From Candidatus Bathyarchaeota archaeon (lineage in GTDB: Archaea; Thermoproteota; Bathyarchaeia; Bathyarchaeales; Bathycorpusculaceae), in contig JAOZHY010000033.1 of assembly GCA_026014595.1 (NCBI GenBank), forward strand, positions 62,001 to 126,000: 64,000 nt of DNA, given 5' to 3'. The notes under the pieces are model-generated. The model searched no databases. It worked only from the letters and a program-made list of their open reading frames with translations, and was not told the DNA's origin. A program made the position numbers and the translations under genes. Positions 1 through 64,000 of the stretch are shown here, in pieces (position 1 is the first letter of the stretch; each line of letters begins with the position of its first letter).

Positions 1-449
1 ATATTTGATTCAAGAAAGACATGCTGTATGACACTATAAACCAGTATAACATCTACATTGCCTTTGTATTTTTCAAAAAGACTTGAACAATCTGGGAAGC
101 GACCGGGAAATTTCTCAACAAAGGATTTAGTCGGGATCATGGAAAGCATTTCCTCAGAATCAACTAAAAGGAGCTTAGAATTATTTCTCTCACAGAGATC
201 TAAAATCATAAAAGCCAACTCGCTACAACCACACCCAATATCAAGAACTATTCTGCTTTTTTCCCTTAGACCTTTTAGTTTCGATTTTATATCATCAAAA
301 ATCGCTCTTTCATACCCCTTTCTGTATTCATCAGGAAATCCTATTTTTTCGTAACGACTTAACTTCTCATTCTTTGCAAGTCTCTTAAAATCTTCAAAAG
401 TTAAAGACTCAAAATTCTTATAGTCCTTCTCATTCTCTCTTACATTCAC
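1..449 (-). CDS. SAM-dependent class I methyltransferase (3' end cut off by window)
   Basis: The minus strand reads open from a GTG at 449 to the window edge with no stop. About 60 residues in is a classic motif I, IVLDIGCGCSELA, followed by an acidic residue after the next strand (LLLVDSEEM) as expected for SAM ribose binding, and a later DVILVYSVIQHV strand. This is a Rossmann-fold methyltransferase; substrate unknown. It follows the glycan genes by about 140 bases on the same strand, so modification of a sugar or lipid precursor is a reasonable inference. No ATG lies near the start; an AAAGGT sequence precedes the GTG. Confidence 0.75.
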   Translation of the reverse strand, partial: MNVRENEKDYKNFESLTFEDFKRLAKNEKLSRYEKIGFPDEYRKGYERAIFDDIKSKLKGLREKSRIVLDIGCGCSELAFMILDLCERNNSKLLLVDSEEMLSMIPTKSFVEKFPGRFPDCSSLFEKYKGNVDVILVYSVIQHVFLESN

Positions 450-592
450 GATTTCACAACCTTTGACTTAAACTTAAATGGAAGAATTAAATCTACACAA
501 ATTCGAAATTCATTGAATTCAGTGATAGAATTTAGTGCAGCGTCATATATTTTGTGTTCCATTCCAGACCCTTCTTTAGTCTTTAGTTGTTT

Positions 593-1027
593 TCAATTTT
601 TAATAATATTGCGCAATTCCCCTTTCTTGACCATTTCCTTGAATGTCTCATAGTCTCTTATGTAGTCATTTTCATCGAATAAATCAGAAACCAGAACAAG
701 GCAAAAGGATCCAGACGAAAAATTATTCAACTCGCGCCATATCAAAGGAGGGACATACAAACCATAATAAGGCCTATTTAGCTGGTAACTTTTTCTTTGA
801 AATCCGTCGTCCAAAATTACGTCAAAACTACCACTCGCAGCTATTATGAACTGTTGCAAACTCTTGTGGGCATGTCCGCCTCTCGATTCACCCCCAGGAA
901 CATCATACAGGTAATAAACTCTTTTAATTTCAAAAGGTACTTGTTTATTTCCCTCGATAAAGGAAAGATTTCCTCTTCTATCTGTAACTTTAGGAAGATC
1001 GATTATTTTACATTGCGAGAGATTCAT
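593..1027 (-). CDS. FdtA/QdtA-type sugar 3,4-ketoisomerase (WxcM-like cupin)
   Basis: 144 residues, the usual length of single-domain dTDP-4-keto-6-deoxyhexose 3,4-ketoisomerases. The N-terminus carries the family pattern D-x-RG-x-L-x-x-x-E (TDRRGNLSFIEG), then IKRVYYLYDVPGGESRGGHA, with the catalytic/binding His in GGHAHK, and the cupin strand FDVILDDG followed by YGLYVPPLIWRE. Members convert dTDP-4-keto-6-deoxyglucose to its 3-keto isomer before 3-amination, making Fuc3N or Qui3N-type sugars. No matching aminotransferase or acetyltransferase is inside the window; they may lie beyond base 1. Sits in the glycosyltransferase operon, which supports surface-glycan precursor synthesis. Confidence 0.85.
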   Translation of the reverse strand: MNLSQCKIIDLPKVTDRRGNLSFIEGNKQVPFEIKRVYYLYDVPGGESRGGHAHKSLQQFIIAASGSFDVILDDGFQRKSYQLNRPYYGLYVPPLIWRELNNFSSGSFCLVLVSDLFDENDYIRDYETFKEMVKKGELRNIIKN

Positions 1028-1095
1028 AGATTTCCCTTATTCAGAGTATCCTTATACTATTTGAAAAGTTATATACGTTATGCGGGCAAAGTTGT

Positions 1096-2013
1096 TCATA
1101 ATTGCGGATCGTTAATAAATAGCATACGATGTCGTCTTTTTGAAATAATATAAAATTTTAATACTATAATGTTATTACTAATTATAATCCCGAAAAACTT
1201 TTTCATTTCATCCAAAAAGGACGGGTTCAGGCATTTGCGATAAATTAACTTCCTGTGGTTTAAAAGAACCTCTTTATCATGCTGATTTAAATCGTGACCA
1301 TACTTTTCCAAGAGAAAATCATGTGCCTTTAAAAGATCTACTCCGATATTTCTACTAATATGTGCATTGCTCCTATGAAGCCTATAATAATATAAAGGCT
1401 CAGCTACATAAGCGAATTTACATACCCTGGATAAATCAAGCCAGAACAGCCAATCATTCAAATATCTGAGATTTTCATTGTAATATATTCGATTATTATC
1501 TATCACGTTTTTTCTAACAACACCAGTACATACAAAGTTATCTTTTATTAGATCCGAGAAAAAGTCGCCATTGCGACTGGAAGGTTTTCTGTACAATTCC
1601 GAGAAACGTAGACCTATCCTCCTATTGTCCTTATCTATACATTCGCCATCAATAATAGCAACATCGTAGTCTTTTGATTCAAGAAGTGGTAGGACTTTAG
1701 CGAAGGCATTTCTTTTAAACATATCGTCTGATGCCATTAGAGCAACATATTTGCCCTTGGAATTTCTAATCCCGTCGTTAAGAGTTCTCGCAATTCCTTC
1801 GTTTTTATTGTGGAAAATCGCCCGGATTCTACTATCTTTCTTAACCCATTTTCTGATAACATCTCTGCTTCTGTCTATTGAGAAGTCATCAACTATAACT
1901 AATTCTAGATCTTTCAATGTTTGAGAGACTACAGAATTAATGGCATAATTAACATATTTTTCATGATTATAACTTGGCATAATCACGCTAAAAAGAGGGG
2001 TATTGTGACTCAT
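1096..2013 (-). CDS. Glycosyltransferase family 2
   Basis: 305 residues. GT-A fold: nucleotide-binding start FSVIMPSYNHEKYV at residues 8-21, first acidic pair ELVIVDDFS near 40, and the metal-binding ASDDMF near 95. The C-terminal third (LRYLNDWLFWLDLSRVC, then YRLHRSNAHIS) resembles rhamnosyl/galactosyl transferases of O-antigen clusters. No membrane segment. The ATG at 2013 is fixed by AAAGGAG six bases upstream. Member of the minus-strand glycan operon; donor and acceptor cannot be read from sequence. Confidence 0.9.
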   Translation of the reverse strand: MSHNTPLFSVIMPSYNHEKYVNYAINSVVSQTLKDLELVIVDDFSIDRSRDVIRKWVKKDSRIRAIFHNKNEGIARTLNDGIRNSKGKYVALMASDDMFKRNAFAKVLPLLESKDYDVAIIDGECIDKDNRRIGLRFSELYRKPSSRNGDFFSDLIKDNFVCTGVVRKNVIDNNRIYYNENLRYLNDWLFWLDLSRVCKFAYVAEPLYYYRLHRSNAHISRNIGVDLLKAHDFLLEKYGHDLNQHDKEVLLNHRKLIYRKCLNPSFLDEMKKFFGIIISNNIIVLKFYIISKRRHRMLFINDPQL

Positions 2014-2104
2014 GTTATCTCCTTTTGCTATTTTGCTGTAATGCAGTTATAAAAGAATATCTTGTTTGCTGAGAAAAGCCCATGGTGCAAAATAGACTCA
2101 ATTT

Positions 2105-3229
2105 TCAAGTTTCCGCATTACTTGCGTTTTTTATAGTTAATTGCAATGGTCTTTTACTCATCAATTTTGTAATTTGGTCATCGCTTACTCGTCTCACAAT
2201 AGTCTGAATGAAACGTCTTTGGCGCAATAAATAAGGAAACTCGCGTATATTCCAACAGACAGACTTTAAAACAGCCATGGTCAAATCAACATCATTCCTG
2301 ATCAAACCATTTGCTATTCTAGATAGATAAAGAAAAAAAATTCCTGGCGAAACTTTCACTAAATTTTTAAATTCATAGTTCTTGATTAACATGGCAATTT
2401 GATTCTTGTAAAGATGAAAATCAAAGAGTCCGTTGCTAAACTTTTTGCTGGTCGCACTTCTCACATGATACACAATCGAACGTAGCTCGAGCACTATAGC
2501 ATAGCCCTGCAACCTAATGCGCCAAGACAAATCTACGTCTTCAAAATACGCGAAAAATTTCGGATCAAATCCACCTACAGCCTCAAAAACAGATTTTCTA
2601 ACAATCATAGAAGCCGCACAAGCCGAAAAAATCTCCATGCTTCTATGACCAATCCCCCATTTCCAGTCTGCCAAGACCTTTATTTGGTCTTCTGCCGTTC
2701 CAAAAATATCTACGACTCCTCCAAGACTATCAACCTTGCAACCATCGGAGGTAAGCAAGAGGGATTGTACAGCACCTATTTCTGGTTTTTTCTCCATCAA
2801 AGCTACTAAATATAGAAGCCAATTCCGATCAACAATAGTATCATTATTTAAAAAAACAACATATTTCCCTTTAGAATTTTGAACACCAATATTATTCCCT
2901 TCAGCAAAGCCCAAATTCTCTTGATTCATAATAAGCCTCATATTTATAGCTGAGTCTGCAACAAAATTTTTAGCGAATTCAATACTGCCGTCAATTGATC
3001 CATTATCAACAAAAACAACTTCAAATTTAGCGTAGTTAGTTTTAAGAACGGAGTTCAAACATTTTTCAATAGATTTCCGTCCATTATAATTTACAATAAT
3101 AATTGAAACAAGAGGACAATCTATTTCGTTCAGTCCATTCACACTCGTTCTCTCATGAAACTGGATATCTCGAGTTTTCAGCTTTAGTATTGTTACAAAA
3201 CAAGATTTCTTGAACTTTCTATACTGCAC
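2105..3229 (-). CDS. Glycosyltransferase family 2 (rhamnosyltransferase-like)
   Basis: 374 residues. The GT-A domain starts at about residue 40 with VSIIIVNYNGRKSIEKCL; VFVDNGSIDGS and VVFLNNDTIVD give the nucleotide- and metal-binding acidic residues, and AYFEDVDLSWRIRLQGY is the ED acceptor-side motif typical of the WbbL/rhamnosyltransferase branch. A hydrophobic stretch near 300 may associate with the membrane. The GTG start overlaps the end of the upstream membrane-protein gene by 11 bases, indicating translational coupling. A GTG inside the first 30 codons is an alternative start. Confidence 0.88.
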   Translation of the reverse strand: MQYRKFKKSCFVTILKLKTRDIQFHERTSVNGLNEIDCPLVSIIIVNYNGRKSIEKCLNSVLKTNYAKFEVVFVDNGSIDGSIEFAKNFVADSAINMRLIMNQENLGFAEGNNIGVQNSKGKYVVFLNNDTIVDRNWLLYLVALMEKKPEIGAVQSLLLTSDGCKVDSLGGVVDIFGTAEDQIKVLADWKWGIGHRSMEIFSACAASMIVRKSVFEAVGGFDPKFFAYFEDVDLSWRIRLQGYAIVLELRSIVYHVRSATSKKFSNGLFDFHLYKNQIAMLIKNYEFKNLVKVSPGIFFLYLSRIANGLIRNDVDLTMAVLKSVCWNIREFPYLLRQRRFIQTIVRRVSDDQITKLMSKRPLQLTIKNASNAET

Positions 3230-5504
3230 CGTAATTTACACGATACAACTGAACATATTCACCAACAAAAATTGGAATCAATACATCATCATTTACAAGA
3301 AAACTTGATGCCACAGCATATTGTTCAATGGCCCTTGTTGCCCCACTAATAATTGATCTATCGAAAATCACATAGTCAATTTTATACTTTTGCCACAAGT
3401 TGAGTACAACATTGTTAATGTCATATGAAAACGCTTTAATCGAAAAAGAAGACAACGTTAGATATTCATGCGAATTCTTTGGGTAGCCCTGGATGAATAT
3501 TCGCAAAATGAAACTTGTCACATAAGACGAATCATAAGTAGACGACACCCACGGTTTATCGGGAGAGCCTACATTCATTGAAATGAGGACTGTTCCATTA
3601 TCAGACAAGTTATATGTAGACGATGCACTCGAACCTAACAAGTACCAACCAACTATGCCGCCAGAACCTACTCCAACCCACATTCTTCGGTTCTCTATAA
3701 TGTCTTTTATGAAGACGTCTGACCCAGCTGAAAATTGTATGGTGAAAAGCAAAACGTTTGAGGCATTGAAGGCATCATGAAATGGAATAACTACATCTAT
3801 ATAATCACTCGCATTTTTCGAAAGATCTATTTCAACCATGCCATTAGAATATGTATAACATGAACCTTGCACATACATCTTGACGCAAGCGACATAATTT
3901 GTGATATCTATTGAGTCCCCTGCCTTCAAAGGGACACTAGTTATGTTGGAGTACTCCATAGCTAGTTCAGGATGAGCAAGAGAATATCCGCCAAGTGTAT
4001 CAGGGGTATAAACAGGTAAGGGGCTAAAAAAATAGTTGTAGAAAGAGTTTGAACCTTGATAGTACCAGGCTGTTTGAACATACGTTGAAATTGATGGCCA
4101 TAATAAGGCATTATGCTCCATTTTCATGGATGACAATAATATATTTTTTGTCTCGAAGTAATCTTTCGGAATCCATATGCCCTTTATATCTGGATTGAAA
4201 TACTGCCCCAGCGCATGACCCGTAAAGAAAGGGGCATTTGGGATTAGAAGAATAACAATAAGAAACACAGGAATCATCGCTGCAGTTAATTTGTGGAAAA
4301 GGCGGTGAGTCTTTGTCTTTGAAGTATGTAATAACTCTATGACTCTAAGTACTACGTATGTTGACAGTGTTACGTAGATTATAGGCAATAAAAGCCCCGA
4401 AAGAAAAAACGTTTGGAAGAAGCTCAGAAGAATTGGAACATAAGAACCAATAGTCAAGTTTATAATTCCAACAGGTGGGTTGTCAGCAGTATCCCAAGCG
4501 ATTATAAGCAGAGCAGATATTACTAACAGCAAAATCTTTAACCGATGACATTTCTTCACCAACAGTAAGGACATTCCTAGGGCAATTATTGGCCACATGA
4601 ACGACGTAATCGTTATGACTGGATTACTGAAGTACAAATCGTGATATGGACAATATCCAGTTTGGAATGCCCAAACGCCGAATATTCTAAATGTATTTAT
4701 TAAATTAGCGTATGGCGCATGGAGAGTATATAATCCAAGGCTTTGAGCAGCATACAAAGAGGTCTCAATATTCGCAGTTAACGAAGAAAAAAAATACCAC
4801 TCCCAATACAGCATGCCTATCATAGCGACAATAATTATTAGAGGTGTTGTGAGTATGAAACGCTTAAGGACAAGCTTTATGCTAGAAGCTTTTGATGCTG
4901 TCTGTTTGACCGAAGCTAACAACATCAATCCGATTACTATTGCACCTTCTACAGCGAGCACTCTAAAGGAGTTAGGTGGAAGCATGCTCGAAACAGCTAT
5001 TCCAGCGCCCATTAATAAACAATCTAATTTTGTGAATTTTGTTCCCATTTTCATATACCTGTAAAGCTTAACTCCTTGTGCCAAAAACAAAAGAAATCCT
5101 CCAGCAGATATACTTGCTACGCTTATGACGCTTTTAAAAGTGTTATACACAGAGAACATGCTGAAAACAAAGAAGACATTTGCGATGGTTAGAGCATATA
5201 ACTTTCCTTGCGTTTCAGAAAAGAAGGTAGTTAAAAAATACGACAAAGCGAGGAGATTAAGACAAAGCCCCATAAATGTTCCCAAGTAAAAGCCCGCATA
5301 TACATTTCCGGACGCTAAAAGCAAACTTATACCATATATCATTTCATGCGGATAACCTGTCCTAATATCAGTTATGGCATCATAGTATCCTGGAGTGTCT
5401 CCACCAACAAGGAGACCCCCTCTTGTATAAAAAAGAATTATAGAAATCCAAATTGCAGCGACAACAACAGCAATAAGGGAGGGTTTCAAATTATTTCTCA
5501 ACAT
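3219..5504 (-). CDS. Large polytopic membrane protein, GT-C-like
   Basis: About 760 residues. A hydrophobic segment begins right after the start, followed by roughly ten more membrane helices to about residue 440, then a large C-terminal soluble part that probably faces outward (N-x-S/T sites, aromatic-rich strands). After helix 1 is GGDTPGYYDAI: an Asp in the first outer loop is where lipid-phosphate-sugar-using GT-C enzymes keep their catalytic acid. The same G-x-D-T-x-x-YY pattern is in the protein at 10118-11668. Function as a GT-C transferase is inference; it could be an unrelated assembly protein. ATG at 5504 with AGGA seven bases upstream is preferred over a TTG at 5537 that overlaps the preceding gene. 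Confidence 0.75.
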   Translation of the reverse strand: MLRNNLKPSLIAVVVAAIWISIILFYTRGGLLVGGDTPGYYDAITDIRTGYPHEMIYGISLLLASGNVYAGFYLGTFMGLCLNLLALSYFLTTFFSETQGKLYALTIANVFFVFSMFSVYNTFKSVISVASISAGGFLLFLAQGVKLYRYMKMGTKFTKLDCLLMGAGIAVSSMLPPNSFRVLAVEGAIVIGLMLLASVKQTASKASSIKLVLKRFILTTPLIIIVAMIGMLYWEWYFFSSLTANIETSLYAAQSLGLYTLHAPYANLINTFRIFGVWAFQTGYCPYHDLYFSNPVITITSFMWPIIALGMSLLLVKKCHRLKILLLVISALLIIAWDTADNPPVGIINLTIGSYVPILLSFFQTFFLSGLLLPIIYVTLSTYVVLRVIELLHTSKTKTHRLFHKLTAAMIPVFLIVILLIPNAPFFTGHALGQYFNPDIKGIWIPKDYFETKNILLSSMKMEHNALLWPSISTYVQTAWYYQGSNSFYNYFFSPLPVYTPDTLGGYSLAHPELAMEYSNITSVPLKAGDSIDITNYVACVKMYVQGSCYTYSNGMVEIDLSKNASDYIDVVIPFHDAFNASNVLLFTIQFSAGSDVFIKDIIENRRMWVGVGSGGIVGWYLLGSSASSTYNLSDNGTVLISMNVGSPDKPWVSSTYDSSYVTSFILRIFIQGYPKNSHEYLTLSSFSIKAFSYDINNVVLNLWQKYKIDYVIFDRSIISGATRAIEQYAVASSFLVNDDVLIPIFVGEYVQLYRVNYGAV

Positions 5505-5529
5505 ACAACTTTCCTGGCTTATTGTACTC

Positions 5530-6654
5530 TTATTCAAATACGCTTTTTCTTCTTTTTAACATCAACGCAATAGATTTCGGAATTGAAAGAATGTAACCTT
5601 GTTTTAGAAAAGACCTGGCACCAATACTCCTACGAACTTTGCTTCTCTCTAAGATAATATGCTTATGTCTGCATAGAATGAAAATCAATGCTTTAAAGTA
5701 ATAGTAAAGATTCGAGGCCGACTGCGTTTTTAGAGATATCAAAAGGTTTTTAGCAAATTCAAAAAAAAATGCACCAAGAAAGTAAATGAGTAACCAAACG
5801 CCCTCATGAATGTAAAGCACAGAGAGAAGTTTATTTCGAGAAATATAATAGGATGGAAATATCGATTTTTTCTTTAGAAAACGACCTTCTGCAGTACCGC
5901 CACGTTCATGATATATAACAGAGTTGAGAGCAACATAATTTTTATAGCCACTCAACCGAAGCTTCCATGATAATAAACTATCTTCATTAAACATGAAAAA
6001 TTCTGGATCCCAGCCACCTGTTTCATCCCAAATTTCTTTACTTATCATAAAAAACATTCCATCAATCCCAAAAGACTCCAGCACTTTTAAACCATTTTCA
6101 AGAACAAAAGTCCTTATGGGATGAATTGACCAATTGGAATAGTTGAAGCCTTGCATCAATGCATTACTTGTCAGACCTAAGCTATCTACTTTAAATGAAT
6201 TTTCCAAAATTACTAATGGCTGTAAAGCGCCCATCTCAGGAAGCTCTTTCATAGTTTCAAATAGATTGACGAGAGAATTTTCATGTAAAATTACATCGTT
6301 ATTACTAAATATCAAAATAGAACATTTTTTTAATAAATTTGCCGCTAGGCAACATGCGCCAGCAAAACCAAGGTTCTTTCCAGGGCTGTAATACATGACT
6401 TCACATGATTCAGATTGACAATTTTCTAAATTAAAATTATCTGAATTATCAACAATTAGAATTGAAGTTTTAACGGAAGTCACATGTTCTTTTAGCCGTG
6501 ATGCGGCTTTGAGCAAAGAATTTAGACAATTTCTTGTGCGAACTTGATTGCCGAAATGAATTAGAGCTATTCCTAACATTTCTTCACCCGCATAGACCAT
6601 ATTTTCCGTGGTCGATGGCGCTGCATCAAAAAATTCAACTTTCTGAGGCTCCAT
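5530..6654 (-). CDS. Glycosyltransferase family 2
   Basis: 374 residues. After an N-terminal leader of about 25 residues the GT-A fold begins (LGIALIHFGNQVRTRNCL), with ILIVDNSDNFN, then LIFSNNDVILHE as the acidic/metal site and FFMFNEDSLLSWKLRLSGY as the ED motif. It is a paralogue in layout of the gene at 2105-3229, including hydrophobic residues near 285-300 (LLIYFLGAFFFEFA). Transfers a sugar from a nucleotide donor, likely to a lipid-linked glycan. Nine bases follow the upstream gene's stop, so they are co-transcribed. Confidence 0.87.
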   Translation of the reverse strand: MEPQKVEFFDAAPSTTENMVYAGEEMLGIALIHFGNQVRTRNCLNSLLKAASRLKEHVTSVKTSILIVDNSDNFNLENCQSESCEVMYYSPGKNLGFAGACCLAANLLKKCSILIFSNNDVILHENSLVNLFETMKELPEMGALQPLVILENSFKVDSLGLTSNALMQGFNYSNWSIHPIRTFVLENGLKVLESFGIDGMFFMISKEIWDETGGWDPEFFMFNEDSLLSWKLRLSGYKNYVALNSVIYHERGGTAEGRFLKKKSIFPSYYISRNKLLSVLYIHEGVWLLIYFLGAFFFEFAKNLLISLKTQSASNLYYYFKALIFILCRHKHIILERSKVRRSIGARSFLKQGYILSIPKSIALMLKRRKSVFE

Positions 6655-6663
6655 GACAGAATG

Positions 6664-7491
6664 CTACTTTATTCTTTTAGATTTAATTTTCGTAGATAGT
6701 GATCCTGCCCATGTTGCTTCAAATTCGCAACCTTTCATTAATAGCATACCAAAGGTATGAACCGGGTCAGAATATAATTTCCTCCAATTTTTAAGAAAGG
6801 CAGGTCTGATTATTTTCAGCTGACGCCTCGCTTGTTCAGGATGATTTTTTTGATAAATTGATAAAGTTTTTCCGTAATAATGTTTCTTTTGCACAACCTT
6901 TCTCAGACTTAACGCACCTTCATGATGTTTAATAAAGGATGTTGTTCTACCAATTTTACATCCTGCATCTTTTAATTTCAAATTTAAATCCCAATCCTCA
7001 CCAAACACTAACTCGCTGTTGTAGCCGCCAATTGTTTCAAAAGTTTTTTTTTTAAAAAATCGAGCAGCTTCGATTAAATCATCGCCAAAATAACATTCCT
7101 TCTCCAAGGCTCTACATTTAGCCCAAAAACCATTTCCAATCGAAAATTCTGGAATAATAACAGCATCATATCCATTTTCGGCTTTATCAACACATTCATG
7201 TATAACATTAGGCGTTAACTCCATGTCAGAATCTATAGATAAAATAAGCTCACCTTCAGCTAAATTGACCCCTACGTTCCTTGCAGTAGACCGAAGCCCC
7301 CTATACGATACTACGTTCCCATATCGTTGAGCAATTTCTCTTGTTTTATCTGCTGAATAGTTATCCACTACAATGATTTCAACATGAAAGTAAGTCTGCT
7401 TCACTATTGAGCACAGGCAGATTTCCAAAAATTGTTCAGAGTTAAAAGTTGGAATTACTACTGAGACCAACGGGTCATTCAAAAGCAACAA
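6664..7491 (-). CDS. Glycosyltransferase family 2
   Basis: 275 residues. VSVVIPTFNSEQFLEICL opens the GT-A domain; IIVVDNYSADKT and LILSIDSDMELTP carry the two acidic motifs (the second a DSD in place of DxD). FGEDWDLNLKLKDAG is the acceptor-side ED motif. No membrane helix. The start is uncertain: several TTG codons follow a GGAG at 7493-7496, and the one at 7482 has better spacing than the one used here. The first 17 bases overlap the end of the GT4 gene, so the pair is translationally coupled. Confidence 0.87.
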   Translation of the reverse strand: MLLLNDPLVSVVIPTFNSEQFLEICLCSIVKQTYFHVEIIVVDNYSADKTREIAQRYGNVVSYRGLRSTARNVGVNLAEGELILSIDSDMELTPNVIHECVDKAENGYDAVIIPEFSIGNGFWAKCRALEKECYFGDDLIEAARFFKKKTFETIGGYNSELVFGEDWDLNLKLKDAGCKIGRTTSFIKHHEGALSLRKVVQKKHYYGKTLSIYQKNHPEQARRQLKIIRPAFLKNWRKLYSDPVHTFGMLLMKGCEFEATWAGSLSTKIKSKRIK

Positions 7492-8575
7492 ACTCCAATA
7501 TATTCATAAATTCCTTTGCTGTGTTTTCCCAGTCGAAGGTTCCAGCAAATTTTAAGGCGTTAATGCTCATTTGTTGCCTCTTCTGATGGTCGTTAAGAAG
7601 GGAAATGATATTTGTTGCAAGGGCCCTCACGTTTCCAGCCTCGACCAGCAAACCTGTCTCACCGTTCACAACGCTGTCACGCAGTCCAGCTACATCATAG
7701 ACCACGCAGGGAACACCCAAAGCATTAGCCTCAATAATATTTAAACCCCATCCTTCACGTACACTGGGATTAACCAAAACCCAACTCCTTTGAATTAACT
7801 TTCGCCGCTCGGTATTAACCAAATCCCCAAAGAAACGCACGCCTTGTCCAGCCACGCGCTCTAATTCGCTCTTAAAGGGACCATCGCCCATAACCCATAA
7901 CTCTGCTGTCGGTAACTTTTCCTTTACCAGTGCAAATGCTTTTATAGCATGGTCTGGACGCTTAGCGCGTTTTAAACGTCCAGCAAAAACCACGACAGGT
8001 TCAGACTCCTTTTGAGGTAAAGACGCCAAAGGCCGGAAATTCAGCCCTTCACACACTACTGAGACTCGGTTAAAATTCAATTTCAGCAAATCCTTTCGTG
8101 AACTCTCAGAAACCGTGACAGCAGGTACATTAGCATATTTTTTTAACCAATAATCCTCAAGAAAATAGTAACCTAGATAACTTAACGGGAAAGGAACTTC
8201 GTAAAACCAATATTCCCTAGCTAATTGGTGAATCAAAGCGACAATTTTTTCACCGTTTTTTACAAATTTCGGCGTGAAAAAAGGAACCGTGTTTATTTCG
8301 TCAATAACGACATCATAATTTTCCTTCGAAAAAATTTTCTCATAATACTTTTTAGCTTCACAATAAACGGAGTATTTTCCGCCGCTACGAATAATTTTAA
8401 CCCCGTTTAGGACTTCACTATGCCTACAGCCAAGAAACTCTGAGGTAAACAAGGTTACATCATGCCCAGTTTTAGCCCAACGTTCAGCTACTTCGCGCGT
8501 AAAAACTTCAGCGCCACCCATTGCAGGATTAAGCCAGCAGCGCCAATTAAATATGAGAATCTTGAGATGACCCAT
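7475..8575 (-). CDS. Glycosyltransferase family 4 (GT-B)
   Basis: 366 residues, normal for GT4. The N-terminal Rossmann domain has the glycine-rich loop NPAMGGAEVFTREVA near residue 20. The C-terminal domain starts VVVFAGRLKRAKRPDHAIKA, and the retaining-enzyme signature is EGWGLNIIEANALGVP, whose two glutamates bind the nucleotide-sugar donor. Members include mannosyl- and glucosyltransferases of lipid-linked glycans. It is the only GT-B enzyme among GT-A neighbours in the operon. Confidence 0.92.
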   Translation of the reverse strand: MGHLKILIFNWRCWLNPAMGGAEVFTREVAERWAKTGHDVTLFTSEFLGCRHSEVLNGVKIIRSGGKYSVYCEAKKYYEKIFSKENYDVVIDEINTVPFFTPKFVKNGEKIVALIHQLAREYWFYEVPFPLSYLGYYFLEDYWLKKYANVPAVTVSESSRKDLLKLNFNRVSVVCEGLNFRPLASLPQKESEPVVVFAGRLKRAKRPDHAIKAFALVKEKLPTAELWVMGDGPFKSELERVAGQGVRFFGDLVNTERRKLIQRSWVLVNPSVREGWGLNIIEANALGVPCVVYDVAGLRDSVVNGETGLLVEAGNVRALATNIISLLNDHQKRQQMSINALKFAGTFDWENTAKEFMNILEFVAFE

Positions 8576-8600
8576 TGTAACTTCGTTTATAATATTTTAG

Positions 8601-9332
8601 TCAACGAGTATCCAAAGTGCGTTGATACCAATGAGTTACTCTCAGCCTATAGGCAATTCCAAGCAAGTCTGTAAACATTTTAAGTATTTCTCTTAAGCGA
8701 AATGATTCGCTAATCCTGAGTTGTACGGGCATCTCCACGATTTTTAAACCATAGAGTTTGGCCACTGCAAGCAACTCAACATCGAAAGCGTAGCGTTTAA
8801 CGCATAATCTAGGAAAAATAGTTGCTAAAGCGCTTTTCCTCATCGCCTTTAATCCAACTTGAGTGTCTTTAAGATTTGCACCTGTAAGAATCCTTACCAA
8901 TACATTGAAGCCATGGCTTAGGATTCGCCTCTTTATAGGCATGTAAACGTGAGAATCAGGATGCCATTTGGTTGCCACAACGATATCTCCATTCTTCAAA
9001 GCATCAACATAACTGGTAATCATACCCAAATCTACATCCATATCGCTATCCGCGAAAACAACTATATCACCCGACGATTGCATAAAACCCTTTTTAACAG
9101 CATATCCTTTCCCAACGTTTTGACTATAACTTACAACTCGAACATGGCCGTTTCTATTTGCATATCGTTTAGCCATTGTAAAGGTGTTATCTTGACTACC
9201 ATCATCCACTACAACAATTTCATAAGGTAGTTTTTTGCTTTTAACAACTTCATCTATCGTCCAAAGGGCGTCTTGAATTGAGCCCTCTTCGTTGTAAGCA
9301 GGAATCACAAAAGACAACTCAATTTGACCCAT
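8601..9332 (-). CDS. Dolichyl-phosphate-sugar synthase-like GT2 (Alg5/DPG type)
   Basis: 243 residues from the preferred start. IELSFVIPAYNEEGSIQDAL, then YEIVVVDDGSQDNT and IVVFADSDMDVDLG give the GT2 motifs; the length and the block DTQVGLKAMRKSALATIFPR match the Alg5/GtrB branch, which loads glucose or another hexose onto polyprenyl phosphate. The charged SESFRLREILKMFTD near the end is also typical. No C-terminal membrane helices are present, so membrane contact would be peripheral. This enzyme would supply lipid-phosphate sugars for the two GT-C-like proteins nearby (inference). The ATG at 9332 follows GGAGGAG by about ten bases; the frame is open further upstream. Confidence 0.88.
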   Translation of the reverse strand: MGQIELSFVIPAYNEEGSIQDALWTIDEVVKSKKLPYEIVVVDDGSQDNTFTMAKRYANRNGHVRVVSYSQNVGKGYAVKKGFMQSSGDIVVFADSDMDVDLGMITSYVDALKNGDIVVATKWHPDSHVYMPIKRRILSHGFNVLVRILTGANLKDTQVGLKAMRKSALATIFPRLCVKRYAFDVELLAVAKLYGLKIVEMPVQLRISESFRLREILKMFTDLLGIAYRLRVTHWYQRTLDTR

Positions 9333-9340
9333 TTTCCACT

Positions 9341-9577
9341 TCACTCCTCCTGTTGCCTTGATTTGAGGTAACACGCAACTTGACTGACAACACCGACAAT
9401 CAAAGCGTAATATGCATAGACAGCCAATTCATTAGCTAGGACTGATAAACCCATTAATAGAGATGCAGCGGCAATAATCAAAAATAGCATAAAACCAATT
9501 ATGAATGGAGCACCCCAATTCTCTCCAACATAAGCCTTTACTCTTAAAGGAAATTTCTCAGAATGGTTATTAGTCAT
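9341..9577 (-). CDS. Small membrane protein, two helices
   Basis: 78 residues: a charged N-terminus with KAYVGENWGAPFI, then two predicted helices (IIGFMLFLIIAAASLLMG and ELAVYAYYALIVGVVSQV) and a short basic/acidic tail. Family not recognised. Its start overlaps the preceding small gene by eight bases, and it is followed immediately by the Alg5-like transferase, so it belongs to the glycan operon and could be a partner or membrane anchor of that enzyme (inference). Confidence 0.7.
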   Translation of the reverse strand: MTNNHSEKFPLRVKAYVGENWGAPFIIGFMLFLIIAAASLLMGLSVLANELAVYAYYALIVGVVSQVACYLKSRQQEE

Positions 9578-9800
9578 ATTCAGACTGCACCAGTTCGCCT
9601 TTTAGAGTATTAGCAGGGAGCGCCCTTAAATGTTTGGGAGCATTATTGTACACAACGGCTGCGAAACTCGGGGAAGAACAAGTATCAGCCACACCTTCAT
9701 CGGAACTGTTGCCCACCTCTGGACAAGCAAGCTTGGCTTGCGAGGAAAAGGTAAAACTACGAACCATGTCTACAACTTTCATTGTCATATAAATAAGCAC
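9570..9800 (-). CDS. Small unknown protein, paralogue of the 15036-15464 product, probably 5'-damaged
   Basis: 76 residues from GTG 9800. The same frame is open back to 9854 without any start codon and encodes SGAWFRALCRIDR directly ahead. That block plus VVDMVRSFTF matches AGVWFKNLPRIDR and VTDSIRSFTL in the protein at 15036-15464, so the homologous region begins upstream of the only usable start. An ATG at 9862 lies in the neighbouring frame; one extra A in the AAAA at 9851-9854 would join it. Either the gene is frameshifted or the start is non-canonical. C-terminal half unrecognised. It heads the glycan operon and overlaps the next gene by eight bases. Confidence 0.5.
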   Translation of the reverse strand: MLIYMTMKVVDMVRSFTFSSQAKLACPEVGNSSDEGVADTCSSPSFAAVVYNNAPKHLRALPANTLKGELVQSEYD

Positions 9801-9862
9801 CCGATCTATCCGACATAAAGCTCGAAACCACGCACCAGAATCACAGTTATCTTTTCAAACAT

Positions 9863-10117
9863 AACTATCTTTATCAAGGAAGCGGAAATCATTGTCAGGA
9901 CGCACGACCTTCAGCACTTCTAGCAAACCTCTGAGTATTATTTCTCAATTCTTACTTTAGCTCAAACCAGCGAGTCACTATTTATGATTTAAGTATTAAA
10001 AATCTTTATGTACAATATAGAAGACGTAAATTTACTCGCAATCAAATCAGTTTCTCTTGCTCAAAAACAATTTGCAGTCTTGCCATCGATTTTTCAATAA
10101 TTCCAGAAGTCCCTAAA
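9863..10117. other. Intergenic leader/promoter region of the glycan operon
   Basis: No convincing gene. AT-rich, with a TATA-like TTTTTAATACTTAAA reading on the minus strand around 9985-10000 and the leader motif at 9938-9959. The stretch probably holds the promoter and leader for the minus-strand operon. Confidence 0.4.
9938..9959 (-). repeat. Leader motif, copy 1
   Basis: A 22-base sequence matches 15472-15493 at 20 of 22 positions (core TTTCTCAATTCTTA on the plus strand). Each copy sits upstream of one member of the same small protein family heading a glycan operon. It is non-coding in both places. Confidence 0.6.
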
Positions 10118-11668
10118 TCAAGAAGCATATATGAAAACTGTCATCCTTCCGCTTTGGTAAACCTGTCTAAATGCAGAAGACACCGAGGACTGGCCATACC
10201 ATCCGCTACCATTAGCCCACCAAATCAAATACAGCGAGTACGCTGAGCCTTTTTCTTCCAGTTTTTGCGCTGTTATCTCAGGATTGTTGTATCCATAGTA
10301 AATTAATTGACTACTGTTAAGAGTTAATGAAGCCCAACCATAAAATGCATCGTGGACAAGCAGATGCGCGTTACTTGGCATATTGTCCCGCACCCATTGC
10401 AAAGCGTTAGTCGTGTCTTGGCAATCAGTTAAAGGCACAGTGTTTTGCAACATTGATTTTGGCACATATGTTGGAAAAGCGTCATAGTAAGAAAATGTGG
10501 TGCCGTTTGGCAAACCTAGAAAACCTAAACTTAACGTCCCTATTAACAAGCTGGTGAACAATAAAGTTGCGCCCTTGTAAGAATTCAGTTTAAGACCGCC
10601 AAAGGCTGCTGTGGCATAAAAAGCTAAAGGATAAGTCAGTAAGATTATCCAACGATAAGGAAAAACATTGAAAAAGGCGTTCGGGCTGATGAAAATCAAT
10701 AAGAGTGAAAGGAAAATCCAGAAGATCCAAGCCTTCAGTTGAAGATTAGTCTTAAACCGCCTATAACCCAATATCAGCAAGGGCGTCAACGGCAAGTAAC
10801 AAAAAATGAGAAAGCCCAAAGTATTAACAACTAGATCGGTGTAGGAGGCAAAGCCAAATAGCGCCATAAACCCTCCAGATTCCTGGCTTGGAAAACCGCC
10901 TATTATTGAAAACTGGGAAGAAGACAAATAACTAGCATAGATTACAAAAACGAACAAGCCTGCAGCAGGAGCAGAGTAAACGATAAGCTTGCGAACGGCG
11001 TCCATTTTTTTATCGAGATATGAACGGAGAACTGTGGCGATAATTATCGCGAACATGATCACAGCGATGAGTTGATGGGCAAAAACCACCGAAAGCGTAG
11101 CCAACGAAAGCAACGCTCCATTTTTGAAAGTGTCTCCTTCTTTCTTAAGAAGGATAAGCGTAGCAAAAAGAAATATTAGTCCAAGTTCAACGCGGAGCAT
11201 ATCCCATGACGCTCTCAACGCTACGAAATATAGAGTTGCAAAAAGAACTGCAAGCAAACTTTTCTTAGCTGACCACGTGAGCGTTTTGTTGGCGTAATAG
11301 TAAACAACGAGTCCTAGAACTCCAAGAAGCATTGGCGACATTACTTTCAGCGTTAGTACAATTGGAACTCCCGCAGAAGTGATAGCCATTAGCAGAACGT
11401 AAAGAAATGGAGGCGTCGACATGAAAGCCCAAAAATTCACGCCATCCCTCAGCCATTCAAGCGTAACTGGAACATAATAAGCGAGAGTGTCAAAGCCCAC
11501 AATATAAGGACCCATTAGTATTTCCGGTATAGCCCGCACCGCGAGCGGTATGGCAAACGCTAGAAACGGAAAGAGAATACGCTCATGTGGCGCCATCCAC
11601 AGTTTTAAAGTTGAAATATCAGCCAAGCCGCTTGTCCAGCAGTTTTTTGTTTCAGCGAGTGCATACAA
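10118..11668 (-). CDS. Polytopic membrane protein, GT-C-like
   Basis: 516 residues. About eleven hydrophobic helices, the first outer loop carrying GFDTLAYYVPVTLEWL, the same G-x-D-T-x-x-YY pattern as the protein at 3219-5504. The C-terminal approximately 120 residues are soluble (LTDCQDTTNALQWVRDNMPS, then HDAFYGW), the layout of archaeal oligosaccharyl-transferase/PMT-like GT-C proteins, although no WWDYG-like motif is seen. Likely a lipid-phosphate-sugar-dependent transferase acting outside the membrane; this is inference. It follows the DUF3131 gene by 21 bases and shares its transcript. Confidence 0.75.
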   Translation of the reverse strand: MYALAETKNCWTSGLADISTLKLWMAPHERILFPFLAFAIPLAVRAIPEILMGPYIVGFDTLAYYVPVTLEWLRDGVNFWAFMSTPPFLYVLLMAITSAGVPIVLTLKVMSPMLLGVLGLVVYYYANKTLTWSAKKSLLAVLFATLYFVALRASWDMLRVELGLIFLFATLILLKKEGDTFKNGALLSLATLSVVFAHQLIAVIMFAIIIATVLRSYLDKKMDAVRKLIVYSAPAAGLFVFVIYASYLSSSQFSIIGGFPSQESGGFMALFGFASYTDLVVNTLGFLIFCYLPLTPLLILGYRRFKTNLQLKAWIFWIFLSLLLIFISPNAFFNVFPYRWIILLTYPLAFYATAAFGGLKLNSYKGATLLFTSLLIGTLSLGFLGLPNGTTFSYYDAFPTYVPKSMLQNTVPLTDCQDTTNALQWVRDNMPSNAHLLVHDAFYGWASLTLNSSQLIYYGYNNPEITAQKLEEKGSAYSLYLIWWANGSGWYGQSSVSSAFRQVYQSGRMTVFIYAS

Positions 11669-11689
11669 TTTTTTGTGTCATCAATGATT

Positions 11690-13531
11690 TTACGGAACTA
11701 CTTCAACTATCGAGCTATTGCTTGGAGAATTCACAAGACCATCAGCATACGTCTTCACTATGATGGCGCTACCATGCAAGCTCCAGAGGTCGTAATCTCT
11801 CAAAACTTGGCATGCGCCCAACGTTCCATTTGCGCCTAACCCATAGACCATAACGATGTAATGCTGAAACTGGTCCTGAAATATCATGATAGCGCCGTAA
11901 TCAGCTACCAGATTCCCTTGTGCGTCGGACTCCGTCGTGTAGATGGACCCTGATGATGGAACGTACAGATAATTAAATCCTCCAGTAGAATTTATGACGA
12001 ATAGGATAGGCACCAACGGTTCCGCGAATTTATTTCTTAAACTATTGTAATAATAGCTTAAGGCATTAACTTCAGGACTTCCAACAACAATCATATTCGC
12101 TGTACTATCGAGAAAAGTAACGTTTCCTGCACTTGAATCGAATTTTATCAGCCAACTATCCAAGGCAGAGCGCAGTGTGTTGTTTGGGGCTTGTCGCGCA
12201 AGCCTTTCCATAATCATCATAGCCCCAACGGCATCGATCGTTTGAGCAGCACCCACGGGACCGCGTGGATTACTGTCGCCTATCACTATGGTGGTATTGC
12301 TTGTCAGGGCATTTTGAAAGAGAACTTGTGGAAAGGTGCTTAAATCGTTTTTTTGCAAGAGAGGAGTACTGAGACTGTTATTGTCAATGGCGTATCTTGC
12401 AGCAGACATTATTAGCCCATTTGTTCTGTCGATAATGACATTTACTAGTCGTCCATTCTCGTCAATGCCCTCTTGGTATCCGTTGGATGGTGCTGGAAGC
12501 GCGTTCAAGATATGATCCACTAAGGCGTTAGTGTACGGTGTATCGAAGATGGCATCAAAACCCACAGCAACTTTGAGGTAGGCTATAGGCGTTATAGAAG
12601 GCTTCGTAATGAAGGTGCTTCCATCATAATCTACAATGAACTCATAAACATATGTCGGGTCGCCTAATCCGGTATTTCCTTCACTGAAGGCAGTGTAGCG
12701 TCCTGTGGCGTTGTAGCGCGCTTCTTGAGCCAGATTTGCTTGACTTAATAACCACATGAATTTTGAGTCCCGAGGTTTTACCTCAAAGAAAGTTAGTAAC
12801 AGAGGTTCATTGCAAATGTGAGCTGTGGGCAGTTCTACGCCGTATGCAGTAACGTTCGGCTGCGAGACGATTGCGTTTATTATTGATGAAGGGACGTTGT
12901 CCCATCCTTCGAACCCGAAGGCTTTGAAAGCACTAGCTACGTAGTAGCAATAAAAGTCAGTCGCACTAAGCCACGATTGAGGATCTGGGAGAAGCGCGGT
13001 GTTGTTGTTTCTAACTTTTACTATGTAGTCTATATCCTGCGACAAATCGGGGCGGAGGAGTTTAAGGTTGTGCAAGGCCATGTACAATTTTCCCTCATCA
13101 ATGCTAAAGGTGGGGGCATCTCCGTGTGGCTGTCCGGTCCTTGAGTCATACGTCAAGTATGGCAAGCCATCGACTGTTAGATTGCGCGTGTTCAGGAAGG
13201 TGAGTATCTTCTGGACGCGGTCGTCGAAACCCCACGGACCATCTTTCTGCAGCAACCCCAGCTCTCTTGCGTCTATCAAAGCTTGGATGTAAGTGCCTAA
13301 ATCCCACGATGTAAAGTAAGGATAGCTTAAGCCTGCGCCGTGAAGCCCTGTCTGCGGGTTCACGCCTTTGCCTGGTTGGTAGTATTCCCATGCGTTCTCA
13401 GCCATTGCCATCCAATACGTTTTGCTGCCCCGTATTGGTTTGACTTGATTATTGCCTAACTGGAAGTAGAAGGGTGACGCTAGCAACAGGGCTACGAGGA
13501 TTGCCACCACTATGAGGTATCCTGTTTTCAC
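11690..13531 (-). CDS. DUF3131 domain protein (putative glycoside-hydrolase-like), membrane-anchored
   Basis: 613 residues. One N-terminal hydrophobic helix (LIVVAILVALLLASPFYF) anchors or exports it. The DUF3131 signature follows: AENAWEYYQ, TGLHGAG, then SYPYFTSWDLGTYIQALIDA, DARELG and the later LPYLTYDSRTGQP. DUF3131 proteins have an (alpha/alpha) barrel like glucoamylases and occur with exopolysaccharide synthases. No catalytic residue assignment is attempted. The last 100 residues are beta-rich. Upstream in the operon is a processive GT2 and downstream a GT-C-like protein, so a role in trimming or assembling an extracellular polymer is likely. Confidence 0.82.
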   Translation of the reverse strand: MKTGYLIVVAILVALLLASPFYFQLGNNQVKPIRGSKTYWMAMAENAWEYYQPGKGVNPQTGLHGAGLSYPYFTSWDLGTYIQALIDARELGLLQKDGPWGFDDRVQKILTFLNTRNLTVDGLPYLTYDSRTGQPHGDAPTFSIDEGKLYMALHNLKLLRPDLSQDIDYIVKVRNNNTALLPDPQSWLSATDFYCYYVASAFKAFGFEGWDNVPSSIINAIVSQPNVTAYGVELPTAHICNEPLLLTFFEVKPRDSKFMWLLSQANLAQEARYNATGRYTAFSEGNTGLGDPTYVYEFIVDYDGSTFITKPSITPIAYLKVAVGFDAIFDTPYTNALVDHILNALPAPSNGYQEGIDENGRLVNVIIDRTNGLIMSAARYAIDNNSLSTPLLQKNDLSTFPQVLFQNALTSNTTIVIGDSNPRGPVGAAQTIDAVGAMMIMERLARQAPNNTLRSALDSWLIKFDSSAGNVTFLDSTANMIVVGSPEVNALSYYYNSLRNKFAEPLVPILFVINSTGGFNYLYVPSSGSIYTTESDAQGNLVADYGAIMIFQDQFQHYIVMVYGLGANGTLGACQVLRDYDLWSLHGSAIIVKTYADGLVNSPSNSSIVEVVP

Positions 13532-13767
13532 CTATAAACCTCCAAGATATCGCGGATAACGCAGACTAGCACAAGGCAGGCTGTAACAGTCCTGCGCAGG
13601 GAGCGTCCAATCACAGATGATTGCAACGTGCTCACACCTTCCCCTCATTGATAATCATTCACGATGAAGCCGATACGTTAGTTTAATCCAAGAGCTGCAT
13701 TTAAGAGCATATGTATAAAATCGATACGTGCTACATTCATTCCGGATTAGTCGCTGTGCACCGAGTT

Positions 13768-15039
13768 CTATGCCATCTTGAAAGCGGTGTCGGAGGCGCC
13801 TTTTTTGTCCGTCTTTGTCCACTGCCTTGGTCGGCGCAGGAAAATCAACAGCGCGGCATACAAAGCGATGAACGCTTGCAGACTCCAGTAGCAGTAAACA
13901 AACGGCAGCCACAGGATGTTTTTGACGCTGCGGGGTTTTGATACGTAAACCATGGCGAGACCGCAAACAAGCAGAGACAAAGCCAATGCTAACGTTGCAA
14001 ACTGTACAGCGAGAGCCCACATAACGTTCAAAGGCAAGGCTTGGAAGAAAGCCCAGAACATGGCGGTGTAAGGCACCAATGAAGCGATGAGTATGAAAGG
14101 TCCCCAGAGCGTTGTTTCAGCGTCGAAGTTTTTCAAGCTGGGTCGCGACATCAGTCTGCCGTATTTAAAAGCCACTTCCATCGTGCCCCTGAACCACCTT
14201 GTGCGCTGCTTGAACAGGGTTTTCAGGTCTGAAGGGCTCTCTTGCCAGGCAACAACGTCTGACGCGTATCTGATTTTGAAGTTGTTTTCGGTTAGTTTGG
14301 CGGATATCTCCATGTCCTCTGACAATGCGGCTTCGTTGAAGCCCTTCAGGTTGTTTAGAACGTCGCGCCGGATGAATTGACAGCTTCCTTTCAGGTGAAC
14401 AAACAGGTTCAGTACGTCTTTGCCTCTAAGGTAAGCTTCACACCACACGGCTTCCTCGTATGAAATGAACTGAGTCAGCATGTTCTCTTTGGAGTTTATG
14501 GACATGGTTCTGCCTTGTACAGCGGCAACCGCTGGGTCTTGGAAGTATGCAAGAACCGTCGTTAAGGCGTTGGGGTCTGGAACGTTGTCTGCGTCGAAAA
14601 TGGCGATGAGCTCCCCCTTCGCATGCGCAAGCCCATAGTTTAAGGCTGAAGGCTTGCCGTTAGAGAAGGAGCGGTGCAGAATCTTCACGTTCGGATGTTC
14701 CTTGGCGTACTCCATGCAAATCTCGGGAGTTGAGTCTGTGGATCCATCTTCGATGATGAGTATTTCCTGCTTGTCGGAGGGATAGGTGAGTTTGGAAAGG
14801 GCGGTTAATAGTCTACCTATTACTTTTTCTTCGTTTTTAACTGGCACGACGATTGAAAAGGTTGGTAAGAATTTATGAGAAATCTCTTTTCTCTGCGTTT
14901 TGTGACGTTTTTTGCAGTAGTCTTTTATGCCCGTGGCTAGGATTGGGACGTTGTAAAGACTCCAAAGGCTGATTATTAGGAGCACCGCGATGATTGTAAC
15001 CCCGACAAAGTCTAGTATCAACCATGTGCCCCCAATCAA
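13768..15039 (-). CDS. Processive glycosyltransferase family 2 (cellulose/PNAG-synthase-like)
   Basis: 423 residues. One N-terminal helix, then the catalytic domain: FSIVVPVKNEEKVIGRLL, LIIEDGSTDSTPE, AIFDADNVPDP (metal DxD), AALSEDMEISAKL (catalytic ED) and KQRTRWFRGT, the Q-x-x-RW signature of processive enzymes. Three to four C-terminal helices follow (WALAVQFATLALALSLLVCG and others) and would form the export channel. No PilZ domain. The closest biochemical classes are cellulose, hyaluronan and poly-GlcNAc synthases; the polymer cannot be told. Starts at TTG 15039 overlapping the preceding stop by four bases; no better start is near. Confidence 0.9.
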   Translation of the reverse strand: MIGGTWLILDFVGVTIIAVLLIISLWSLYNVPILATGIKDYCKKRHKTQRKEISHKFLPTFSIVVPVKNEEKVIGRLLTALSKLTYPSDKQEILIIEDGSTDSTPEICMEYAKEHPNVKILHRSFSNGKPSALNYGLAHAKGELIAIFDADNVPDPNALTTVLAYFQDPAVAAVQGRTMSINSKENMLTQFISYEEAVWCEAYLRGKDVLNLFVHLKGSCQFIRRDVLNNLKGFNEAALSEDMEISAKLTENNFKIRYASDVVAWQESPSDLKTLFKQRTRWFRGTMEVAFKYGRLMSRPSLKNFDAETTLWGPFILIASLVPYTAMFWAFFQALPLNVMWALAVQFATLALALSLLVCGLAMVYVSKPRSVKNILWLPFVYCYWSLQAFIALYAALLIFLRRPRQWTKTDKKGASDTAFKMA

Positions 15040-15464
15040 CAGTTAATTGCGGATTGAATTTTAAAGAGCTTGTGCTGGTTTATATGCATTACACTCAAGA
15101 ATTTTACGAAGAATAAGTCAGACGACCAGTTTTTAGCTGAAACATTGCCCCACTTCTGAGCTATCAAGCTGATTTTCTGGGCAAGTTGGAGACCTATTCC
15201 TCTCATAACCCGCATTAGGTTGCTTCCCAAAAAAGTTTCCAGTTTCTCTACTATGGCGCGGATGTTGTTTGCCAATGTAAAGCTGCGAATGCTGTCTGTG
15301 ACCATTATCGTTAAATCGAAAAGAGCTCTGTCTATTCTGGGCAGGTTTTTGAACCATACTCCCGCACGCATAGCTTTTAGCTTAAGCTTCAATAGCTGTT
15401 GCCTGTTGAAGAAGCTGGAAACGCTTTTTTGTAACGCGGTCTTAAGCATACTGTTTGGTCCCAC
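15036..15464 (-). CDS. Small unknown protein heading the polysaccharide locus (RIDR/RSFT family)
   Basis: 142 residues, basic, no clear membrane helix. Conserved with the protein at 9570-9800 over about 31 residues: AGVWFKNLPRIDRALFDLTI followed by VTDSIRSFTL. The remainder is amphipathic (KLETFLGSNLMRVMRGIGLQ). Family not recognised. It overlaps the processive transferase gene by four bases (TTGA), so the two are translated together. Start GTG 15464, or ATG 15449. The leader motif at 15472-15493 lies immediately upstream. Role inferred only from position: regulator, membrane-surface partner or assembly factor of the glycosyltransferase. Confidence 0.65.
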   Translation of the reverse strand: MGPNSMLKTALQKSVSSFFNRQQLLKLKLKAMRAGVWFKNLPRIDRALFDLTIMVTDSIRSFTLANNIRAIVEKLETFLGSNLMRVMRGIGLQLAQKISLIAQKWGNVSAKNWSSDLFFVKFLSVMHINQHKLFKIQSAINC

Positions 15465-15471
15465 TTAATTC

Positions 15472-15493
15472 TTGTTTCTCAATTCTTATTTTA
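15472..15493 (-). repeat. Leader motif, copy 2
   Basis: Matches 9938-9959 at 20 of 22 positions. It lies 8 bases before the GTG of the 142-residue gene, with an in-frame TAA between them, so it is not coding; a leader RNA element or protein-binding site is possible. Confidence 0.6.
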
Positions 15494-15700
15494 CATTCAC
15501 ACACTAACAGACCATTATCTCCAGTAAGGTAAATAAAAAATTTTCTTAATTGTCAATTCATATTCGGGATAGCTGTCCAAGATTGCTTCATTGGCCTGAT
15601 GGATTCTGAGCACTTTTCTGTTCACCTGCTGAGGTTAATGGCGTCAGTTTATTTTATTCTATGCGTCAGAACACTTTGTTCCAACGCTTGGAACAATGGA

Positions 15701-16312
15701 TTATGGCTGTCTCATAAAGTTTATGAACTCCGCCAGAGTTCTCGGCTGCAGCGTGTAGTTTGTCCGTTTTTCTTCACCGATGGTTGAAGAAGGCTTCGGT
15801 CCGTAGTCGTGTCCAGGATAAACCTCCACGCCATCGCTGAGCTTCATGAGTTTGTTGAAGAGGCTGTCGTACATGCTTCTGGCGTTGCCGCCGGGCAGGT
15901 CGGTTCTGCCGCATTCGCCCACGAAGAGCGTGTCGCCCGTCAACAGTTTTCCGTCCGCCAACAGGCATATGCTGTCGGGAGTATGTCCAGGAGTATGGAT
16001 GATTTTGATCCTGACGGTGCCAAGAGTTAATGCGTCGCCGTCGTTCACCGCTATGTCTGGACGGGATTTGGAGAGGACGTGAGCGACAGTTTTGGCTCTG
16101 AACAGGCTACGAAGTTCTTCGTTGCCCGCCGTGTGATCAGAGTGGCTATGAGTACTTATGATGTACTTCAAGTTGAGACGCTCTGACCGCAGAACACGCG
16201 TGAGTTCGCCAGCGTTATAGCTTGAGTCAACCACTGCTGCTTCGCGGGTGGTGTCATCTGCGATGATGTATGAGAAGTTGTCGCTGTGTTGCTGGATTTG
16301 TCTGAAGAGCAT
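15701..16312 (-). CDS. MBL-fold hydrolase (glyoxalase II / persulfide dioxygenase-like)
   Basis: 203 residues. Metal site STHSHSDHTAGNEE (HxHxDH), then HTPGHTPDSICLL, the bridging Asp in LLTGDTLFVGECGRTDLPGG and the final His in VYPGHDYG. The CGRTDLPGG segment is characteristic of the persulfide-dioxygenase/rhodanese-associated branch rather than classical glyoxalase II, and the C-terminal glutathione-binding domain is absent. Likely a thiol-ester or persulfide hydrolase/dioxygenase; substrate uncertain. Single gene with no obvious operon partner. Confidence 0.88.
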   Translation of the reverse strand: MLFRQIQQHSDNFSYIIADDTTREAAVVDSSYNAGELTRVLRSERLNLKYIISTHSHSDHTAGNEELRSLFRAKTVAHVLSKSRPDIAVNDGDALTLGTVRIKIIHTPGHTPDSICLLADGKLLTGDTLFVGECGRTDLPGGNARSMYDSLFNKLMKLSDGVEVYPGHDYGPKPSSTIGEEKRTNYTLQPRTLAEFINFMRQP

Positions 16313-16484
16313 GTGTTTCAGTCCAAGATTCCATGGCAGCAGATAAAAATCTTCCTTGAAGCAGGTGTCACGCGGGAAAGCTGGAGCGTCTTGCGCGGGA
16401 ATAAGTTAGCCCAGTTTTTCTCATGCGGTTTTCAAAAGACTTTTATGCTAATCGTAACTGTTTTAGGAGATGGAGCGCGGTTGT

Positions 16485-16850
16485 ATGGGTAGTTTGTGGT
16501 TGGGAGCTTTTGTGGGCTTTCTTATAACGGTGGTTTTGGGTTGGGCGTTTCCTTTCTTCGGGCACCTGGCAGGCGGGTTCATCGGAGGCTTAATCGCAGG
16601 AGTCATCGCCAAGGGCATGATTCGCGGGGCGGTGGCTGGGTTTCTCGCGGGGATTTTCGGCGGCATCCTAATCGCCATTCTCGCTGTCATAGGTCTTGCT
16701 TTGGTCGGCGGGATTGCTGGGGGAATCGGAGGCGGGCTTTTAGGCGGTCTGGCAGGATTAGCCATCGGCGTCGTGGCGATTGTGCTGGCTGTCTTTGGAG
16801 CAATAGCGTCAACGATTGGCGGATTCATAGACGGACTAATTTCGAGATAA
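16485..16850 (+). CDS. Glycine-rich DUF5518-like membrane protein
   Basis: About 121 residues, almost entirely Gly/Ala/Ile/Leu, forming three to four short helices with GxxG packing (GHLAGGFIGGLIAGVIAKG, then GFLAGIFGGILIAILAV). The PFFGHLAGGFIGGLIAG start resembles archaeal DUF5518. Function unknown. An ATG at 16470 is in frame, but its GGAG sits too close; the ATG at 16485 has a GGAG nine bases upstream. The opposite strand shows a proline-rich frame caused by the glycine codons. Confidence 0.7.
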   Translation: MGSLWLGAFVGFLITVVLGWAFPFFGHLAGGFIGGLIAGVIAKGMIRGAVAGFLAGIFGGILIAILAVIGLALVGGIAGGIGGGLLGGLAGLAIGVVAIVLAVFGAIASTIGGFIDGLISR

Positions 16851-17064
16851 ATTAAACGTCAGTCGTGGCTTTGATGGCGTTCCTGAAAAAGGAAGCCTGA
16901 TATAGCTTTCAAGTGGCAACTGCGGCTTCACCCTCACGGCAACGGATGCAGGTCGCTTTCTGCGGAAATAACCCTGACATCCCAAAGCGGATTCTGGTAA
17001 AAAGGATTGTTTATTTTTGCTTGAGCTTTGCGAAGCACAAGTTTAGCCTTGGAAAAGGTGCGAC

Positions 17065-17075
17065 AAATATAAATA
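17065..17075 (+). promoter_or_regulatory. TATA box of the small membrane gene at 17109
   Basis: AAATATAAATA centred about 39 bases before the ATG, placing transcription start near 17096 and leaving a leader of roughly a dozen bases. Confidence 0.5.
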
Positions 17076-17108
17076 CTGCTGGAACCTTTACAACTAACTG
17101 TGAGTTTT

Positions 17109-17333
17109 ATGCCAATCATAACTGTCCCAGGTTTGCCAGGACTTTATGACTTGCTCTTGCTGCTCTTACTCGTCGTCGTAGGCTTAGTAATAATCATCGT
17201 GCTTGCCAAGGTGCTGCTGTTCATACTGCCAGGCGCTATAATCGCTTTTGTGGTTTGGCTTCTGACTGGAAGCCTCCTATGGGCGGGAATAGCGTTCCTA
17301 ATCGTCTCCTTCATATCAATTGCGAAAAGATGA
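17109..17333 (+). CDS. Small hydrophobic protein, two to three helices
   Basis: 74 residues. PGLPGLYDLLLLLLLVVVGL opens the first helix, followed by two more hydrophobic segments ending in a basic tail (SIAKR). No known family. ATG 17109 is chosen over an overlapping GTG at 17100 because the TATA box leaves only a short leader. Stands alone between the DUF5518-like gene and the multicopper oxidase. Confidence 0.6.
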   Translation: MPIITVPGLPGLYDLLLLLLLVVVGLVIIIVLAKVLLFILPGAIIAFVVWLLTGSLLWAGIAFLIVSFISIAKR

Positions 17334-17573
17334 CGCTGCTCAAATGGCGATGGTGCATGATGCATGTCAGAAGCCGGCTCTGAGAACTCGCATCCGACAC
17401 ACGAAACCAAGGTTTATCAAAAGCGCCCTGTGATTGCGTGAGCACAGTCACACAGGCTTTAATTTACGTATTTACATTATAATGGTCAAGCGCTCTTTTC
17501 CGAGCGAGAAAGCGACGTTCAGTTTACGTCTTTTCTTTTTTGGTGAGAGACGCAATTTTGGAGAATAGAAAAA

Positions 17574-19637
17574 ATGAAAAATAGGAAAATGACAACCGCT
17601 TTCGCAGTGCTTGCAATTTTAACAATGCTGTTTTCAAGCGTCTATCTCGCGTTTGCCGTTCCTGCTAACCCAGCGCTCTTAGATCCAAAAACGATTCCAA
17701 AATACGTCAACCAACTAATAGCCAACATACCGGTCTATCAGCCTACAAACATTATCGATGGCGCCGGAAACGTAATAAGGCAAGATTACACGGTCGACAT
17801 GGTTCAACTCAGGGAGCAGATTCTGCCAACAGGCACACCGCTTGTGGGTGGAGTCGGAGATGGCAAAACAACAGTCTGGGGCTACGCAGGCAACTGTTAT
17901 GACGCAACAACAGGGAATAGTTTAGGCTATTTTGCCAATTCTCCATCGGCAACGTTCATCGCGACAAGAGGCATACCGAGCCAAGTGACATGGGTAAACA
18001 AAATCAGCCAACCGCAGTTTCTGCCAGTTGATCCGACAATACATTGGGCTAACCCAAACAACATGCCAATGAACATGCCTGGTATGACGCCAGGACTACC
18101 GCCACCTTATCCAGCATTTCCACCAGGATTCGACGGTACAGTAACAGCCGGCAACCCCAATGGATACAACGCTCAATGGCCTGTCCCGCTGGTTCCGCAC
18201 CTCCACGGCGGCGAAGTGCCGTCGTGGTCTGACGGAGGCCCTGATGCATGGTGGACTTACAACGGCGTACTAGGTGCAAGTTTTAGCACTAACGGAGCAT
18301 ATTCCACGACACCCACCGACCGCGCAGTGTACTATTACCCCAACGAGCAGAACCCAGCGAACCTCTGGTACCATGACCACGCATTAGGCATGACACGACT
18401 AAATGTAATGTCAGGCTTAGCTGGATACTACTTGCTAAAAGACCCGCCAGCCACAACACCAATCACTGCACCAACAGCCAACAATTTCGATCAATACTTG
18501 ACTCAACACTTCCCATACGGAGTTTCCGAAATTCCACTTGCTATACAGGATAGAACCTTCTACGCCACTGGCGAACTCTGGTTCCCCACAGTTGGAATCA
18601 ACCCGACGATTAACCCGTACTGGATGCCTGAATTCTTCGGCAACACCATAATGGTCAACGGCAAAGTCTGGCCTAACCTTGACGTGACACAGGGTTGGTA
18701 CCGCTTCCGCGTTCTTGACGGCTCTAACGCACGTTTCTACACGCTAAGCTTCAGCAACAAAATGCCCTTTACGGTGATAGGTTCAGACGGAGGCTACCTT
18801 ATGCAGCCAGCCGTAGTGACATCCTTGACGATTGCGCCAGGCGAGAGATACGACATACTAGTTGACTTCTCAGCGGTGCCCATAGGCACAAAAATAATTC
18901 TGACCAACACTGCAAGAGCCCCATTCCCAGGAGGAGCCCCCGCAGATCCGCAAACAGTCGGTCAAGTAATGCAATTCACCGTCGCAGCCGCCTCAGCGAA
19001 TCCGGGAGCAACAGCGCCAGTTCTACCGGCAACAGGGCTAAACCCGACGCTTCCAGTCGGCGCATTTCCAACACTCGCAGCACCTCCCGCCACTCAGACG
19101 CCACAGAGAAGAGTTCGCACACTCTTCGAGGTCATGGGTCCCGCTGGTCCAATGATGGTAACTGTAAACGGACAGCAATGGAGTGGAGATCTCAGTGAAA
19201 TGCCAAAGGATGGAACGACAGAAGACTGGGTCATCGTCAACCTCACAGGAGACACGCATCCCATACACTTGCACCTCGTAACCTTCCAGCTGTTGAGTCG
19301 CCAATCCTTCCAAGCCAACAAGTACATGAAAGCCTGGCTAGCACTCAACGCAGCTGGAGGTATGCCGCCATTCCCAACAAACTACATTCCCACAGAGTTG
19401 GATCCGACACCTTACTTGCAAGGCAAAGTCAAAACTGCCCTCCCCACAGAGATGGGCTGGAAAGACACCATACAAATGAACCCTGGCGAAGTCACCGTCA
19501 TACGCGTTAGATTCACGTCTAACACGGGCGTTGCTTACCCGTTTGACCCAACACAAGGACCAGGCTACGTTTGGCACTGCCACATCATCGACCACGAAGA
19601 CAACGAAATGATGCGCCCCTACAAAGTCGTACCATAG
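17574..19637 (+). CDS. Secreted multicopper oxidase (CotA/laccase-like)
   Basis: 687 residues with an N-terminal signal sequence (TAFAVLAILTMLFSSVYLAF, cleavage after AFA). All four copper-ligand blocks are present in order: HLHGGEVPSW, LWYHDHALGM, DTHPIHLHLVTF and WHCHIIDHEDNEMMRP, giving a type 1 copper with axial Met plus the trinuclear site. It oxidises phenolics, bilirubin-like compounds or metal ions with oxygen as acceptor; the 55-residue insert rich in Pro/Met/Gly around 155-185 (NNMPMNMPGMTPG) resembles Met-rich copper-binding segments. GGAG lies 10 bases before the ATG. Secreted outside the cell. A thymine-rich terminator follows the stop. An oxygen-using enzyme indicates at least microaerobic exposure. 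Confidence 0.95.
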   Translation: MKNRKMTTAFAVLAILTMLFSSVYLAFAVPANPALLDPKTIPKYVNQLIANIPVYQPTNIIDGAGNVIRQDYTVDMVQLREQILPTGTPLVGGVGDGKTTVWGYAGNCYDATTGNSLGYFANSPSATFIATRGIPSQVTWVNKISQPQFLPVDPTIHWANPNNMPMNMPGMTPGLPPPYPAFPPGFDGTVTAGNPNGYNAQWPVPLVPHLHGGEVPSWSDGGPDAWWTYNGVLGASFSTNGAYSTTPTDRAVYYYPNEQNPANLWYHDHALGMTRLNVMSGLAGYYLLKDPPATTPITAPTANNFDQYLTQHFPYGVSEIPLAIQDRTFYATGELWFPTVGINPTINPYWMPEFFGNTIMVNGKVWPNLDVTQGWYRFRVLDGSNARFYTLSFSNKMPFTVIGSDGGYLMQPAVVTSLTIAPGERYDILVDFSAVPIGTKIILTNTARAPFPGGAPADPQTVGQVMQFTVAAASANPGATAPVLPATGLNPTLPVGAFPTLAAPPATQTPQRRVRTLFEVMGPAGPMMVTVNGQQWSGDLSEMPKDGTTEDWVIVNLTGDTHPIHLHLVTFQLLSRQSFQANKYMKAWLALNAAGGMPPFPTNYIPTELDPTPYLQGKVKTALPTEMGWKDTIQMNPGEVTVIRVRFTSNTGVAYPFDPTQGPGYVWHCHIIDHEDNEMMRPYKVVP

Positions 19638-19651
19638 CCTTCAACAATCTC

Positions 19652-19664
19652 TTTTTTATTTTTT
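19652..19664 (+). terminator. Thymine-run terminator after the multicopper oxidase
   Basis: CTTTTTTATTTTTT begins 13 bases after the stop codon, the usual archaeal intrinsic terminator type. Confidence 0.6.
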
Positions 19665-19724
19665 AGAAATTAATTTGAAATTTTGAAGCCTTCCCCTTTC
19701 TCCTTAATCTTTAGCATCACAGAG

Positions 19725-19898
19725 TCAGTTGCAGACAATCAACGAAGCGATACGCTTCTTGTATACCCATGGAGGAACATGCCCGAAGTTTTCTTGGTTG
19801 CTTATTATGGTGAGGTTTGTCTTTTTCGGGTCTATGCTCCAAGCTCGTGAACGCCATTTTTTGACGGCTCTGCTTTTTCTGGTGAAGAGTTTTAGCAT
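19725..19898 (-). CDS. Small basic protein of unknown function
   Basis: 57 residues starting MLKLFTRKSRAVKKWRSRAW and containing NLTIISNQENFG and VPPWVYKKRIASL. GAGGAG lies about ten bases before the ATG on the minus strand, better than anything supporting the overlapping plus-strand frame, whose product reads as hydrophobic shadow. Family unknown; no cysteine pairs, no membrane helix. Confidence 0.4.
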   Translation of the reverse strand: MLKLFTRKSRAVKKWRSRAWSIDPKKTNLTIISNQENFGHVPPWVYKKRIASLIVCN

Positions 19899-20056
19899 TC
19901 CACTTACTCCTCAGGAAAAGGGTTATGTCGTGTCTTAATAAAGCAGTTATTCTGAATTCAGCATGTTTGCTCTGTATGATATATTACGATATAGAAATAC
20001 TGCTTTAAAACAATGCTTCACACGCCTACTCTCAGAGAAAAGAGAAGGCACTCATC

Positions 20057-20161
20057 ATGAACACGTGGATAAACCTCTTCACCCTCGGACTATACTTCCT
20101 GATATTTTTGCTAGTAGCTGTCGTGGCTTTCGGATTCATCTGGGCTAAATACTGTAAATAA
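20057..20161 (+). CDS. Very small single-helix membrane protein
   Basis: 34 residues: MNTWINLF, one helix (LGLYFLIFLLVAVVAFGFIW) and a short AKYCK tail. An AGAGAAGG lies ten bases upstream of the ATG. The upstream sequence and the ATGAAC start resemble those of the other small membrane gene at 21709. Function unknown; could be a subunit-like microprotein. Confidence 0.4.
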   Translation: MNTWINLFTLGLYFLIFLLVAVVAFGFIWAKYCK

Positions 20162-20227
20162 TCTCGTCAGCACAATTGTTGCCGCCCTTTTCGCGACTCA
20201 CTGAAAACCAAAAAAGAAGGGGATGTT

Positions 20228-21481
20228 CTACTGATTGTGAGGTACTTCTACGGTGACGCTTGCCGTGGCGTAGTTGCCTGAAGCGTCAGTGGCTTTGTAC
20301 GTTATTGTGTAAACTCTGCCCGAGCCTGTTCCACTTCTTTCCGCTCTTAGGTAGAAAGTAAACGTAAAGTCGTCCACGACTACGATGTCGCTGACTGTGT
20401 TGCCGTCGCCGATTCCGTTGTCCGGCTCGTTGCTGGTGACGGATACAAGCGTGATTGTTGGTGAGGGGTCGCAGATGTCGTAGACTGTGACGTTGATTTT
20501 CACCTCGACGTACTTGTGGTTTGGCGGCCAAAGCGTGCTCGGCGTTGCGGTGGCGTTTATTTCTGGCGGCGTCGTGTCTATGACGGTTACTGTCACGTTG
20601 TCGCTTCCGATGTTGCCTGCCATGTCTGTTGCGTTTAGGGTAACGACATGCGTGCCCAAGTTGAAGGTGTAAGTCAGCGTTGTGCCCGTTGCGTTTGTGG
20701 TGGTGGCGAGTACTGTGCCGTTTTCGCTCCAAGTGAAGTTGAACCTTGTTGAACAGATGTCTGTGGCTGTGCCGTTAAGCATGACTTGCGTGCCTGCATG
20801 CGATTCCTGTTCGACAGTTATGTCTGGTCCAGCGTCAACCACTGGCGGTAGAGTGTCTATGACTGTGACTGTGACGTTTGCGCTGCCCGTGTTCCCTGCT
20901 TGGTCGGTTGCGTTCAGCGTTACTACGTGCATGCCAAGGTTGAACGTGTAGGTCAGAGTCGTCGTGGTAACGTTTGCCTCCGTTTTAAGCACAACGCCGT
21001 TCTCAATCCACGTGAAGTTAAATCTTGTTGAAACCGCGTCAATGGCGGTGCCGTTAAGCGTGACCTGCGTTCCAGCATGAGACTCCTGTTCCACAGTTAC
21101 GTTTGCTCCCGCGTTAACGGTCGGCGGCTGATTCTCAAGCACGGTTATTCTGGCAACGGCGCTTTCAGTCTTATTCAGCGTCGAGTCGAACTTGACGGTG
21201 AGCGTAGCATTGTAGACGCCGTCTGTCGCATAGACATGTGTTGTATTGAGCAGTGCAGGGTTAGAGCCGTTCACTGGAGTGCTGTTGTCGCCGAAGTCCC
21301 AAGTCACTTGAATTATGCTGCTGACGTTTTCGGTGGTGGTGCCGTTGAACGTGACTGTTTCACCCGTGTACACTTGCTGGTCTGGGCCTGCGCTTAGGAT
21401 GGCTTGGGCTTGAATTGCCAGCAGAGGCACGATTGCTGCGATTACCAGCAGAATGACTATTAAGAAGCCTTTAGTTTTCAA
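20228..21481 (-). CDS. Cell-surface protein with PKD and tandem Ig-like domains
   Basis: 417 residues from TTG 21481, which has AAAGGAG ten bases upstream and begins the signal helix (GFLIVILLVIAAIVPLLAI). Order: PKD domain (VTWDFGDNSTPV) at about 20-110; two near-identical 93-residue Ig-like units each starting V-x-AG-x-x-x-TVEQESHAGTQV and ending VTVIDT-x-PP; and a C-terminal module with PSTLWPPNHKYVEVKINV and ITYKATDASGNY found in many secreted adhesins. Many N-x-S/T sites suggest glycosylation. No C-terminal anchor is present, so it is released or held by other surface proteins. Probably an S-layer-associated adhesin. Confidence 0.88.
   Translation of the reverse strand: MKTKGFLIVILLVIAAIVPLLAIQAQAILSAGPDQQVYTGETVTFNGTTTENVSSIIQVTWDFGDNSTPVNGSNPALLNTTHVYATDGVYNATLTVKFDSTLNKTESAVARITVLENQPPTVNAGANVTVEQESHAGTQVTLNGTAIDAVSTRFNFTWIENGVVLKTEANVTTTTLTYTFNLGMHVVTLNATDQAGNTGSANVTVTVIDTLPPVVDAGPDITVEQESHAGTQVMLNGTATDICSTRFNFTWSENGTVLATTTNATGTTLTYTFNLGTHVVTLNATDMAGNIGSDNVTVTVIDTTPPEINATATPSTLWPPNHKYVEVKINVTVYDICDPSPTITLVSVTSNEPDNGIGDGNTVSDIVVVDDFTFTFYLRAERSGTGSGRVYTITYKATDASGNYATASVTVEVPHNQ
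20561..21118 (-). repeat. Two tandem 279-base coding repeats
   Basis: Units 21118-20840 and 20839-20561 encode the two 93-residue Ig-like domains of the surface protein. Their high similarity, including runs such as EQESHAGTQV and LTYTFNLG, indicates a recent duplication. Confidence 0.8.
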
Positions 21482-21708
21482 TTTAGAATCTACTCCTTTC
21501 TCCAGAATTGAAGTTGACAGAAGTAGACTAAAATATCTTATGGAAGATTCTTCTATGTCAGAATATTTTATCATACTTTACCCGTAAAAATGCTTCGAAG
21601 CACGTCCGTGTTGTTGACCAAAAAAAATATTTTATCGTAACTTTGATAATGGCTTGATACCGAAAGTGTATTAGCCATCGCTGCAGAGTAAGAAAAGAGA
21701 AAGAAACT

Positions 21709-21888
21709 ATGAACAAACACGTGCAGACCGTTCTTGTGGCAGTTATCATAGTGGCCTTGTTCTTTTTGGTGATTTACTACGGGTTTACCATGTTTGCCAT
21801 AGTGACGACGGTGGGATTTGTTGTTTTCTTGCTGATTGAACAGGCATACCAAAGGAAGAAAAAAGAGAACACGGCAGACGGAGTTTAA
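21709..21888 (+). CDS. Small two-helix membrane protein
   Basis: 59 residues: MNKHVQTV, two helices (LVAVIIVALFFLVIYYG and FAIVTTVGFVVFLLI), then a charged tail QAYQRKKKENTADGV. No canonical ribosome site, only a purine-rich AAGAAAAGAGAAAG. No known family. The neighbour upstream is the divergent surface protein. Confidence 0.5.
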   Translation: MNKHVQTVLVAVIIVALFFLVIYYGFTMFAIVTTVGFVVFLLIEQAYQRKKKENTADGV

Positions 21889-22083
21889 GCCATGAATAAC
21901 TAATGATAACAATACATCAAAATTTCGCTGATTCACACGCAGAAAAAAGTTAGTCAAGCAGTATGCGCTAAAAACGGGCATATGCGCGACCAATCATCCG
22001 TCTCTAATTCCAGAAGTTACATGATGCAACCGTCATTTGTGTTGTGTGCGGATTTTTGTGGTTGAGAGTAGATTTTAATAGTC

Positions 22084-22098
22084 ATCCTTTGAAAGGAT
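22084..22098 (+). promoter_or_regulatory. Perfect 7-base-arm palindrome between promoter and start
   Basis: ATCCTTTGAAAGGAT ends four bases before the ATG at 22103. A TATA-like GATTTTAATA at about 22070-22079 puts the transcription start inside or right after it, the usual place for a repressor operator; it also includes the AAAGGA ribosome site. Confidence 0.4.
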
Positions 22099-22102
22099 AT
22101 TT

Positions 22103-22357
22103 ATGAAGAATTCTGAATGCACCATCTACATCATGTTCAAGGGCAGATGGCTACAGAAATTTCGAAAAGAAAAGGACGTATGGACTCTAACTAGCTCAAA
22201 CGGTACGATACGCCCCTGCACCGCAGAACAACTGCTCTCCCACATTCTACCACCACTAGCAGGCATAAAAGGAAAACACGTCACCGTCAAAGTAGAGCCG
22301 ACAAAACCTAAATACTCAGCTGGCAAGAATAGCGCTACCGGTGAACCCCTTAAATAA
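22103..22357 (+). CDS. Small conserved-looking protein of unknown function
   Basis: 84 residues, beta-rich start (CTIYIMFKGRWLQKFRKEKD, VWTLTSSNGTIRPC) and a lysine-rich C-terminus ending PKYSAGKNSATGEPLK. The fold suggests a small beta-barrel, but no family is recognised. The AAAGGA sequence before the ATG fits as ribosome site. Isolated gene; convergent with the PIN gene. Confidence 0.6.
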   Translation: MKNSECTIYIMFKGRWLQKFRKEKDVWTLTSSNGTIRPCTAEQLLSHILPPLAGIKGKHVTVKVEPTKPKYSAGKNSATGEPLK

Positions 22358-22458
22358 GGGGAGGGAGTACACGCTCCGAACAGACAGAGCCTTCTGAAGT
22401 GGGTGTCTTACGGCTGGGTGTTCACAAGATTATATTTGCGGCTAAGTTGGCGTGTGTC

Positions 22459-22887
22459 CTATTTCGGTGGTTTTTCTTCTTTTAGCAGACTCAGCATTTC
22501 GTCCACAGTTAAGATTTTTATTCCTCTGAATTCTTTCAGGGCAAGCAGGTGCTTGTCTCCTGATACTATGCAGTCGGCTTTGCCGTCAAACGCTGTTCTT
22601 AGAATGGTATCGTCGGCAGGGTCTGCCTTTACTACCTTGAATTTTGATTTTATCCGTGTGAATTTGGCTGTTTGATGTAAGGCTTCCAAGAACACTTTCA
22701 CATCGTACTCTTTCACGTACTTCGCAAATTTCCTGCGGCTGATTACGTCAACAAACTCGGAAACAATCTGGCTGGACAGAAGCAGCGTGAACTCGTTGGC
22801 TCTTGCTTTAAGCCATAGGTCTCTCGGTTTGCCTTTTACTATTAGACTCGATACTAGTACGTTGACGTCGAAGACTGCGACGCGCAT
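22459..22887 (-). CDS. PIN-domain ribonuclease (toxin-type, COG1569-like)
   Basis: 142 residues. The acidic PIN residues appear in order: AVFDVNVLVSSL (D7), SQIVSEFVDV (E43), PADDTILRTA and DCIVSGDKHLL. The VFD-x-N-x-LVSS start is typical of the larger COG1569 PIN group rather than short VapC. Acts as a metal-dependent RNase. Encoded ten bases after the AbrB-type gene on the same strand, so the two probably form a toxin-antitoxin or regulated nuclease pair. Confidence 0.88.
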   Translation of the reverse strand: MRVAVFDVNVLVSSLIVKGKPRDLWLKARANEFTLLLSSQIVSEFVDVISRRKFAKYVKEYDVKVFLEALHQTAKFTRIKSKFKVVKADPADDTILRTAFDGKADCIVSGDKHLLALKEFRGIKILTVDEMLSLLKEEKPPK

Positions 22888-22896
22888 AAGCTAACT

Positions 22897-23196
22897 TTAC
22901 GCCTTTTCTGGTTTTCTGGCTTTCTCTTTTCTGTATTGTTGTATTTCTGCTTCCACTTCGTCTTGCGTGAGAGCGCCGTACTTTGCGATTCTGGCGTCCA
23001 CCCTTCTATATAAGGCTTCGAGTTCTTTGGTTATGTCTGGTACCTCAAGCTTTTTCATGATTACTGCGTCTTCGTAGCCGTAAACTAACAGTTTGGTTTT
23101 TGGTCTTATCCCCAGCTTCTTTCGTATAGCCTGCGGGATTACAACCTGCCCTTTCTCGCTGACTACCGTGACCTCTGCCTTTTCTTTCTGCGCCAT
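22897..23196 (-). CDS. AbrB/SpoVT-type DNA-binding antitoxin
   Basis: 99 residues. The swapped-hairpin DNA-binding domain is VTVVSEKGQVVIPQAIRKKL followed by GIRPKTKLLVYGYEDAVIM. The C-terminal helix (ITKELEALYRRVDARIAKYG, then QDEVEAEIQQYRKEKAR) is where VapB-like proteins hold the PIN partner. Expected to bind its own promoter and neutralise the PIN protein. Confidence 0.9.
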   Translation of the reverse strand: MAQKEKAEVTVVSEKGQVVIPQAIRKKLGIRPKTKLLVYGYEDAVIMKKLEVPDITKELEALYRRVDARIAKYGALTQDEVEAEIQQYRKEKARKPEKA

Positions 23197-23433
23197 TGAG
23201 TCACCGCTTATATTCTTACTTTCCTACCCTAAAAAGCTATTCAGAAATGCTACGACATTGAAACAACCGAAGGCTACATTCCAGAACACTTGCCTAAAGT
23301 TTTAGTTTAGATGGCAACTTGGCGTAGTTGATCTCCTTACTGAGAGCCAAGGCCACGTCAACAAAGAATTCGATGTGAATAGCTCAAAGCCCCAAAGTTC
23401 GAACCTTAACCATACTATGAAGCCAAAAAAACA

Positions 23434-24768
23434 TTACTTTGATTTAATGAAGCTTAAAATTGAATTAAAACTCAGATTTTGTGGCTGTTGCTCGTTGATT
23501 ACCTGCAATGTTATAGTACCGTTCGGGGTCAGTACCGTATCACCTGCTGAGTTTGCGCACTGCAGTGAAGACACAAAACTATGTAAACGCTGAGCGTCGG
23601 TAAAAAGGATGCCTTTGTGCATGGTAGAACTGTAATCCGCTGATGCATTAAAAATTCTGACACCATTCCCGTTTGCGAAGAGTATGTCTTCATTTTGGGA
23701 AAAAGTCTTCTGAATTTGCACTGTTGAGTATCCTGCTATCACCGCTGTGGAAACAAGAACACTCAAGAGCAATACTGTGGCAATCAAGTGTCGAGACTTT
23801 TTAATGGGCTTAGAAGTCACGGCGTTAATGTTTTGCACTCTTTGTGATATTTGCGGGTGCGAGGCGAGTATCCCATGTCTATGCGCGAGAGGCGACACAA
23901 GAAATAAACCTGCAGAAAGCCGTTCAGTGAGGCTCGCCTTAGGAAACGCCAGTGCTACTGACTCGATCTTTGTAAGCACATTTGTCATCAATTTGGGTTT
24001 GTCCAGTAAAGCCACGCCTTTCTCGTCAGCGAGCAACTCCCGCTGCCTTTGGGCATGGGCTGCAACAAAGTATGAGAGGGGGTTAAAAAAGGAAAGAATA
24101 TTTAAAGTGTACGATACCGTTCTGAACAGGTAATCGTTTGCTTTAACATGAGCCAATTCGTGAGAAACAACCGCCTCCAACTCTTCAGGGTCAAGCATTT
24201 TTAGAAGCCCTAAAGAGAAAACCACAATCGTATTCTGTCCATAGCCCACCGTAAAAGCGTTAGGCATCAAATCGTCGATTAGACCAACTTTCGGCTCGGG
24301 AATACCTAGTTTATGAGCGGTTTCTTTCACTTTTTCTTGTAGCGGCATGTACTCGTCCTCAGCCATCATAACAACATGGAATCGCCGCATAGCTATTTTC
24401 TTCCCGAAAACCGCCATAAGCACAAGAAAGCCTCCAGCTGCGATTATTCCACTTATGCATAACAAGCCTGTAAATGAAAAAACGCTGGGACCAACAAACA
24501 TTATGCCAAAACCGGGTGGAACTGGAATTTGATAGTTTGACGGCGAAAAAGCCCCTGCTGGAATTAGGATTTGGGGATGAAAATACAATAATGTGAAAAC
24601 TGGGACAAACAGCGGTATGAGCCATAAAATGCTTTGATTCTTTCGGGAAAGGTAGGGGTTGAATTTTAGGAAGATTTTGATGCAGACAAAAGCTATTGAA
24701 AGGAACACTAAAGAATAGAAGAAGTATGGTTGAAATATTTGAATTAAAAAATCGGTTAAATTCACCAT
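23434..24768 (-). CDS. M56-family membrane metallopeptidase (BlaR1/MecR1-like)
   Basis: 444 residues. Three helices in the first 120 residues, then the peptidase domain with MPNAFTVGYGQNTIVVFSLG and the zinc motif AVVSHELAHVKANDY (HExxH), the third ligand probably in RELLADEKG. A further helix near 335 (LIATVLLLSVLVSTAVIAGY) leads to an extracytoplasmic C-terminal part of about 90 residues that is much shorter than, and unlike, the penicillin-binding sensor of BlaR1. It lies seven bases after the BlaI-type gene. Likely senses an outside signal and cleaves the repressor. Confidence 0.92.
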   Translation of the reverse strand: MVNLTDFLIQIFQPYFFYSLVFLSIAFVCIKIFLKFNPYLSRKNQSILWLIPLFVPVFTLLYFHPQILIPAGAFSPSNYQIPVPPGFGIMFVGPSVFSFTGLLCISGIIAAGGFLVLMAVFGKKIAMRRFHVVMMAEDEYMPLQEKVKETAHKLGIPEPKVGLIDDLMPNAFTVGYGQNTIVVFSLGLLKMLDPEELEAVVSHELAHVKANDYLFRTVSYTLNILSFFNPLSYFVAAHAQRQRELLADEKGVALLDKPKLMTNVLTKIESVALAFPKASLTERLSAGLFLVSPLAHRHGILASHPQISQRVQNINAVTSKPIKKSRHLIATVLLLSVLVSTAVIAGYSTVQIQKTFSQNEDILFANGNGVRIFNASADYSSTMHKGILFTDAQRLHSFVSSLQCANSAGDTVLTPNGTITLQVINEQQPQNLSFNSILSFIKSK

Positions 24769-24775
24769 ATTTTGG

Positions 24776-25257
24776 TCACTTCTTCTTTTCTTTTAAGGTT
24801 TTATCGATTTTTTCTTTTAATGCCTCTAGCTGTTTATCATCCATTGCAACTTTCTCAACAAGGCACGTAGTGACAAGTTCATCAAAGTTGTTCAAGAGGC
24901 TGGTGAGCACTTGGCGGACTGCGGCTTCCTTAAAGTTTGACTCTTCCATTTTTGGCCAGTAAACGTAGTAGAGGTAGGCGCCGCCTTTGCCTTTTTCAAT
25001 TCGCCGGTCAAGCAAACCTTTCTCGTAGAGTCTATCCATTGTGTTCATAACGGTGGTGTAAGCGACCTGCTTTTTCTTTTTCAGTTCTTCAAGCACTTCG
25101 CGCACTGTAATAGGCCTTTTCTTTGAACACCATATGATTTCGATTATGCTTGCTTCCAGCGGTCCTAGGAATGCTTCGAGTTGTTTTCCTTCAATATTGT
25201 ACTGGGGTAATGAGGTTTTTTTCTCTGACGACGTTTTACACTTCCCTCATGTACCAT
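24776..25257 (-). CDS. BlaI/MecI-family repressor, N-terminus displaced by an apparent frameshift
   Basis: The intact frame from GTG 25105 gives 109 residues (VREVLEELKKKKQVAYTTVM, NTMDRLYEKGLLDRR, GGAYLYYVYWPK), lacking helix 1. That helix is encoded in the same frame upstream (FLGPLEASIIEIIW, CSKKRPIT), open to 25246 but with no ATG, GTG or TTG. An ATG at 25257 in another frame enters this frame if the run of seven A at 25216-25222 is read as eight. That ATG lies about 21 bases after a TATA-like AAAGTTAAAAG, suiting a leaderless transcript. So the gene is either assembly-damaged, mutated, slippage-decoded, or uses a rare start. Represses its own gene and the divergent exporter. Confidence 0.85.
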
Positions 25258-25268
25258 TAGAGATGGTA
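25252..25268. promoter_or_regulatory. Palindrome 1, probable BlaI operator at the blaI start
   Basis: TACCAT-TAGAG-ATGGTA covers the predicted blaI start codon and transcription start, immediately downstream of a minus-strand TATA-like element. Confidence 0.55.
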
Positions 25269-25345
25269 GGCTTTTAACTTTTTCCAAAATCAGGTTGCGT
25301 AACAAACAAGGAGCCATTCCTGCTGCTTGCTCGGCTCGTGACTAC

Positions 25346-25361
25346 CTACCATCAGCGGTAG
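25346..25361. promoter_or_regulatory. Palindrome 2, probable BlaI operator
   Basis: CTACC-ATCAGC-GGTAG, midway between the divergent genes and just upstream of the exporter TATA box; half-site matches the flanking palindromes. Confidence 0.4.
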
Positions 25362-25366
25362 TAAAT

Positions 25367-25375
25367 CTTATAAAT
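25367..25375 (+). promoter_or_regulatory. TATA box of the exporter operon
   Basis: CTTATAAAT, about 44 bases before the ATG at 25415, puts the start of transcription near 25397, directly after palindrome 3. Confidence 0.6.
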
Positions 25376-25396
25376 CCTACTACACATAATAGTAGG
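25376..25396. promoter_or_regulatory. Palindrome 3, probable BlaI operator at the exporter promoter
   Basis: CCTACTA-CACATAA-TAGTAGG begins where the TATA box ends, so a bound dimer would block RNA polymerase. Half-sites resemble palindrome 1 (CTACCAT). Confidence 0.6.
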
Positions 25397-25414
25397 TGTT
25401 CAAGAGTTGAGAAA

Positions 25415-26731
25415 ATGGGTATTCTAACAAGAGCAACCAGAAACATTGCCAGAAGAAAAACAAGAGCCCTACTAGTAATCGTAGCACTAAGCCTTGCCCT
25501 AGCAATGATAGTATCTATTCCGCCAAGCATCACCGCAAGCCAAGAAGCAACCCAAAAAACTATTGACAATCTAACAACCGCCGCCAAAATTGTTGCTTCA
25601 ACAGTAAACATGGCAGCAACCCAACTGGATTGCAACCTCCCATTGACCCTTCGTACAGACGCAGGTCCTTATCACAACGAAACCACCTTTGAACGACCAC
25701 TCATGAATATTACAGAGTACTCCAATCTCACCTACGTACAACATGTGACATACGTTGTACCCGTGCTGGAACAAAGAGCATATGATTGGCCATATACAGT
25801 CTATGGTGTACCTTTAGATGATGCCGAACTACTGAGCAGTTATCCGATACTTCTTCCAGCCAACATTACTGCTGGGCGAAATTTGCAGGCGGGCGATAGC
25901 GGCGTTGTCGTTTTGCATGAGCGCATTGCGAATCATTTTGGTATCGCCGTAGGTGAAACAGTTAACATTTTTGGGCGGGACTTTGAGGTAGTGGGTATTG
26001 AAGGCCAAGAAGCCCTCAATACCACTTATGCTACCATGAGTCTATCTGATGCCCAAGCCATAACTAACACAACTGGGCAAGCGTCGACATTCATAGTCTT
26101 TGCTGACAGCGTGGATAACGTGTACGCCGTCAAAGAACAAATCGTTGGTGCATACCCTAAGCTAACAGTTACGATAGCTCAAACTTTGCTGAACCAAGTT
26201 TATCAAATGCAACGTCAAACCGAGGAGCAATTACAACAAGCGCATGAAACAATGAACCAAATAGAAAGCACCGGCATAGTGGAAATGGGCATTATCACCA
26301 TTGCAGACAGCGCAATAATACTGTTCATAATGCTATATACCGTCCGTGAAAGAACCAAAGAAATCGGCACTCTCAAAGCATTAGGCGCTAGTAACACAAC
26401 AATCCTTGGGCAGTTCATGCTCGAAGGCATACTATTAAGCCTAATAGCTGGCATAGTTGGCATAGTAATCGGCATATTCGGCGCAACCTCATTAGCCAAT
26501 ATACTGCTTCCACAACCGATAACCCAAACTGGAATTGGCATTACAACATCAGGAAGTGGAACATGGGGAGGAAGTGGATCCCTAACAGCAACATCTATCT
26601 CTGTAACCATAACGCCGGAACTTATGCTATTTGGATTAGGTTTTTCAGTATTGTTAGGTGCACTTGGAAGCTTGTATCCTGCTTGGAGAGCAGCAAGAAC
26701 CCGACCAGCGGAGGCAATGCGCTATGAATGA
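25415..26731 (+). CDS. ABC transporter permease, MacB/FtsX type
   Basis: About 438 residues. N-terminal RKTRALLVIVALSLALAMIV helix, then a roughly 260-residue external MacB-type core (AGDSGVVVLHERIANHFGIA, GETVNIFGRDFEVVGIEG), then the FtsX domain with three helices and the conserved ERTKEIGTLKALGAS loop that contacts the ATPase, ending YPAWRAARTRPAEAMRYE. Such permeases drive export or mechanotransmission rather than import. ATG 25415 is preferred over upstream in-frame starts because the promoter and palindrome lie at 25367-25396. The gene end overlaps the ATPase gene by eight bases. Confidence 0.9.
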   Translation: MGILTRATRNIARRKTRALLVIVALSLALAMIVSIPPSITASQEATQKTIDNLTTAAKIVASTVNMAATQLDCNLPLTLRTDAGPYHNETTFERPLMNITEYSNLTYVQHVTYVVPVLEQRAYDWPYTVYGVPLDDAELLSSYPILLPANITAGRNLQAGDSGVVVLHERIANHFGIAVGETVNIFGRDFEVVGIEGQEALNTTYATMSLSDAQAITNTTGQASTFIVFADSVDNVYAVKEQIVGAYPKLTVTIAQTLLNQVYQMQRQTEEQLQQAHETMNQIESTGIVEMGIITIADSAIILFIMLYTVRERTKEIGTLKALGASNTTILGQFMLEGILLSLIAGIVGIVIGIFGATSLANILLPQPITQTGIGITTSGSGTWGGSGSLTATSISVTITPELMLFGLGFSVLLGALGSLYPAWRAARTRPAEAMRYE

Positions 26732-27464
26732 ACTCGTACTTAAAATCGAGAACTTGACCAAGACCTACAAGCTTAGCAAACGAGATGTGCAGCCCTTAAT
26801 CGACCTGAACCTTGAGGTCAAAAGAGGCGAATTCACAGCCATCATGGGACCTTCAGGCTCAGGCAAAACCACACTGCTTAACATCATCGGCTGCATCGAC
26901 AAACCAACAAGCGGCACAGTACTAATTGACAACATAGACATTGCACGCTTGCCAGAATCGCAACTCTACAAGATACGCAGAGACAAAATAGGCTTCATAT
27001 TCCAAAACTTCAACCTGCTGCCATACCTCAACGCCAGAGAAAACGTAGAGTTAGCCATGGAACTCTCAGGTAAATTCAAAGGACAAAGAAAACAAAGAGC
27101 ATTGGAACTGCTTGCCATGGTTGGCTTATCAGAAAGAGAACAACATAGACCTCAAAGGTTAAGCCAAGGCGAACAGCAAAGAGTCGCCATCGCCCGAGCA
27201 TTGGCCAATGACCCAGCCATAATCTTAGCGGATGAACCAACAGGAAATTTGGACAAAAACAGCAAAGAGGAAATCGTGAAGCTACTGGCAAATCTTAACC
27301 AAAAACAAGGCGCTACAATCATAATGGTAACACACGATGAGCACATTGCAGCATCTGCGGAAAGGGTACTTTTTCTTAGCGACGGAAAAATCCAAGACAA
27401 ACAAGCTCAAAAAGGAGACTCTTCCGCAGCCAACCGAAAACAAAGCAGTAAGGTGAGAATGTGA
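26724..27464 (+). CDS. ABC transporter ATP-binding protein (LolD/MacB type)
   Basis: 246 residues. Walker A MGPSGSGKTTLLN, Q-loop FIFQNFNLLPYLNARENV, signature LSQGEQQRVAIARAL, Walker B IILADEPTGNLD and switch His in IIMVTHDEH are all intact. The LNARENVELAM block and the DEPTGNLD pattern place it in the LolD/MacB/FtsE group that partners with FtsX-type permeases. The start ATGAATGA overlaps the permease stop. It powers the exporter and is co-regulated with it by the BlaI-type repressor. Confidence 0.95.
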   Translation: MNELVLKIENLTKTYKLSKRDVQPLIDLNLEVKRGEFTAIMGPSGSGKTTLLNIIGCIDKPTSGTVLIDNIDIARLPESQLYKIRRDKIGFIFQNFNLLPYLNARENVELAMELSGKFKGQRKQRALELLAMVGLSEREQHRPQRLSQGEQQRVAIARALANDPAIILADEPTGNLDKNSKEEIVKLLANLNQKQGATIIMVTHDEHIAASAERVLFLSDGKIQDKQAQKGDSSAANRKQSSKVRM

Positions 27465-28582
27465 AACGAGGGAAAACGAAGGCTTTGAGAGTCGGTGGCA
27501 TCCTTCTCATCTTTTTCCTCTATGCTTTTGCATTATTACTCCAGCCAATTCGAGCAGAGAATACGGCAACAATAACCGTTGGAGGCATGCCTTCGGCTGT
27601 GGCCATAACTCCTAATGGAGAATATGTCTATGTTACGAATGGACATAATGTTTCTGTGATAAGCACTGCCACGAATAAGGTGACAACAACTGTATCTGCT
27701 GGAAGCAACCCCTCTAATGTGGCTATAACTCCTAATGGGGAATATGTCTATGTTGCGAATGGTGGTGACGGTACAGTTTCAGTGATAAACAGAGTAACGA
27801 ATAAGGTGACAGCAACGGTAACCGTTGGAGGCACCCCTTCCGCCGTGGCTATAACGCCCAACGGGGCATACGCCTACGTCGCAAAAGGTGATATTGTAAA
27901 TAATAAGGGGGTTGGCATGGTTTCGGTGATAAACACAGCTTCTAACACCGTAATGACGACGATAACCGTTGGAAGCATCCCTACGTCTGTGGCAATAACC
28001 CCCAACGGAGAATACGCATATGTCACGAATGGCGGCAGCGGTACAGTTTCAGTAATAAGCACAGCTACGAATAAAGTGATGGCAACGGTAACAGTCGGAA
28101 TGAATCCTAGCGGAGTGGTTATAACGTCAAATGGCGCACACGCCTACGTTACTAATCTTGCTAGCAACTCGGTCTCGGTCATAGACACAGCTACTAACAC
28201 AGTAACGGCGACGATTACCGGTTTAAGTTCTCCTAACGGTATAGCTTTAACACCCAACGATGAATACGCATATGTTACAAATGGAGGCAATAATTCGGTC
28301 TCGGTAATAAGCACAACCACGAACACAGTGAATGCCACGGTAACCGTTGGCATCAACCCTTATGGTGTAGCTATAACGCCCAACGGCGAATACGCCTATG
28401 TTACAAATCTTATCAGCGGTACAGTCTCGGTGATAAACACAGCTACGAACTCGGTGCTAACTGACTCCTCAGCCACATCTGGTCAAGAATTTCCTGCCCA
28501 TTTGCTAATAATCGCGGTGGTTGGCTTTGCGATAGTTGTCGTTTCCGTGATTGTCATGGCGAAGAGGAAATCTGGACTATAA
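27461..28582 (+). CDS. YVTN-repeat seven-bladed propeller surface protein
   Basis: 373 residues. A signal helix (GILLIFFLYAFALLLQPI), then seven repeats of about 42 residues, each with AITPNGEYAYVTN or a close variant followed by VSVI-x-TATN-x-V, making one complete propeller; then a C-terminal anchor helix (LIIAVVGFAIVVVSVIVMA) with a KRKSGL stop-transfer. The protein is held outside the membrane. Its GTG overlaps the ATPase stop by four bases, so it is the third cistron of the exporter operon. It may bind the exported or sensed ligand, or surface glycan (inference). Confidence 0.92.
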   Translation: MKRGKTKALRVGGILLIFFLYAFALLLQPIRAENTATITVGGMPSAVAITPNGEYVYVTNGHNVSVISTATNKVTTTVSAGSNPSNVAITPNGEYVYVANGGDGTVSVINRVTNKVTATVTVGGTPSAVAITPNGAYAYVAKGDIVNNKGVGMVSVINTASNTVMTTITVGSIPTSVAITPNGEYAYVTNGGSGTVSVISTATNKVMATVTVGMNPSGVVITSNGAHAYVTNLASNSVSVIDTATNTVTATITGLSSPNGIALTPNDEYAYVTNGGNNSVSVISTTTNTVNATVTVGINPYGVAITPNGEYAYVTNLISGTVSVINTATNSVLTDSSATSGQEFPAHLLIIAVVGFAIVVVSVIVMAKRKSGL

Positions 28583-28588
28583 GTTCCT

Positions 28589-28596
28589 ATTTATAA
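28589..28596 (+). promoter_or_regulatory. TATA-like box for the end-joining operon
   Basis: ATTTATAA just after the propeller gene, about 115 bases before the first start codon; implies a leader of roughly 90 bases. Confidence 0.35.
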
Positions 28597-28709
28597 GGGG
28601 CTATAGACAAGAATCACACAACAGCGAGCAGGTTACGTGTATTTCTGAAAATCGCGAAGGTTCAAATCTTGAAAAACAAAAATAACCAAGGCTTGGAGGC
28701 AACTTAAAA

Positions 28710-29573
28710 ATGAGTGAAAAGCTCACAAAAGTCCAATTCACCAACCTCGACAAAATCCTCTTCCCCAAAATCACAATCACAAAAGCACAGGTAATCGAAT
28801 ATTACATAAAAATCGCCCCGAAAATGCTCAAGTTTCTCGCCAATCGACCGCTGGTGCTCACAAGGTTTCCAGACGGCGTGGACAAACAAGGTTTCTACGA
28901 GAAAGACGCTCCTGAAGGCACACCCTCATGGGTGAAAACCGCTACGCTTTACTCGGAAACCGCCAAACGCGACGTACACTACATTCTATGCAACGACCTT
29001 GACACGCTCATCTGGCTCGCAAACCTGGCAGCCATCGAAATCCACATTCCCTTATCCACAGTTGACCACCGAGACAAGCCCGACTTCGCCTTCTTCGACG
29101 TAGACCCTGAACCGCCAGCCAGGTACGAAGATGCTGCCGAGGTGGCGCTTTTGCTCAAGGAAAAACTAGACCAGCTTGGGCTTGAGCCGTACGTGAAAAC
29201 CTCGGGGAAGAAAGGGCTGCACGTCTTAATCCCTATCGTCCGTGAATACACTTTCAGGGAAACAAGAGCCTTCGTCCACACAGTCGGAAAGCAGTTATCG
29301 AAAGAACACGCGATGGTTGTCTCGGAGTTCTCTGAAACCAAGAGGCCTGGAAAAGTCTTCATAGATTATCTGCAGAACTCGCATGGGCGAACCATGGTGT
29401 GCCCCTACAGCGTGAGAGTGGCGCCGACAGCCACGGTTTCAACCCCATTAGACTGGAGTGAAGTTAAGAAAAGAATAAAGCCAGCCGAGTTTAATATTTT
29501 AAACGTAACGAGTCTATGGAAAGACCCGTGGAAAGACATTTTTGAGAACAAGCAAAAATTGGAGGTTAAATAA
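28710..29573 (+). CDS. ligD: LigD polymerase (primase-polymerase domain) of end joining
   Basis: 287 residues, the usual size of stand-alone LigD-Pol. LTNLDKILFPK-type start (VQFTNLDKILFPKITITKAQ), catalytic acids in FAFFDVDPEPP, nucleotide-binding TSGKKGLHVLIPI, and third acid in GKVFIDYLQN with HGRTMVCPYSVR. Fills gaps with ribo- or deoxynucleotides at broken ends. Directly abuts the Ku gene with no spacing. GGAGG lies 12 bases before the ATG. Confidence 0.95.
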   Translation: MSEKLTKVQFTNLDKILFPKITITKAQVIEYYIKIAPKMLKFLANRPLVLTRFPDGVDKQGFYEKDAPEGTPSWVKTATLYSETAKRDVHYILCNDLDTLIWLANLAAIEIHIPLSTVDHRDKPDFAFFDVDPEPPARYEDAAEVALLLKEKLDQLGLEPYVKTSGKKGLHVLIPIVREYTFRETRAFVHTVGKQLSKEHAMVVSEFSETKRPGKVFIDYLQNSHGRTMVCPYSVRVAPTATVSTPLDWSEVKKRIKPAEFNILNVTSLWKDPWKDIFENKQKLEVK

Positions 29574-30374
29574 GTGGCTAAAAAACCGAAACCCGCTCAG
29601 CCGTCAAGAAGAGCCATCTGGTCAGGAAGCATAACCATTGGTTTAGTTAACGTTCCAGTCAAGCTTTACGCCATGATATACGACCGTGGAATAAACTTCC
29701 ATTTCCTGCACCAAACTGACAATCAACCGTTAAAATACGAGCGCGTATGCACCAAAGACGGAAAAATCGTTCCTTGGCAAGAAGTCGCCAAAGGCTATGA
29801 AGTCGCCAAAAACGAGTACGTTGTCTTTGACAAAGAAGAACTTGAAGCCGTCAAGCCAGAATCCGACAAACGCATCCGCATCGACAAATTCGTCGACTAC
29901 TTCTCCGTCGACCCAACATACTTCAACACCACATACGCCCTGATGCCGGACAAAAGCAACGACGCCTACAGCCTGCTGCTCGCCGCACTCCAGAAAATGG
30001 GCAAGGCTGGCGTAGGAAGAATAACACTGCGCACCAAAGAGTATCCTGTTCTGGTGCACGCGTACAAGGGTGCACTCGTGCTGACCACCCTGCGATACGC
30101 TTACGACGTAGTGGATCCACAAGCCTTTGAGGAGTTGAAGGAGCTTAAGGCGCCTGAAAAAGCGGAGCTTGACTTGGCTATGAAAATCGTCAAGGACCTT
30201 TCAGGCGAATTCGACATAACCGAGTACGAGGACACCTACAAGCAGAAAGTAGAGGAACTTATCGCGAAGAAGCTAAAAGGCGAGAAAATAGTGGTGGAGA
30301 AACCTGCAGAGGAAGAAGTCAAAGGGCTCATGGTTGCCTTGCGCGAGACGCTTAAGCAGCTGGAAAAGAAATGA
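29574..30374 (+). CDS. ku: Ku homodimeric end-binding protein
   Basis: 266 residues. RRAIWSGSITIGLVNVPVKL at the N-terminus and the bridge/pillar segments VCTKDGKIVPWQEVAKGYEV, YFSVDPTYFNTTYAL and GALVLTTLRYAY are diagnostic for prokaryotic Ku. The lysine-rich C-terminus is short, so no extended DNA-binding tail. Binds double-strand ends and recruits the polymerase and ligase encoded on either side. GTG start directly after the polymerase stop; the gene end overlaps the ligase ATG. Confidence 0.96.
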   Translation: MAKKPKPAQPSRRAIWSGSITIGLVNVPVKLYAMIYDRGINFHFLHQTDNQPLKYERVCTKDGKIVPWQEVAKGYEVAKNEYVVFDKEELEAVKPESDKRIRIDKFVDYFSVDPTYFNTTYALMPDKSNDAYSLLLAALQKMGKAGVGRITLRTKEYPVLVHAYKGALVLTTLRYAYDVVDPQAFEELKELKAPEKAELDLAMKIVKDLSGEFDITEYEDTYKQKVEELIAKKLKGEKIVVEKPAEEEVKGLMVALRETLKQLEKK

Positions 30375-31771
30375 GCCGCAACTACAAGCCCATGCTCGCT
30401 AAACTCGCATCCAAGCCTTTCTCGGATAAGGATTGGGTGTTCGAGGTTAAGTGGGATGGGTTCCGAGCCATAGCATACGTCAACCAGGAACTGAGCCTGA
30501 GAAGCCGCAACCAGAAAGAACTGAAATACAATTTCCCAGAACTATTAGAGCTGACAGAGCTAACGCGCAACGTGGTTCTTGACGGCGAAATCATCGTCAT
30601 GAAAGAAGGCAAAGCCGATTTTCAAGCGCTACTGGAAAGAGGAAAAGCCGTTTCCCCGACCGAAATTCAACTAGCGAACCTTCAAACGTCAGCAGTGTAC
30701 GTGGTATTTGACATCCTCGAGAAAGACGGAAACCCCCTTCTCAATTTGCCCTTGATGGAGAGAAAGAGAATTCTGCGCAACTCGGTTCAGGAAGGCAAAC
30801 ACGTTTTGCTCTCAGATGTCGTGGAGGAGAACGGCGAAGCCTATTACGCAGCGGCTTTGCAGAAAGGCTTGGAAGGCATCATGGCGAAGAAAAAAGACAG
30901 CCCATACGAACCCGGCGTCAGAAGCGGAAACTGGCTGAAAATAAAAAAGCTACGCTCCTGCGACTGCGTCATCTTCGGCTACACGAAAGGCACAGGTGCC
31001 AGAGCCAAAACATTCGGCGCTCTGCTGCTTGGGCTTTACAACAGCGAAGGCAAACCCGTTTACGTTGGCAAGGTTGGAACTGGCTTCTCACGGGAAAAAC
31101 TGCGCACGCTACTGGAAGCGTTCAAAACGCTGGAGACGGATTCAGCTCCCTTCACAGTAGACATCTCTGACGAGATAACGTGGCTTAAGCCCAAACTGGT
31201 CTGCGAAGTAGGCTATCAGGTTGTTACGCGAGACGTGAGGCTACGGATGCCGCGGTTCCTCGGCTTGCGGGAAGACAAGCTTCCTTCGGAATGCACACTG
31301 GACCAAATAGTTAAGGGCGAACTTGCGGAGTACCAGTCAAAACGCGACTTCAACGTCACAGCAGAACCCAAAGGCGGAGGAAAAAAGGATGCAACAACGG
31401 CGAAGATTTTTGTGGTCCAGGAACATCACGCACGAAGATTGCATTATGATTTACGTTTGGAGAAGAATGGTGTTTTGAAAAGCTGGGCTGTGCCAAAGGG
31501 GATTCCGGAAAGCTCAGACGAGAAGCGGTTGGCGGTTGAAACCGAGGACCATCCACTTGAGTATGCAGATTTTGAGGGGACAATTCCAGAGGGGCAGTAT
31601 GGTGCTGGCACCGTGACGATATGGGACAAAGGCTCATATGAAACGAAGGTGTGGGACGAAAAAATGATAGAGGTCATGCTCAACGGCGAAAGGCTGAAGG
31701 GGCGCTACGTGTTGGTGAGGCTGAAGAAAGCTGGAGAAAAAAGTTGGCTGCTGCTTAAAGGAAAGGAGTAG
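30371..31771 (+). CDS. ligD: LigD ATP-dependent DNA ligase fused to 3'-phosphoesterase
   Basis: 466 residues. Ligase motif I FEVKWDGFRAI with nucleotidyl Lys 27, motif III-IV region (VYVVFDILEKDG, GLEGIMAKKKDSPY) and motif V NWLKIKKLRSCD, then an OB-fold. From about residue 345 a phosphoesterase domain follows: FVVQEHHARRLHYDLRLE, LKSWAVPKG, HPLEYADFEGTIP and YGAGTVTIWDKG. The order ligase then phosphoesterase, with the polymerase as a separate gene, differs from Mycobacterium (Pol-PE-Lig) and Pseudomonas (PE-Lig-Pol). ATGA overlap with ku. Confidence 0.95.
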   Translation: MSRNYKPMLAKLASKPFSDKDWVFEVKWDGFRAIAYVNQELSLRSRNQKELKYNFPELLELTELTRNVVLDGEIIVMKEGKADFQALLERGKAVSPTEIQLANLQTSAVYVVFDILEKDGNPLLNLPLMERKRILRNSVQEGKHVLLSDVVEENGEAYYAAALQKGLEGIMAKKKDSPYEPGVRSGNWLKIKKLRSCDCVIFGYTKGTGARAKTFGALLLGLYNSEGKPVYVGKVGTGFSREKLRTLLEAFKTLETDSAPFTVDISDEITWLKPKLVCEVGYQVVTRDVRLRMPRFLGLREDKLPSECTLDQIVKGELAEYQSKRDFNVTAEPKGGGKKDATTAKIFVVQEHHARRLHYDLRLEKNGVLKSWAVPKGIPESSDEKRLAVETEDHPLEYADFEGTIPEGQYGAGTVTIWDKGSYETKVWDEKMIEVMLNGERLKGRYVLVRLKKAGEKSWLLLKGKE

Positions 31772-31772
31772 C

Positions 31773-32522
31773 ATGACGCTTCATGTGGGCACGATGGGCT
31801 GGAGCTACGACTTCTGGAAAGGCAACTTTTATCCCGAGGACCTGTCGTCCAAAGAGTACTTGGCGTATTACGCTTCGCAGTTTGACACGGTTGAGGTGGA
31901 CAGCACTTTCTACCGCATTCCACGCAAACAAAGCGTGGTAGACTGGAGAGAGCAAACGCCTGAGAATTTCTTGTTTTCGCTAAAGTTTCCGCAGGTCATA
32001 ACCCACGTTAAAATGCTGCGGGATTGTCAGCGGGAAGTGGCGGTGTTCTTGGAGCGCGTTGGGCTCTTGGAGAAGAAGCTTTGCGCTTTGCTGCTTCAAT
32101 TTCCTTACACGTTTGGAATCGAGCAGGTGCCGCTTCTGCACGATTTCCTTCGGAACTTGCCCAAAAAGCACCGTTACGTGGTGGAAGTTAGGAACCGGAA
32201 GCTACTGAACGACGGTTTCTACAATGTCCTCAGGAATAACAGCGTGGCGTTGGCGTGGGTTGACAGCCCTTTCATGCCGCAAACCAGCGAAATAACCGCA
32301 GACTTCATCTACGTCAGGTGGGAAGGAGACCACAGAAAAGTCAAAGGCACCTTAGGCAGAAGAGAAGTGGACAGAACAAACAGCATCAAATCGTGGGCTG
32401 ACAAACTAAAGCCTTTCGTGGATGGGCAGACGGAGGTTTTCGGATACTTCAGCAAGTACTATTCAGGGCATTCTCCGTCTGACGTCAAGGACTTTTTGAA
32501 AAACGTTGAGACTGACGTGTGA
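31773..32522 (+). CDS. DUF72 (YecE-like) protein
   Basis: 249 residues, TIM-barrel DUF72. VGTMGWSYDFWKGNFYPEDL at the start, FDTVEVDSTFYRIP, FLFSLKFPQVITH, and YVRWEGDH near the end are family markers. Function is not established. It starts one base after the ligase stop, so it is the fourth gene of the end-joining operon, and a repair-related role is worth considering. Confidence 0.9.
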   Translation: MTLHVGTMGWSYDFWKGNFYPEDLSSKEYLAYYASQFDTVEVDSTFYRIPRKQSVVDWREQTPENFLFSLKFPQVITHVKMLRDCQREVAVFLERVGLLEKKLCALLLQFPYTFGIEQVPLLHDFLRNLPKKHRYVVEVRNRKLLNDGFYNVLRNNSVALAWVDSPFMPQTSEITADFIYVRWEGDHRKVKGTLGRREVDRTNSIKSWADKLKPFVDGQTEVFGYFSKYYSGHSPSDVKDFLKNVETDV

Positions 32523-32541
32523 AAAAAGACTATAACCTTCT

Positions 32542-34566
32542 TTAGGCTTCTACTGGGTACCATTTCTTGATTTCTTCGACAGGCTCTTTTGACTTGTAGT
32601 GGTCGGAAAGCATGCAGTCCAACGACTTGGGGCATGCTAAGCATGAATCTGGTATGCCTTCGCCTTTCTTACGTCGATTAAGATAACCGAAATAGTGCTT
32701 GCACTCGGAATCGGATGGCTTGTTTACCTCTTCCGCATCTGCGGTCTTTCTTTCTGCCTCTGCCCGTTTCGCCAACTGCGCTGCCAGCCTTTCGACCTTT
32801 TGCTTTACCTCCAATCGCCGCGCTTCCTTTCGTTCTTCCTCTAACCGCTCCGCTTCTCGCCGTTCCACTTCCTTTCGTTCAGCCTCTAAACGTTCTGCCT
32901 TTAGTTCCTCCTCCAACCATTGGGCTTTCTGTTCTGCCTTCAATTGTTCCGCCTCTAGCCGCTCCAATTCCTTGTTTTGCGCTTCTAACCGTTCCGCCAT
33001 CTGCCCTGAAGCTAACCGCTCTGCTTTTAGCTCTGATTCTAATTGTGTTGCTTTCCCCTCTGCTATCAGTAGTTCCGCTTCTAACCTTTCCGTTTTCCGT
33101 TCCGCTTCCATCAGTTCCGTCTCTAATCTTTCCACTTTCCGCTCTATCGTCATCCTTTGTGCTTCTACTCGTTCTGCTTCCAGTCTTTCCATCTCTTTTC
33201 TTTCCGCTTCGAGCCGTTCTGCTTCTAACCGTTCTGCCCTTCGCTCTTCCTCCAAAAGCTCTAATTTCCGCCGTTCCTCCAGCAGTTGCGACTCCAAAAG
33301 TTTCGTCTTTCTTTCTGCCTCTTCCAGCTCTGACTCTAGTTGCCCTGTTTTTTGTTTTGATTCTTCGCGTTCTGCCTCCAGTTCCGCCTCCAACTGTTTT
33401 GCCGTTTCTTCGGCTTCGGAAAGTTTTGTTTCTAGTTGTTTTGTTTTTCGTTCAGCTTCTAACTGGTCTGTCTTTCGCTCTGTAGCCAGTCGTTCTACTT
33501 CTCTTTGTATTTCTTCCCGTTCCGCCTCCAATAATCGCAGCTTTCTTTCTGCGTCAGCCCGTTCAATCTTCATCTGCTCTGTTTTCTTTCGTTCTGCCAG
33601 CAGTTCTGACTCCAGCTGTTTTGCTTTTTGTTCTGTTTCCAGCAGTTTCGCTTCTAGCAGTTTTGTTTTCTTTTTCGCCTCTACACTTTCTGCCTTTCTT
33701 TTTGCTTCCAGCTGTTGCATTTTCTTTCGCTCTGCCTTCAGCCGTTCTGCCTGCTGCCGCTCAGATTCCTGTCGTTCCGCCTCTAACCGTTCTATTTCTA
33801 GCTGCGCTTCCTTTAGTTGTGCTTCCAATTGTTCCGCTCTTTGTTCTGCTTCTAACCGTTTAGTTTCTGCCTGCTCGACTTTTTGTTCTGCTTCGTTTAG
33901 CGCGGTCCCTAACCGTTTCGCTTTTCTTTCCGACTCCAAGAGCTCTGCCGCTATTTGCTTTGCTTTGTGCTCTAAATCAAGACGCTCTGCCTCTATTTGC
34001 GCGACTTCTTGTTCTGCCTTTTCGCGTTCGGCTAGCAGTTCCTCTTCTAACTGCTTTATCTTGTGCTTTGCCTCCAAACGTTCCGCCCGGCGTTCTTCCT
34101 CCAACCGCGCCATTTTCTGTTCTGCTTCTAAGCGCTCTGCCTCTGCCCGTTCTGCCGCTTGTACTTCCGCCATTCGTTGCGCTTCTATCTGCTCTTCCTT
34201 CTGCTTTGCTGCTAATCGCGAAGCCGCAAGCTCTGATTCCAACCTCTTCGCCCTTTTCTCTGCTTTTAGCCGCTCTGCTTCCAGCCGCTCTGACTTCTTC
34301 CGTTCTGCCTTTAGCTCAGCCTCTAAAGCATCTGCTTTTTGCTCCGCTGCCAAGCGTTCGGCTTCTTTTCTCTTGAGGTCCTCTTCTGTTGGTCCCCGCT
34401 TCTTTGTTTTCTCGTTTCCCAGCACCGTCTCCATATTAACAAGTGTTTGACAGGTTGGACACAAGTAGTAAACCAGTTTTTTAGGTCTGGTAAAAACGCT
34501 CTTACAATTAGGATTTGAACAACAGTAGCTTATAACTTCACGCTTCTCTTCGCCTGTCTTCTGCAT
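32542..34566 (-). CDS. Giant coiled-coil protein with N-terminal zinc ribbon
   Basis: About 674 residues. Residues 15-45 form a CxxxC...CxxC zinc ribbon (SYCCSNPNCKSVFTRP, YLCPTCQTLV). Residues about 60-610 are an uninterrupted Glu/Arg/Lys/Ala/Leu helix built from variants of RLEAERxxAE, either a coiled coil or a charged single alpha-helix. The C-terminal 50 residues have HYFGYLNRRKKGEGIPDSCL plus a second cysteine cluster (CxxC and a later C, LACPKSLDC). So two metal-binding ends are joined by a possible 80-nm rod. Function unknown; scaffold or tether is inference. Convergent with the end-joining operon. GTG 34569 is an alternative start. Confidence 0.8.
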   Translation of the reverse strand: MQKTGEEKREVISYCCSNPNCKSVFTRPKKLVYYLCPTCQTLVNMETVLGNEKTKKRGPTEEDLKRKEAERLAAEQKADALEAELKAERKKSERLEAERLKAEKRAKRLESELAASRLAAKQKEEQIEAQRMAEVQAAERAEAERLEAEQKMARLEEERRAERLEAKHKIKQLEEELLAEREKAEQEVAQIEAERLDLEHKAKQIAAELLESERKAKRLGTALNEAEQKVEQAETKRLEAEQRAEQLEAQLKEAQLEIERLEAERQESERQQAERLKAERKKMQQLEAKRKAESVEAKKKTKLLEAKLLETEQKAKQLESELLAERKKTEQMKIERADAERKLRLLEAEREEIQREVERLATERKTDQLEAERKTKQLETKLSEAEETAKQLEAELEAEREESKQKTGQLESELEEAERKTKLLESQLLEERRKLELLEEERRAERLEAERLEAERKEMERLEAERVEAQRMTIERKVERLETELMEAERKTERLEAELLIAEGKATQLESELKAERLASGQMAERLEAQNKELERLEAEQLKAEQKAQWLEEELKAERLEAERKEVERREAERLEEERKEARRLEVKQKVERLAAQLAKRAEAERKTADAEEVNKPSDSECKHYFGYLNRRKKGEGIPDSCLACPKSLDCMLSDHYKSKEPVEEIKKWYPVEA

Positions 34567-34800
34567 CACTTCAGCGCTCTTTCATCATGAAGACTGCCTC
34601 AGAAACCTATTTAGCGCTTGTTTAAGTAAACTCAGTATTAAGCATCCAATTTTGCACTTGAGTTAAAACAGAATACGCAAGCATCAGGGGTTTAGAATTC
34701 ATCACTACACTGCTGGTTAAGCGATCTAAATCGTCTGGAATTGAACTAACCGATGGTTTTATTTTCAAAATTCAGCATACTCTTATTATTGAGGGTACCG

Positions 34801-37206
34801 ATGGGAAGGCAGAAGCGGCTGTGGCTGCTAATAATCCCCATCTCACTCATCTTTATTCAACTATACTGCATATCGAAAGCCTCAAGCGCTAACGCCGTTT
34901 TAGGCACAGACGAGTGGACGATGTTCCGTCATGACTCAACCCACAGCGGCTACACAACCTGTAAAATTCCAACCAACTCCGTCAAACTCTTGTGGACTTG
35001 CAAAACGTGGAAAGGTGTGCGGTGGTCTTCGCCCGCAGTGGCTAACGGCTGCGTTCTCGTGGGCTCGAGGGATTGGCGCGTCTACTGCCTCAACTCCTCC
35101 AACGGCAAACCATTCTGGAACTACTCAACAGGAAATGAAATACACTCGTCGCCAGCCATCTACAACAATTCCGTCTACGTGGGTTCAGACGACGGCTACG
35201 TTTACTGTATTGACATCGCCACAGGAAAGCCTGTTTGGAAAACGGAAATCGGGGGCTTAGTGCGGTCTTCTCCCACAATTGTGGACGGGCGCCTCTACAT
35301 AGGCTCCGGAAACCACGATGCGCTCTGCCTTAACGCTTCAAACGGAGCTAAAATCTGGCGGTACCCAACCTCGCACCGTGTGCAATCGTCCCCTGCTGTC
35401 TCAGACGGCGTGGTCTACGTTGCCACCGATGACTATCATGTTTACGCTTTTAATGAATCTACAGGTGAAGAATTATGGCGCACACACACTGGAAGTTTTA
35501 TCTCCTCTCCCAGCGTATGCAACGGCTACGTTTACGTGGGCTCCATAGACGGCTACATATGTGCTCTTAACGCTTCCACGGGCGCCAAGATTTGGGAGTA
35601 CCAAACGGAAGGGTCAGTTTACTCTTCCCCCGCTGTCGCTTACGGATGTGTCTACGCAGGCTCCGATGACAACAACGTTTACTGCCTAAACGCTTCAAAC
35701 GGCAAGGAAATATGGCGGAGCCCAACTGGGTACTGGGTCAGGTCTTCGCCCGCGGTTGCGGACAGCAACGTGTATGTGGGCTCTGAAGACTACAGCATCT
35801 ATTGTTTTGAAGCGTTTACTGGAGCAACGAGGTGGAGTTACACAACTGAAAGCTCTGTAGATTCTTCCCCAGCAATAGTAAACGGCAAGCTTTACGTTGG
35901 TTCCAGTGACTATCGCATCTACGCCTTCGCCCTTGACGATTCAACCGTTCAATCCGTGCTCACGCAAGCCAACAACTCTTCACCGTGGACCACAATTGCC
36001 TTTGATGCAGTTGCGTGCGTTGTGGCGGCAACGATTACTTTTGCAATCATGCACTTTCTTAACTCGACTAAACAAAACGCTGCAGCATCGTTTGACCAAA
36101 AACGCCCTTGGTTCCTAGAACATGCCAATGCCATTTGCATTTTGGCAATTCTTGCTTTTTCAACAATATTCTTCGTAAATCTGGGAAGCGGACCGCTGTG
36201 GGTGACAGACGAGCAAACATATTCTCAATGGGCATTCCACATTTTCAAGACCGGAGACTACCTGACTCCATGGGCTTATGGCACATTAGACATAGGCATT
36301 GAGAAGCCGCCGCTCTTCATGTGGCTGATTTCTCTTGCCTACCAAGTCTTCGGCGTTAACAACTTCGCCTCGAGGATTTGGAGCGCCGTATTCGGCACGT
36401 TATCCTTAGTTCTCGTCTTCTACCTAGGAAAGAAACTTTATAACGTGCCCGTTGGGCTTCTTTCGGCGCTAGTGTTAGGCACGTTCACAACCTTCTATAT
36501 GTTTGCAAGACACGCCATGACCGATGTTCCCTTCGTCTTCTTCATTTTAGCTAGCGTATACTTTTTGGTTCTGAGCGAAAAAACGGAAGACACTAACCGA
36601 TACACAGCGTTAGGCGGCGTATTCTTCGGTTTGGCGTTCATGACAAAGCAGCTGATAGCCCTACTGATTCCGCTAATCACCTTTTCTTATTTCACGGCGA
36701 CAGGGAGAGGCATCAGGTTTTTCTTTACCAAACGTTTCGCTCTTTTTTGGCGAGTGGGACTTCTGGTTATTGCGCCTTGGGTGATTTACATGATTCTGCG
36801 TTTTGGACCGGACTTTTGGCATTCTTTTTTTGTTTATTCCGGAATCATACGAGCAAGCAGCACCATTGAAAGCCATGCGGGCGGCTACCTTTACTATTTC
36901 AGCTACTTGGTTAATAACGAAAACCCGTTTTGGGTAGTTCTGCTACCTTTTGGGGCGGGGCTTTGCGCGTTCAACGCGGCTTTTAAGCGTTTGAAAGGAG
37001 ACACTTTAATCATCGCGTGGATAGCGACTGTGCTTGCGGTGTTCACTTTTGCCCAAACAAAACTTGAATGGTACATTCTGCCAGCTTTTCCAGCCTTCGC
37101 CATCGCCATAAGCAGCTTCCTATATCAAGTGGCAAAGAAAATACAACTCACCATACGCTCTTTAATTCTAAAAATAAACAGCATATTGCTCATGTTTTTT
37201 CCATAA
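34801..37206 (+). CDS. PQQ-type beta-propeller fused to GT39 glycosyltransferase
   Basis: About 801 residues. After a signal helix, residues 40-385 form eight or so propeller repeats of about 40 residues (RSSPAVADSNVYVGSEDY, SSPAVAYGCVYAGSDDN, each with LNASxGxxIW), as in PQQ/BamB propellers. A helix near 410 follows, then a GT39 domain: GPLWVTDEQTYSQWAFH (catalytic DE in the first outer loop), IEKPPLFMWLISLAYQVFGV, ARHAMTDVPFVFFILA and at least nine helices. GT39 enzymes move a lipid-phosphate sugar onto proteins or lipids. The propeller would face outward beside the active site. ATG 34801 has GAGGG five bases upstream. Confidence 0.88.
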   Translation: MGRQKRLWLLIIPISLIFIQLYCISKASSANAVLGTDEWTMFRHDSTHSGYTTCKIPTNSVKLLWTCKTWKGVRWSSPAVANGCVLVGSRDWRVYCLNSSNGKPFWNYSTGNEIHSSPAIYNNSVYVGSDDGYVYCIDIATGKPVWKTEIGGLVRSSPTIVDGRLYIGSGNHDALCLNASNGAKIWRYPTSHRVQSSPAVSDGVVYVATDDYHVYAFNESTGEELWRTHTGSFISSPSVCNGYVYVGSIDGYICALNASTGAKIWEYQTEGSVYSSPAVAYGCVYAGSDDNNVYCLNASNGKEIWRSPTGYWVRSSPAVADSNVYVGSEDYSIYCFEAFTGATRWSYTTESSVDSSPAIVNGKLYVGSSDYRIYAFALDDSTVQSVLTQANNSSPWTTIAFDAVACVVAATITFAIMHFLNSTKQNAAASFDQKRPWFLEHANAICILAILAFSTIFFVNLGSGPLWVTDEQTYSQWAFHIFKTGDYLTPWAYGTLDIGIEKPPLFMWLISLAYQVFGVNNFASRIWSAVFGTLSLVLVFYLGKKLYNVPVGLLSALVLGTFTTFYMFARHAMTDVPFVFFILASVYFLVLSEKTEDTNRYTALGGVFFGLAFMTKQLIALLIPLITFSYFTATGRGIRFFFTKRFALFWRVGLLVIAPWVIYMILRFGPDFWHSFFVYSGIIRASSTIESHAGGYLYYFSYLVNNENPFWVVLLPFGAGLCAFNAAFKRLKGDTLIIAWIATVLAVFTFAQTKLEWYILPAFPAFAIAISSFLYQVAKKIQLTIRSLILKINSILLMFFP

Positions 37207-37857
37207 CTAAAAACATGCCAAAGAAAGCGGCTGAGTGCACGTTGTGGTCGGGGGTGGGATTTCGTTGCTGATGATTCCTTTTTTTCCAAGGCTCAATTGC
37301 TTTTCTCCCCTAAACATGGATGCTTGAGCGTTCTTAATTTGAATAACATCCCCTACAGAGACACCGTCTATTTGCCCATTCCATAAGCAGAGTTTAATGG
37401 TTCCAGTCTCATCCCCGATTAGCACCTTGACAACAGTAGCGTTGTTTCCATATCTTGTAACAACAGGCTTAGGCTCTGCAACTTCTAAGATCTTAGCCTT
37501 AAGGTTAACATGGTTCATTCCTGGTCGCACGTCTCTTATTGAATGGGCAGGAGACCTTACATTTTTCCTTGACAGATGCTTACGGATTTTATCGGTTCCC
37601 ATGAATTTTCCAAGATGATTACTTTTATTCAGAAGGAATTCTCTGTCAATTGAAAATTGTGCAATGACTTCAGAACCTCGCATAATTAGAAAGATCACAT
37701 TTGTTTTTATTCTGCCTCGACACTGGATTGATAGGCTACCACAATTTAATTTGCGTTCTTGTGCTGTGCGCAGGGCGTATAGAAATTTTTCAGGGTTAAC
37801 TTCATATTTTACTGAAAGAAAAGCAAGATATTCGCCAATTGACGGTTTATGTCTTAT
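37207..37857 (-). CDS. OB-fold single-strand DNA/RNA-binding protein, probable non-AUG start
   Basis: The OB domain is in the C-terminal half: NHVNLKAKILEVAEPKPVVT, VVKVLIGDETGTIKLCLWNG, VGDVIQIKNAQASMFRGEKQ, as in SOSS-B/RPA-like archaeal proteins. An ATG/GTG-based start is GTG 37698 (163 residues), but the frame is open and protein-like for 53 more codons (HKPSIGEYLAFLSVKYEVNP, EKFLYALRTAQERKL, LSIQCRGRIK). The first sense triplet with a good ribosome site (AGGTGA, six bases away) is ATA 37857. Stop TGA lies at 37864-37866. So the gene likely starts at an AUA or at a mutated ATG. It follows aIF1A by 20 bases. Confidence 0.8.
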   Translation of the reverse strand: MRHKPSIGEYLAFLSVKYEVNPEKFLYALRTAQERKLNCGSLSIQCRGRIKTNVIFLIMRGSEVIAQFSIDREFLLNKSNHLGKFMGTDKIRKHLSRKNVRSPAHSIRDVRPGMNHVNLKAKILEVAEPKPVVTRYGNNATVVKVLIGDETGTIKLCLWNGQIDGVSVGDVIQIKNAQASMFRGEKQLSLGKKGIISNEIPPPTTTCTQPLSLACF

Positions 37858-37877
37858 GTTTCTTCACCTTTTTGACC

Positions 37878-38183
37878 CTACATTTTAAGGTAACCTTTGT
37901 TTCTGAGCCAGTCCGACTGATTTTTCCTGTATCGCCAAAAAATGTCACCTCGCTTGTCCGACTGAAAATCCCAAGGAGAAACCAAAACAATGTCACCTTC
38001 CCTAATCCATACACGCCTCTTTAGCTTGCCACGAACTCTGCATAGCCGTTCCTTGCCGTCTTGGCACTTAACTATGATTCGGTCAGCACCCAGCATCTTG
38101 ACGGCCATGCCTAAAACATCGCTTGCCGCTGGCAACACCATGTTTTCAAGGTTACCTTCATTTGTGATTTTCCTTTTACCCAT
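37878..38183 (-). CDS. eif1A: Translation initiation factor aIF1A
   Basis: 101 residues, the standard aIF1A length. MVLPAASDVLGMAVKMLGAD begins the S1/OB fold, with DRIIVKCQDGKERLCRVRGK, LKRRVWIREGDIVLVSPWDF and FWRYRKNQSDWL as family markers. Binds the small ribosomal subunit A site and promotes start-codon selection. A diagnostic archaeal/eukaryal gene. Co-transcribed with the OB-fold gene downstream. Confidence 0.96.
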   Translation of the reverse strand: MGKRKITNEGNLENMVLPAASDVLGMAVKMLGADRIIVKCQDGKERLCRVRGKLKRRVWIREGDIVLVSPWDFQSDKRGDIFWRYRKNQSDWLRNKGYLKM

Positions 38184-38192
38184 CTTCCAACA

Positions 38193-38215
38193 CCAATTAT
38201 GTTAATCGTAATTGG
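38193..38215. promoter_or_regulatory. Inverted repeat upstream of aIF1A
   Basis: CCAATTA-N9-TAATTGG, ten bases before the aIF1A start; a further CCAATTA lies at about 38230. Possible operator or promoter symmetry; AT-rich, so chance is possible. Confidence 0.3.
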
Positions 38216-38585
38216 ACACTTCACTTTGCCAATTAGAATAATCTGGAGAAAAAGGAAAGCGCACACCCTATCTGCGCGTACAGCCGATCTGACTCTTTCT
38301 CTAAAGAATTCTAACCGATACGTCAGAATAGCCAGCAGCCTATATTAGCGTAGCTACACCAAAAACGCGTTTTCTATGGGGGTCATAACACATTTTCATT
38401 CTATTCTGCTTTTGAGCGCCATGCAGTGAACGCTGCAAGAATTTTCCCATAGCTTCTGAGTTATTTAGCCCATGCGTTTATATGTGCGACGGCGCACTTC
38501 TATTTGAAGAGTTTCTCTTATCCCTTGGGCTGAACCTATCGAGTAATTGAACCTTTTCAAATTAACAATCAAGAGGTAGATAGAA
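38216..38585. other. Intergenic region, no gene seen
   Basis: No open frame or RNA gene recognised. A TATA-like GCGTTTATATG at 38473-38483 is followed by a hairpin GTGCG-ACGG-CGCAC at 38484-38497 and probably starts the plus-strand pair beginning at 38586. Confidence 0.4.
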
Positions 38586-38927
38586 TTGTGTATGTTGAGA
38601 GCAGGTTTAGTAAAAAAACTGCAGAAGATGCAAATCATCCGTGCGAACCACTTGCACGTTAAGAAAGAAAGCTGGAAAGAAATTTTACGTAGACAACAAG
38701 AAAAAGGGAGGAACGAAAACATAGTCAATGTAGGTGACTGCGCAGAATGCCCTGAATGCAACAGGATGGGCCGAATAGTGCGGGTTTCGAAAGACGGGAA
38801 GACAGCAGGAATTCAATGCCTGGCAAGTCACCGCCTAACAAGCCGTCCCGCTTCAAGACTTGGCACAGCTGAACGTCCACAGTCCAAAACCAGCAAAAAC
38901 ATGGTTTTCATAACGGAAAACAGATGA
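38586..38927 (+). CDS. Small basic protein with a Cys cluster, unknown
   Basis: 113 residues from TTG 38586, which has GAGGT ten bases upstream (ATG 38592 is alternative). A basic helix (ESWKEILRRQQEKGRNEN) precedes a zinc-ribbon-like NVGDCAECPECNRMGRIVRV and GIQCLASH. The tail is Ser/Arg/Lys rich. It could bind nucleic acid. Its stop overlaps the ATG of the HELLH gene (ATGA), so the two are a unit. Confidence 0.6.
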   Translation: MCMLRAGLVKKLQKMQIIRANHLHVKKESWKEILRRQQEKGRNENIVNVGDCAECPECNRMGRIVRVSKDGKTAGIQCLASHRLTSRPASRLGTAERPQSKTSKNMVFITENR

Positions 38928-39583
38928 GAATTGTGGTACCTTTGTTAGATCAGCATATTCCTATGTTAGAAAAAACCCCCTCGCTCTCCAGTAAAATAAG
39001 AATATGCTGTGACCACGAGAAACTTGCCAATTTCTCTGAGAACCAAGTTAGGTTTTACCTGAAATACTCGTCTTTTGTGCTTAGAGTTTTAAGGAAACCT
39101 TCATTCCAGAAGTTTCTCCATTGGATGTTGAAAAAAGAAACAATAAAAGAACAAGCAGTCAACGCCGTGCACAAAGTTCTTCCAATGAGAAGGAAGAACG
39201 GAAAGGGCATCGCTGGAAAATGTGACACTAACCGAGGAAGAATTCGTATTTACCCAAAAACAACAAAGTTTTGCCGAACATTCTCTCGAAAATTTGGACG
39301 GAATACTCTATTAGCCTACGCTGGGAACAGAGCAAGGGTAGCCCTAATACATGAGCTACTACACTTGAAATACATAGAGGACGAAAAAACGGTTAGGGAA
39401 CTATCCAAAGAATACTTTTACATCTTCACACGAAAGCAATACACTCAGAGTGCCCATTCGCTCGTTACCTATACGATGATATTTAATGCAAAAACCAGCG
39501 GAAAGAAGGCTCATCCACGCGTCTTTTGCAATGACACATGTTTAAGAGCAAACGGTGTCTTTAATCAAACGCTGCAAAGGTGA
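38924..39583 (+). CDS. Putative zinc metallopeptidase (HELLH motif), unknown family
   Basis: 219 residues. ARVALIHELLHLKYIEDEKT contains HExxH with a hydrophobic lead-in strand, and a Glu (VRELSKEYF) 11-12 residues later could be the third ligand; this is a gluzincin/SprT-like arrangement. RGRIRIYPKTTKFCRTFSRK precedes it. No signal peptide, so cytoplasmic. Family not recognised. Translationally coupled to the upstream Cys-cluster protein, suggesting a peptidase with a small zinc partner. Confidence 0.65.
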   Translation: MRIVVPLLDQHIPMLEKTPSLSSKIRICCDHEKLANFSENQVRFYLKYSSFVLRVLRKPSFQKFLHWMLKKETIKEQAVNAVHKVLPMRRKNGKGIAGKCDTNRGRIRIYPKTTKFCRTFSRKFGRNTLLAYAGNRARVALIHELLHLKYIEDEKTVRELSKEYFYIFTRKQYTQSAHSLVTYTMIFNAKTSGKKAHPRVFCNDTCLRANGVFNQTLQR

Positions 39584-39657
39584 ACGCTTTCGCGCGCTAA
39601 CTAACAGGCAACAGTATAAGTGAGACCAGCATTATATAGACGTTAGCGGCGAAAATT

Positions 39658-39831
39658 ATGATTTTAAAATGCGTAAATTGTGGCAACACCTTTAAAATTG
39701 ATGCTGTTAACGATGATGAGATCCTCACTTGCCCTGTCTGTGAAGCAGATTATAAGATAGTCGTCAAAGATGGAAAAGTCCAATTGAGAGAATTCATCTA
39801 TGAAGGCGAAGGCTTCGGAGAACTACTATAA
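39658..39831 (+). CDS. Small zinc-ribbon protein, LysW-like layout
   Basis: 57 residues: [16 protein letters not shown], then [15 protein letters not shown], a CxxC...CxxC ribbon, ending [12 protein letters not shown]. The layout recalls LysW, the amino-group carrier of lysine/arginine synthesis, but the required EDWGE C-terminus with terminal Glu is not present. A TATA-like ATTATATAG at about 39631-39639 suggests a leaderless transcript. Precedes the DUF4177 gene. Confidence 0.6.
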
Positions 39832-39860
39832 TAGGGCAAGCGTAAAAGGTGATGGTGGAA

Positions 39861-40076
39861 ATGGTGACTTGGGAATATAAGGTGGTCCCGGTAAAGACGC
39901 GGATTCATTCAAACCACTTTGAAGGAGGCAGCAAGCCAGTAATGGAAGACGTTCAAAATGACTTGAACAGCTTGGGCAAAGAAGGTTGGGAACTTGTCAG
40001 CGTTCAGGACATCAGTCTCCAAGATGGTAGAAGGTTCACAGTCGCCTACCTCAAAAGAAAAAAAGGAACAGAGTAA
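39861..40076 (+). CDS. DUF4177 protein
   Basis: About 71 residues. TWEYKVVPVKTR at the start and DLNSLGKEGWELVSV followed by FTVAYLKRKK match the small DUF4177 alpha/beta family; function unknown. The ATG at 39861 has an AAAGGTGAT about eight bases upstream; upstream in-frame GTG and ATG codons overlap that site. Follows the zinc-ribbon gene by 29 bases. Confidence 0.8.
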   Translation: MVTWEYKVVPVKTRIHSNHFEGGSKPVMEDVQNDLNSLGKEGWELVSVQDISLQDGRRFTVAYLKRKKGTE

Positions 40077-40117
40077 AAAGCGTGTACGACATCTAGATGT
40101 TCGTTGATTTCAAGATC

Positions 40118-41131
40118 TCAGGCTTGGTCTAGTTCTTTATTTTTGCTGCGAACTAAAACTGCCGAGCCTAAGAAAATAAACGCGGCACACCACAAGTAGG
40201 GATTGTGAAGTGGACCTATTACTTCGTACCACACGCTTGGATGAGCTTCATAGCCGCCCGTGAGAGAGTAAACGAGCGTGTTGAAGACAAAGTATCCTCC
40301 AAACGCCAGCGTAACCGCACCTAAGCCGCGGCGGTTCAGTTTAAGCGGTTGCTGTTTCCGGATGGCAGGAAGAGTAAGCACCAACGCAAGCACGGCTATG
40401 GCGAAAAGCCCGAAAACCGTTACTGCAAAGCTCGCAAAGTTTGCTGGTTCAAACAGAAAGCTCAATCCGTACTGCTGTTGCAAGCGCGGGTATGGAACCA
40501 TGGCGGCTGCCCACAACATGGAGTAGTTGAACCAGAACACCACGAACAGGTACCCCACACCAGTGAGGCAGCTCCACTTGACGATTTCCTGGCTTGAAGC
40601 GCCCCGCGTGATTTTTGCCCTCAGCTTCAGGAGGAGCGGTGGAATAACCAAGACCATGGCGAGACAGGGTATGCCCGTGCCATACAGTAAGAGCAGCCCG
40701 GGAGTGTGGTCGAAATAGTACAGGTACTCCGTGGATGAGTAGTAAGCGAAAGCCGCAATGACAGACGGAATCAAAAACAGAAAAGCACCCGCCTCAAAGA
40801 GCAGGGCGGCGCCCACTTTCCCCTTAATCTTGGGCAGTGCAGCGTCTTTTTTTCTCCAGAAAAGGAAAGCTGAATACACGGCGAAGAAACCGCCTATGAC
40901 GCGGAGGATGAGCGCTACTGAGCCGGAGAAGCCTTCGCTGCCGTAGTACAGGACTGCCCACCACCAAGGATTCTTCGATACCAGGTTGTAGACGTAGCTG
41001 TCTGAGGTCAGGGAGATGCCGAAGTTTAACCCGTAAATCGCAAAGTACAATGCGTATCCGAGGTAGGCGCAGACCACGATGAAAATCCAGAAACCAAAGG
41101 AACTTGCAGGTTTTTCAAGCCGTTTTTCCAT
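40118..41131 (-). CDS. Polytopic membrane protein of unknown function
   Basis: 337 residues with about nine hydrophobic helices, starting SFGFWIFIVVCAYLGYALYF and ending AAFIFLGSAVLVRSKNKE. Aromatic-rich outer loops (NPWWWAVLYYGSEGFSGS, SSTEYLYYFDHTPG). No transporter or enzyme motif is recognised. Single gene; GC-richer than its plus-strand upstream neighbours. Confidence 0.7.
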   Translation of the reverse strand: MEKRLEKPASSFGFWIFIVVCAYLGYALYFAIYGLNFGISLTSDSYVYNLVSKNPWWWAVLYYGSEGFSGSVALILRVIGGFFAVYSAFLFWRKKDAALPKIKGKVGAALLFEAGAFLFLIPSVIAAFAYYSSTEYLYYFDHTPGLLLLYGTGIPCLAMVLVIPPLLLKLRAKITRGASSQEIVKWSCLTGVGYLFVVFWFNYSMLWAAAMVPYPRLQQQYGLSFLFEPANFASFAVTVFGLFAIAVLALVLTLPAIRKQQPLKLNRRGLGAVTLAFGGYFVFNTLVYSLTGGYEAHPSVWYEVIGPLHNPYLWCAAFIFLGSAVLVRSKNKELDQA

Positions 41132-41313
41132 GCGAGCCGCCCCAGTCTGCTGTTTTTCACTGTTACTTCATTGGCGCTTGCTGTTATTTAGTTCTAATCG
41201 AGGAACAAAACGTTCCATTTACGGAACACTGCTAGCCCCAGTCTCAGGTTGCGGTGTCGTGCACAAAGTTAATAGTGCTCGGCGTGTGTAGCTTGTTTAG
41301 AGGTGTCTTATTT

Positions 41314-42279
41314 TTGAAAGCCGCTGTTTACCGTGGCGCGGGAAAGATTCGGGTTGAAGAGGTACCTGAACCGCAGGTTTTAGGGCGGAAAGTTCTCGTC
41401 AATTTCAGGGCGGGAAGCATCTGCGGCACTGACCTGCACTTTTACCGTGGAGACTGGAAGATGAAGCGTGGGCGAATAATCGGACATGATGCGTGCGGTG
41501 TCAGGGCGGACACGGGCGAACGGGTGGTTATGGTGCCGCTGAGCTACTGCGGCTCCTGCTATTATTGCCTGCGTGGGCTACCGACTTACTGTACAAGTGG
41601 CAAGTTTTACGGCATAAACAGGGACGGTTTCTTCGCCGAAGCCGTAGCCATGCGCAAGAGGAACTTGGTGCCTGTTCCCGACGGCGTTAGCGATGAGGAG
41701 GCTGGTATCGTGGAGCCGGTGGCGTTGGCGCTTCACGTTTTGGATAAGCTTAACCCCGCTGTGGGCGATTGGGCGACGGTTCTGGGGCAGGGTCCAATCG
41801 GCTTGTTGATGACTCAGGTGGCGCGTCTGAAAGGCTGTAAGGTTATCGCGGTTGACTTGGAGGATTATCGGCTGCGGCTTGCGGAGAAAATTGGCGCCGC
41901 GGTCTGCATCAACGCGCGTGAAGATGTCGTTAAGCGGGTTCGGGAGGTTACTGGGCGAGGTTCGGACGTGGTGGTGGAGGCGGCGGGAACACGTGGGACA
42001 GTGGAGCAGACGTCTTTTTTGGTGAGGAAGGCGGGGCGCGTGGCGTTGGTGGGTGAGTTTGCAGGCTACTTGGATTTGGAGGATGCAGATGACGCATTGT
42101 TTTTTACCACGTACATTTCGCCGTTGGAGTATCCGTTAGCTGTGCGGTTGATTGCCGAGAAAGCGGTGGACGTTAAGAGCTTGATTACGCATAGGTTCAA
42201 GCTTGCGGATTTCGAGAAGGCGCTGCAGACTGCGAGTGACCCAGCGGAGAAGCCTTTGAAGGTGATTGTTACCGCTTAG
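41314..42279 (+). CDS. Zinc-dependent medium-chain alcohol/polyol dehydrogenase
   Basis: 321 residues. Catalytic zinc site in AGSICGTDLHFYRG and GHDACG, structural zinc loop CGSCYYCLRGLPTYC, Rossmann motif VLGQGPIGLLMTQVARLKG and the NAD-selecting acid in VIAVDLED. Resembles threonine/sorbitol dehydrogenases; substrate unknown. The frame is open to 41254, but TTG 41314 matches the family start (KAAVYRGAGKIRVEEVPEP) and has GAGGTG about ten bases upstream. Likely oxidises a sugar or amino-alcohol. Confidence 0.9.
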   Translation: MKAAVYRGAGKIRVEEVPEPQVLGRKVLVNFRAGSICGTDLHFYRGDWKMKRGRIIGHDACGVRADTGERVVMVPLSYCGSCYYCLRGLPTYCTSGKFYGINRDGFFAEAVAMRKRNLVPVPDGVSDEEAGIVEPVALALHVLDKLNPAVGDWATVLGQGPIGLLMTQVARLKGCKVIAVDLEDYRLRLAEKIGAAVCINAREDVVKRVREVTGRGSDVVVEAAGTRGTVEQTSFLVRKAGRVALVGEFAGYLDLEDADDALFFTTYISPLEYPLAVRLIAEKAVDVKSLITHRFKLADFEKALQTASDPAEKPLKVIVTA

Positions 42280-42334
42280 CTTATGGGCGTCTTACCGCAA
42301 AGTATATTATACATAGGGAAATTGTTTACGGAGC

Positions 42335-42348
42335 TTCGCTTCAGCGAA
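42335..42348 (+). promoter_or_regulatory. Small hairpin in the leader of the HAD gene
   Basis: TTCGC-TTCA-GCGAA, 25 bases before the start codon and downstream of a TATA-like TATATTATAC at 42303-42312. Confidence 0.3.
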
Positions 42349-42372
42349 AAAACATGAGCGTGAACGGTTTCC

Positions 42373-43065
42373 ATGTGTGTCAAGGCTGTAGTCTTTGATT
42401 TGGACGGGACGCTGGTTAGCTTCAACTTGGACTATCGCGGTTTGAGGGCGGAGGTTCGGGGCTTCCTGATGAATGCTGGTGTTCCAGCATCGGTGCTGTC
42501 GCTTAAGGAAACCATTTTTGAAATGCTGAAGAAGACGGAGATTTTCATGAAGAACTCCGGCAAAACTGCAGAAGCAATGCAGGAGATTCGCCGTAAAGTC
42601 TTAGCTATAGCGGAGAAGTACGAGTTGGAAGCTGCCAAAACAACGAGCCTGCTGCCTGGCGCAGAGGAAACGTTGAAGGCTCTTCGGCGGACGGGCTTGA
42701 AAATCGGGTTGTGCACAATCAGCGGCGAGAAATCCGCGAACTACGTGCTGGAGCGGTTCAATATCGCCGGTTTTTTCGACGTGGTGGTTCCGCGGGATAA
42801 GGTGGATTATGTTAAGCCGAGCCCTGGGCATCTGGGTTTGGTGCTTGAGGCTTTGGAGGCGGCGCCCGAAGAAACCATTGTGGTCGGGGATAGCGGCATT
42901 GACATGCAAAGCGCTAGAGAGTTGAAAGCTATCGCTGTGGGGTTGCCTACAGGCGTCTCTTCTATGGAACAGCTTATGGGTCATGGCGCAGACTACGTGA
43001 TTACTTCGATTACGGATTTGCCTATTCTGATTGAAAAGATAAATAAGGCGCAGGCTGAGCAATAG
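42373..43065 (+). CDS. HAD-superfamily phosphatase (phosphoglycolate-phosphatase-like)
   Basis: 230 residues. Motif I AVVFDLDGTLVSF with the nucleophile Asp, motif II LCTISGEKS, motif III Lys in DYVKPSPGHLGL, motif IV ETIVVGDSGIDMQSA. A helical cap of about 70 residues lies between motifs I and II (subclass I). Removes phosphate from small metabolites such as 2-phosphoglycolate or sugar phosphates; exact substrate unknown. Confidence 0.92.
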   Translation: MCVKAVVFDLDGTLVSFNLDYRGLRAEVRGFLMNAGVPASVLSLKETIFEMLKKTEIFMKNSGKTAEAMQEIRRKVLAIAEKYELEAAKTTSLLPGAEETLKALRRTGLKIGLCTISGEKSANYVLERFNIAGFFDVVVPRDKVDYVKPSPGHLGLVLEALEAAPEETIVVGDSGIDMQSARELKAIAVGLPTGVSSMEQLMGHGADYVITSITDLPILIEKINKAQAEQ

Positions 43066-43252
43066 CGGTTTCAAGCTGGTTTTGAGGTAAAATGGAGACT
43101 GCGCTTTTTTTATTCATGGATTGTACTTATTTCATAAATTCTACAATTGTGTCTTGATTAGAGGGTTGTAATTAATTCATTTTGCCATTGCAAAGACCTT
43201 AAAGCCTTATTAACTTAGTTCTAGCGCAGGAGTCTACTGGAGGGTGAAGGGC

Positions 43253-43600
43253 ATGATTGTGGAGATAGTGAATATTGTAGCTGGGTTGGTGTTGGCGATG
43301 GGTATTCTGCCGAGTGTGCCTGCTGTCGGGAAGAGCTTAGTGGCGGTTGCTAAGTGGCTGGGCAGGTTCCAGACGATTATTGGCATAATAGCCATAATTG
43401 TGGGAATCTGGTTCTTTGGTTTGCAAGGAATAGTGGCTATCATTGCTGGGTTGATTTTGGCGATGGGCATTCTGACGAGCATACCTGCAATAGGGAAAAG
43501 CTTAGAGAAAGTAGCTAAATGGCTGGGCAGATTCCAAACAATCATTGGCGTAATCGCCATAATACTTGGAATTCTTGGTCTCTTGGGATATTTTGTTTAA
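43253..43600 (+). CDS. Small membrane protein with internal duplication
   Basis: 115 residues. Two 46-residue halves are nearly alike: each has AGL-x-LAMGIL, then VGKSL or IGKSL, AKWLGRFQTIIG and two hydrophobic segments. This implies a four-helix or re-entrant pair with pseudo-twofold symmetry. ATG 43253 has GGAGG nine bases upstream. Family not recognised; a poly-T terminator follows. Confidence 0.75.
   Translation: MIVEIVNIVAGLVLAMGILPSVPAVGKSLVAVAKWLGRFQTIIGIIAIIVGIWFFGLQGIVAIIAGLILAMGILTSIPAIGKSLEKVAKWLGRFQTIIGVIAIILGILGLLGYFV
43280..43582 (+). repeat. Two copies of a 138-base coding unit
   Basis: 43280-43417 and 43445-43582 encode the two alike halves of the small membrane protein, with many synonymous differences, so the duplication is older than that in the PKD protein. 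Confidence 0.75.
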
Positions 43601-43604
43601 TCCC

Positions 43605-43617
43605 TTTTTTTCTTTTT
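43605..43617 (+). terminator. Thymine-run terminator
   Basis: TTTTTTTCTTTTT starts five bases after the stop of the duplicated membrane protein gene. Confidence 0.55.
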
Positions 43618-43631
43618 GTCACGCGAGTCTG

Positions 43632-44030
43632 TTACAGGGGTTTGAAACAGTATCTTGGCCACTGCGGCCATGGCTGTGCGGTGCTGCATGCGCCGAAGTC
43701 TATCGCGAGTTCCATGCCTATCCGCATCTGCTCTGGCGCAACTCCTGAAATCATTCCTGGTATTTTCAAGCCGTTTTCGAGTTGCACTATGCCTACGGCG
43801 TAGGGCGCCATGGCTTGGAACTGTTGCGGGGCGATGTGGATTACCGTGTAGGTTACGAGTTTGCCTTTTCCGCTTATTTCTGTCCATTCAAATTGGTTGT
43901 TGAAGCAGTTGTCACAGAGCGGTCTGGGTGGCAGGTGGATTTTTCCACAGCGTGTACATTTGCCAGCCATGAGCTTGCCCTCAGTGAGGTACTTGTAGAA
44001 CTGTTCGATGGTGAATGATGTCTGGCTCAT
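43632..44030 (-). CDS. Zn-ribbon/OB-fold DUF35 acyl-CoA-associated protein
   Basis: 132 residues. A rubredoxin-like zinc ribbon (MAGKCTRCGKIHLPPRPLCD, then CFN) precedes an OB-fold (GKGKLVTYTVIHIAPQQF, APYAVGIVQLENG). In archaea this protein bridges acetoacetyl-CoA thiolase and HMG-CoA synthase and holds the shared CoA-binding site. Its ATG overlaps the thiolase stop by four bases. HMG-CoA synthase, normally the third member, is not adjacent. Confidence 0.92.
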   Translation of the reverse strand: MSQTSFTIEQFYKYLTEGKLMAGKCTRCGKIHLPPRPLCDNCFNNQFEWTEISGKGKLVTYTVIHIAPQQFQAMAPYAVGIVQLENGLKIPGMISGVAPEQMRIGMELAIDFGACSTAQPWPQWPRYCFKPL

Positions 44031-45205
44031 TGCGTTTCGCTCCTGTAGATGTGCACTGCAGCGGTGGCGCCTGAACCGCCCACGTTATGTGTCAAGCCCA
44101 GTTTGGCGTCTTTGACTTGGCGCCGTTCCGCTTGCCCCGTCAGCTGGAGGTAAATTTCGTAGGCTTGCGCCGTGCCTGTGGCGCCAACAGGATGCCCCTT
44201 CGCTTTTAAGCCGCCGCTGGTGTTGACTGGCAAGCGTCCGCCGAGGCGTGTTTCGCCGCTTTCCGCGAGTTTGCCGCCTTCGCCTGCCTTGCAGAAGCCT
44301 AAATCCTCGTAGGCGATTATTTCGGCGCTGGTGAAGCAATCGTGCACCTCGGCGACGTCGATGTCGTCTGGCGTGACGGCTGCCATCTCGTAGGCGATTT
44401 TTGCCGCGAGTTTCGCCGCTGACAGCGAGGTGAGGCTTTGGCGTTCGTATAAGCCGATGGTGTCGCTGGCTTGTCCGCTGCCGATTATGTGGACGGGTTG
44501 GTCGGTGAACCGTCTTGCGAGTTCGGGTTTGGTTAGGATGGCGCAGCTGGCGCCGTCGGTTATCAGCGAGCAGTCATAAAGCTTGAGGGGTGAGGCGACG
44601 ATGCGGGAAGCCAGAACGGTTTCGACTGTTATCTCTTTCTGCATTTGGGCTTTGGGGTTAAGGGTTCCGTGGTAATGGTTCTTCACGGCAACTGCTGCCA
44701 GCTGGGCTTCGGTGGTGCCGTATTGGTGCATGTGTGCCTTCGCCATCAGTGCGAACAAGCCGGGGAAGGTTATGCCGTGCCACTGCTCGAACGGGTAGTC
44801 CGACGCCATCGCAAGATACTCGGTGACCTCCGCCGTGGTTCGATGCGTCATTTTTTCGACGCCACCCACCAAAACCACATCGGCCAAGCCCGACAGCACC
44901 GCGTAGACGCCTGAGCGCAACGCCGCGCCCGACGAAGCACAAGCAGCCTCAGTGCGCGTAGCAGGAATATTCAGGAGCCCAGTCCAATCCGCAGCGGCGG
45001 CGCCAGTGTGACCCTGATGCTCGTACGCTTCGCCCATGTGCCCCACAAACATGGCTTTGATGTCGCGCTTAGGCTCCAGACGCGGGCAACGGTCAAGCGC
45101 CTCCTTAAAGGCTTCGGCGAAAAGCTCCCGTGCATACAAGCCCTCGCGCTTGCCGAACTTCGACAAGCCCGCGCTGACTATGCTGACAAGCGGCTTACCA
45201 ACCAA
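44027..45205 (-). CDS. Thiolase (acetyl-CoA acetyltransferase family, archaeal type)
   Basis: 392 residues. Nucleophilic Cys in TRTEAACASSGAALRSGVYA, His in NTSGGLKAKGHPVGATGTAQ and the C-terminal glycine-rich THNVGGSGATAAVHIY. Belongs to the SCP2/archaeal thiolase branch, in which the second Cys of classical thiolases is absent, that works with a DUF35 protein to make acetoacetyl-CoA. The two genes are coupled. TTG start, with GAGGTG 12 bases upstream; in-frame GTG and TTG codons lie slightly further out. Confidence 0.92.
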   Translation of the reverse strand: MVGKPLVSIVSAGLSKFGKREGLYARELFAEAFKEALDRCPRLEPKRDIKAMFVGHMGEAYEHQGHTGAAAADWTGLLNIPATRTEAACASSGAALRSGVYAVLSGLADVVLVGGVEKMTHRTTAEVTEYLAMASDYPFEQWHGITFPGLFALMAKAHMHQYGTTEAQLAAVAVKNHYHGTLNPKAQMQKEITVETVLASRIVASPLKLYDCSLITDGASCAILTKPELARRFTDQPVHIIGSGQASDTIGLYERQSLTSLSAAKLAAKIAYEMAAVTPDDIDVAEVHDCFTSAEIIAYEDLGFCKAGEGGKLAESGETRLGGRLPVNTSGGLKAKGHPVGATGTAQAYEIYLQLTGQAERRQVKDAKLGLTHNVGGSGATAAVHIYRSETQ

Positions 45206-45231
45206 ACAACCAACACCTCAATGCATATACG

Positions 45232-45274
45232 CCTATGCTATGTGCAAATTCACGTTTAAAAACTATGCAACTCA
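45232..45274. repeat. Dispersed 43-base repeat, copy A
   Basis: Matches 48114-48156 at 38 of 43 positions (core CTATGCTATGTGCA and GTTTAAAAACTATG). This copy lies between the thiolase start and the interrupted surface-protein gene, where its TTTTTAAA on the minus strand could serve as a TATA box for the thiolase. Confidence 0.65.
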
Positions 45275-45337
45275 TACTCAATTTCAGCCAGCTACAGCAT
45301 TAACCTTTAGTGCAACTCTGTTAAAAGTAATTGTTCA

Positions 45338-46906
45338 TTAATTTTTTGGAGAAACTGGTCTTCTTCTTTTTCTTAAAACAAAAAGGGTTGCAGCTACTAC
45401 AAATACTATTGCTGTAATAATTAAAATTAATACTATAAAGGTATTTGAAGAATGACCCAAATCACTTATCCAATCAAAAAAACTATTCGCTTCAGATTTC
45501 ATAAGACAGCTGTAATACGCTCCATTATTGTCTATTTTATAAACATCATTATCTCAGTCCGTGGCTTCAAAGTAGTAGTATATGGTTGTATCTTGTTCAA
45601 CTGAACTAATCGGTGTTGCCACATAGATATCGCCTTGAGAGATCATGCTTGCTGTTGCCCAAGATGTCCTATCGGTTGAATAAACTAAGGCAATATTGGA
45701 GATTCCAGAATTATCATTCACCAAAATTGAAATCTTTCCATTATTAACTTGCGGTGCATTTGCATGGATTGGTTCATCAAGTTTAATAGTGCACCCTATT
45801 TGTCTTGTGGTTGCAGCAACATTAGTAGATAGCTCGGGCATGGTACCTAGTTCGCAAGTCCAAGAATTTTCGTAAACGTTCACGTTAAGAAAATCAATAT
45901 CCAAATCTAGATAATACATCCAGTTGTTAGTAAAGAATAGTCTATAGTCCAGAGGACCGAGATTGATGTTAATTTGATTGCTACTCCTAGTTTCTTTTGC
46001 TAATTGGCTAACAGATACCTCAGTTCTTTTAGTTGAGATGTCTTGATTATAAATCAGATTATTTGTATTTAAAATCAATTCTGAACCAGAAGAAACAGGA
46101 GATATAATTTCAGCATTTAAACTGGGCGTTAGTCTAAGTCCAGTATCAATCTTTATTACATTGGTCAGGAGCCAATCCAATGCCTTAACTATATCTGAAA
46201 AAGGTGGAGTCAAATTAGTTAAGGTCTTGGCAGATGCTAGAATTGCTTTTAAAAAGTTGATTTTAATTGTCCCAAAAGCTAATCGTCCCAATGTCTGTGA
46301 ATTGATGTTCATATTTTCAATAGTCACAAAGTCGTTAACTCCCAAGTAATTAGCAAAGCTTTGGATGATATCGTCATTTCCGAGAAAAATAGTATTCAGT
46401 ATTTTGTCAATGGTCTGTGTATTTAGATTAAATTTAAAATTCCAAGAACCACCAAAAACGTTTTTCAAATTATCAGTTAATCCAAAACCTGGAATCCAAA
46501 GCGGTGCTGGAAGGTCGAGGTCAAGTTTTACGAAGAATTCAGTAGAAAATGTTACTTCTTTATAGTTGGATAAACTCAATGCTGTCTCCACATTGAATTG
46601 TTGCCCTGGCTCTATTATTCCAGGATACTGAATCCGTAGATTTGCAGGGATAGAAAGGTCAAGTCCTGCATTGAATTTGAATGAAACATAACAATGGGAG
46701 ATGGCTTGGTCCCAAAGTTTGAAAGTTATCCACTCCTTTGATCCTAATAGTTGAGACCAATTCAGAGATATATCATAGATTTTCTCTATGTTGTAGCTGC
46801 TAGTTTGGTAATCTTCAGCGTATACGTGGGGTATAATTGTTGGAAGTACGACTAAGAAGCACGTTAACATAAGGATGTATTTAGCGTTGTTACGCAGTAC
46901 ACCCAA
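45338..46906 (-). pseudogene. Membrane-anchored surface protein interrupted by one in-frame TGA
   Basis: Residues 1-450 have a signal helix (MLTCFLVVLPTIIPHVYA) and a beta-rich secreted body, ending IYYYFEATD at TGA 45554-45556. The same frame then stays open for 71 codons to TAA 45338 and encodes exactly what is missing: DNDVYKIDNNGAYY, then an anchor helix (FIVLILIITAIVFVVAATLF) and a VLRKRRRPVSPKN stop-transfer tail. The neighbouring binding protein at 60729 ends the same way. So the reading frame is one ancestral gene; TGA probably replaced TGG or another codon, unless read through. Family of the body not recognised. Confidence 0.82.
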
Positions 46907-47220
46907 CCTCCCAACAATTGGAGATTCTCCCTAGTAAATAATTATCCTATCCTGCTTTTATTTCTTATTATTTAATTCAGAATTTTCTTTTTTGTCTATA
47001 GAATATCAAAGTAGAACTATTGTATTCCAGAAACTTGGAAAATATGTTTTTTCTCACTATAACATAACATTGTATCTTTTTAACATTCCAATACTACTAA
47101 TTTCATAGCATCCCCTTCTGGGACACAGATCAGCCAGACAGTAAATTTTAGATTTCGTTTGGGTTCTTTTATAAACTTAAAAATACCCCACTTAACACTA
47201 TAATATCCAGAGGTGTAGGA
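46907..47220. other. AT-rich divergent promoter region
   Basis: No gene seen. Holds a GGAGA-T-TCTCC palindrome at 46920-46930 just upstream of the surface-protein start and, on the plus strand, TATA-like CTTAAAAATA at about 47175-47184 with AGAGGTG at 47209-47215 for the next gene. Confidence 0.45.
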
Positions 47221-47433
47221 ATGACAGAAATCGTCGTTAAAACTCCAAAAATAAACTCTGAAGAATACGAAAGATACCGAGGTAAAACCGTTGCAATCTA
47301 CAAAGGTAAAATAATAGCCGAGGGCAATAACTCAAGCGAAGCACTGCAAAACGCCCTGCGAAAAAAGCCAAAACTAAAACCTGAACAAATAGAACTCTAC
47401 TACATTCAAATAGCGGACGAACTGATCCTTTGA
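47221..47433 (+). CDS. DUF5678-like small protein
   Basis: 70 residues: SEEYERYRGKTVAIYKGKII, AEGNNSSEALQNALRKKPKL, PEQIELYYIQIADELIL. This YxGKxVAIxxGKIIAEG pattern is that of DUF5678, small proteins often found beside PIN or aspartic-protease-like genes in archaea. Overlaps the next gene by four bases (TTGA). Its role may be to pair with the downstream protein. Confidence 0.75.
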   Translation: MTEIVVKTPKINSEEYERYRGKTVAIYKGKIIAEGNNSSEALQNALRKKPKLKPEQIELYYIQIADELIL

Positions 47434-47837
47434 GACGCTACATTTTCAAGTACACGCCTGAACCCACAAGAACAGGAATAATCCACCGCCCCACGGCACG
47501 AATTCTTCTGCAATCAACCAAGAATGAATGGTACGCCTTCAGAGTCTACATCGACTCAGGCGCAGACATATCCCTTTTCACGAAAACCGACGCCAAACTC
47601 CTCGGATTAGACCTCTACAAAGGCGAATACCGACCCATAATTGGAATAGGAAAAACCCTAATCCCCGCCTACACACATAAAGTCAAAATGAAAATAGAAG
47701 AAACAACCCTAAACGTCAACGCCTCATTTGCAGACTCCGACGAAGTCCCACGCCTCCTAGGCAGAACAGACATCTTCAAACACTTCAAAATAATCTTCAA
47801 CGAACAAAACCTCGAGGTCATATTCGAAAGCCCATAA
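47430..47837 (+). CDS. Retropepsin-like aspartic protease domain protein
   Basis: 135 residues from TTG 47430. The catalytic motif is VYIDSGADISLFTKTDAKLL; the second half has GIGKTLIPAYTHKVKMKIEE and VPRLLGRTDIFKHFKIIFNE, the LGR-x-D-x-F end of clan AA proteases. A single-lobe enzyme, so active as a dimer. Encoded with the DUF5678-like protein in a two-gene unit; substrate unknown. Whether it is a peptidase in vivo is inference. Confidence 0.82.
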   Translation: MRRYIFKYTPEPTRTGIIHRPTARILLQSTKNEWYAFRVYIDSGADISLFTKTDAKLLGLDLYKGEYRPIIGIGKTLIPAYTHKVKMKIEETTLNVNASFADSDEVPRLLGRTDIFKHFKIIFNEQNLEVIFESP

Positions 47838-48076
47838 AACACTCGCAAAACGCTTTTCCGAATTTGTAAATTAAATGGTAAAGTTTGTGAATTGGTGAAT
47901 TTCGTTAGGGTTCTTATAGGGCTTCTGACTTTTCCATGCTTGTTGAGAACGTCCATGATGAACAAAACGTTCAAAACAGCTTTCAAATGAGGTGACACAT
48001 GCAGAGTAACCGTTCAGCCTCGCTATTCACTCAGTACTTGTAATGGTCGAAACCAAGGTTAACTACAAGCTTCAAG

Positions 48077-48088
48077 CTATATATAAAG
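48077..48088 (+). promoter_or_regulatory. Strong TATA box
   Basis: CTATATATAAAG, predicted transcription start near 48105, right where the dispersed repeat region begins and about 310 bases before the pyrophosphatase gene. Confidence 0.55.
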
Positions 48089-48113
48089 GGGATATAAGTT
48101 TCCGCATATGCTT

Positions 48114-48156
48114 CCTATGCTATGTGCAGACTCATGTTTAAAAACTATGTAAGTCA
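48114..48156. repeat. Dispersed 43-base repeat, copy B
   Basis: Second copy of the element at 45232-45274, 38 of 43 identical. A 14-codon frame starts at ATG 48108 just before it (MLPMLCADSCLKTM) directly at the predicted transcription start; copy A encodes a similar stretch but without the same ends. Confidence 0.65.
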
Positions 48157-48413
48157 CAGTTTTCTATCTGCCGCTTCTCGAATCACAGTTAACTGCTCTC
48201 AAGCGATCTAGCGAAAGTATTCGTTTACTCTAAGATTTTATTGTTAAACACACAAAATTTCCAGCCTTCCATTCAGCATTAGCTGCGATTAAAAGACAAT
48301 GTGCTGCTTCGCTGAAAAAGGCGGAATTGACTGTAAAGCTAATAAACAACTTCAGCTAATTCTGTTAAAACCATTCCAACATAACCGACATTTGGGGAAG
48401 GAGAAGAATAGAA

Positions 48414-50504
48414 ATGTCGTTCCAACCATGGTTGATAGCGCCCATATCCGCAATAGTCAGCATCCTCATAGGCTTATACTTTTACCGCTACGTTGAGAAA
48501 CAAGACTGCGGAAACCAAACCATGCGGGAAATCTCAGACGCCATACGAACAGGCGCTAACGCTTTCCTGAAAAGGGAATACCGCACACTTGCCATATTCG
48601 TAGGCGCTGTAAGCGTCCTGCTGTTCGTCTTCCTCCCAGCACCCATATGGCAAGGCCAACCACTCAGAAACCTCACCATAGCACTATCGTACATCTTCGG
48701 CTCAGCATGCTCCGCGCTTGCAGGCTACCTCGGCTTAACAGTCGCCACCAAAGCCAACGCCAGAGTCGCAAAGGGCGCTCAGCAAGGATTAAACAAGGCT
48801 TTCCCGATAGGATTCCGCGGCGGCGCAGTAATGGGCTTATCCGTTGTCGGCGTCGGCTTGCTCGGCATAAGCGTCGTCTATGCCATCGCTGGTTTATCTC
48901 CAGCTGAGGAAGTTCCCGCGGTGCTGGCGTACAGTTTCGGCGCCAGCGCTCTCGCTCTTTTCGCGAAGGCTGGCGGCGGAATTTACACCAAAACTGCGGA
49001 CATAAGTGCTGACTTGGTGGGTAAGGTGGAGCTTGATTTGCCTGAGGATGACCCGCGAAACCCAGCTGTCATCGCGGACAATGTTGGCGATAACGTTGGT
49101 GATGTTGCAGGCATGGGTGCAGACCTGTTTGACTCTTACGTCGCAAGCATCGTGGCAACGATGATTCTTGGTGCAGCTCTTGCGATTGGCGGGAGCTATG
49201 TATATTTGGAGATTCCGTTGGTGTTTGCGGGTGTGGGCATTTTCGCTTCCGTTATAGGCTCTTTGATTGTTCGAATCAGCAAGAATGGTAACCCTGGTAA
49301 CGCACTTAACATGGGAACTTATGTGACCTGCGCGATTTTTAGCGGGTTGACGGCTGTGACGACTTATTTGATGGGCTATCCTTGGGAGATTTGGGGCGCC
49401 GCCACGGTTGGTTTAGTTGCTGGAGTGATAATCGGTGTGACGACTGACTATTTTACTTCTGAGGACAAGGCACCTGTTATCAAGACGGCGGAAGCGTCAA
49501 AGAGCGGCCCCGCAATCAACATTATTACTGGTTTTTCGTATGGTTTACGGAGCATTATTTTTCCTTTGATTGGGATTGGTGTTGCGGCGGCAATTGCGTA
49601 CAAGCTGCTGGAGCCTTTAGGTGGCGTGTCTTACGGTGTCTTTGGAATTTCGATAGCTGCTGTCGGCATGCTCTCAATCGTTGGGTTGACGGTTTCGAAT
49701 GATGCTTACGGTCCGATTGTGGATAATGCGAAGGGCGTGGCGGAGCAGTCTGGACTAAGCGAGGAAGTTGTGGCGGTTACGGATAAGCTTGACGCAGCGG
49801 GAAACACGGCGAAGGCGATAACGAAGGGTTTTGCAATTGGCGCTGCGGGTTTAACGGTTATTTCGTTGCTTGCAGCTTTTCAGGAGATTGCTTCGAAGGC
49901 TGGTCACGTGGCTGTTTTTGACATTATGAATCCGCTGGTTTTGATGGGTGCTTTGATAGGTGTAGCAATGCCTGCTGTGTTCTCCGCCATGCTTATGTTG
50001 GGTGTGGGGCGAAACGCTGAACGGATGATTGCTGAGATACGGCGACAGTTCCGTGAGATTCCAGGCTTGAAGGAAGGTAAACCAGGTGTGAAGCCTGACT
50101 ACGCAAGATGCGTTGATATTGCGACGGTAGGTGCGATTCGCGAGTTGATGCCTGCAAGTGTGGTTGCAATTGCGGTCACGCTTATCGTCGGGTTTGTCGG
50201 CGGCATTAACGCTCTGGGCGGCTACTTGGCTGGCGCAATCTTGTCAAGTTTGCTACTGGCACTGCTAATGTCCAATGCTGGTGGCCTGTGGGATAACGCG
50301 AAGAAGCTGATTGAGACCGGCGTTCACGGCGGAAAAGGCTCTGAAGCGCACAAAGCCGCGGTGGTCGGCGACACGGTTGGCGACCCATTCAAGGACACTG
50401 CAGGACCATCATTAAACACGATGATAACGGTGATGTCGCTGGTTGCTTCGCTGTTCGCCGCGCTGATAGTGCAGTATAACTTGATAGGCATTCTTGGACT
50501 GTAA
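48414..50504 (+). CDS. hppA: Membrane-bound proton-pumping pyrophosphatase
   Basis: 696 residues, about 16 helices. Substrate-site motifs DNVGDNVGDVAGMGADLFD and AAVVGDTVGDPFKDTAGPSL, plus GGLWDNAKKLIE, are intact. The residue that distinguishes subtypes is Lys in GNTAKAITKGFAIG; Lys here marks the K+-independent, H+-pumping branch (Ala marks the K+-dependent one). Hydrolyses pyrophosphate to build a proton gradient. AAGGAG lies about ten bases upstream of the ATG. Confidence 0.96.
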   Translation: MSFQPWLIAPISAIVSILIGLYFYRYVEKQDCGNQTMREISDAIRTGANAFLKREYRTLAIFVGAVSVLLFVFLPAPIWQGQPLRNLTIALSYIFGSACSALAGYLGLTVATKANARVAKGAQQGLNKAFPIGFRGGAVMGLSVVGVGLLGISVVYAIAGLSPAEEVPAVLAYSFGASALALFAKAGGGIYTKTADISADLVGKVELDLPEDDPRNPAVIADNVGDNVGDVAGMGADLFDSYVASIVATMILGAALAIGGSYVYLEIPLVFAGVGIFASVIGSLIVRISKNGNPGNALNMGTYVTCAIFSGLTAVTTYLMGYPWEIWGAATVGLVAGVIIGVTTDYFTSEDKAPVIKTAEASKSGPAINIITGFSYGLRSIIFPLIGIGVAAAIAYKLLEPLGGVSYGVFGISIAAVGMLSIVGLTVSNDAYGPIVDNAKGVAEQSGLSEEVVAVTDKLDAAGNTAKAITKGFAIGAAGLTVISLLAAFQEIASKAGHVAVFDIMNPLVLMGALIGVAMPAVFSAMLMLGVGRNAERMIAEIRRQFREIPGLKEGKPGVKPDYARCVDIATVGAIRELMPASVVAIAVTLIVGFVGGINALGGYLAGAILSSLLLALLMSNAGGLWDNAKKLIETGVHGGKGSEAHKAAVVGDTVGDPFKDTAGPSLNTMITVMSLVASLFAALIVQYNLIGILGL

Positions 50505-50948
50505 GCACAAGCGCTGAAACTGACGCGTGAAAATTGTCTTTAGCCTCCTTATTTAAGGCGTCAGCTTTCCGCATGGTTTTTGGCGTTTTTCGGCGCCAAT
50601 AGCGACCCTACCCCTCTATAGGTTTCTGCAACCAACCACTAATAGGCAGCAAATATGCCTTCAGTCAAAAGCATTCGAAGGACGAGTTATTGCCAATTAG
50701 AAAATTGAAGGAGTGTGTTATCTGCTTCACTGCTAGCTGTTTCTGTTCTTGCTGTGTTCTGAGCATTCATAACGTAAGCAAGTTATGTGAGTGCCTGCAA
50801 CTATCGTGTGCTTTGCTTTCCATCGAAAATATTTTAAGAACGGCTAATTCTCGTATGCTCTAATGGCGCTGTTTCTCGGTGTCATGGCGCGATTAGGATG
50901 GATAACTAGACGCAAGACCTTGACGGTAGCATTAGTGGGCAGGAAAAA
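50505..50948. other. Leader region of the Mg-ATPase gene
   Basis: Apart from the leader frame at 50863 no gene is seen. A TATA-like ATATTTTAAGAA lies near 50828-50839. No known magnesium riboswitch could be recognised by eye. Confidence 0.4.
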
Positions 50949-50955
50949 GTGGTAG
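50863..50955 (+). CDS. Possible 30-codon leader peptide overlapping mgtA
   Basis: ATG 50863 opens MALFLGVMARLGWITRRKTL and ends TAG 50953, seven bases into the ATPase gene. It would start within a few bases of the transcription start predicted from the TATA-like box, so it could be translated leaderlessly and couple to the GTG of the ATPase. No Pro- or Asp-rich stalling motif as in enteric mgtL; may be chance. Confidence 0.3.
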   Translation: MALFLGVMARLGWITRRKTLTVALVGRKKW

Positions 50956-53954
50956 GCTATGCGCCTCCTGCGTTGGGCGTGGAGGAAATTCTTAGTCTCC
51001 CCGTTGATGAACTGCTTGCTCGTTTGGGCTCATCCTTCAGCGGTCTCAGTTCTGAAGATGTGGCGAACCGTCTGGAAGTCTATGGTCGCAATGAGCTTGC
51101 CAGAAGAAAGAAACGCGTGGGCATAGTCGAGTTTCTCATGCACTTCAGAAGCCCGCTGGTGATTATACTGATAATCGCCGCCTTGATTTCTGGCATCCTC
51201 CAAGAAATACCCAACATGATAATCATCCTCTCCATTGTATTCATCAGCGTAATCCTTGATTACTACCAGGAATCCAAAGCCAACCGCGCCGCGGAACTGT
51301 TGAAGGAAAAGGTAACCACCACCGCAACCGTGCTCAGGGACGGCGTCCGAAAAGAGGTGAAGCTTCCTGAAGTCGTTCCCGGCGACATCATTTACCTTTC
51401 CGCGGGAGATATAGCACCTGCAGACGCGAGGGTGATAAACGCAAAAGACTTGTTCATGAATCAGTCTGCGTTGACGGGTGAGTCGTTCCCAGTTGAAAAA
51501 ACTTCTGCGCCCATAACAGGGCAAGCCGCGTCGATTGTCCACTGGAATAATTACCTTTTCATGGGCACGTCGGTGGTGAGCGGAACCGCGACAGCCGTTG
51601 TGGTTAAGACGGGCGGCTCAACCGAGTACGGGAAAATCGCGAAAAGACTCGTTAGTGCTCTTCCAGAAACGGAGTTTGAACGCGGAATCAAGGGCTTCGG
51701 CTTTCTCATCATGCAGGTCACCATGCTTCTGGTTTTGTTCGTCTTTTTCGTGAACGCTCTGCTGGGTCGAGGCGTATTGGATTCGCTTCTGTTCTCCGTG
51801 GCTCTCGCGGTTGGCTTAACCCCTGAGCTGTTGCCCATGATTATCACAGTGAACCTCTCCAAAGGCGCCATCGCCATGTCCAAGAAAGGCGTCATCGTGA
51901 AACGCTTGTCAGCCATCGAGAACTTCGGCAGCATGAACGTTCTGTGCACTGACAAAACCGGAACTCTCACGGAGAACCGAATAACGCTGGTGTTGCACAT
52001 AGATGCGGAGGGAAACGAGAGCGACAAGATACTCCTGTACTCTTTCCTGAACAGTTACTTCCAGACAGGGTTAAAGAGTCCGCTAGATGATGCCATTCTG
52101 GCACACAAGGAACTTGACATTAGCGGCTTCCAGAAAATTGACGAAGTTCCCTTTGACTTTGTGCGCCGCCGCGTCTCCGTGGTTGTCGAGCACAAGAGGC
52201 AGCGGTTCTTAATTGCCAAAGGCGCCCCTGAAGAAATCCTGAAGGTTTGTTCTTACACCGAGCTTGCAGATGTACCATCTGACCTCACCGATACGCTGCG
52301 GAAACAAATTGGGCAGAAATTTTATGATTTAAGCAGCGACGGCTTCAGGGTTTTAGGTGTCGCCTACAAGAAACTCCGAAAGGAAAAAGCCGTTTACTCC
52401 GTCAACGACGAGACGGACATGGTTTTCCTCGGGTTCGTGGCGTTCCTGGATCCGCCAAAAGAAACCGCCAAGCAGTCACTGCAGCTTTTGAGCAAGGCGG
52501 GGATAGAGTTGAAAATCCTCACAGGCGATAACGAACTGGTCACCAGAAAAACCTGTGAGCAGCTGGGCTTCGAGGTAAAAGGCGTGGCGTTGGGCAGTGA
52601 GATTTCGCAGATGTCGGATGAAGGTCTCGCCCGAATCGTTGAGGAAGCCAACGTTTTTGCACGTGTCACGCCCGCACAGAAAGACCGCATAATTAACTTG
52701 TTGAAGGCTAATGGCCATGTCGTGGGCTTCATGGGCGACGGCATAAACGATGCGCCTTCTCTGAGAACTTCCGACGTAGGCGTGTCGGTTGACAACGCTG
52801 TAGACGTTGCAAAAGAATCTGCCGACATCATCCTGCTGAAGAATGACCTGACCGTGCTTGGCGAAGGAGTGCTGGAGGGACGGAAGACGTTCGGCAACAC
52901 CATGAAGTACATAATGATGGGTATCAGCTCAAACTTCGGCAACATGTTCAGTGTCGCCGGCGCCTCTCTGATTCTGCCTTTGCTTGGTTTCGATTTTCTG
53001 CCCATGCTTCCTATTCAGATTCTTCTCAACAACCTGCTTTATGACTTATCCCAGTCTACCATAACCACGGACAACGTTGACCCCGAGTATGTTGAGAAGC
53101 CTAAGCGGTGGGACATCGGTTTCATAAAGAACTTCATGATTTCTCTGGGACCCGTGAGCTCCATCTTCGACTTCTTAACCTTCTTCATCATGCTGTTTAT
53201 TTTTCTGCCAATGGTGCCAGCGTCCGCGCCGCCAACCCAGAAAGAGCACCTGTTCCAGACCGCCTGGTTCATTGAGTCGCTGGTCACCCAGACCCTTGTC
53301 ATCTTCGTGATTCGCACGCGGCACTCGCCGTTCTGGAAGAGCAAACCCGGCAGATTCCTAGTTATCAGCAGTTTTGGTATTGTGGCTTTCGCGTTGTTGG
53401 TGCCGTACACATTCTTGGGCGACAGATACTTCCTTTTTGTTCAGCCTCCGCTGACGTTTTTCGCTGTTTTGGCGGTGCTGGTAGCGGCTTACCTTCTTCT
53501 GGCTGAAGTGGTTAAAAACTGGTTCTACACACGGCACGCATATCGGTTAGAGCAAGTTTTGATTCCGAAGAGACGTGCAGCCCTTTACCTCAGCAGGACC
53601 ACGCGGTTTGTGCAGGACATCGTGGCGGTTGTGTGCCTCCGCGTGGAAGACGAAATCTCCATAAAGTCCCTAACTGACGACTTGGCGAGAAGCGTGGATT
53701 ACCCGTTCACGGCGGATGAGGTGGTGCAGAACCTTCACCATCTAAGACGCACGGGACTCGTCAGCATAGACTGGCACAAGCGAATCATAAAGCGTGAAAA
53801 GCCGATGAAAGAGTACGTGGCGACGCGCGTGGTGACTAATGAGATGTGGCCGACGATAATGCAGGATTGGCGAAGAATCAGCGAAACCATAGAAGCTGAA
53901 TACGGTGAAGCAAACCCAGACTACCGAGAACTGCTTTACCCGCAACAAAAATAA
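50949..53954 (+). CDS. mgtA: Mg2+-type P3B P-ATPase (MgtA-like) with C-terminal winged-helix-like extension
   Basis: 1001 residues. All P-type motifs are present: ALTGESFPVEK, VLCTDKTGTLTENRITL with phospho-Asp, GDNELVTRKTCEQLG and MGDGINDAPSLRTSDVGVSV; the N-terminal GLSSEDVANRLEVYGRNEL and the DSLLFSVALAVGLTPELLPM helix match MgtA/MgtB, which import Mg2+. The MgtA fold normally ends at VVKNWFYTRHAYR (about residue 866). A further 130 residues follow, including ISIKSLTDDLARSVDYPFTA and DEVVQNLHHLRRTGLVSIDW, which reads like a winged helix. Likely a cytoplasmic regulatory domain. GTG start with AGGA five bases upstream. Confidence 0.93.
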   Translation: MVGYAPPALGVEEILSLPVDELLARLGSSFSGLSSEDVANRLEVYGRNELARRKKRVGIVEFLMHFRSPLVIILIIAALISGILQEIPNMIIILSIVFISVILDYYQESKANRAAELLKEKVTTTATVLRDGVRKEVKLPEVVPGDIIYLSAGDIAPADARVINAKDLFMNQSALTGESFPVEKTSAPITGQAASIVHWNNYLFMGTSVVSGTATAVVVKTGGSTEYGKIAKRLVSALPETEFERGIKGFGFLIMQVTMLLVLFVFFVNALLGRGVLDSLLFSVALAVGLTPELLPMIITVNLSKGAIAMSKKGVIVKRLSAIENFGSMNVLCTDKTGTLTENRITLVLHIDAEGNESDKILLYSFLNSYFQTGLKSPLDDAILAHKELDISGFQKIDEVPFDFVRRRVSVVVEHKRQRFLIAKGAPEEILKVCSYTELADVPSDLTDTLRKQIGQKFYDLSSDGFRVLGVAYKKLRKEKAVYSVNDETDMVFLGFVAFLDPPKETAKQSLQLLSKAGIELKILTGDNELVTRKTCEQLGFEVKGVALGSEISQMSDEGLARIVEEANVFARVTPAQKDRIINLLKANGHVVGFMGDGINDAPSLRTSDVGVSVDNAVDVAKESADIILLKNDLTVLGEGVLEGRKTFGNTMKYIMMGISSNFGNMFSVAGASLILPLLGFDFLPMLPIQILLNNLLYDLSQSTITTDNVDPEYVEKPKRWDIGFIKNFMISLGPVSSIFDFLTFFIMLFIFLPMVPASAPPTQKEHLFQTAWFIESLVTQTLVIFVIRTRHSPFWKSKPGRFLVISSFGIVAFALLVPYTFLGDRYFLFVQPPLTFFAVLAVLVAAYLLLAEVVKNWFYTRHAYRLEQVLIPKRRAALYLSRTTRFVQDIVAVVCLRVEDEISIKSLTDDLARSVDYPFTADEVVQNLHHLRRTGLVSIDWHKRIIKREKPMKEYVATRVVTNEMWPTIMQDWRRISETIEAEYGEANPDYRELLYPQQK

Positions 53955-54085
53955 GTTAGGCGGCCTTTTTCAAAGCCACTGTTTGTTTCGCTTTAAATAG
54001 GGGAGAGGGAGGCGCCTCTGAGTAGACAGTTCTGAACGCAGCAAACAATCAGTTGAATCTATTTATGCCCGTAGGGAATAAACGG

Positions 54086-54295
54086 TTAGAAGCGCTTTTC
54101 CTTTTCTTTTTCCTTCATCTGCTTCAACATTTGCCCAGCGATGCTCGTCAGGAAGATTACGCTGAAAACCAGTACTCCAATTCCTATCTTGTACGCCAGT
54201 TGCATGTCGGAGTAGAGCACTGCGAAGACAAGCACCACCATGAGCGCAATGGTTAAGCCGTCTTGCACGGTGTTAGCGCTTAACTTAAAACTCAT
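54086..54295 (-). CDS. Small two-helix membrane protein
   Basis: 69 residues: MSFKLSANTVQDGLTIALMV begins helix 1 (LTIALMVVLVFAVLYSDM), helix 2 is KIGIGVLVFSVIFLTSIAG, and the tail is Lys/Glu rich (QMKEKEKEKRF). Not a recognised family. Convergent with the Mg-ATPase gene and upstream of the ArsR-type gene's stop. Confidence 0.55.
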   Translation of the reverse strand: MSFKLSANTVQDGLTIALMVVLVFAVLYSDMQLAYKIGIGVLVFSVIFLTSIAGQMLKQMKEKEKEKRF

Positions 54296-54361
54296 TCTTT
54301 TAACGTCGCCTTTTAAGGCGTCTTTCTCAGCGTCGCTTATTAATTTTCTCCCGAATTACCT

Positions 54362-54733
54362 CTATCCGCGACCAATATACGTCATTTTTGCCGCTTCCTT
54401 CTTCATATACTCCTTAAGCTTCTCTGGCGGAATGCACTCCGTAAGTCCAGGGCAATACTTGTTTACGTGAAATTCAAGAAGCCCGGAAAGCGGCTCAATA
54501 ATCTCCTTATTCACCGCAAAACGCTTCTCGTCACCAGACCCTTCCGAAAGAACTAACGCAGTACGCTCTAGCTTCTCCAAGTTTTCAGCCACAAGCGCCT
54601 GCTTCAGGTTCAAAGCCTCCGAAATCTCAGCTAAGCCCTTAGGTCCTTCTCTGAGAACATCGATTATGGCCAGCCGTGTATGGCTTGCCAGCGTGGAAAA
54701 GAACAAGTAGTTGGCTTCGTTCGAAAAATCCAT
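54362..54733 (-). CDS. ArsR-type winged-helix regulator
   Basis: 123 residues from ATG 54733. LFFSTLASHTRLAIIDVLRE followed by KGLAEISEALNLKQALVAEN and LEKLERTALVLSEGSG is the winged helix-turn-helix. The C-terminal part contains two Cys (YCPGLTEC) but no classical metal motif, so the effector is unknown. The longer frame upstream overlaps the threonine aldolase gene, but a TTTAAATAA box at 54783-54791 fits transcription from about 54760 and hence the shorter form. Confidence 0.85.
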   Translation of the reverse strand: MDFSNEANYLFFSTLASHTRLAIIDVLREGPKGLAEISEALNLKQALVAENLEKLERTALVLSEGSGDEKRFAVNKEIIEPLSGLLEFHVNKYCPGLTECIPPEKLKEYMKKEAAKMTYIGRG

Positions 54734-54854
54734 CCTCTGTGCACCTGTGCGAAGTAATGCTACAGTTGATACGACTGGCAGGTTATTTAAACCTGCTGAA
54801 AAACTTGATGCAGCGTGATCTGGAAAAATCAAGCGCACGGCAAGAAGCCAAAAA

Positions 54855-55910
54855 CTATCCAACACGCAGTTCACTCGACACCTTTTCGAGTGCCGCTATG
54901 GTTTTTTCAATGTGGTCTCTCTCAATCCCTCTGTGCGTAACCATTCGCACCACGTTCTTGCTATTCGTTAAGGCCAGAATGCCATCTTTCTCCAGTTTCG
55001 ACAGGAACAAATCATCCGCAACTCCCAAGTCGCTGATGTCAAAACATACCATGTTTGTCTGTACGCGCCTCATGTCTACACTAATCCCCCCTATCTTGGA
55101 AATTCCCTCCGCCAAACGCTTGGCATTTTCGTGGTCTTCTTTCAGCCTGTCTATCATCTTCTCCAAGGCAATGATACCTGACGCAGCAATTATGCCTGCT
55201 TGCCTCATTCCACCGCCTAAAACCTTCCTTATTTTCCGGGCTCTTTCAATGAATTCCTGAGTGCCAACAACTAACGAGCCGATTGGGCAGCTTAAACTCT
55301 TAGAAAGACAAAACATCAGATTATCAACATGCTTGGTGAACTCCTTAACGTCCACGTTTAGCGCGACTGCAGCGTTAAAAATTCTTGCGCCATCCATGTA
55401 GAGCTTCAAACCATGTGCCCTCACGACTTTGCTTATTGCACGTATCTGTTCAGGCGTTATGACGGTTCCGCCATGCCTGTTGTGCGTGTTCTCGATGCAG
55501 ACGAGCGCAAGCTCTGGAAAATGGATGTTCTTAGGTCGTATGGCGGCTTCCACATCTTTCGGGTCAAGCGCACCCATACTGCTCTTCAAAGGCCAGGGAA
55601 GCAACCCGGCAATCATTGAGATGCCGCCTACTTCGTACCAGTAAATGTGCGATTCAGCTTCAAGAATCACGAGCTCCCCGCGTTTTGTGTTGCTCATCAA
55701 AGAGACCAAGTTGGCTTGGGTTCCGCTTGTAACGAGAAGCGCTGCCTCCTTGCCCATCTTCTCAGCCGCCATTTCTTCAAGCTTGTTAACCGTTGGGTCT
55801 TCCCCGAAAACGTCATCCCCCAGTTCCGCATGCCGAATAGCCTCCAGCATTTCCTCAGTGGGCAAGGTGACAGTGTCGCTTCTCAAATCAATAATTTCTT
55901 TAGACGGCAT
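54855..55910 (-). CDS. ltaE: Low-specificity L-threonine aldolase
   Basis: 351 residues. IDLRSDTVTLPTEEMLEAIR at the start, GDDVFGEDPTVNKLEE, VTSGTQANLVSLM, ENTHNRHGGTV, KLYMDGARIFNAAVAL and the PLP-binding Lys in MFCLSKSLSCPIGSLVVG all match fold-type I aldolases. Splits threonine and allo-threonine to glycine and acetaldehyde. The first 120 residues are highly typical of LtaE. Divergent from the GAF gene across a TATA-rich gap. Confidence 0.96.
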   Translation of the reverse strand: MPSKEIIDLRSDTVTLPTEEMLEAIRHAELGDDVFGEDPTVNKLEEMAAEKMGKEAALLVTSGTQANLVSLMSNTKRGELVILEAESHIYWYEVGGISMIAGLLPWPLKSSMGALDPKDVEAAIRPKNIHFPELALVCIENTHNRHGGTVITPEQIRAISKVVRAHGLKLYMDGARIFNAAVALNVDVKEFTKHVDNLMFCLSKSLSCPIGSLVVGTQEFIERARKIRKVLGGGMRQAGIIAASGIIALEKMIDRLKEDHENAKRLAEGISKIGGISVDMRRVQTNMVCFDISDLGVADDLFLSKLEKDGILALTNSKNVVRMVTHRGIERDHIEKTIAALEKVSSELRVG

Positions 55911-56017
55911 TTCACTTCACTTTCCACAGATGCCTTATTACAATCGACTGCTATTTGAATAAATAATATTTAATAATACTGCGGAACGGAAACGGAAAGA
56001 GAACAAGGTGCAAAGTG

Positions 56018-56482
56018 ATGGATAAAAACGACCTGTTCAAAGTCCTGACAAAACGTGCAAACGAAATTCTCGGAAGCAGATTAAGTCGAGACGAAAAACT
56101 GAAAGCCATCTGCAAACTGCTCAGGGACAACGTTTCCTACTATAATTTTGTCGGCTTCTACATCGTGGATGAGAAGCGAAAAGAGTTAGTGCTCGGTCCC
56201 TTTGAAGGAGAACCAACCGAACATATTAGAATACCTTTCGGAGTAGGAATATGCGGTCAAGCCGCAAAGCTAAGAAAGCCATTCATCGTGCAGGATGTTA
56301 CAGAAGAAACGAACTATCTTTCATGCAGCGCAAATGTAAAAGCGGAAATCGTCATTCCCATTTTCCACAAAAACGAAGTCGTCGGAGAACTTGACATCGA
56401 CTCGCACATGCTTTCGCCGTTCACATCAGAAGATACGGAATTCCTTGAAAAAATAGCTGAACAAGTGGCAGAACTCCTCTAA
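56018..56482 (+). CDS. GAF-domain protein, probable free-methionine-(R)-sulfoxide reductase
   Basis: 154 residues. A single GAF domain: NFVGFYIVDEKRKELVLGPF, IPFGVGICGQAAKLRKPFIV and YLSCSANVKAEIVIPIFHKN followed by VVGELDIDSH. The fRMsr family keeps Cys in G-V-C-G and in the I-A-C-D segment before SEIV; here the GICG and YLSC positions match both. This makes catalysis plausible, but other GAF sensors look similar. ATG 56018 with AAGGTG seven bases upstream is preferred to GTG 56015. Confidence 0.8.
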   Translation: MDKNDLFKVLTKRANEILGSRLSRDEKLKAICKLLRDNVSYYNFVGFYIVDEKRKELVLGPFEGEPTEHIRIPFGVGICGQAAKLRKPFIVQDVTEETNYLSCSANVKAEIVIPIFHKNEVVGELDIDSHMLSPFTSEDTEFLEKIAEQVAELL

Positions 56483-56511
56483 ACACTATGGAAGAGATTG
56501 ATGAAATTCGT

Positions 56512-57456
56512 TTACGAGACCAGCAAGATGGCGACTACTATTAAAACCGCACCTACTCCTGAAATCACGGTAAAGACTTCGCCGAGGAAAACTGTGGAAA
56601 TTGTAACAGCAGCTATTATTTCAGTTAAGAGAACCACCGCCGAAGTCACAGGCGTAATATTCTTCAGTCCTTTCAGCCACAGGTAATAAGGCACCACCCA
56701 GCATAAAATCGCGGTGTAGAAGATGGCGACCCAAGCGTTCCACGGCAAAGAAGCATACGTCGCCGCAGAAAACGGTGCAGTTGGCAGCAACGGCAACATT
56801 GTAAAAAGCAAAAGCCACGTCATTGACTGAACCATGTTCCCGCTTTCTCGAACCAACGGTTTATTGTAGACTATGAAGACAGCCCACAGGACTCCAGCGC
56901 AGATTACAAGCAAGTCGCCCAACAACTCGCCGGCGCCGAACCCTGTAAAATTCAAGTTTGTTGTCATCAGCAACACTCCGAGAAGGCTTACCATGACGCC
57001 CACCGCTTTTCTGCCGCCTAAACGCTCCTTCAAGGCTATTGGACTTAATAGCGCGACCCACACGGCGCTAAGGTTAACAAACAATGATGATTCTGACGCC
57101 GATGCGTAAACCATGCCCGCGTACTGCATCAGGTATGCTACGCCGTTGATTACGCCTAGGAACAGGAGCAAGCGCTTCTTGCTAAAGTTGAAGCCAAAAT
57201 TCTTCGTTATCACCAGTACAAAAAGCATAGCAAGCGAAGCGACCAGAAAACGCAGGAAAACGAAGGTGTAAGCATCCATGTATTGCAAGCCGATTTTTAT
57301 GGCGGGAAAAGAGGTGCCCCACAGGGAACCCGCTAAAACTGTCAGCAGTACCGCTTTCTTCTTGTCATCCGCCAGATAACGCGTCCGCAAGAACCATTCC
57401 TTTCTTTCCAAGTCATAAATTGGAACCTTCTTAAGGCTTTTGCCGCAACCTAACAA
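56512..57456 (-). CDS. DMT-superfamily (EamA) transporter
   Basis: 314 residues, ten helices in two EamA repeats; LTVLAGSLWGTSFPAIKIGL and the GINGVAYLMQYAGMVYAS-like segment near 100 are typical of the first repeat, and VTSAVVLLTEIIAAVTISTV of the second. Exports small metabolites or amino acids; substrate unknown. The start is uncertain: TTG 57456 is the longest, and the first helix begins about 35 residues later. Confidence 0.88.
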   Translation of the reverse strand: MLGCGKSLKKVPIYDLERKEWFLRTRYLADDKKKAVLLTVLAGSLWGTSFPAIKIGLQYMDAYTFVFLRFLVASLAMLFVLVITKNFGFNFSKKRLLLFLGVINGVAYLMQYAGMVYASASESSLFVNLSAVWVALLSPIALKERLGGRKAVGVMVSLLGVLLMTTNLNFTGFGAGELLGDLLVICAGVLWAVFIVYNKPLVRESGNMVQSMTWLLLFTMLPLLPTAPFSAATYASLPWNAWVAIFYTAILCWVVPYYLWLKGLKNITPVTSAVVLLTEIIAAVTISTVFLGEVFTVISGVGAVLIVVAILLVS

Positions 57457-57512
57457 TCCTGATTACCCTAGAAGAACTACGAAAGTGATGGCAAGCATTT
57501 CCAAGCGTTCCT

Positions 57513-58727
57513 TCATGCATAGCGAATTTCTTCAGGCATTTTCACGTTTCTAAAATAGAACCAAAACATTACAATCGAGATGATGTAGAGTATTCCTGCC
57601 AAGAAAAAGGGTTCCGCCAATAGCCCCATTCCCATCAGCCACGCTCCAATGAACGTGCTTAACGCATTAGGCAATCTCCATAATGCACCGCTTATGCCCG
57701 ACGCTGCTCCTCGCTCGTCCTCTGCCACTAACCCCATAATCATCGACTGAGAAAGCGGACTTGCCATGTTCATAAGCAGCGCTCTCATGCTGTAAACTAA
57801 CCCGGCTAAAGCGTAATTGGGTGAAAGAGGTGTAAGGAACATGAAAACGGTTGACATCGCCTGTGTTATGACTATGGCTTTGGCAAGACCAAATTTTTTG
57901 GCTAACGGTGGAGCAGCCAGTATGGCTAAACCAATCAAGACGCTTGACACTGCCAAAATAGGTGCACTTATTTTATCCGAAATCCCGTATTGCAAATTAA
58001 ACCACAGCGTCATAAGAGGAACCACCATGCCTGCTCCGAAAGCAAGTACGGCGCTAGCCAAAGTATATTTGACCAGAACACTTTTTGATTTTCTCGGAAA
58101 CAAATCTGCGATGCTTGCCCGCGGTTTCTTGAGCATTTTTGACTCACTTACTTTGAGCATGATTAATGTAGAAACTAAACTTAAGACAGCTATCAAAACG
58201 AAGAGTAGCACATGACCTTCTTTGTCCGTGAACCCGGCAAGCTCAAAAACTGCTACCGCAGGCACCGCGAAACTGCCCACTCCAAAAGCCATGCTTTGGG
58301 CAAAGCCGTACAGGGAAAAGACGCTGGTTCTTTTTTCATCCATTGCTTTTTCCGCAAGTAGCGCGCTGCTTGACGCTAGAACAGCGGCTTCTGAGATGCC
58401 TTCCAAAACGGCGGCTGATAGCAGTATAAGAGGGTTTGTTGTTAGAGCGAAAACAACAAGAATTACGCTTGCCAGCACGTTACCAACGATGAGAAGTTTC
58501 TTTCTTCCATAAACGTCTGCGGCAACGCCTAGAAGAATGCTGGCGATGAAGGTAGAGATACCCATTAAAGATATCACTATTCCCGTAAAATCAGCAGGCA
58601 CCCCTTGAACGGTGGTTAGAAAGTATGCTATGTCAGTGAACAGTAAACCGTAGGCAACCGCGGGCAATATTGACGCGTATATTAGGTACTTTGCTTCTTT
58701 TGGCGTGCCGTTGTAGCTGCTGAACAC
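57513..58727 (-). CDS. Major facilitator superfamily transporter
   Basis: 404 residues with twelve helices. The loop-2 motif GVAADVYGRKKLLIVGNVLA and a second-half loop PPLAKKFGLAKAIVITQ are MFS signatures; VLEGISEAAVLASSSALLAE is the motif C region. Polyspecific drug- or sugar-efflux-like branch, substrate unknown. Starts at GTG 58727. Confidence 0.9.
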   Translation of the reverse strand: MFSSYNGTPKEAKYLIYASILPAVAYGLLFTDIAYFLTTVQGVPADFTGIVISLMGISTFIASILLGVAADVYGRKKLLIVGNVLASVILVVFALTTNPLILLSAAVLEGISEAAVLASSSALLAEKAMDEKRTSVFSLYGFAQSMAFGVGSFAVPAVAVFELAGFTDKEGHVLLFVLIAVLSLVSTLIMLKVSESKMLKKPRASIADLFPRKSKSVLVKYTLASAVLAFGAGMVVPLMTLWFNLQYGISDKISAPILAVSSVLIGLAILAAPPLAKKFGLAKAIVITQAMSTVFMFLTPLSPNYALAGLVYSMRALLMNMASPLSQSMIMGLVAEDERGAASGISGALWRLPNALSTFIGAWLMGMGLLAEPFFLAGILYIISIVMFWFYFRNVKMPEEIRYA

Positions 58728-58935
58728 TTTTGATGTTAACCTCGTGTTCAGACGATTCTATCTACTTGCATAACTATTTTTCCATGCGGTTGCCAATATT
58801 CTTTGTAACTAAATCTCAATTGTGTTATTTTCCACCACCAACAGAGCGTAACAATGCGGAGGTTCCGATTTTCCGGTTTTGCCACTGTGAGCTTACAAAA
58901 AGAGAAAGCTCAGAAAGATTCCGAAGCGTGATGCT

Positions 58936-59142
58936 CTATTCGATTTTGCCCCACTTAACGCGATTCCAGAATCTTTCGTGAAAGTAATACAAAATCATTG
59001 TTATCACGTTGTAGATGCCTCCGATGGCAACAGCGACATCCAGTCTAGCGGTCAACAGGTATGATACAACAATGCTCACTACGATACAGATGAATCGCCA
59101 GACAATAGACTTTGCAATGGACCTCTTTCTAGTTTCCTTCAT
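58936..59142 (-). CDS. DUF2061 membrane protein
   Basis: 68 residues. SIAKSIVWRFICIVVSIVVS, AIGGIYNVITMILYYFHERF and WNRVKWGK are the DUF2061 markers. Two helices; function unknown (members are linked to sulfur or quinone metabolism only by context). The start is ATG 59142, not the longer open frame, because a TTTATATA box 28 bases upstream gives a leaderless transcript. Confidence 0.88.
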   Translation of the reverse strand: MKETRKRSIAKSIVWRFICIVVSIVVSYLLTARLDVAVAIGGIYNVITMILYYFHERFWNRVKWGKIE

Positions 59143-59166
59143 ATGCTTCCACTTCGTTCTCGAGCA

Positions 59167-59174
59167 TATATAAA
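59167..59174 (-). promoter_or_regulatory. TATA box of the DUF2061 gene
   Basis: TTTATATA on the minus strand, centred 28 bases before ATG 59142, which is therefore the likely first transcribed codon. Confidence 0.65.
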
Positions 59175-59310
59175 CTTCTTTTGAATTAACGGTTTTTGCA
59201 AGATGTACAGAATTTTTAATGGCATACGCGTCTCTTTTTGCTGCCGCAGAATGGCGTGACTGCGAACACTTAATAGAAAGTAACGGCAAAGTAAATTCAG
59301 GAGAAGGAAA

Positions 59311-60240
59311 TTGACAAGTTTTAACAATATTCTCGTGCCAATTGACGATTCGCTTCAGTCCAGAATCGCGCAGGAAATGGCGGTCTTTATAAGCAAATTG
59401 TTCAAATCGCAGGTCGCTATTATGCACGTTATTCCAAATGAGGTGTTGACTCCAGGACAGACTTACACTCAGAGAGAAAATTACATACCGATAAGCACTG
59501 CCACTGGACAGTTTCCGAGAACTTTAAGTCTTCCCAAAACTAGAGAAAACGTCTTTCCAGAAGAGGTAGTCAGAGAAGTGATTGAACAGTACAGGAATGC
59601 TGGAAAAACATTACTTGCCAAGAGTGCATCATTGTTTGCCGAAGAAGGCATTGCTGTCAAAGAAATACTTGTGGACGGAAACGACACGGCTGAAACCATA
59701 ATCGCCGAAGCTGAAGCTGGAAACTACGACCTCATCATAATGGGCAACAGCGCCAACGAAGAGAATGAGCTTGACCTCCACCTCGGCAGCGTCGCAAAAG
59801 AAGTCGCCTCAAGCGTTAAAACTTCCATTCTGATAGTCAGGAAAAAAAGAGAAGCGAAGAAAATTCTGATACCCGTTGACGGTTCAGCCAAAGATGAGCA
59901 GACATTACAAACAGCTCGCATGATAGCACACGCAGCTGGCGCCAAAATAGTTCTGCTTCACGTTCAAGAAAAAACCATCTTAAGGTTGAGACCTGAAATC
60001 AAGGAAATCGGTCTTCAAATCCTTAAGAACGCCTCAAAGATGATTGAAGGGACTCAATCTGAACAGAAACTCGTTGCTGGCGACCCTGCCAAAGCTATAA
60101 TTCAAACAGCCGAACAAGCTGACGTTGACTTGATCGTCATGGGTAGCGGTGAACGCAGCACTCTGAGAGGGTTCTTTCTGGGAAGCGTAAGCGATCATGT
60201 TCTCAACCATGCAACTGTTCCTGTCCTACTCGTAAAATGA
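59311..60240 (+). CDS. Universal stress protein with two USP domains
   Basis: 309 residues. Domain 1: NNILVPIDDSLQSRIAQEMA and LIIMGNSANEEN; domain 2: KKILIPVDGSAKDEQTLQTA and LIVMGSGERSTLRGFFLGSV followed by SDHVLNHATVPVLLV. The second has the G-x2-G-x9-G-S/T ATP-binding pattern; the first is degenerate. Likely a tandem dimer acting in stress responses. TTG 59311 follows GGAGAAGGAAA. Confidence 0.92.
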   Translation: MTSFNNILVPIDDSLQSRIAQEMAVFISKLFKSQVAIMHVIPNEVLTPGQTYTQRENYIPISTATGQFPRTLSLPKTRENVFPEEVVREVIEQYRNAGKTLLAKSASLFAEEGIAVKEILVDGNDTAETIIAEAEAGNYDLIIMGNSANEENELDLHLGSVAKEVASSVKTSILIVRKKREAKKILIPVDGSAKDEQTLQTARMIAHAAGAKIVLLHVQEKTILRLRPEIKEIGLQILKNASKMIEGTQSEQKLVAGDPAKAIIQTAEQADVDLIVMGSGERSTLRGFFLGSVSDHVLNHATVPVLLVK

Positions 60241-60336
60241 AAGTAGTTTGGGACAGCAGTTTTAGATTTAGTTGCAAACGTGTGGTTGGAAAGACAATAT
60301 AAGTGGGATGACCTCAATGGTTAGGATTGAAGAATA

Positions 60337-60702
60337 ATGGCGCGACCATCTTGGCAGATGCAGTCAATCTGGCTCCTTCAGAGAAACCTGATTATTTGGG
60401 CAGTTAACGGCTTATTATTTGCGATTTTAGTTATGTTTGGTTTCAACTTGGCTGACCTTGCTTTATCGGGTTATTTCTCCAAGATAACACTGCTTGAAAC
60501 AGGCATCGCTTTCTTAGTAGGAGGGGTTCTTGCATTTTCAGGCTCTATTCTGCCCAGTAAAGTCAAGGAGTACCTTCGTAAGTCAGAGGAGCAATGGTCG
60601 ATTGAAAAGCTTCGCAAAAGCGAAAAAAGAGCAAACAAATACATTCTCCTTGCTGCTATATTGTTTGTCGAATCAATAGCAGTTTCATTTTTGGGAGTTT
60701 GA
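60337..60702 (+). CDS. Small membrane protein, unknown
   Basis: 121 residues. Three hydrophobic segments: NGLLFAILVMFGFNLADLAL, ETGIAFLVGGVLAFSGSILP and a C-terminal ILLAAILFVESIAVSFLG, joined by a basic loop (VKEYLRKSEEQWSIEKLRKS). No known family. A TATA-like ACAATATAAG at 60293-60302 is well placed for the ATG. Confidence 0.7.
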   Translation: MARPSWQMQSIWLLQRNLIIWAVNGLLFAILVMFGFNLADLALSGYFSKITLLETGIAFLVGGVLAFSGSILPSKVKEYLRKSEEQWSIEKLRKSEKRANKYILLAAILFVESIAVSFLGV

Positions 60703-60728
60703 TGAAAAAGAAAAAAGAGGAAGAGAGG

Positions 60729-62951
60729 CTACTTTTTGCGCCTTCTTCTTACAAAGATGAGCGCGACGATGATTACGACTATGATGACAACTGCCACTAT
60801 TGCAAGCAACAGAGTGATGTCTATTGCGCCACTTACAGTATAGCTTCCGAGGAATATGTATTCTCCTGTTGAATCGTCCCTAAGATAGTAATAGTATGTT
60901 CCTGGCTCGGTAGGCGACACTGTGAAACTGAAGAATCCGTTTACGTCTGTTGTCGTGCTTGCCACCGTCTTTAACGAGTTTGGAAATGTTGAGTTGTCGG
61001 TCGTCTCGAACAGCGTAACCGCAGTGTTTGGCTTTGGTGCGCCACTTGTATCATTCAAGATGCCCTGCAAGTTTATGGTGGTCAAGCCAACACTTGTCGG
61101 AATGGTGTAACCTGCCAACTCCAAGTAATGCTTAGCTTGAGAAAGGTCGTAGGGTCTCGCTGTTATCGAATTGTCATAGAATGGTTGTGTAGGCAACATT
61201 GGCGTTGCTCCAGGGTCTCCGTAACCAGCCAGTAGATTGTTGATGATCAGATCGCGTGGGATTGCGTAGTCAAAGGCTATGCGCACATACTTTGCGGCTT
61301 CTGCGGCACGTGAGGGGTCGGATTTGCCTAGCGGTGTGTCGACTCCAGTGCCGAAGACTGGGTGTCGCATGTTGTACCCGAATTCTTGTCTGCCAACACC
61401 GTCCAGATTGATGACTCTGCCCCATGATGGGTCAATTGATGGCACGTCTGTCTGCATCTGATAGTTGTAGTCGAGCATGTCAACTTCGCCGTTCTTTAGC
61501 GCGGCCAACGCCGAGGTTTTGTCAGCAATGAATCGAATATAATAGTCCTTTATCTGGAATAAGCCCATGTTCTTCAAACCGGTTGCGTTCCAGAAGTTGT
61601 CATATCTTTCAAGATGCACAACCTGTGCTACTGGATCATAGCTAACCCACTTGTACGGTCCGGTTCCAACAGGTCCTGTGTATGTTTTACCCTTTATGGT
61701 CATTGATCCCTGTCCCGTGTTGAATGGTGACGTTGCCCAGTCTGCTGGAGCAATATTTTCGAGGATGTGCTTCGGTATGATATTGTTGGTGAAAGCCAGC
61801 AGGTAGGGTTCAAAGTAGCCGTAAGGCTTTCCATTTGCCAAAACCGGAAGGTGCACAGTAACTGTGTACTGGTCAGTTGCGGTTATGGTTCCTTGCCTGC
61901 TACCGCTCCCTAAAGTTGCAGAGGTTCCATCGGAATACGTGAATTTAACGTTGTCTCCATAGACGCTTTGGTAATATCCAACAAACTGACTGGCGGTGTC
62001 TGGGTTCATCAATGCCCACAGTGAAAACACTACGTCGTCGGCTGTGAAGGGTTCGCCGTCGTGCCACGTCACGCCATGTCTGCAATTGAATGTCCATGTG
62101 AAGCCGTCTGCACTGTGGCTCCAAGAAGTCAATAACGACGGCACTTCAAGGTCGCTCAAACCAGATAATGTAGGCCATGCTTCTGCTAAACCATTAAAGA
62201 TTGGCATCCACACAATTGTGTCATACCAACTGTTGGATTCAGGCGGGTTAAGGTCAGAAATCTCGCCAGTGGCGCAGTAAGTAATTGAGGTTTTGCCGTC
62301 GCTGCGGGTTAACAACTGCGGGTAAGGTTGTGCGTTGAAGTAAAGCCACCCTTCTCCGCCAGTTGGAGGCGTATACAAGTTGCCTATAGCGGGATTAACT
62401 ACAACCGGCGCCTTCTGGTACATTATCTGCGACGCAGGCATTTCGTTGAAGTATAACTGTTGCCATTGCTTGAGTACACTTGCCTTCTCATCGTTGTCTG
62501 TGGAAGTGATGAATCGGTCAAGCAGATCATTGGACTCCGCATTGTTCCATAGATAATAGTTTTGTCCAGACGGAGCGAAGAATGCAGGGTCTCCTCCATA
62601 ATAAAGTTGCCGGGGTTCAGGCAGTAGTCCGGGTGTCCATCCAACTGCCATTATGTCGTATCCACCTTGGCCATAAGTTTTGCCTACGTACTCAGGACTA
62701 GGTGTAAACACGCGGTCATACACGGACGTCCAATCTAAGTAAACAACTTTGGCATCGATGCCTAGCTGCTGGAGGTTGCTTGCGAATACTTGGGACCATT
62801 GACGTCTCAGGAGGTTAGCATTGCCGGGTGCGATTATGGTTACGCTGAATAATGAGTTGCTCTGCGCTTTGACTGCTGTTAAAGGTGCAATCATTGATGC
62901 TGCTAAAGCCAATATAAGAAGCACTGTCACTGCTTTTTTGCTTATGAACAT
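60729..62951 (-). CDS. Family 5 ABC peptide-binding protein, membrane-anchored
   Basis: 740 residues. Signal helix (AVTVLLILALAASMIAPLTA), then the SBP_bac_5 domain; motif FNCRHGVTWHDGEPFTADDV and VGTGPYKWVSYDPVAQVVHL are family hallmarks. At the C-terminus a short Ig-like domain (GTYYYYLRDDSTGEYIFLG) leads to an anchor helix and a FVRRRRKK tail, so the binder is held on the outer face. Captures peptides or oligosaccharides for the divergently encoded permease. ATG 62951 has GGGGAG eight bases upstream; a longer frame starts at 62987. Confidence 0.94.
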   Translation of the reverse strand: MFISKKAVTVLLILALAASMIAPLTAVKAQSNSLFSVTIIAPGNANLLRRQWSQVFASNLQQLGIDAKVVYLDWTSVYDRVFTPSPEYVGKTYGQGGYDIMAVGWTPGLLPEPRQLYYGGDPAFFAPSGQNYYLWNNAESNDLLDRFITSTDNDEKASVLKQWQQLYFNEMPASQIMYQKAPVVVNPAIGNLYTPPTGGEGWLYFNAQPYPQLLTRSDGKTSITYCATGEISDLNPPESNSWYDTIVWMPIFNGLAEAWPTLSGLSDLEVPSLLTSWSHSADGFTWTFNCRHGVTWHDGEPFTADDVVFSLWALMNPDTASQFVGYYQSVYGDNVKFTYSDGTSATLGSGSRQGTITATDQYTVTVHLPVLANGKPYGYFEPYLLAFTNNIIPKHILENIAPADWATSPFNTGQGSMTIKGKTYTGPVGTGPYKWVSYDPVAQVVHLERYDNFWNATGLKNMGLFQIKDYYIRFIADKTSALAALKNGEVDMLDYNYQMQTDVPSIDPSWGRVINLDGVGRQEFGYNMRHPVFGTGVDTPLGKSDPSRAAEAAKYVRIAFDYAIPRDLIINNLLAGYGDPGATPMLPTQPFYDNSITARPYDLSQAKHYLELAGYTIPTSVGLTTINLQGILNDTSGAPKPNTAVTLFETTDNSTFPNSLKTVASTTTDVNGFFSFTVSPTEPGTYYYYLRDDSTGEYIFLGSYTVSGAIDITLLLAIVAVVIIVVIIVALIFVRRRRKK

Positions 62952-63133
62952 TTTTTTTTCTCCCCAATTCCCTGTTTTCCTGTTCATATTTTTATATATA
63001 TTAAATTTTCTATAATCGAAAAAATCATTTGTATTTGATTAAACGCTAGATTGAATTCCATGAAGGAGAATATTCAAAAAACTTTATAATCAATATCGAT
63101 AAAGAATAAGCAGTCACCGGTGAGGCTTCAAAT

Positions 63134-64000
63134 TTGCCGAATGTGTTTAGAGCGCTTGCTGGAAGCTCGATGTTCAGGTACATTGTAAGAAGGCTCCTTT
63201 ATATGATTCCTGTGGCACTGGGAATCTCGATAGTAGCTTTTGTAACAATGTACGCGGCTGGGGACCCGATTTCTCTTATAAGAGCTGGAAAGCCAAATGT
63301 TGATCAAACCACTCTTAACGCGTTGCGGGCATATTATGGATTAGATCAGCCAGTACCAATTCAATATTTAAACTGGCTAACAAACATTCTCCAACTAAAT
63401 TTCGGAAAATCTCTTTATGGAGGGCAGCCTGTCATTTACATAATAGGACCGAAAATCTGGCCAACCATAGAGCTGCAGGTGGTTTCGCTCCTAATAGCCT
63501 TCGCCATTTCTATACCAATCGCGGTGAACTCAGCAAGAAAACCCTACTCGAAGCAGGACGTTATTGTAACTTCGTTCTCACTCTTCGGAGTTTCAATGCC
63601 TACTTTTTGGTTTGGGCTAATCCTCATCATCGTGTTTTCATTCACGCTTGGCTGGCTACCCTCCGCGGGTGCAGTAGGCGCAGCAGGATTTTTATGGTGG
63701 GGCAATCCAATACTTGACCAAATCGCACATCTAATTTTGCCCGTGGCAGTGCTTGTGTATGTTTCACTAGCCCAAAACATACGCCTAATTAGAGCAAACA
63801 TGCTAGAAATTCTGAGGTCTGACTACATTTTGGCAGCCAGAGCAAGCGGCATCAGCGAAAGAAAAGTAGTCTATGGGTACGCGCTCAGAAACGCAATTAC
63901 GCCTGCTTTGACTTTTCTTGCAATAGCACTGGGAGGTATGATTGCAGGTGCTCCCATGACTGAATACGTGTTCAGCTGGCCGGGTCTGGGACGCCAATAC
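63134..64000 (+). CDS. Peptide ABC transporter permease, DppB/OppB type (3' end cut off)
   Basis: At least 289 residues, open to the window end. FRYIVRRLLYMIPVALGISI at the start, ALRAYYGLDQPVPIQYLNWL, FGVSMPTFWFGLILIIVFSF, and the EAA-like loop LRSDYILAARASGISERKVV followed by YALRNAITPALTF and YVFSWPGLGRQY match DppB. Forms the channel with DppC for the binding protein next door. Start TTG 63134 (GGTGAGG upstream) or ATG 63170, which matches the family start better. Further operon genes lie past the window. Confidence 0.93.
   Translation, partial: MPNVFRALAGSSMFRYIVRRLLYMIPVALGISIVAFVTMYAAGDPISLIRAGKPNVDQTTLNALRAYYGLDQPVPIQYLNWLTNILQLNFGKSLYGGQPVIYIIGPKIWPTIELQVVSLLIAFAISIPIAVNSARKPYSKQDVIVTSFSLFGVSMPTFWFGLILIIVFSFTLGWLPSAGAVGAAGFLWWGNPILDQIAHLILPVAVLVYVSLAQNIRLIRANMLEILRSDYILAARASGISERKVVYGYALRNAITPALTFLAIALGGMIAGAPMTEYVFSWPGLGRQY

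Follow-up and report, generated by a model that had tools for sequence, protein, structure and literature searches.

An archaeal BlaI-type divergon with a conserved 17-bp operator in the promoter of an ABC exporter and an anchored beta-propeller

The closest described counterparts of the locus analysed here are bacterial. In the bla divergon of Bacillus licheniformis, three operators lie between blaP and blaI-blaR1, and BlaI is released by a peptidoglycan dipeptide (PMC3305447). In Staphylococcus aureus, BlaR1 cleaves BlaI directly, at an Asn-Phe scissile bond (PMC9834060). Mycobacterium tuberculosis pairs the BlaI-family repressor Rv1846c with a BlaR1 homologue, a zinc peptidase without a penicillin sensor (PMC9834060). 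The Clostridium thermocellum repressor BlaI_0696 recognizes inverted GTCTAT repeats that are 5 nt apart and occur in pairs; BlaI_0696 and BlaI_1845 are both autoregulated and have very small regulons (PMC8457756).

The window, meaning the whole stretch of 64,000 nucleotides that was analysed, is part of a 2.06-Mb archaeal genome. Among named relatives, Candidatus Bathyarchaeota archaeon A05DMB-2 is the closest; the two BlaI proteins are 95% identical. As the initial annotation had proposed, a membrane zinc peptidase (23434-24768) and a BlaI/MecI-family repressor (24776-25234) are encoded on the minus strand, and an FtsX/MacB-type ABC permease (25415-26731), an ABC ATPase of the LolD/MacB type (26724-27464), and an anchored, seven-bladed beta-propeller with seven YVTN repeats (27461-28582) are encoded on the plus strand. 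Three palindromes are located in the intergenic region of about 180 bp that separates blaI from the permease gene. This layout, with the blaI-peptidase operon facing its target and several operators in between, recurs in four further loci.

The locus thus resembles the bla divergon of B. licheniformis and S. aureus (blaP or blaZ versus blaI-blaR1) in its adjacent repressor and membrane zinc peptidase genes, its divergent target, and its three dyad operators. However, the archaeal target is an ABC exporter with a surface propeller and not a beta-lactamase, the promoters are of the archaeal TATA/BRE kind, the peptidase lacks a penicillin-binding domain and is closer to HtpX, and the cleavage residues differ. 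The archaeal pair shares with Rv1846c and its partner a BlaI-family repressor and a zinc peptidase without a penicillin sensor, and the Rv1846c structure (2g9w) was matched by our model; targets and domain of life differ. The paired inverted repeats of a TAT-ended hexamer with a 5-nt gap are as in C. thermocellum, whereas the archaeal half-site is TACYAY rather than GTCTAT, and in C. thermocellum the promoters are bacterial and the regulon does not revolve around an exporter and HtrA. As separate elements, BlaI repressors, BlaR1-like peptidases, and MacB/LolC exporters are familiar. In the open-access literature that we searched, we did not find an archaeal BlaI/BlaR-type regulon or a dedicated archaeal envelope-stress circuit; an archaeal BlaI divergon that combines an HtpX-like partner, a defined operator, and an exporter/propeller/HtrA regulon appears new against that literature.

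The operator and its promoters

On comparison with relatives, the three palindromes proved to be copies of a single 17-bp site, TACYAY-N5-RTRGTA. Operator 1 (TACCATTAGAGATGGTA, 25252-25268) is located directly downstream of the blaI TATA box, and operator 3 (TACTACACATAATAGTA, 25378-25394, within an extended palindrome at 25376-25396) directly downstream of the exporter TATA box; both had been placed correctly, each below a TATA-like box, in the initial annotation. The second palindrome had been reported at 25346-25361, one base out of register. The homologous 17-mer is operator 2 (TACCATCAGCGGTAGTA, 25347-25363), and with this correction all three sites share the same form. All three are supported by conservation and by the genome scan.

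The TATA-like box of blaI, TTAAAA (25272-25277, minus strand), has the purine-rich, BRE-like GGAAAAAG upstream and is conserved in five genomes. The TATA box of the exporter operon, TTATAAA (25368-25374, plus strand), is located between operators 2 and 3, and its TTATAA core is kept in five genomes. In the exporter promoter, the right arm of operator 2 directly adjoins the BRE position, and operator 1 covers the expected transcription start of blaI. This placement would suit repression by blocking TBP/TFB and RNA polymerase, combined with autoregulation.

The whole genome contains three exact copies of the operator, all in this promoter, compared to one copy of a reversed control pattern. When one mismatch was allowed, the window had 4 matches against 0.79 expected, a number reached in 0 of 100 shuffles. 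In the genomes G001 and G131, exactly three exact sites were found genome-wide, again all in the homologous promoter, and G133 and G134 have all three sites at the homologous locus. Genome-wide, G039 has two exact sites, which precede blaI and the permease gene, respectively. In the window's own genome, the scan gave no further exact operators that would point to additional members of the regulon. The HtrA homologues of this genome are without an operator, even within two mismatches; the regulon there is therefore just this divergon. Additional motif matches in G128, G129, G136, and others were attributed to chance; most of them fall within long open frames. Four members of the window's family that yielded no close BlaI relative have just 1 to 4 scattered matches, the level of the control pattern.

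The initial annotation had proposed looking for the gene order and the palindromes in related genomes, and all three sites are indeed kept in four relatives. Sites 2 and 3 are spaced 31 bp apart in all five loci with a three-site promoter. In the promoter alignment of the five genomes, 36 of 36 arm columns are invariant with respect to purine or pyrimidine and 26 of 36 are identical; identical columns amount to 1/15 in the spacers and 26/78 in the rest of the promoter. The difference between the arms (26/36) and the spacers plus other promoter columns (27/93) is significant (Fisher p = 9e-6). In each of the 13 close BlaI loci, which come from 11 genomes, the site preceding blaI matches the pattern exactly.

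Genes behind the operator in close and distant relatives

The permease contains FtsX (63 bits) and MacB_PCD (44.5 bits) Pfam domains, and the ATPase was assigned to the LolD/MacB type by Pfam and NCBIfam, as in transporters of the MacB/LolC superfamily. LolC and LolE are the nearest named models for the permease; unlike LolCDE and MacB-type transporters proper, the archaeal pair does not reach the curated thresholds set for the named families (70 bits for LolCE, where 362 are required). The propeller (TIGR02276, seven stretches) has an N-terminal signal and a C-terminal transmembrane anchor, both kept in relatives. It is found within the permease-ATPase operon in G000, G001, and G131, and alone behind its own operator in G128; we therefore consider it part of the regulon.

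Other genes are also preceded by the operator. In G126, the permease-ATPase pair is on a contig apart from blaI and has an operator before its TATA box. In G039 and in a second locus of G133, the third gene after the ATPase encodes an HtrA-type protease instead of the propeller. In a second group of loci, from four relatives, a further exact operator is located 17-62 bp upstream of a small ArsR-like winged-helix gene (L046, 3547-3903; L049, 8172-8471; L076, 3751-4065; L084, 1326-1640), which suggests that the regulon of one branch includes a second-tier regulator. The common theme of these targets is an exporter together with an extracytoplasmic anchored protein or protease.

For a blind test, the pattern was fixed first, and BlaI relatives were then sought phylum-wide, which gave nine new loci from other families. 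An exact site pair is present in the blaI promoter, facing a divergent operon, in 7/9 of these distant loci; the divergent operon encodes a surface protein, an ABC ATPase, and an ABC-2 permease. An exact site was also found just upstream of a nearby HtrA-type trypsin-PDZ gene in 5/9, and one more locus has this site with one mismatch. In G329, the only three exact sites are all accounted for, with the HtrA gene and its site on a separate contig. The second HtrA paralogues that we checked in the distant genomes are without an operator. Judged from these sequences, conservation of the operator and regulon across families of the phylum is supported.

In the Methanomassiliicoccus MAG L098, BlaI is 53% identical and is accompanied by the same peptidase and permease-ATPase, with two exact sites between the peptidase and permease genes. 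This set may reflect transfer between distant archaea or a mis-binned contig. In a sample of the phylum, 18/398 genomes contain the system at E <= 1e-20.

Several other genes were observed around the divergon. A complete bacterial-type end-joining set, consisting of a LigD primase-polymerase, Ku, and an ATP-dependent ligase with a 3'-phosphoesterase domain, is encoded at 28710-31771; in G001 (L038), homologues of Ku and the LigD polymerase are likewise near the divergon. A beta-propeller of the PQQ type is joined within one protein to a mannosyltransferase-like (PMT) membrane domain at 34753-37206, an odd fusion. The minus strand at 32542-34569 encodes a 675-residue protein whose N terminus carries zinc-ribbon-like cysteines; nearly all of its length is coiled-coil repeats rich in Ala, Glu, and Arg (AERLEAERK). 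A multicopper oxidase with a signal peptide (17574-19637) is unexpected for a lineage usually thought to be anaerobic.

The repressor, its start codon, and the peptidase

The Penicillinase_R domain of BlaI scores 77.8 bits (E 1.1e-21) against a Pfam cut-off of 22.6. The predicted model (pLDDT 79.5) has the winged helix and the C-terminal dimerisation helices of BlaI/MecI, and its best 13 PDB matches are MecI, BlaI, or Rv1846c, with E values from 1e-5 to 1e-4. Conservation and genome-wide specificity of the sites point to dyad operators in both its own and the target promoter, as in this family. The residues aligned with the Asn-Phe cleavage bond are Cys-Leu in the window and Cys-Phe in L044 and L098; in the window, P1' is thus still hydrophobic (Leu), and P1 is a conserved Cys. 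The Asn-Phe bond, with a P1' Phe that hardly varies, characterizes the staphylococcal members that are cleaved and not the BlaI/MecI family as a whole. We also considered the Asn-Phe in an 'NNF' stretch as the cleavage site; however, the alignment with MecI puts the scissile bond at Cys-Leu, and conservation of Asn-Phe was therefore dropped as proof of proteolysis.

In G000, G131, G133, and G134, the part of the blaI frame that precedes the DNA-binding domain, counted from the upstream stop onward, has no ATG, GTG, or TTG. Where other relatives start with one of these codons, six genomes (including L038-L042) have an ACG, which is at 25234-25232 (minus strand) in the window. A Shine-Dalgarno-like GAGGG (25244-25248, minus strand) is located 9 nt before this codon, and GAGG is kept before the ACG in relatives; ACG makes up 13% of the Thr codons in these genes. 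The ATG within operator 1 is out of frame in the window and missing in G133, so the ACG was preferred over it as the start. The conserved ACG is thus the likely start codon of blaI, judging by this comparison, and such a weak start would hold repressor levels low. A conserved ACG start would be very unusual for archaea.

The peptidase matches M48 (90.1 bits) and M56 (58.5 bits, cut-off 31) in Pfam. In NCBIfam, it scores 100 bits with the best HtpX model (cut-off 355) and 39 bits with BlaR1_generic (cut-off 400). The HExxH motif is at residues 203-207, and H203, E204, H207, and E244 are invariant in 17 relatives; the structural model matches ZMPSTE24/Ste24 and the cryo-EM structures of S. aureus BlaR1. 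Although the M56 domain with HExxH and a downstream Glu is as expected for BlaR1/MecR1, we do not class the protein with these; by score it is nearer to HtpX, yet below the HtpX equivalog cut-off. An M56 protein without a beta-lactam sensor domain had been described here at first. Pfam indeed gave no match to a penicillin-binding sensor domain, but the protein has its own variable C-terminal segment (about residues 365-444, 80 residues) after the last helix (about 328-360). In comparison with G131, this segment is only 25% identical, whereas the peptidase domain is 75% identical. The segment is probably extracellular, and its fast divergence is the pattern expected of a sensor; the model has low confidence there, and no sensor fold could be named from it. 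Just downstream of the peptidase gene, a MazE/AbrB-type antitoxin and a PIN-domain protein (22459-23196, minus strand) likely form a toxin-antitoxin module.

A proposed switch and its alternatives

We propose that the locus is an archaeal version of the bla divergon, in which we infer the binding of BlaI, the action of the peptidase on it, the trigger, and the exported cargo. BlaI dimers would bind the three operators, with operator 1 covering the blaI start region and operators 2 and 3 bracketing the exporter TATA box three helical turns apart. Bound BlaI would exclude TBP/TFB and RNA polymerase from both promoters, so that blaI-peptidase and exporter-propeller would be co-repressed. A trigger from outside, probably damage to the envelope or to surface proteins, would be sensed by the C-terminal segment and/or the outer loop of the peptidase and would activate the cytoplasmic zinc site. 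The activated peptidase would remove BlaI, the exporter and the anchored propeller would be made, and rising BlaI would reset the switch.

Because of the bla divergon layout and the likeness to the C. thermocellum site, a BlaI repressor that represses both operons and is set free by the partner peptidase in response to a signal from outside is the best explanation as a whole, to which we assign a probability of about 0.7. Repression through these operators is very probable. Release of BlaI by proteolysis is rated lower, as somewhat favoured, because a ligand can also release BlaI (PMC3305447). The initial annotation had suggested an archaeal repressor system for an exporter and a propeller; a BlaI-type repressor with operators in the exporter/propeller promoter, conserved across families, is the part of this suggestion that stands. 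Its guess of envelope stress was strengthened by the finding that, in other lineages, HtrA protease genes also have this operator upstream. With HtrA and surface proteins among the targets, a surface or envelope stress response is the favoured function. Only tentatively would we extend this to a phylum-wide archaeal envelope-stress response, in which BlaI and an HtpX-like peptidase would use one 17-bp operator for exporters, surface-anchored proteins, and HtrA, with damage to surface proteins or the S-layer, not a beta-lactam, as the trigger, and with one branch also limiting the repressor through the ACG start.

MacB/FtsX-type exporters often serve in drug or peptide export, and the locus could instead be a detoxification switch, in which the peptidase would sense an antimicrobial peptide or lipid-active compound and the exporter would remove it from the cell, with no general surface-stress response. 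The patchy distribution of the system (38/257 genomes of the class at E <= 1e-10) is as for resistance genes, and the rapid change in the peptidase C-terminal segment also fits; however, the operator at HtrA proteases and surface proteins elsewhere suits quality control of surface proteins better, and we regard detoxification as rather unlikely.

It is also possible that BlaI represses through the operators and is released by a small cytoplasmic ligand, with the peptidase making that ligand or performing a separate membrane quality control. The dipeptide that releases the B. licheniformis repressor (PMC3305447) is a precedent, the window BlaI does not have the Phe of the known cleavage site, and the peptidase is HtpX-like. 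Against this, S. aureus BlaR1 alone cleaves BlaI (PMC9834060), blaI and the peptidase gene adjoin in nearly all relatives, and the aligned bond retains a hydrophobic P1' next to the conserved Cys at P1; we consider release by a ligand unlikely. A reading of the palindromes as chance repeats, or as RNA hairpins with no regulatory role, in an AT-rich intergenic region where short inverted repeats are common, is hardly credible and was rejected on the genome scan, the window shuffles, and the conservation of the arms only, together with the constant 31-bp spacing around the TATA box and a recurrence in distant relatives, for which the pattern had been fixed before their sequences were seen.

For the proposed divergon, with release of BlaI by its peptidase, the question is now directly testable in vitro: a repressor and a putative signal transducer in the membrane are at hand, the operator is defined, and the list of targets is short. 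The locus shows how a BlaI-type repressor is fitted to TATA/BRE promoters, and it suggests a surface-signalling module without a penicillin sensor, older or more widely shared, of which the bacterial beta-lactam response would be one application.
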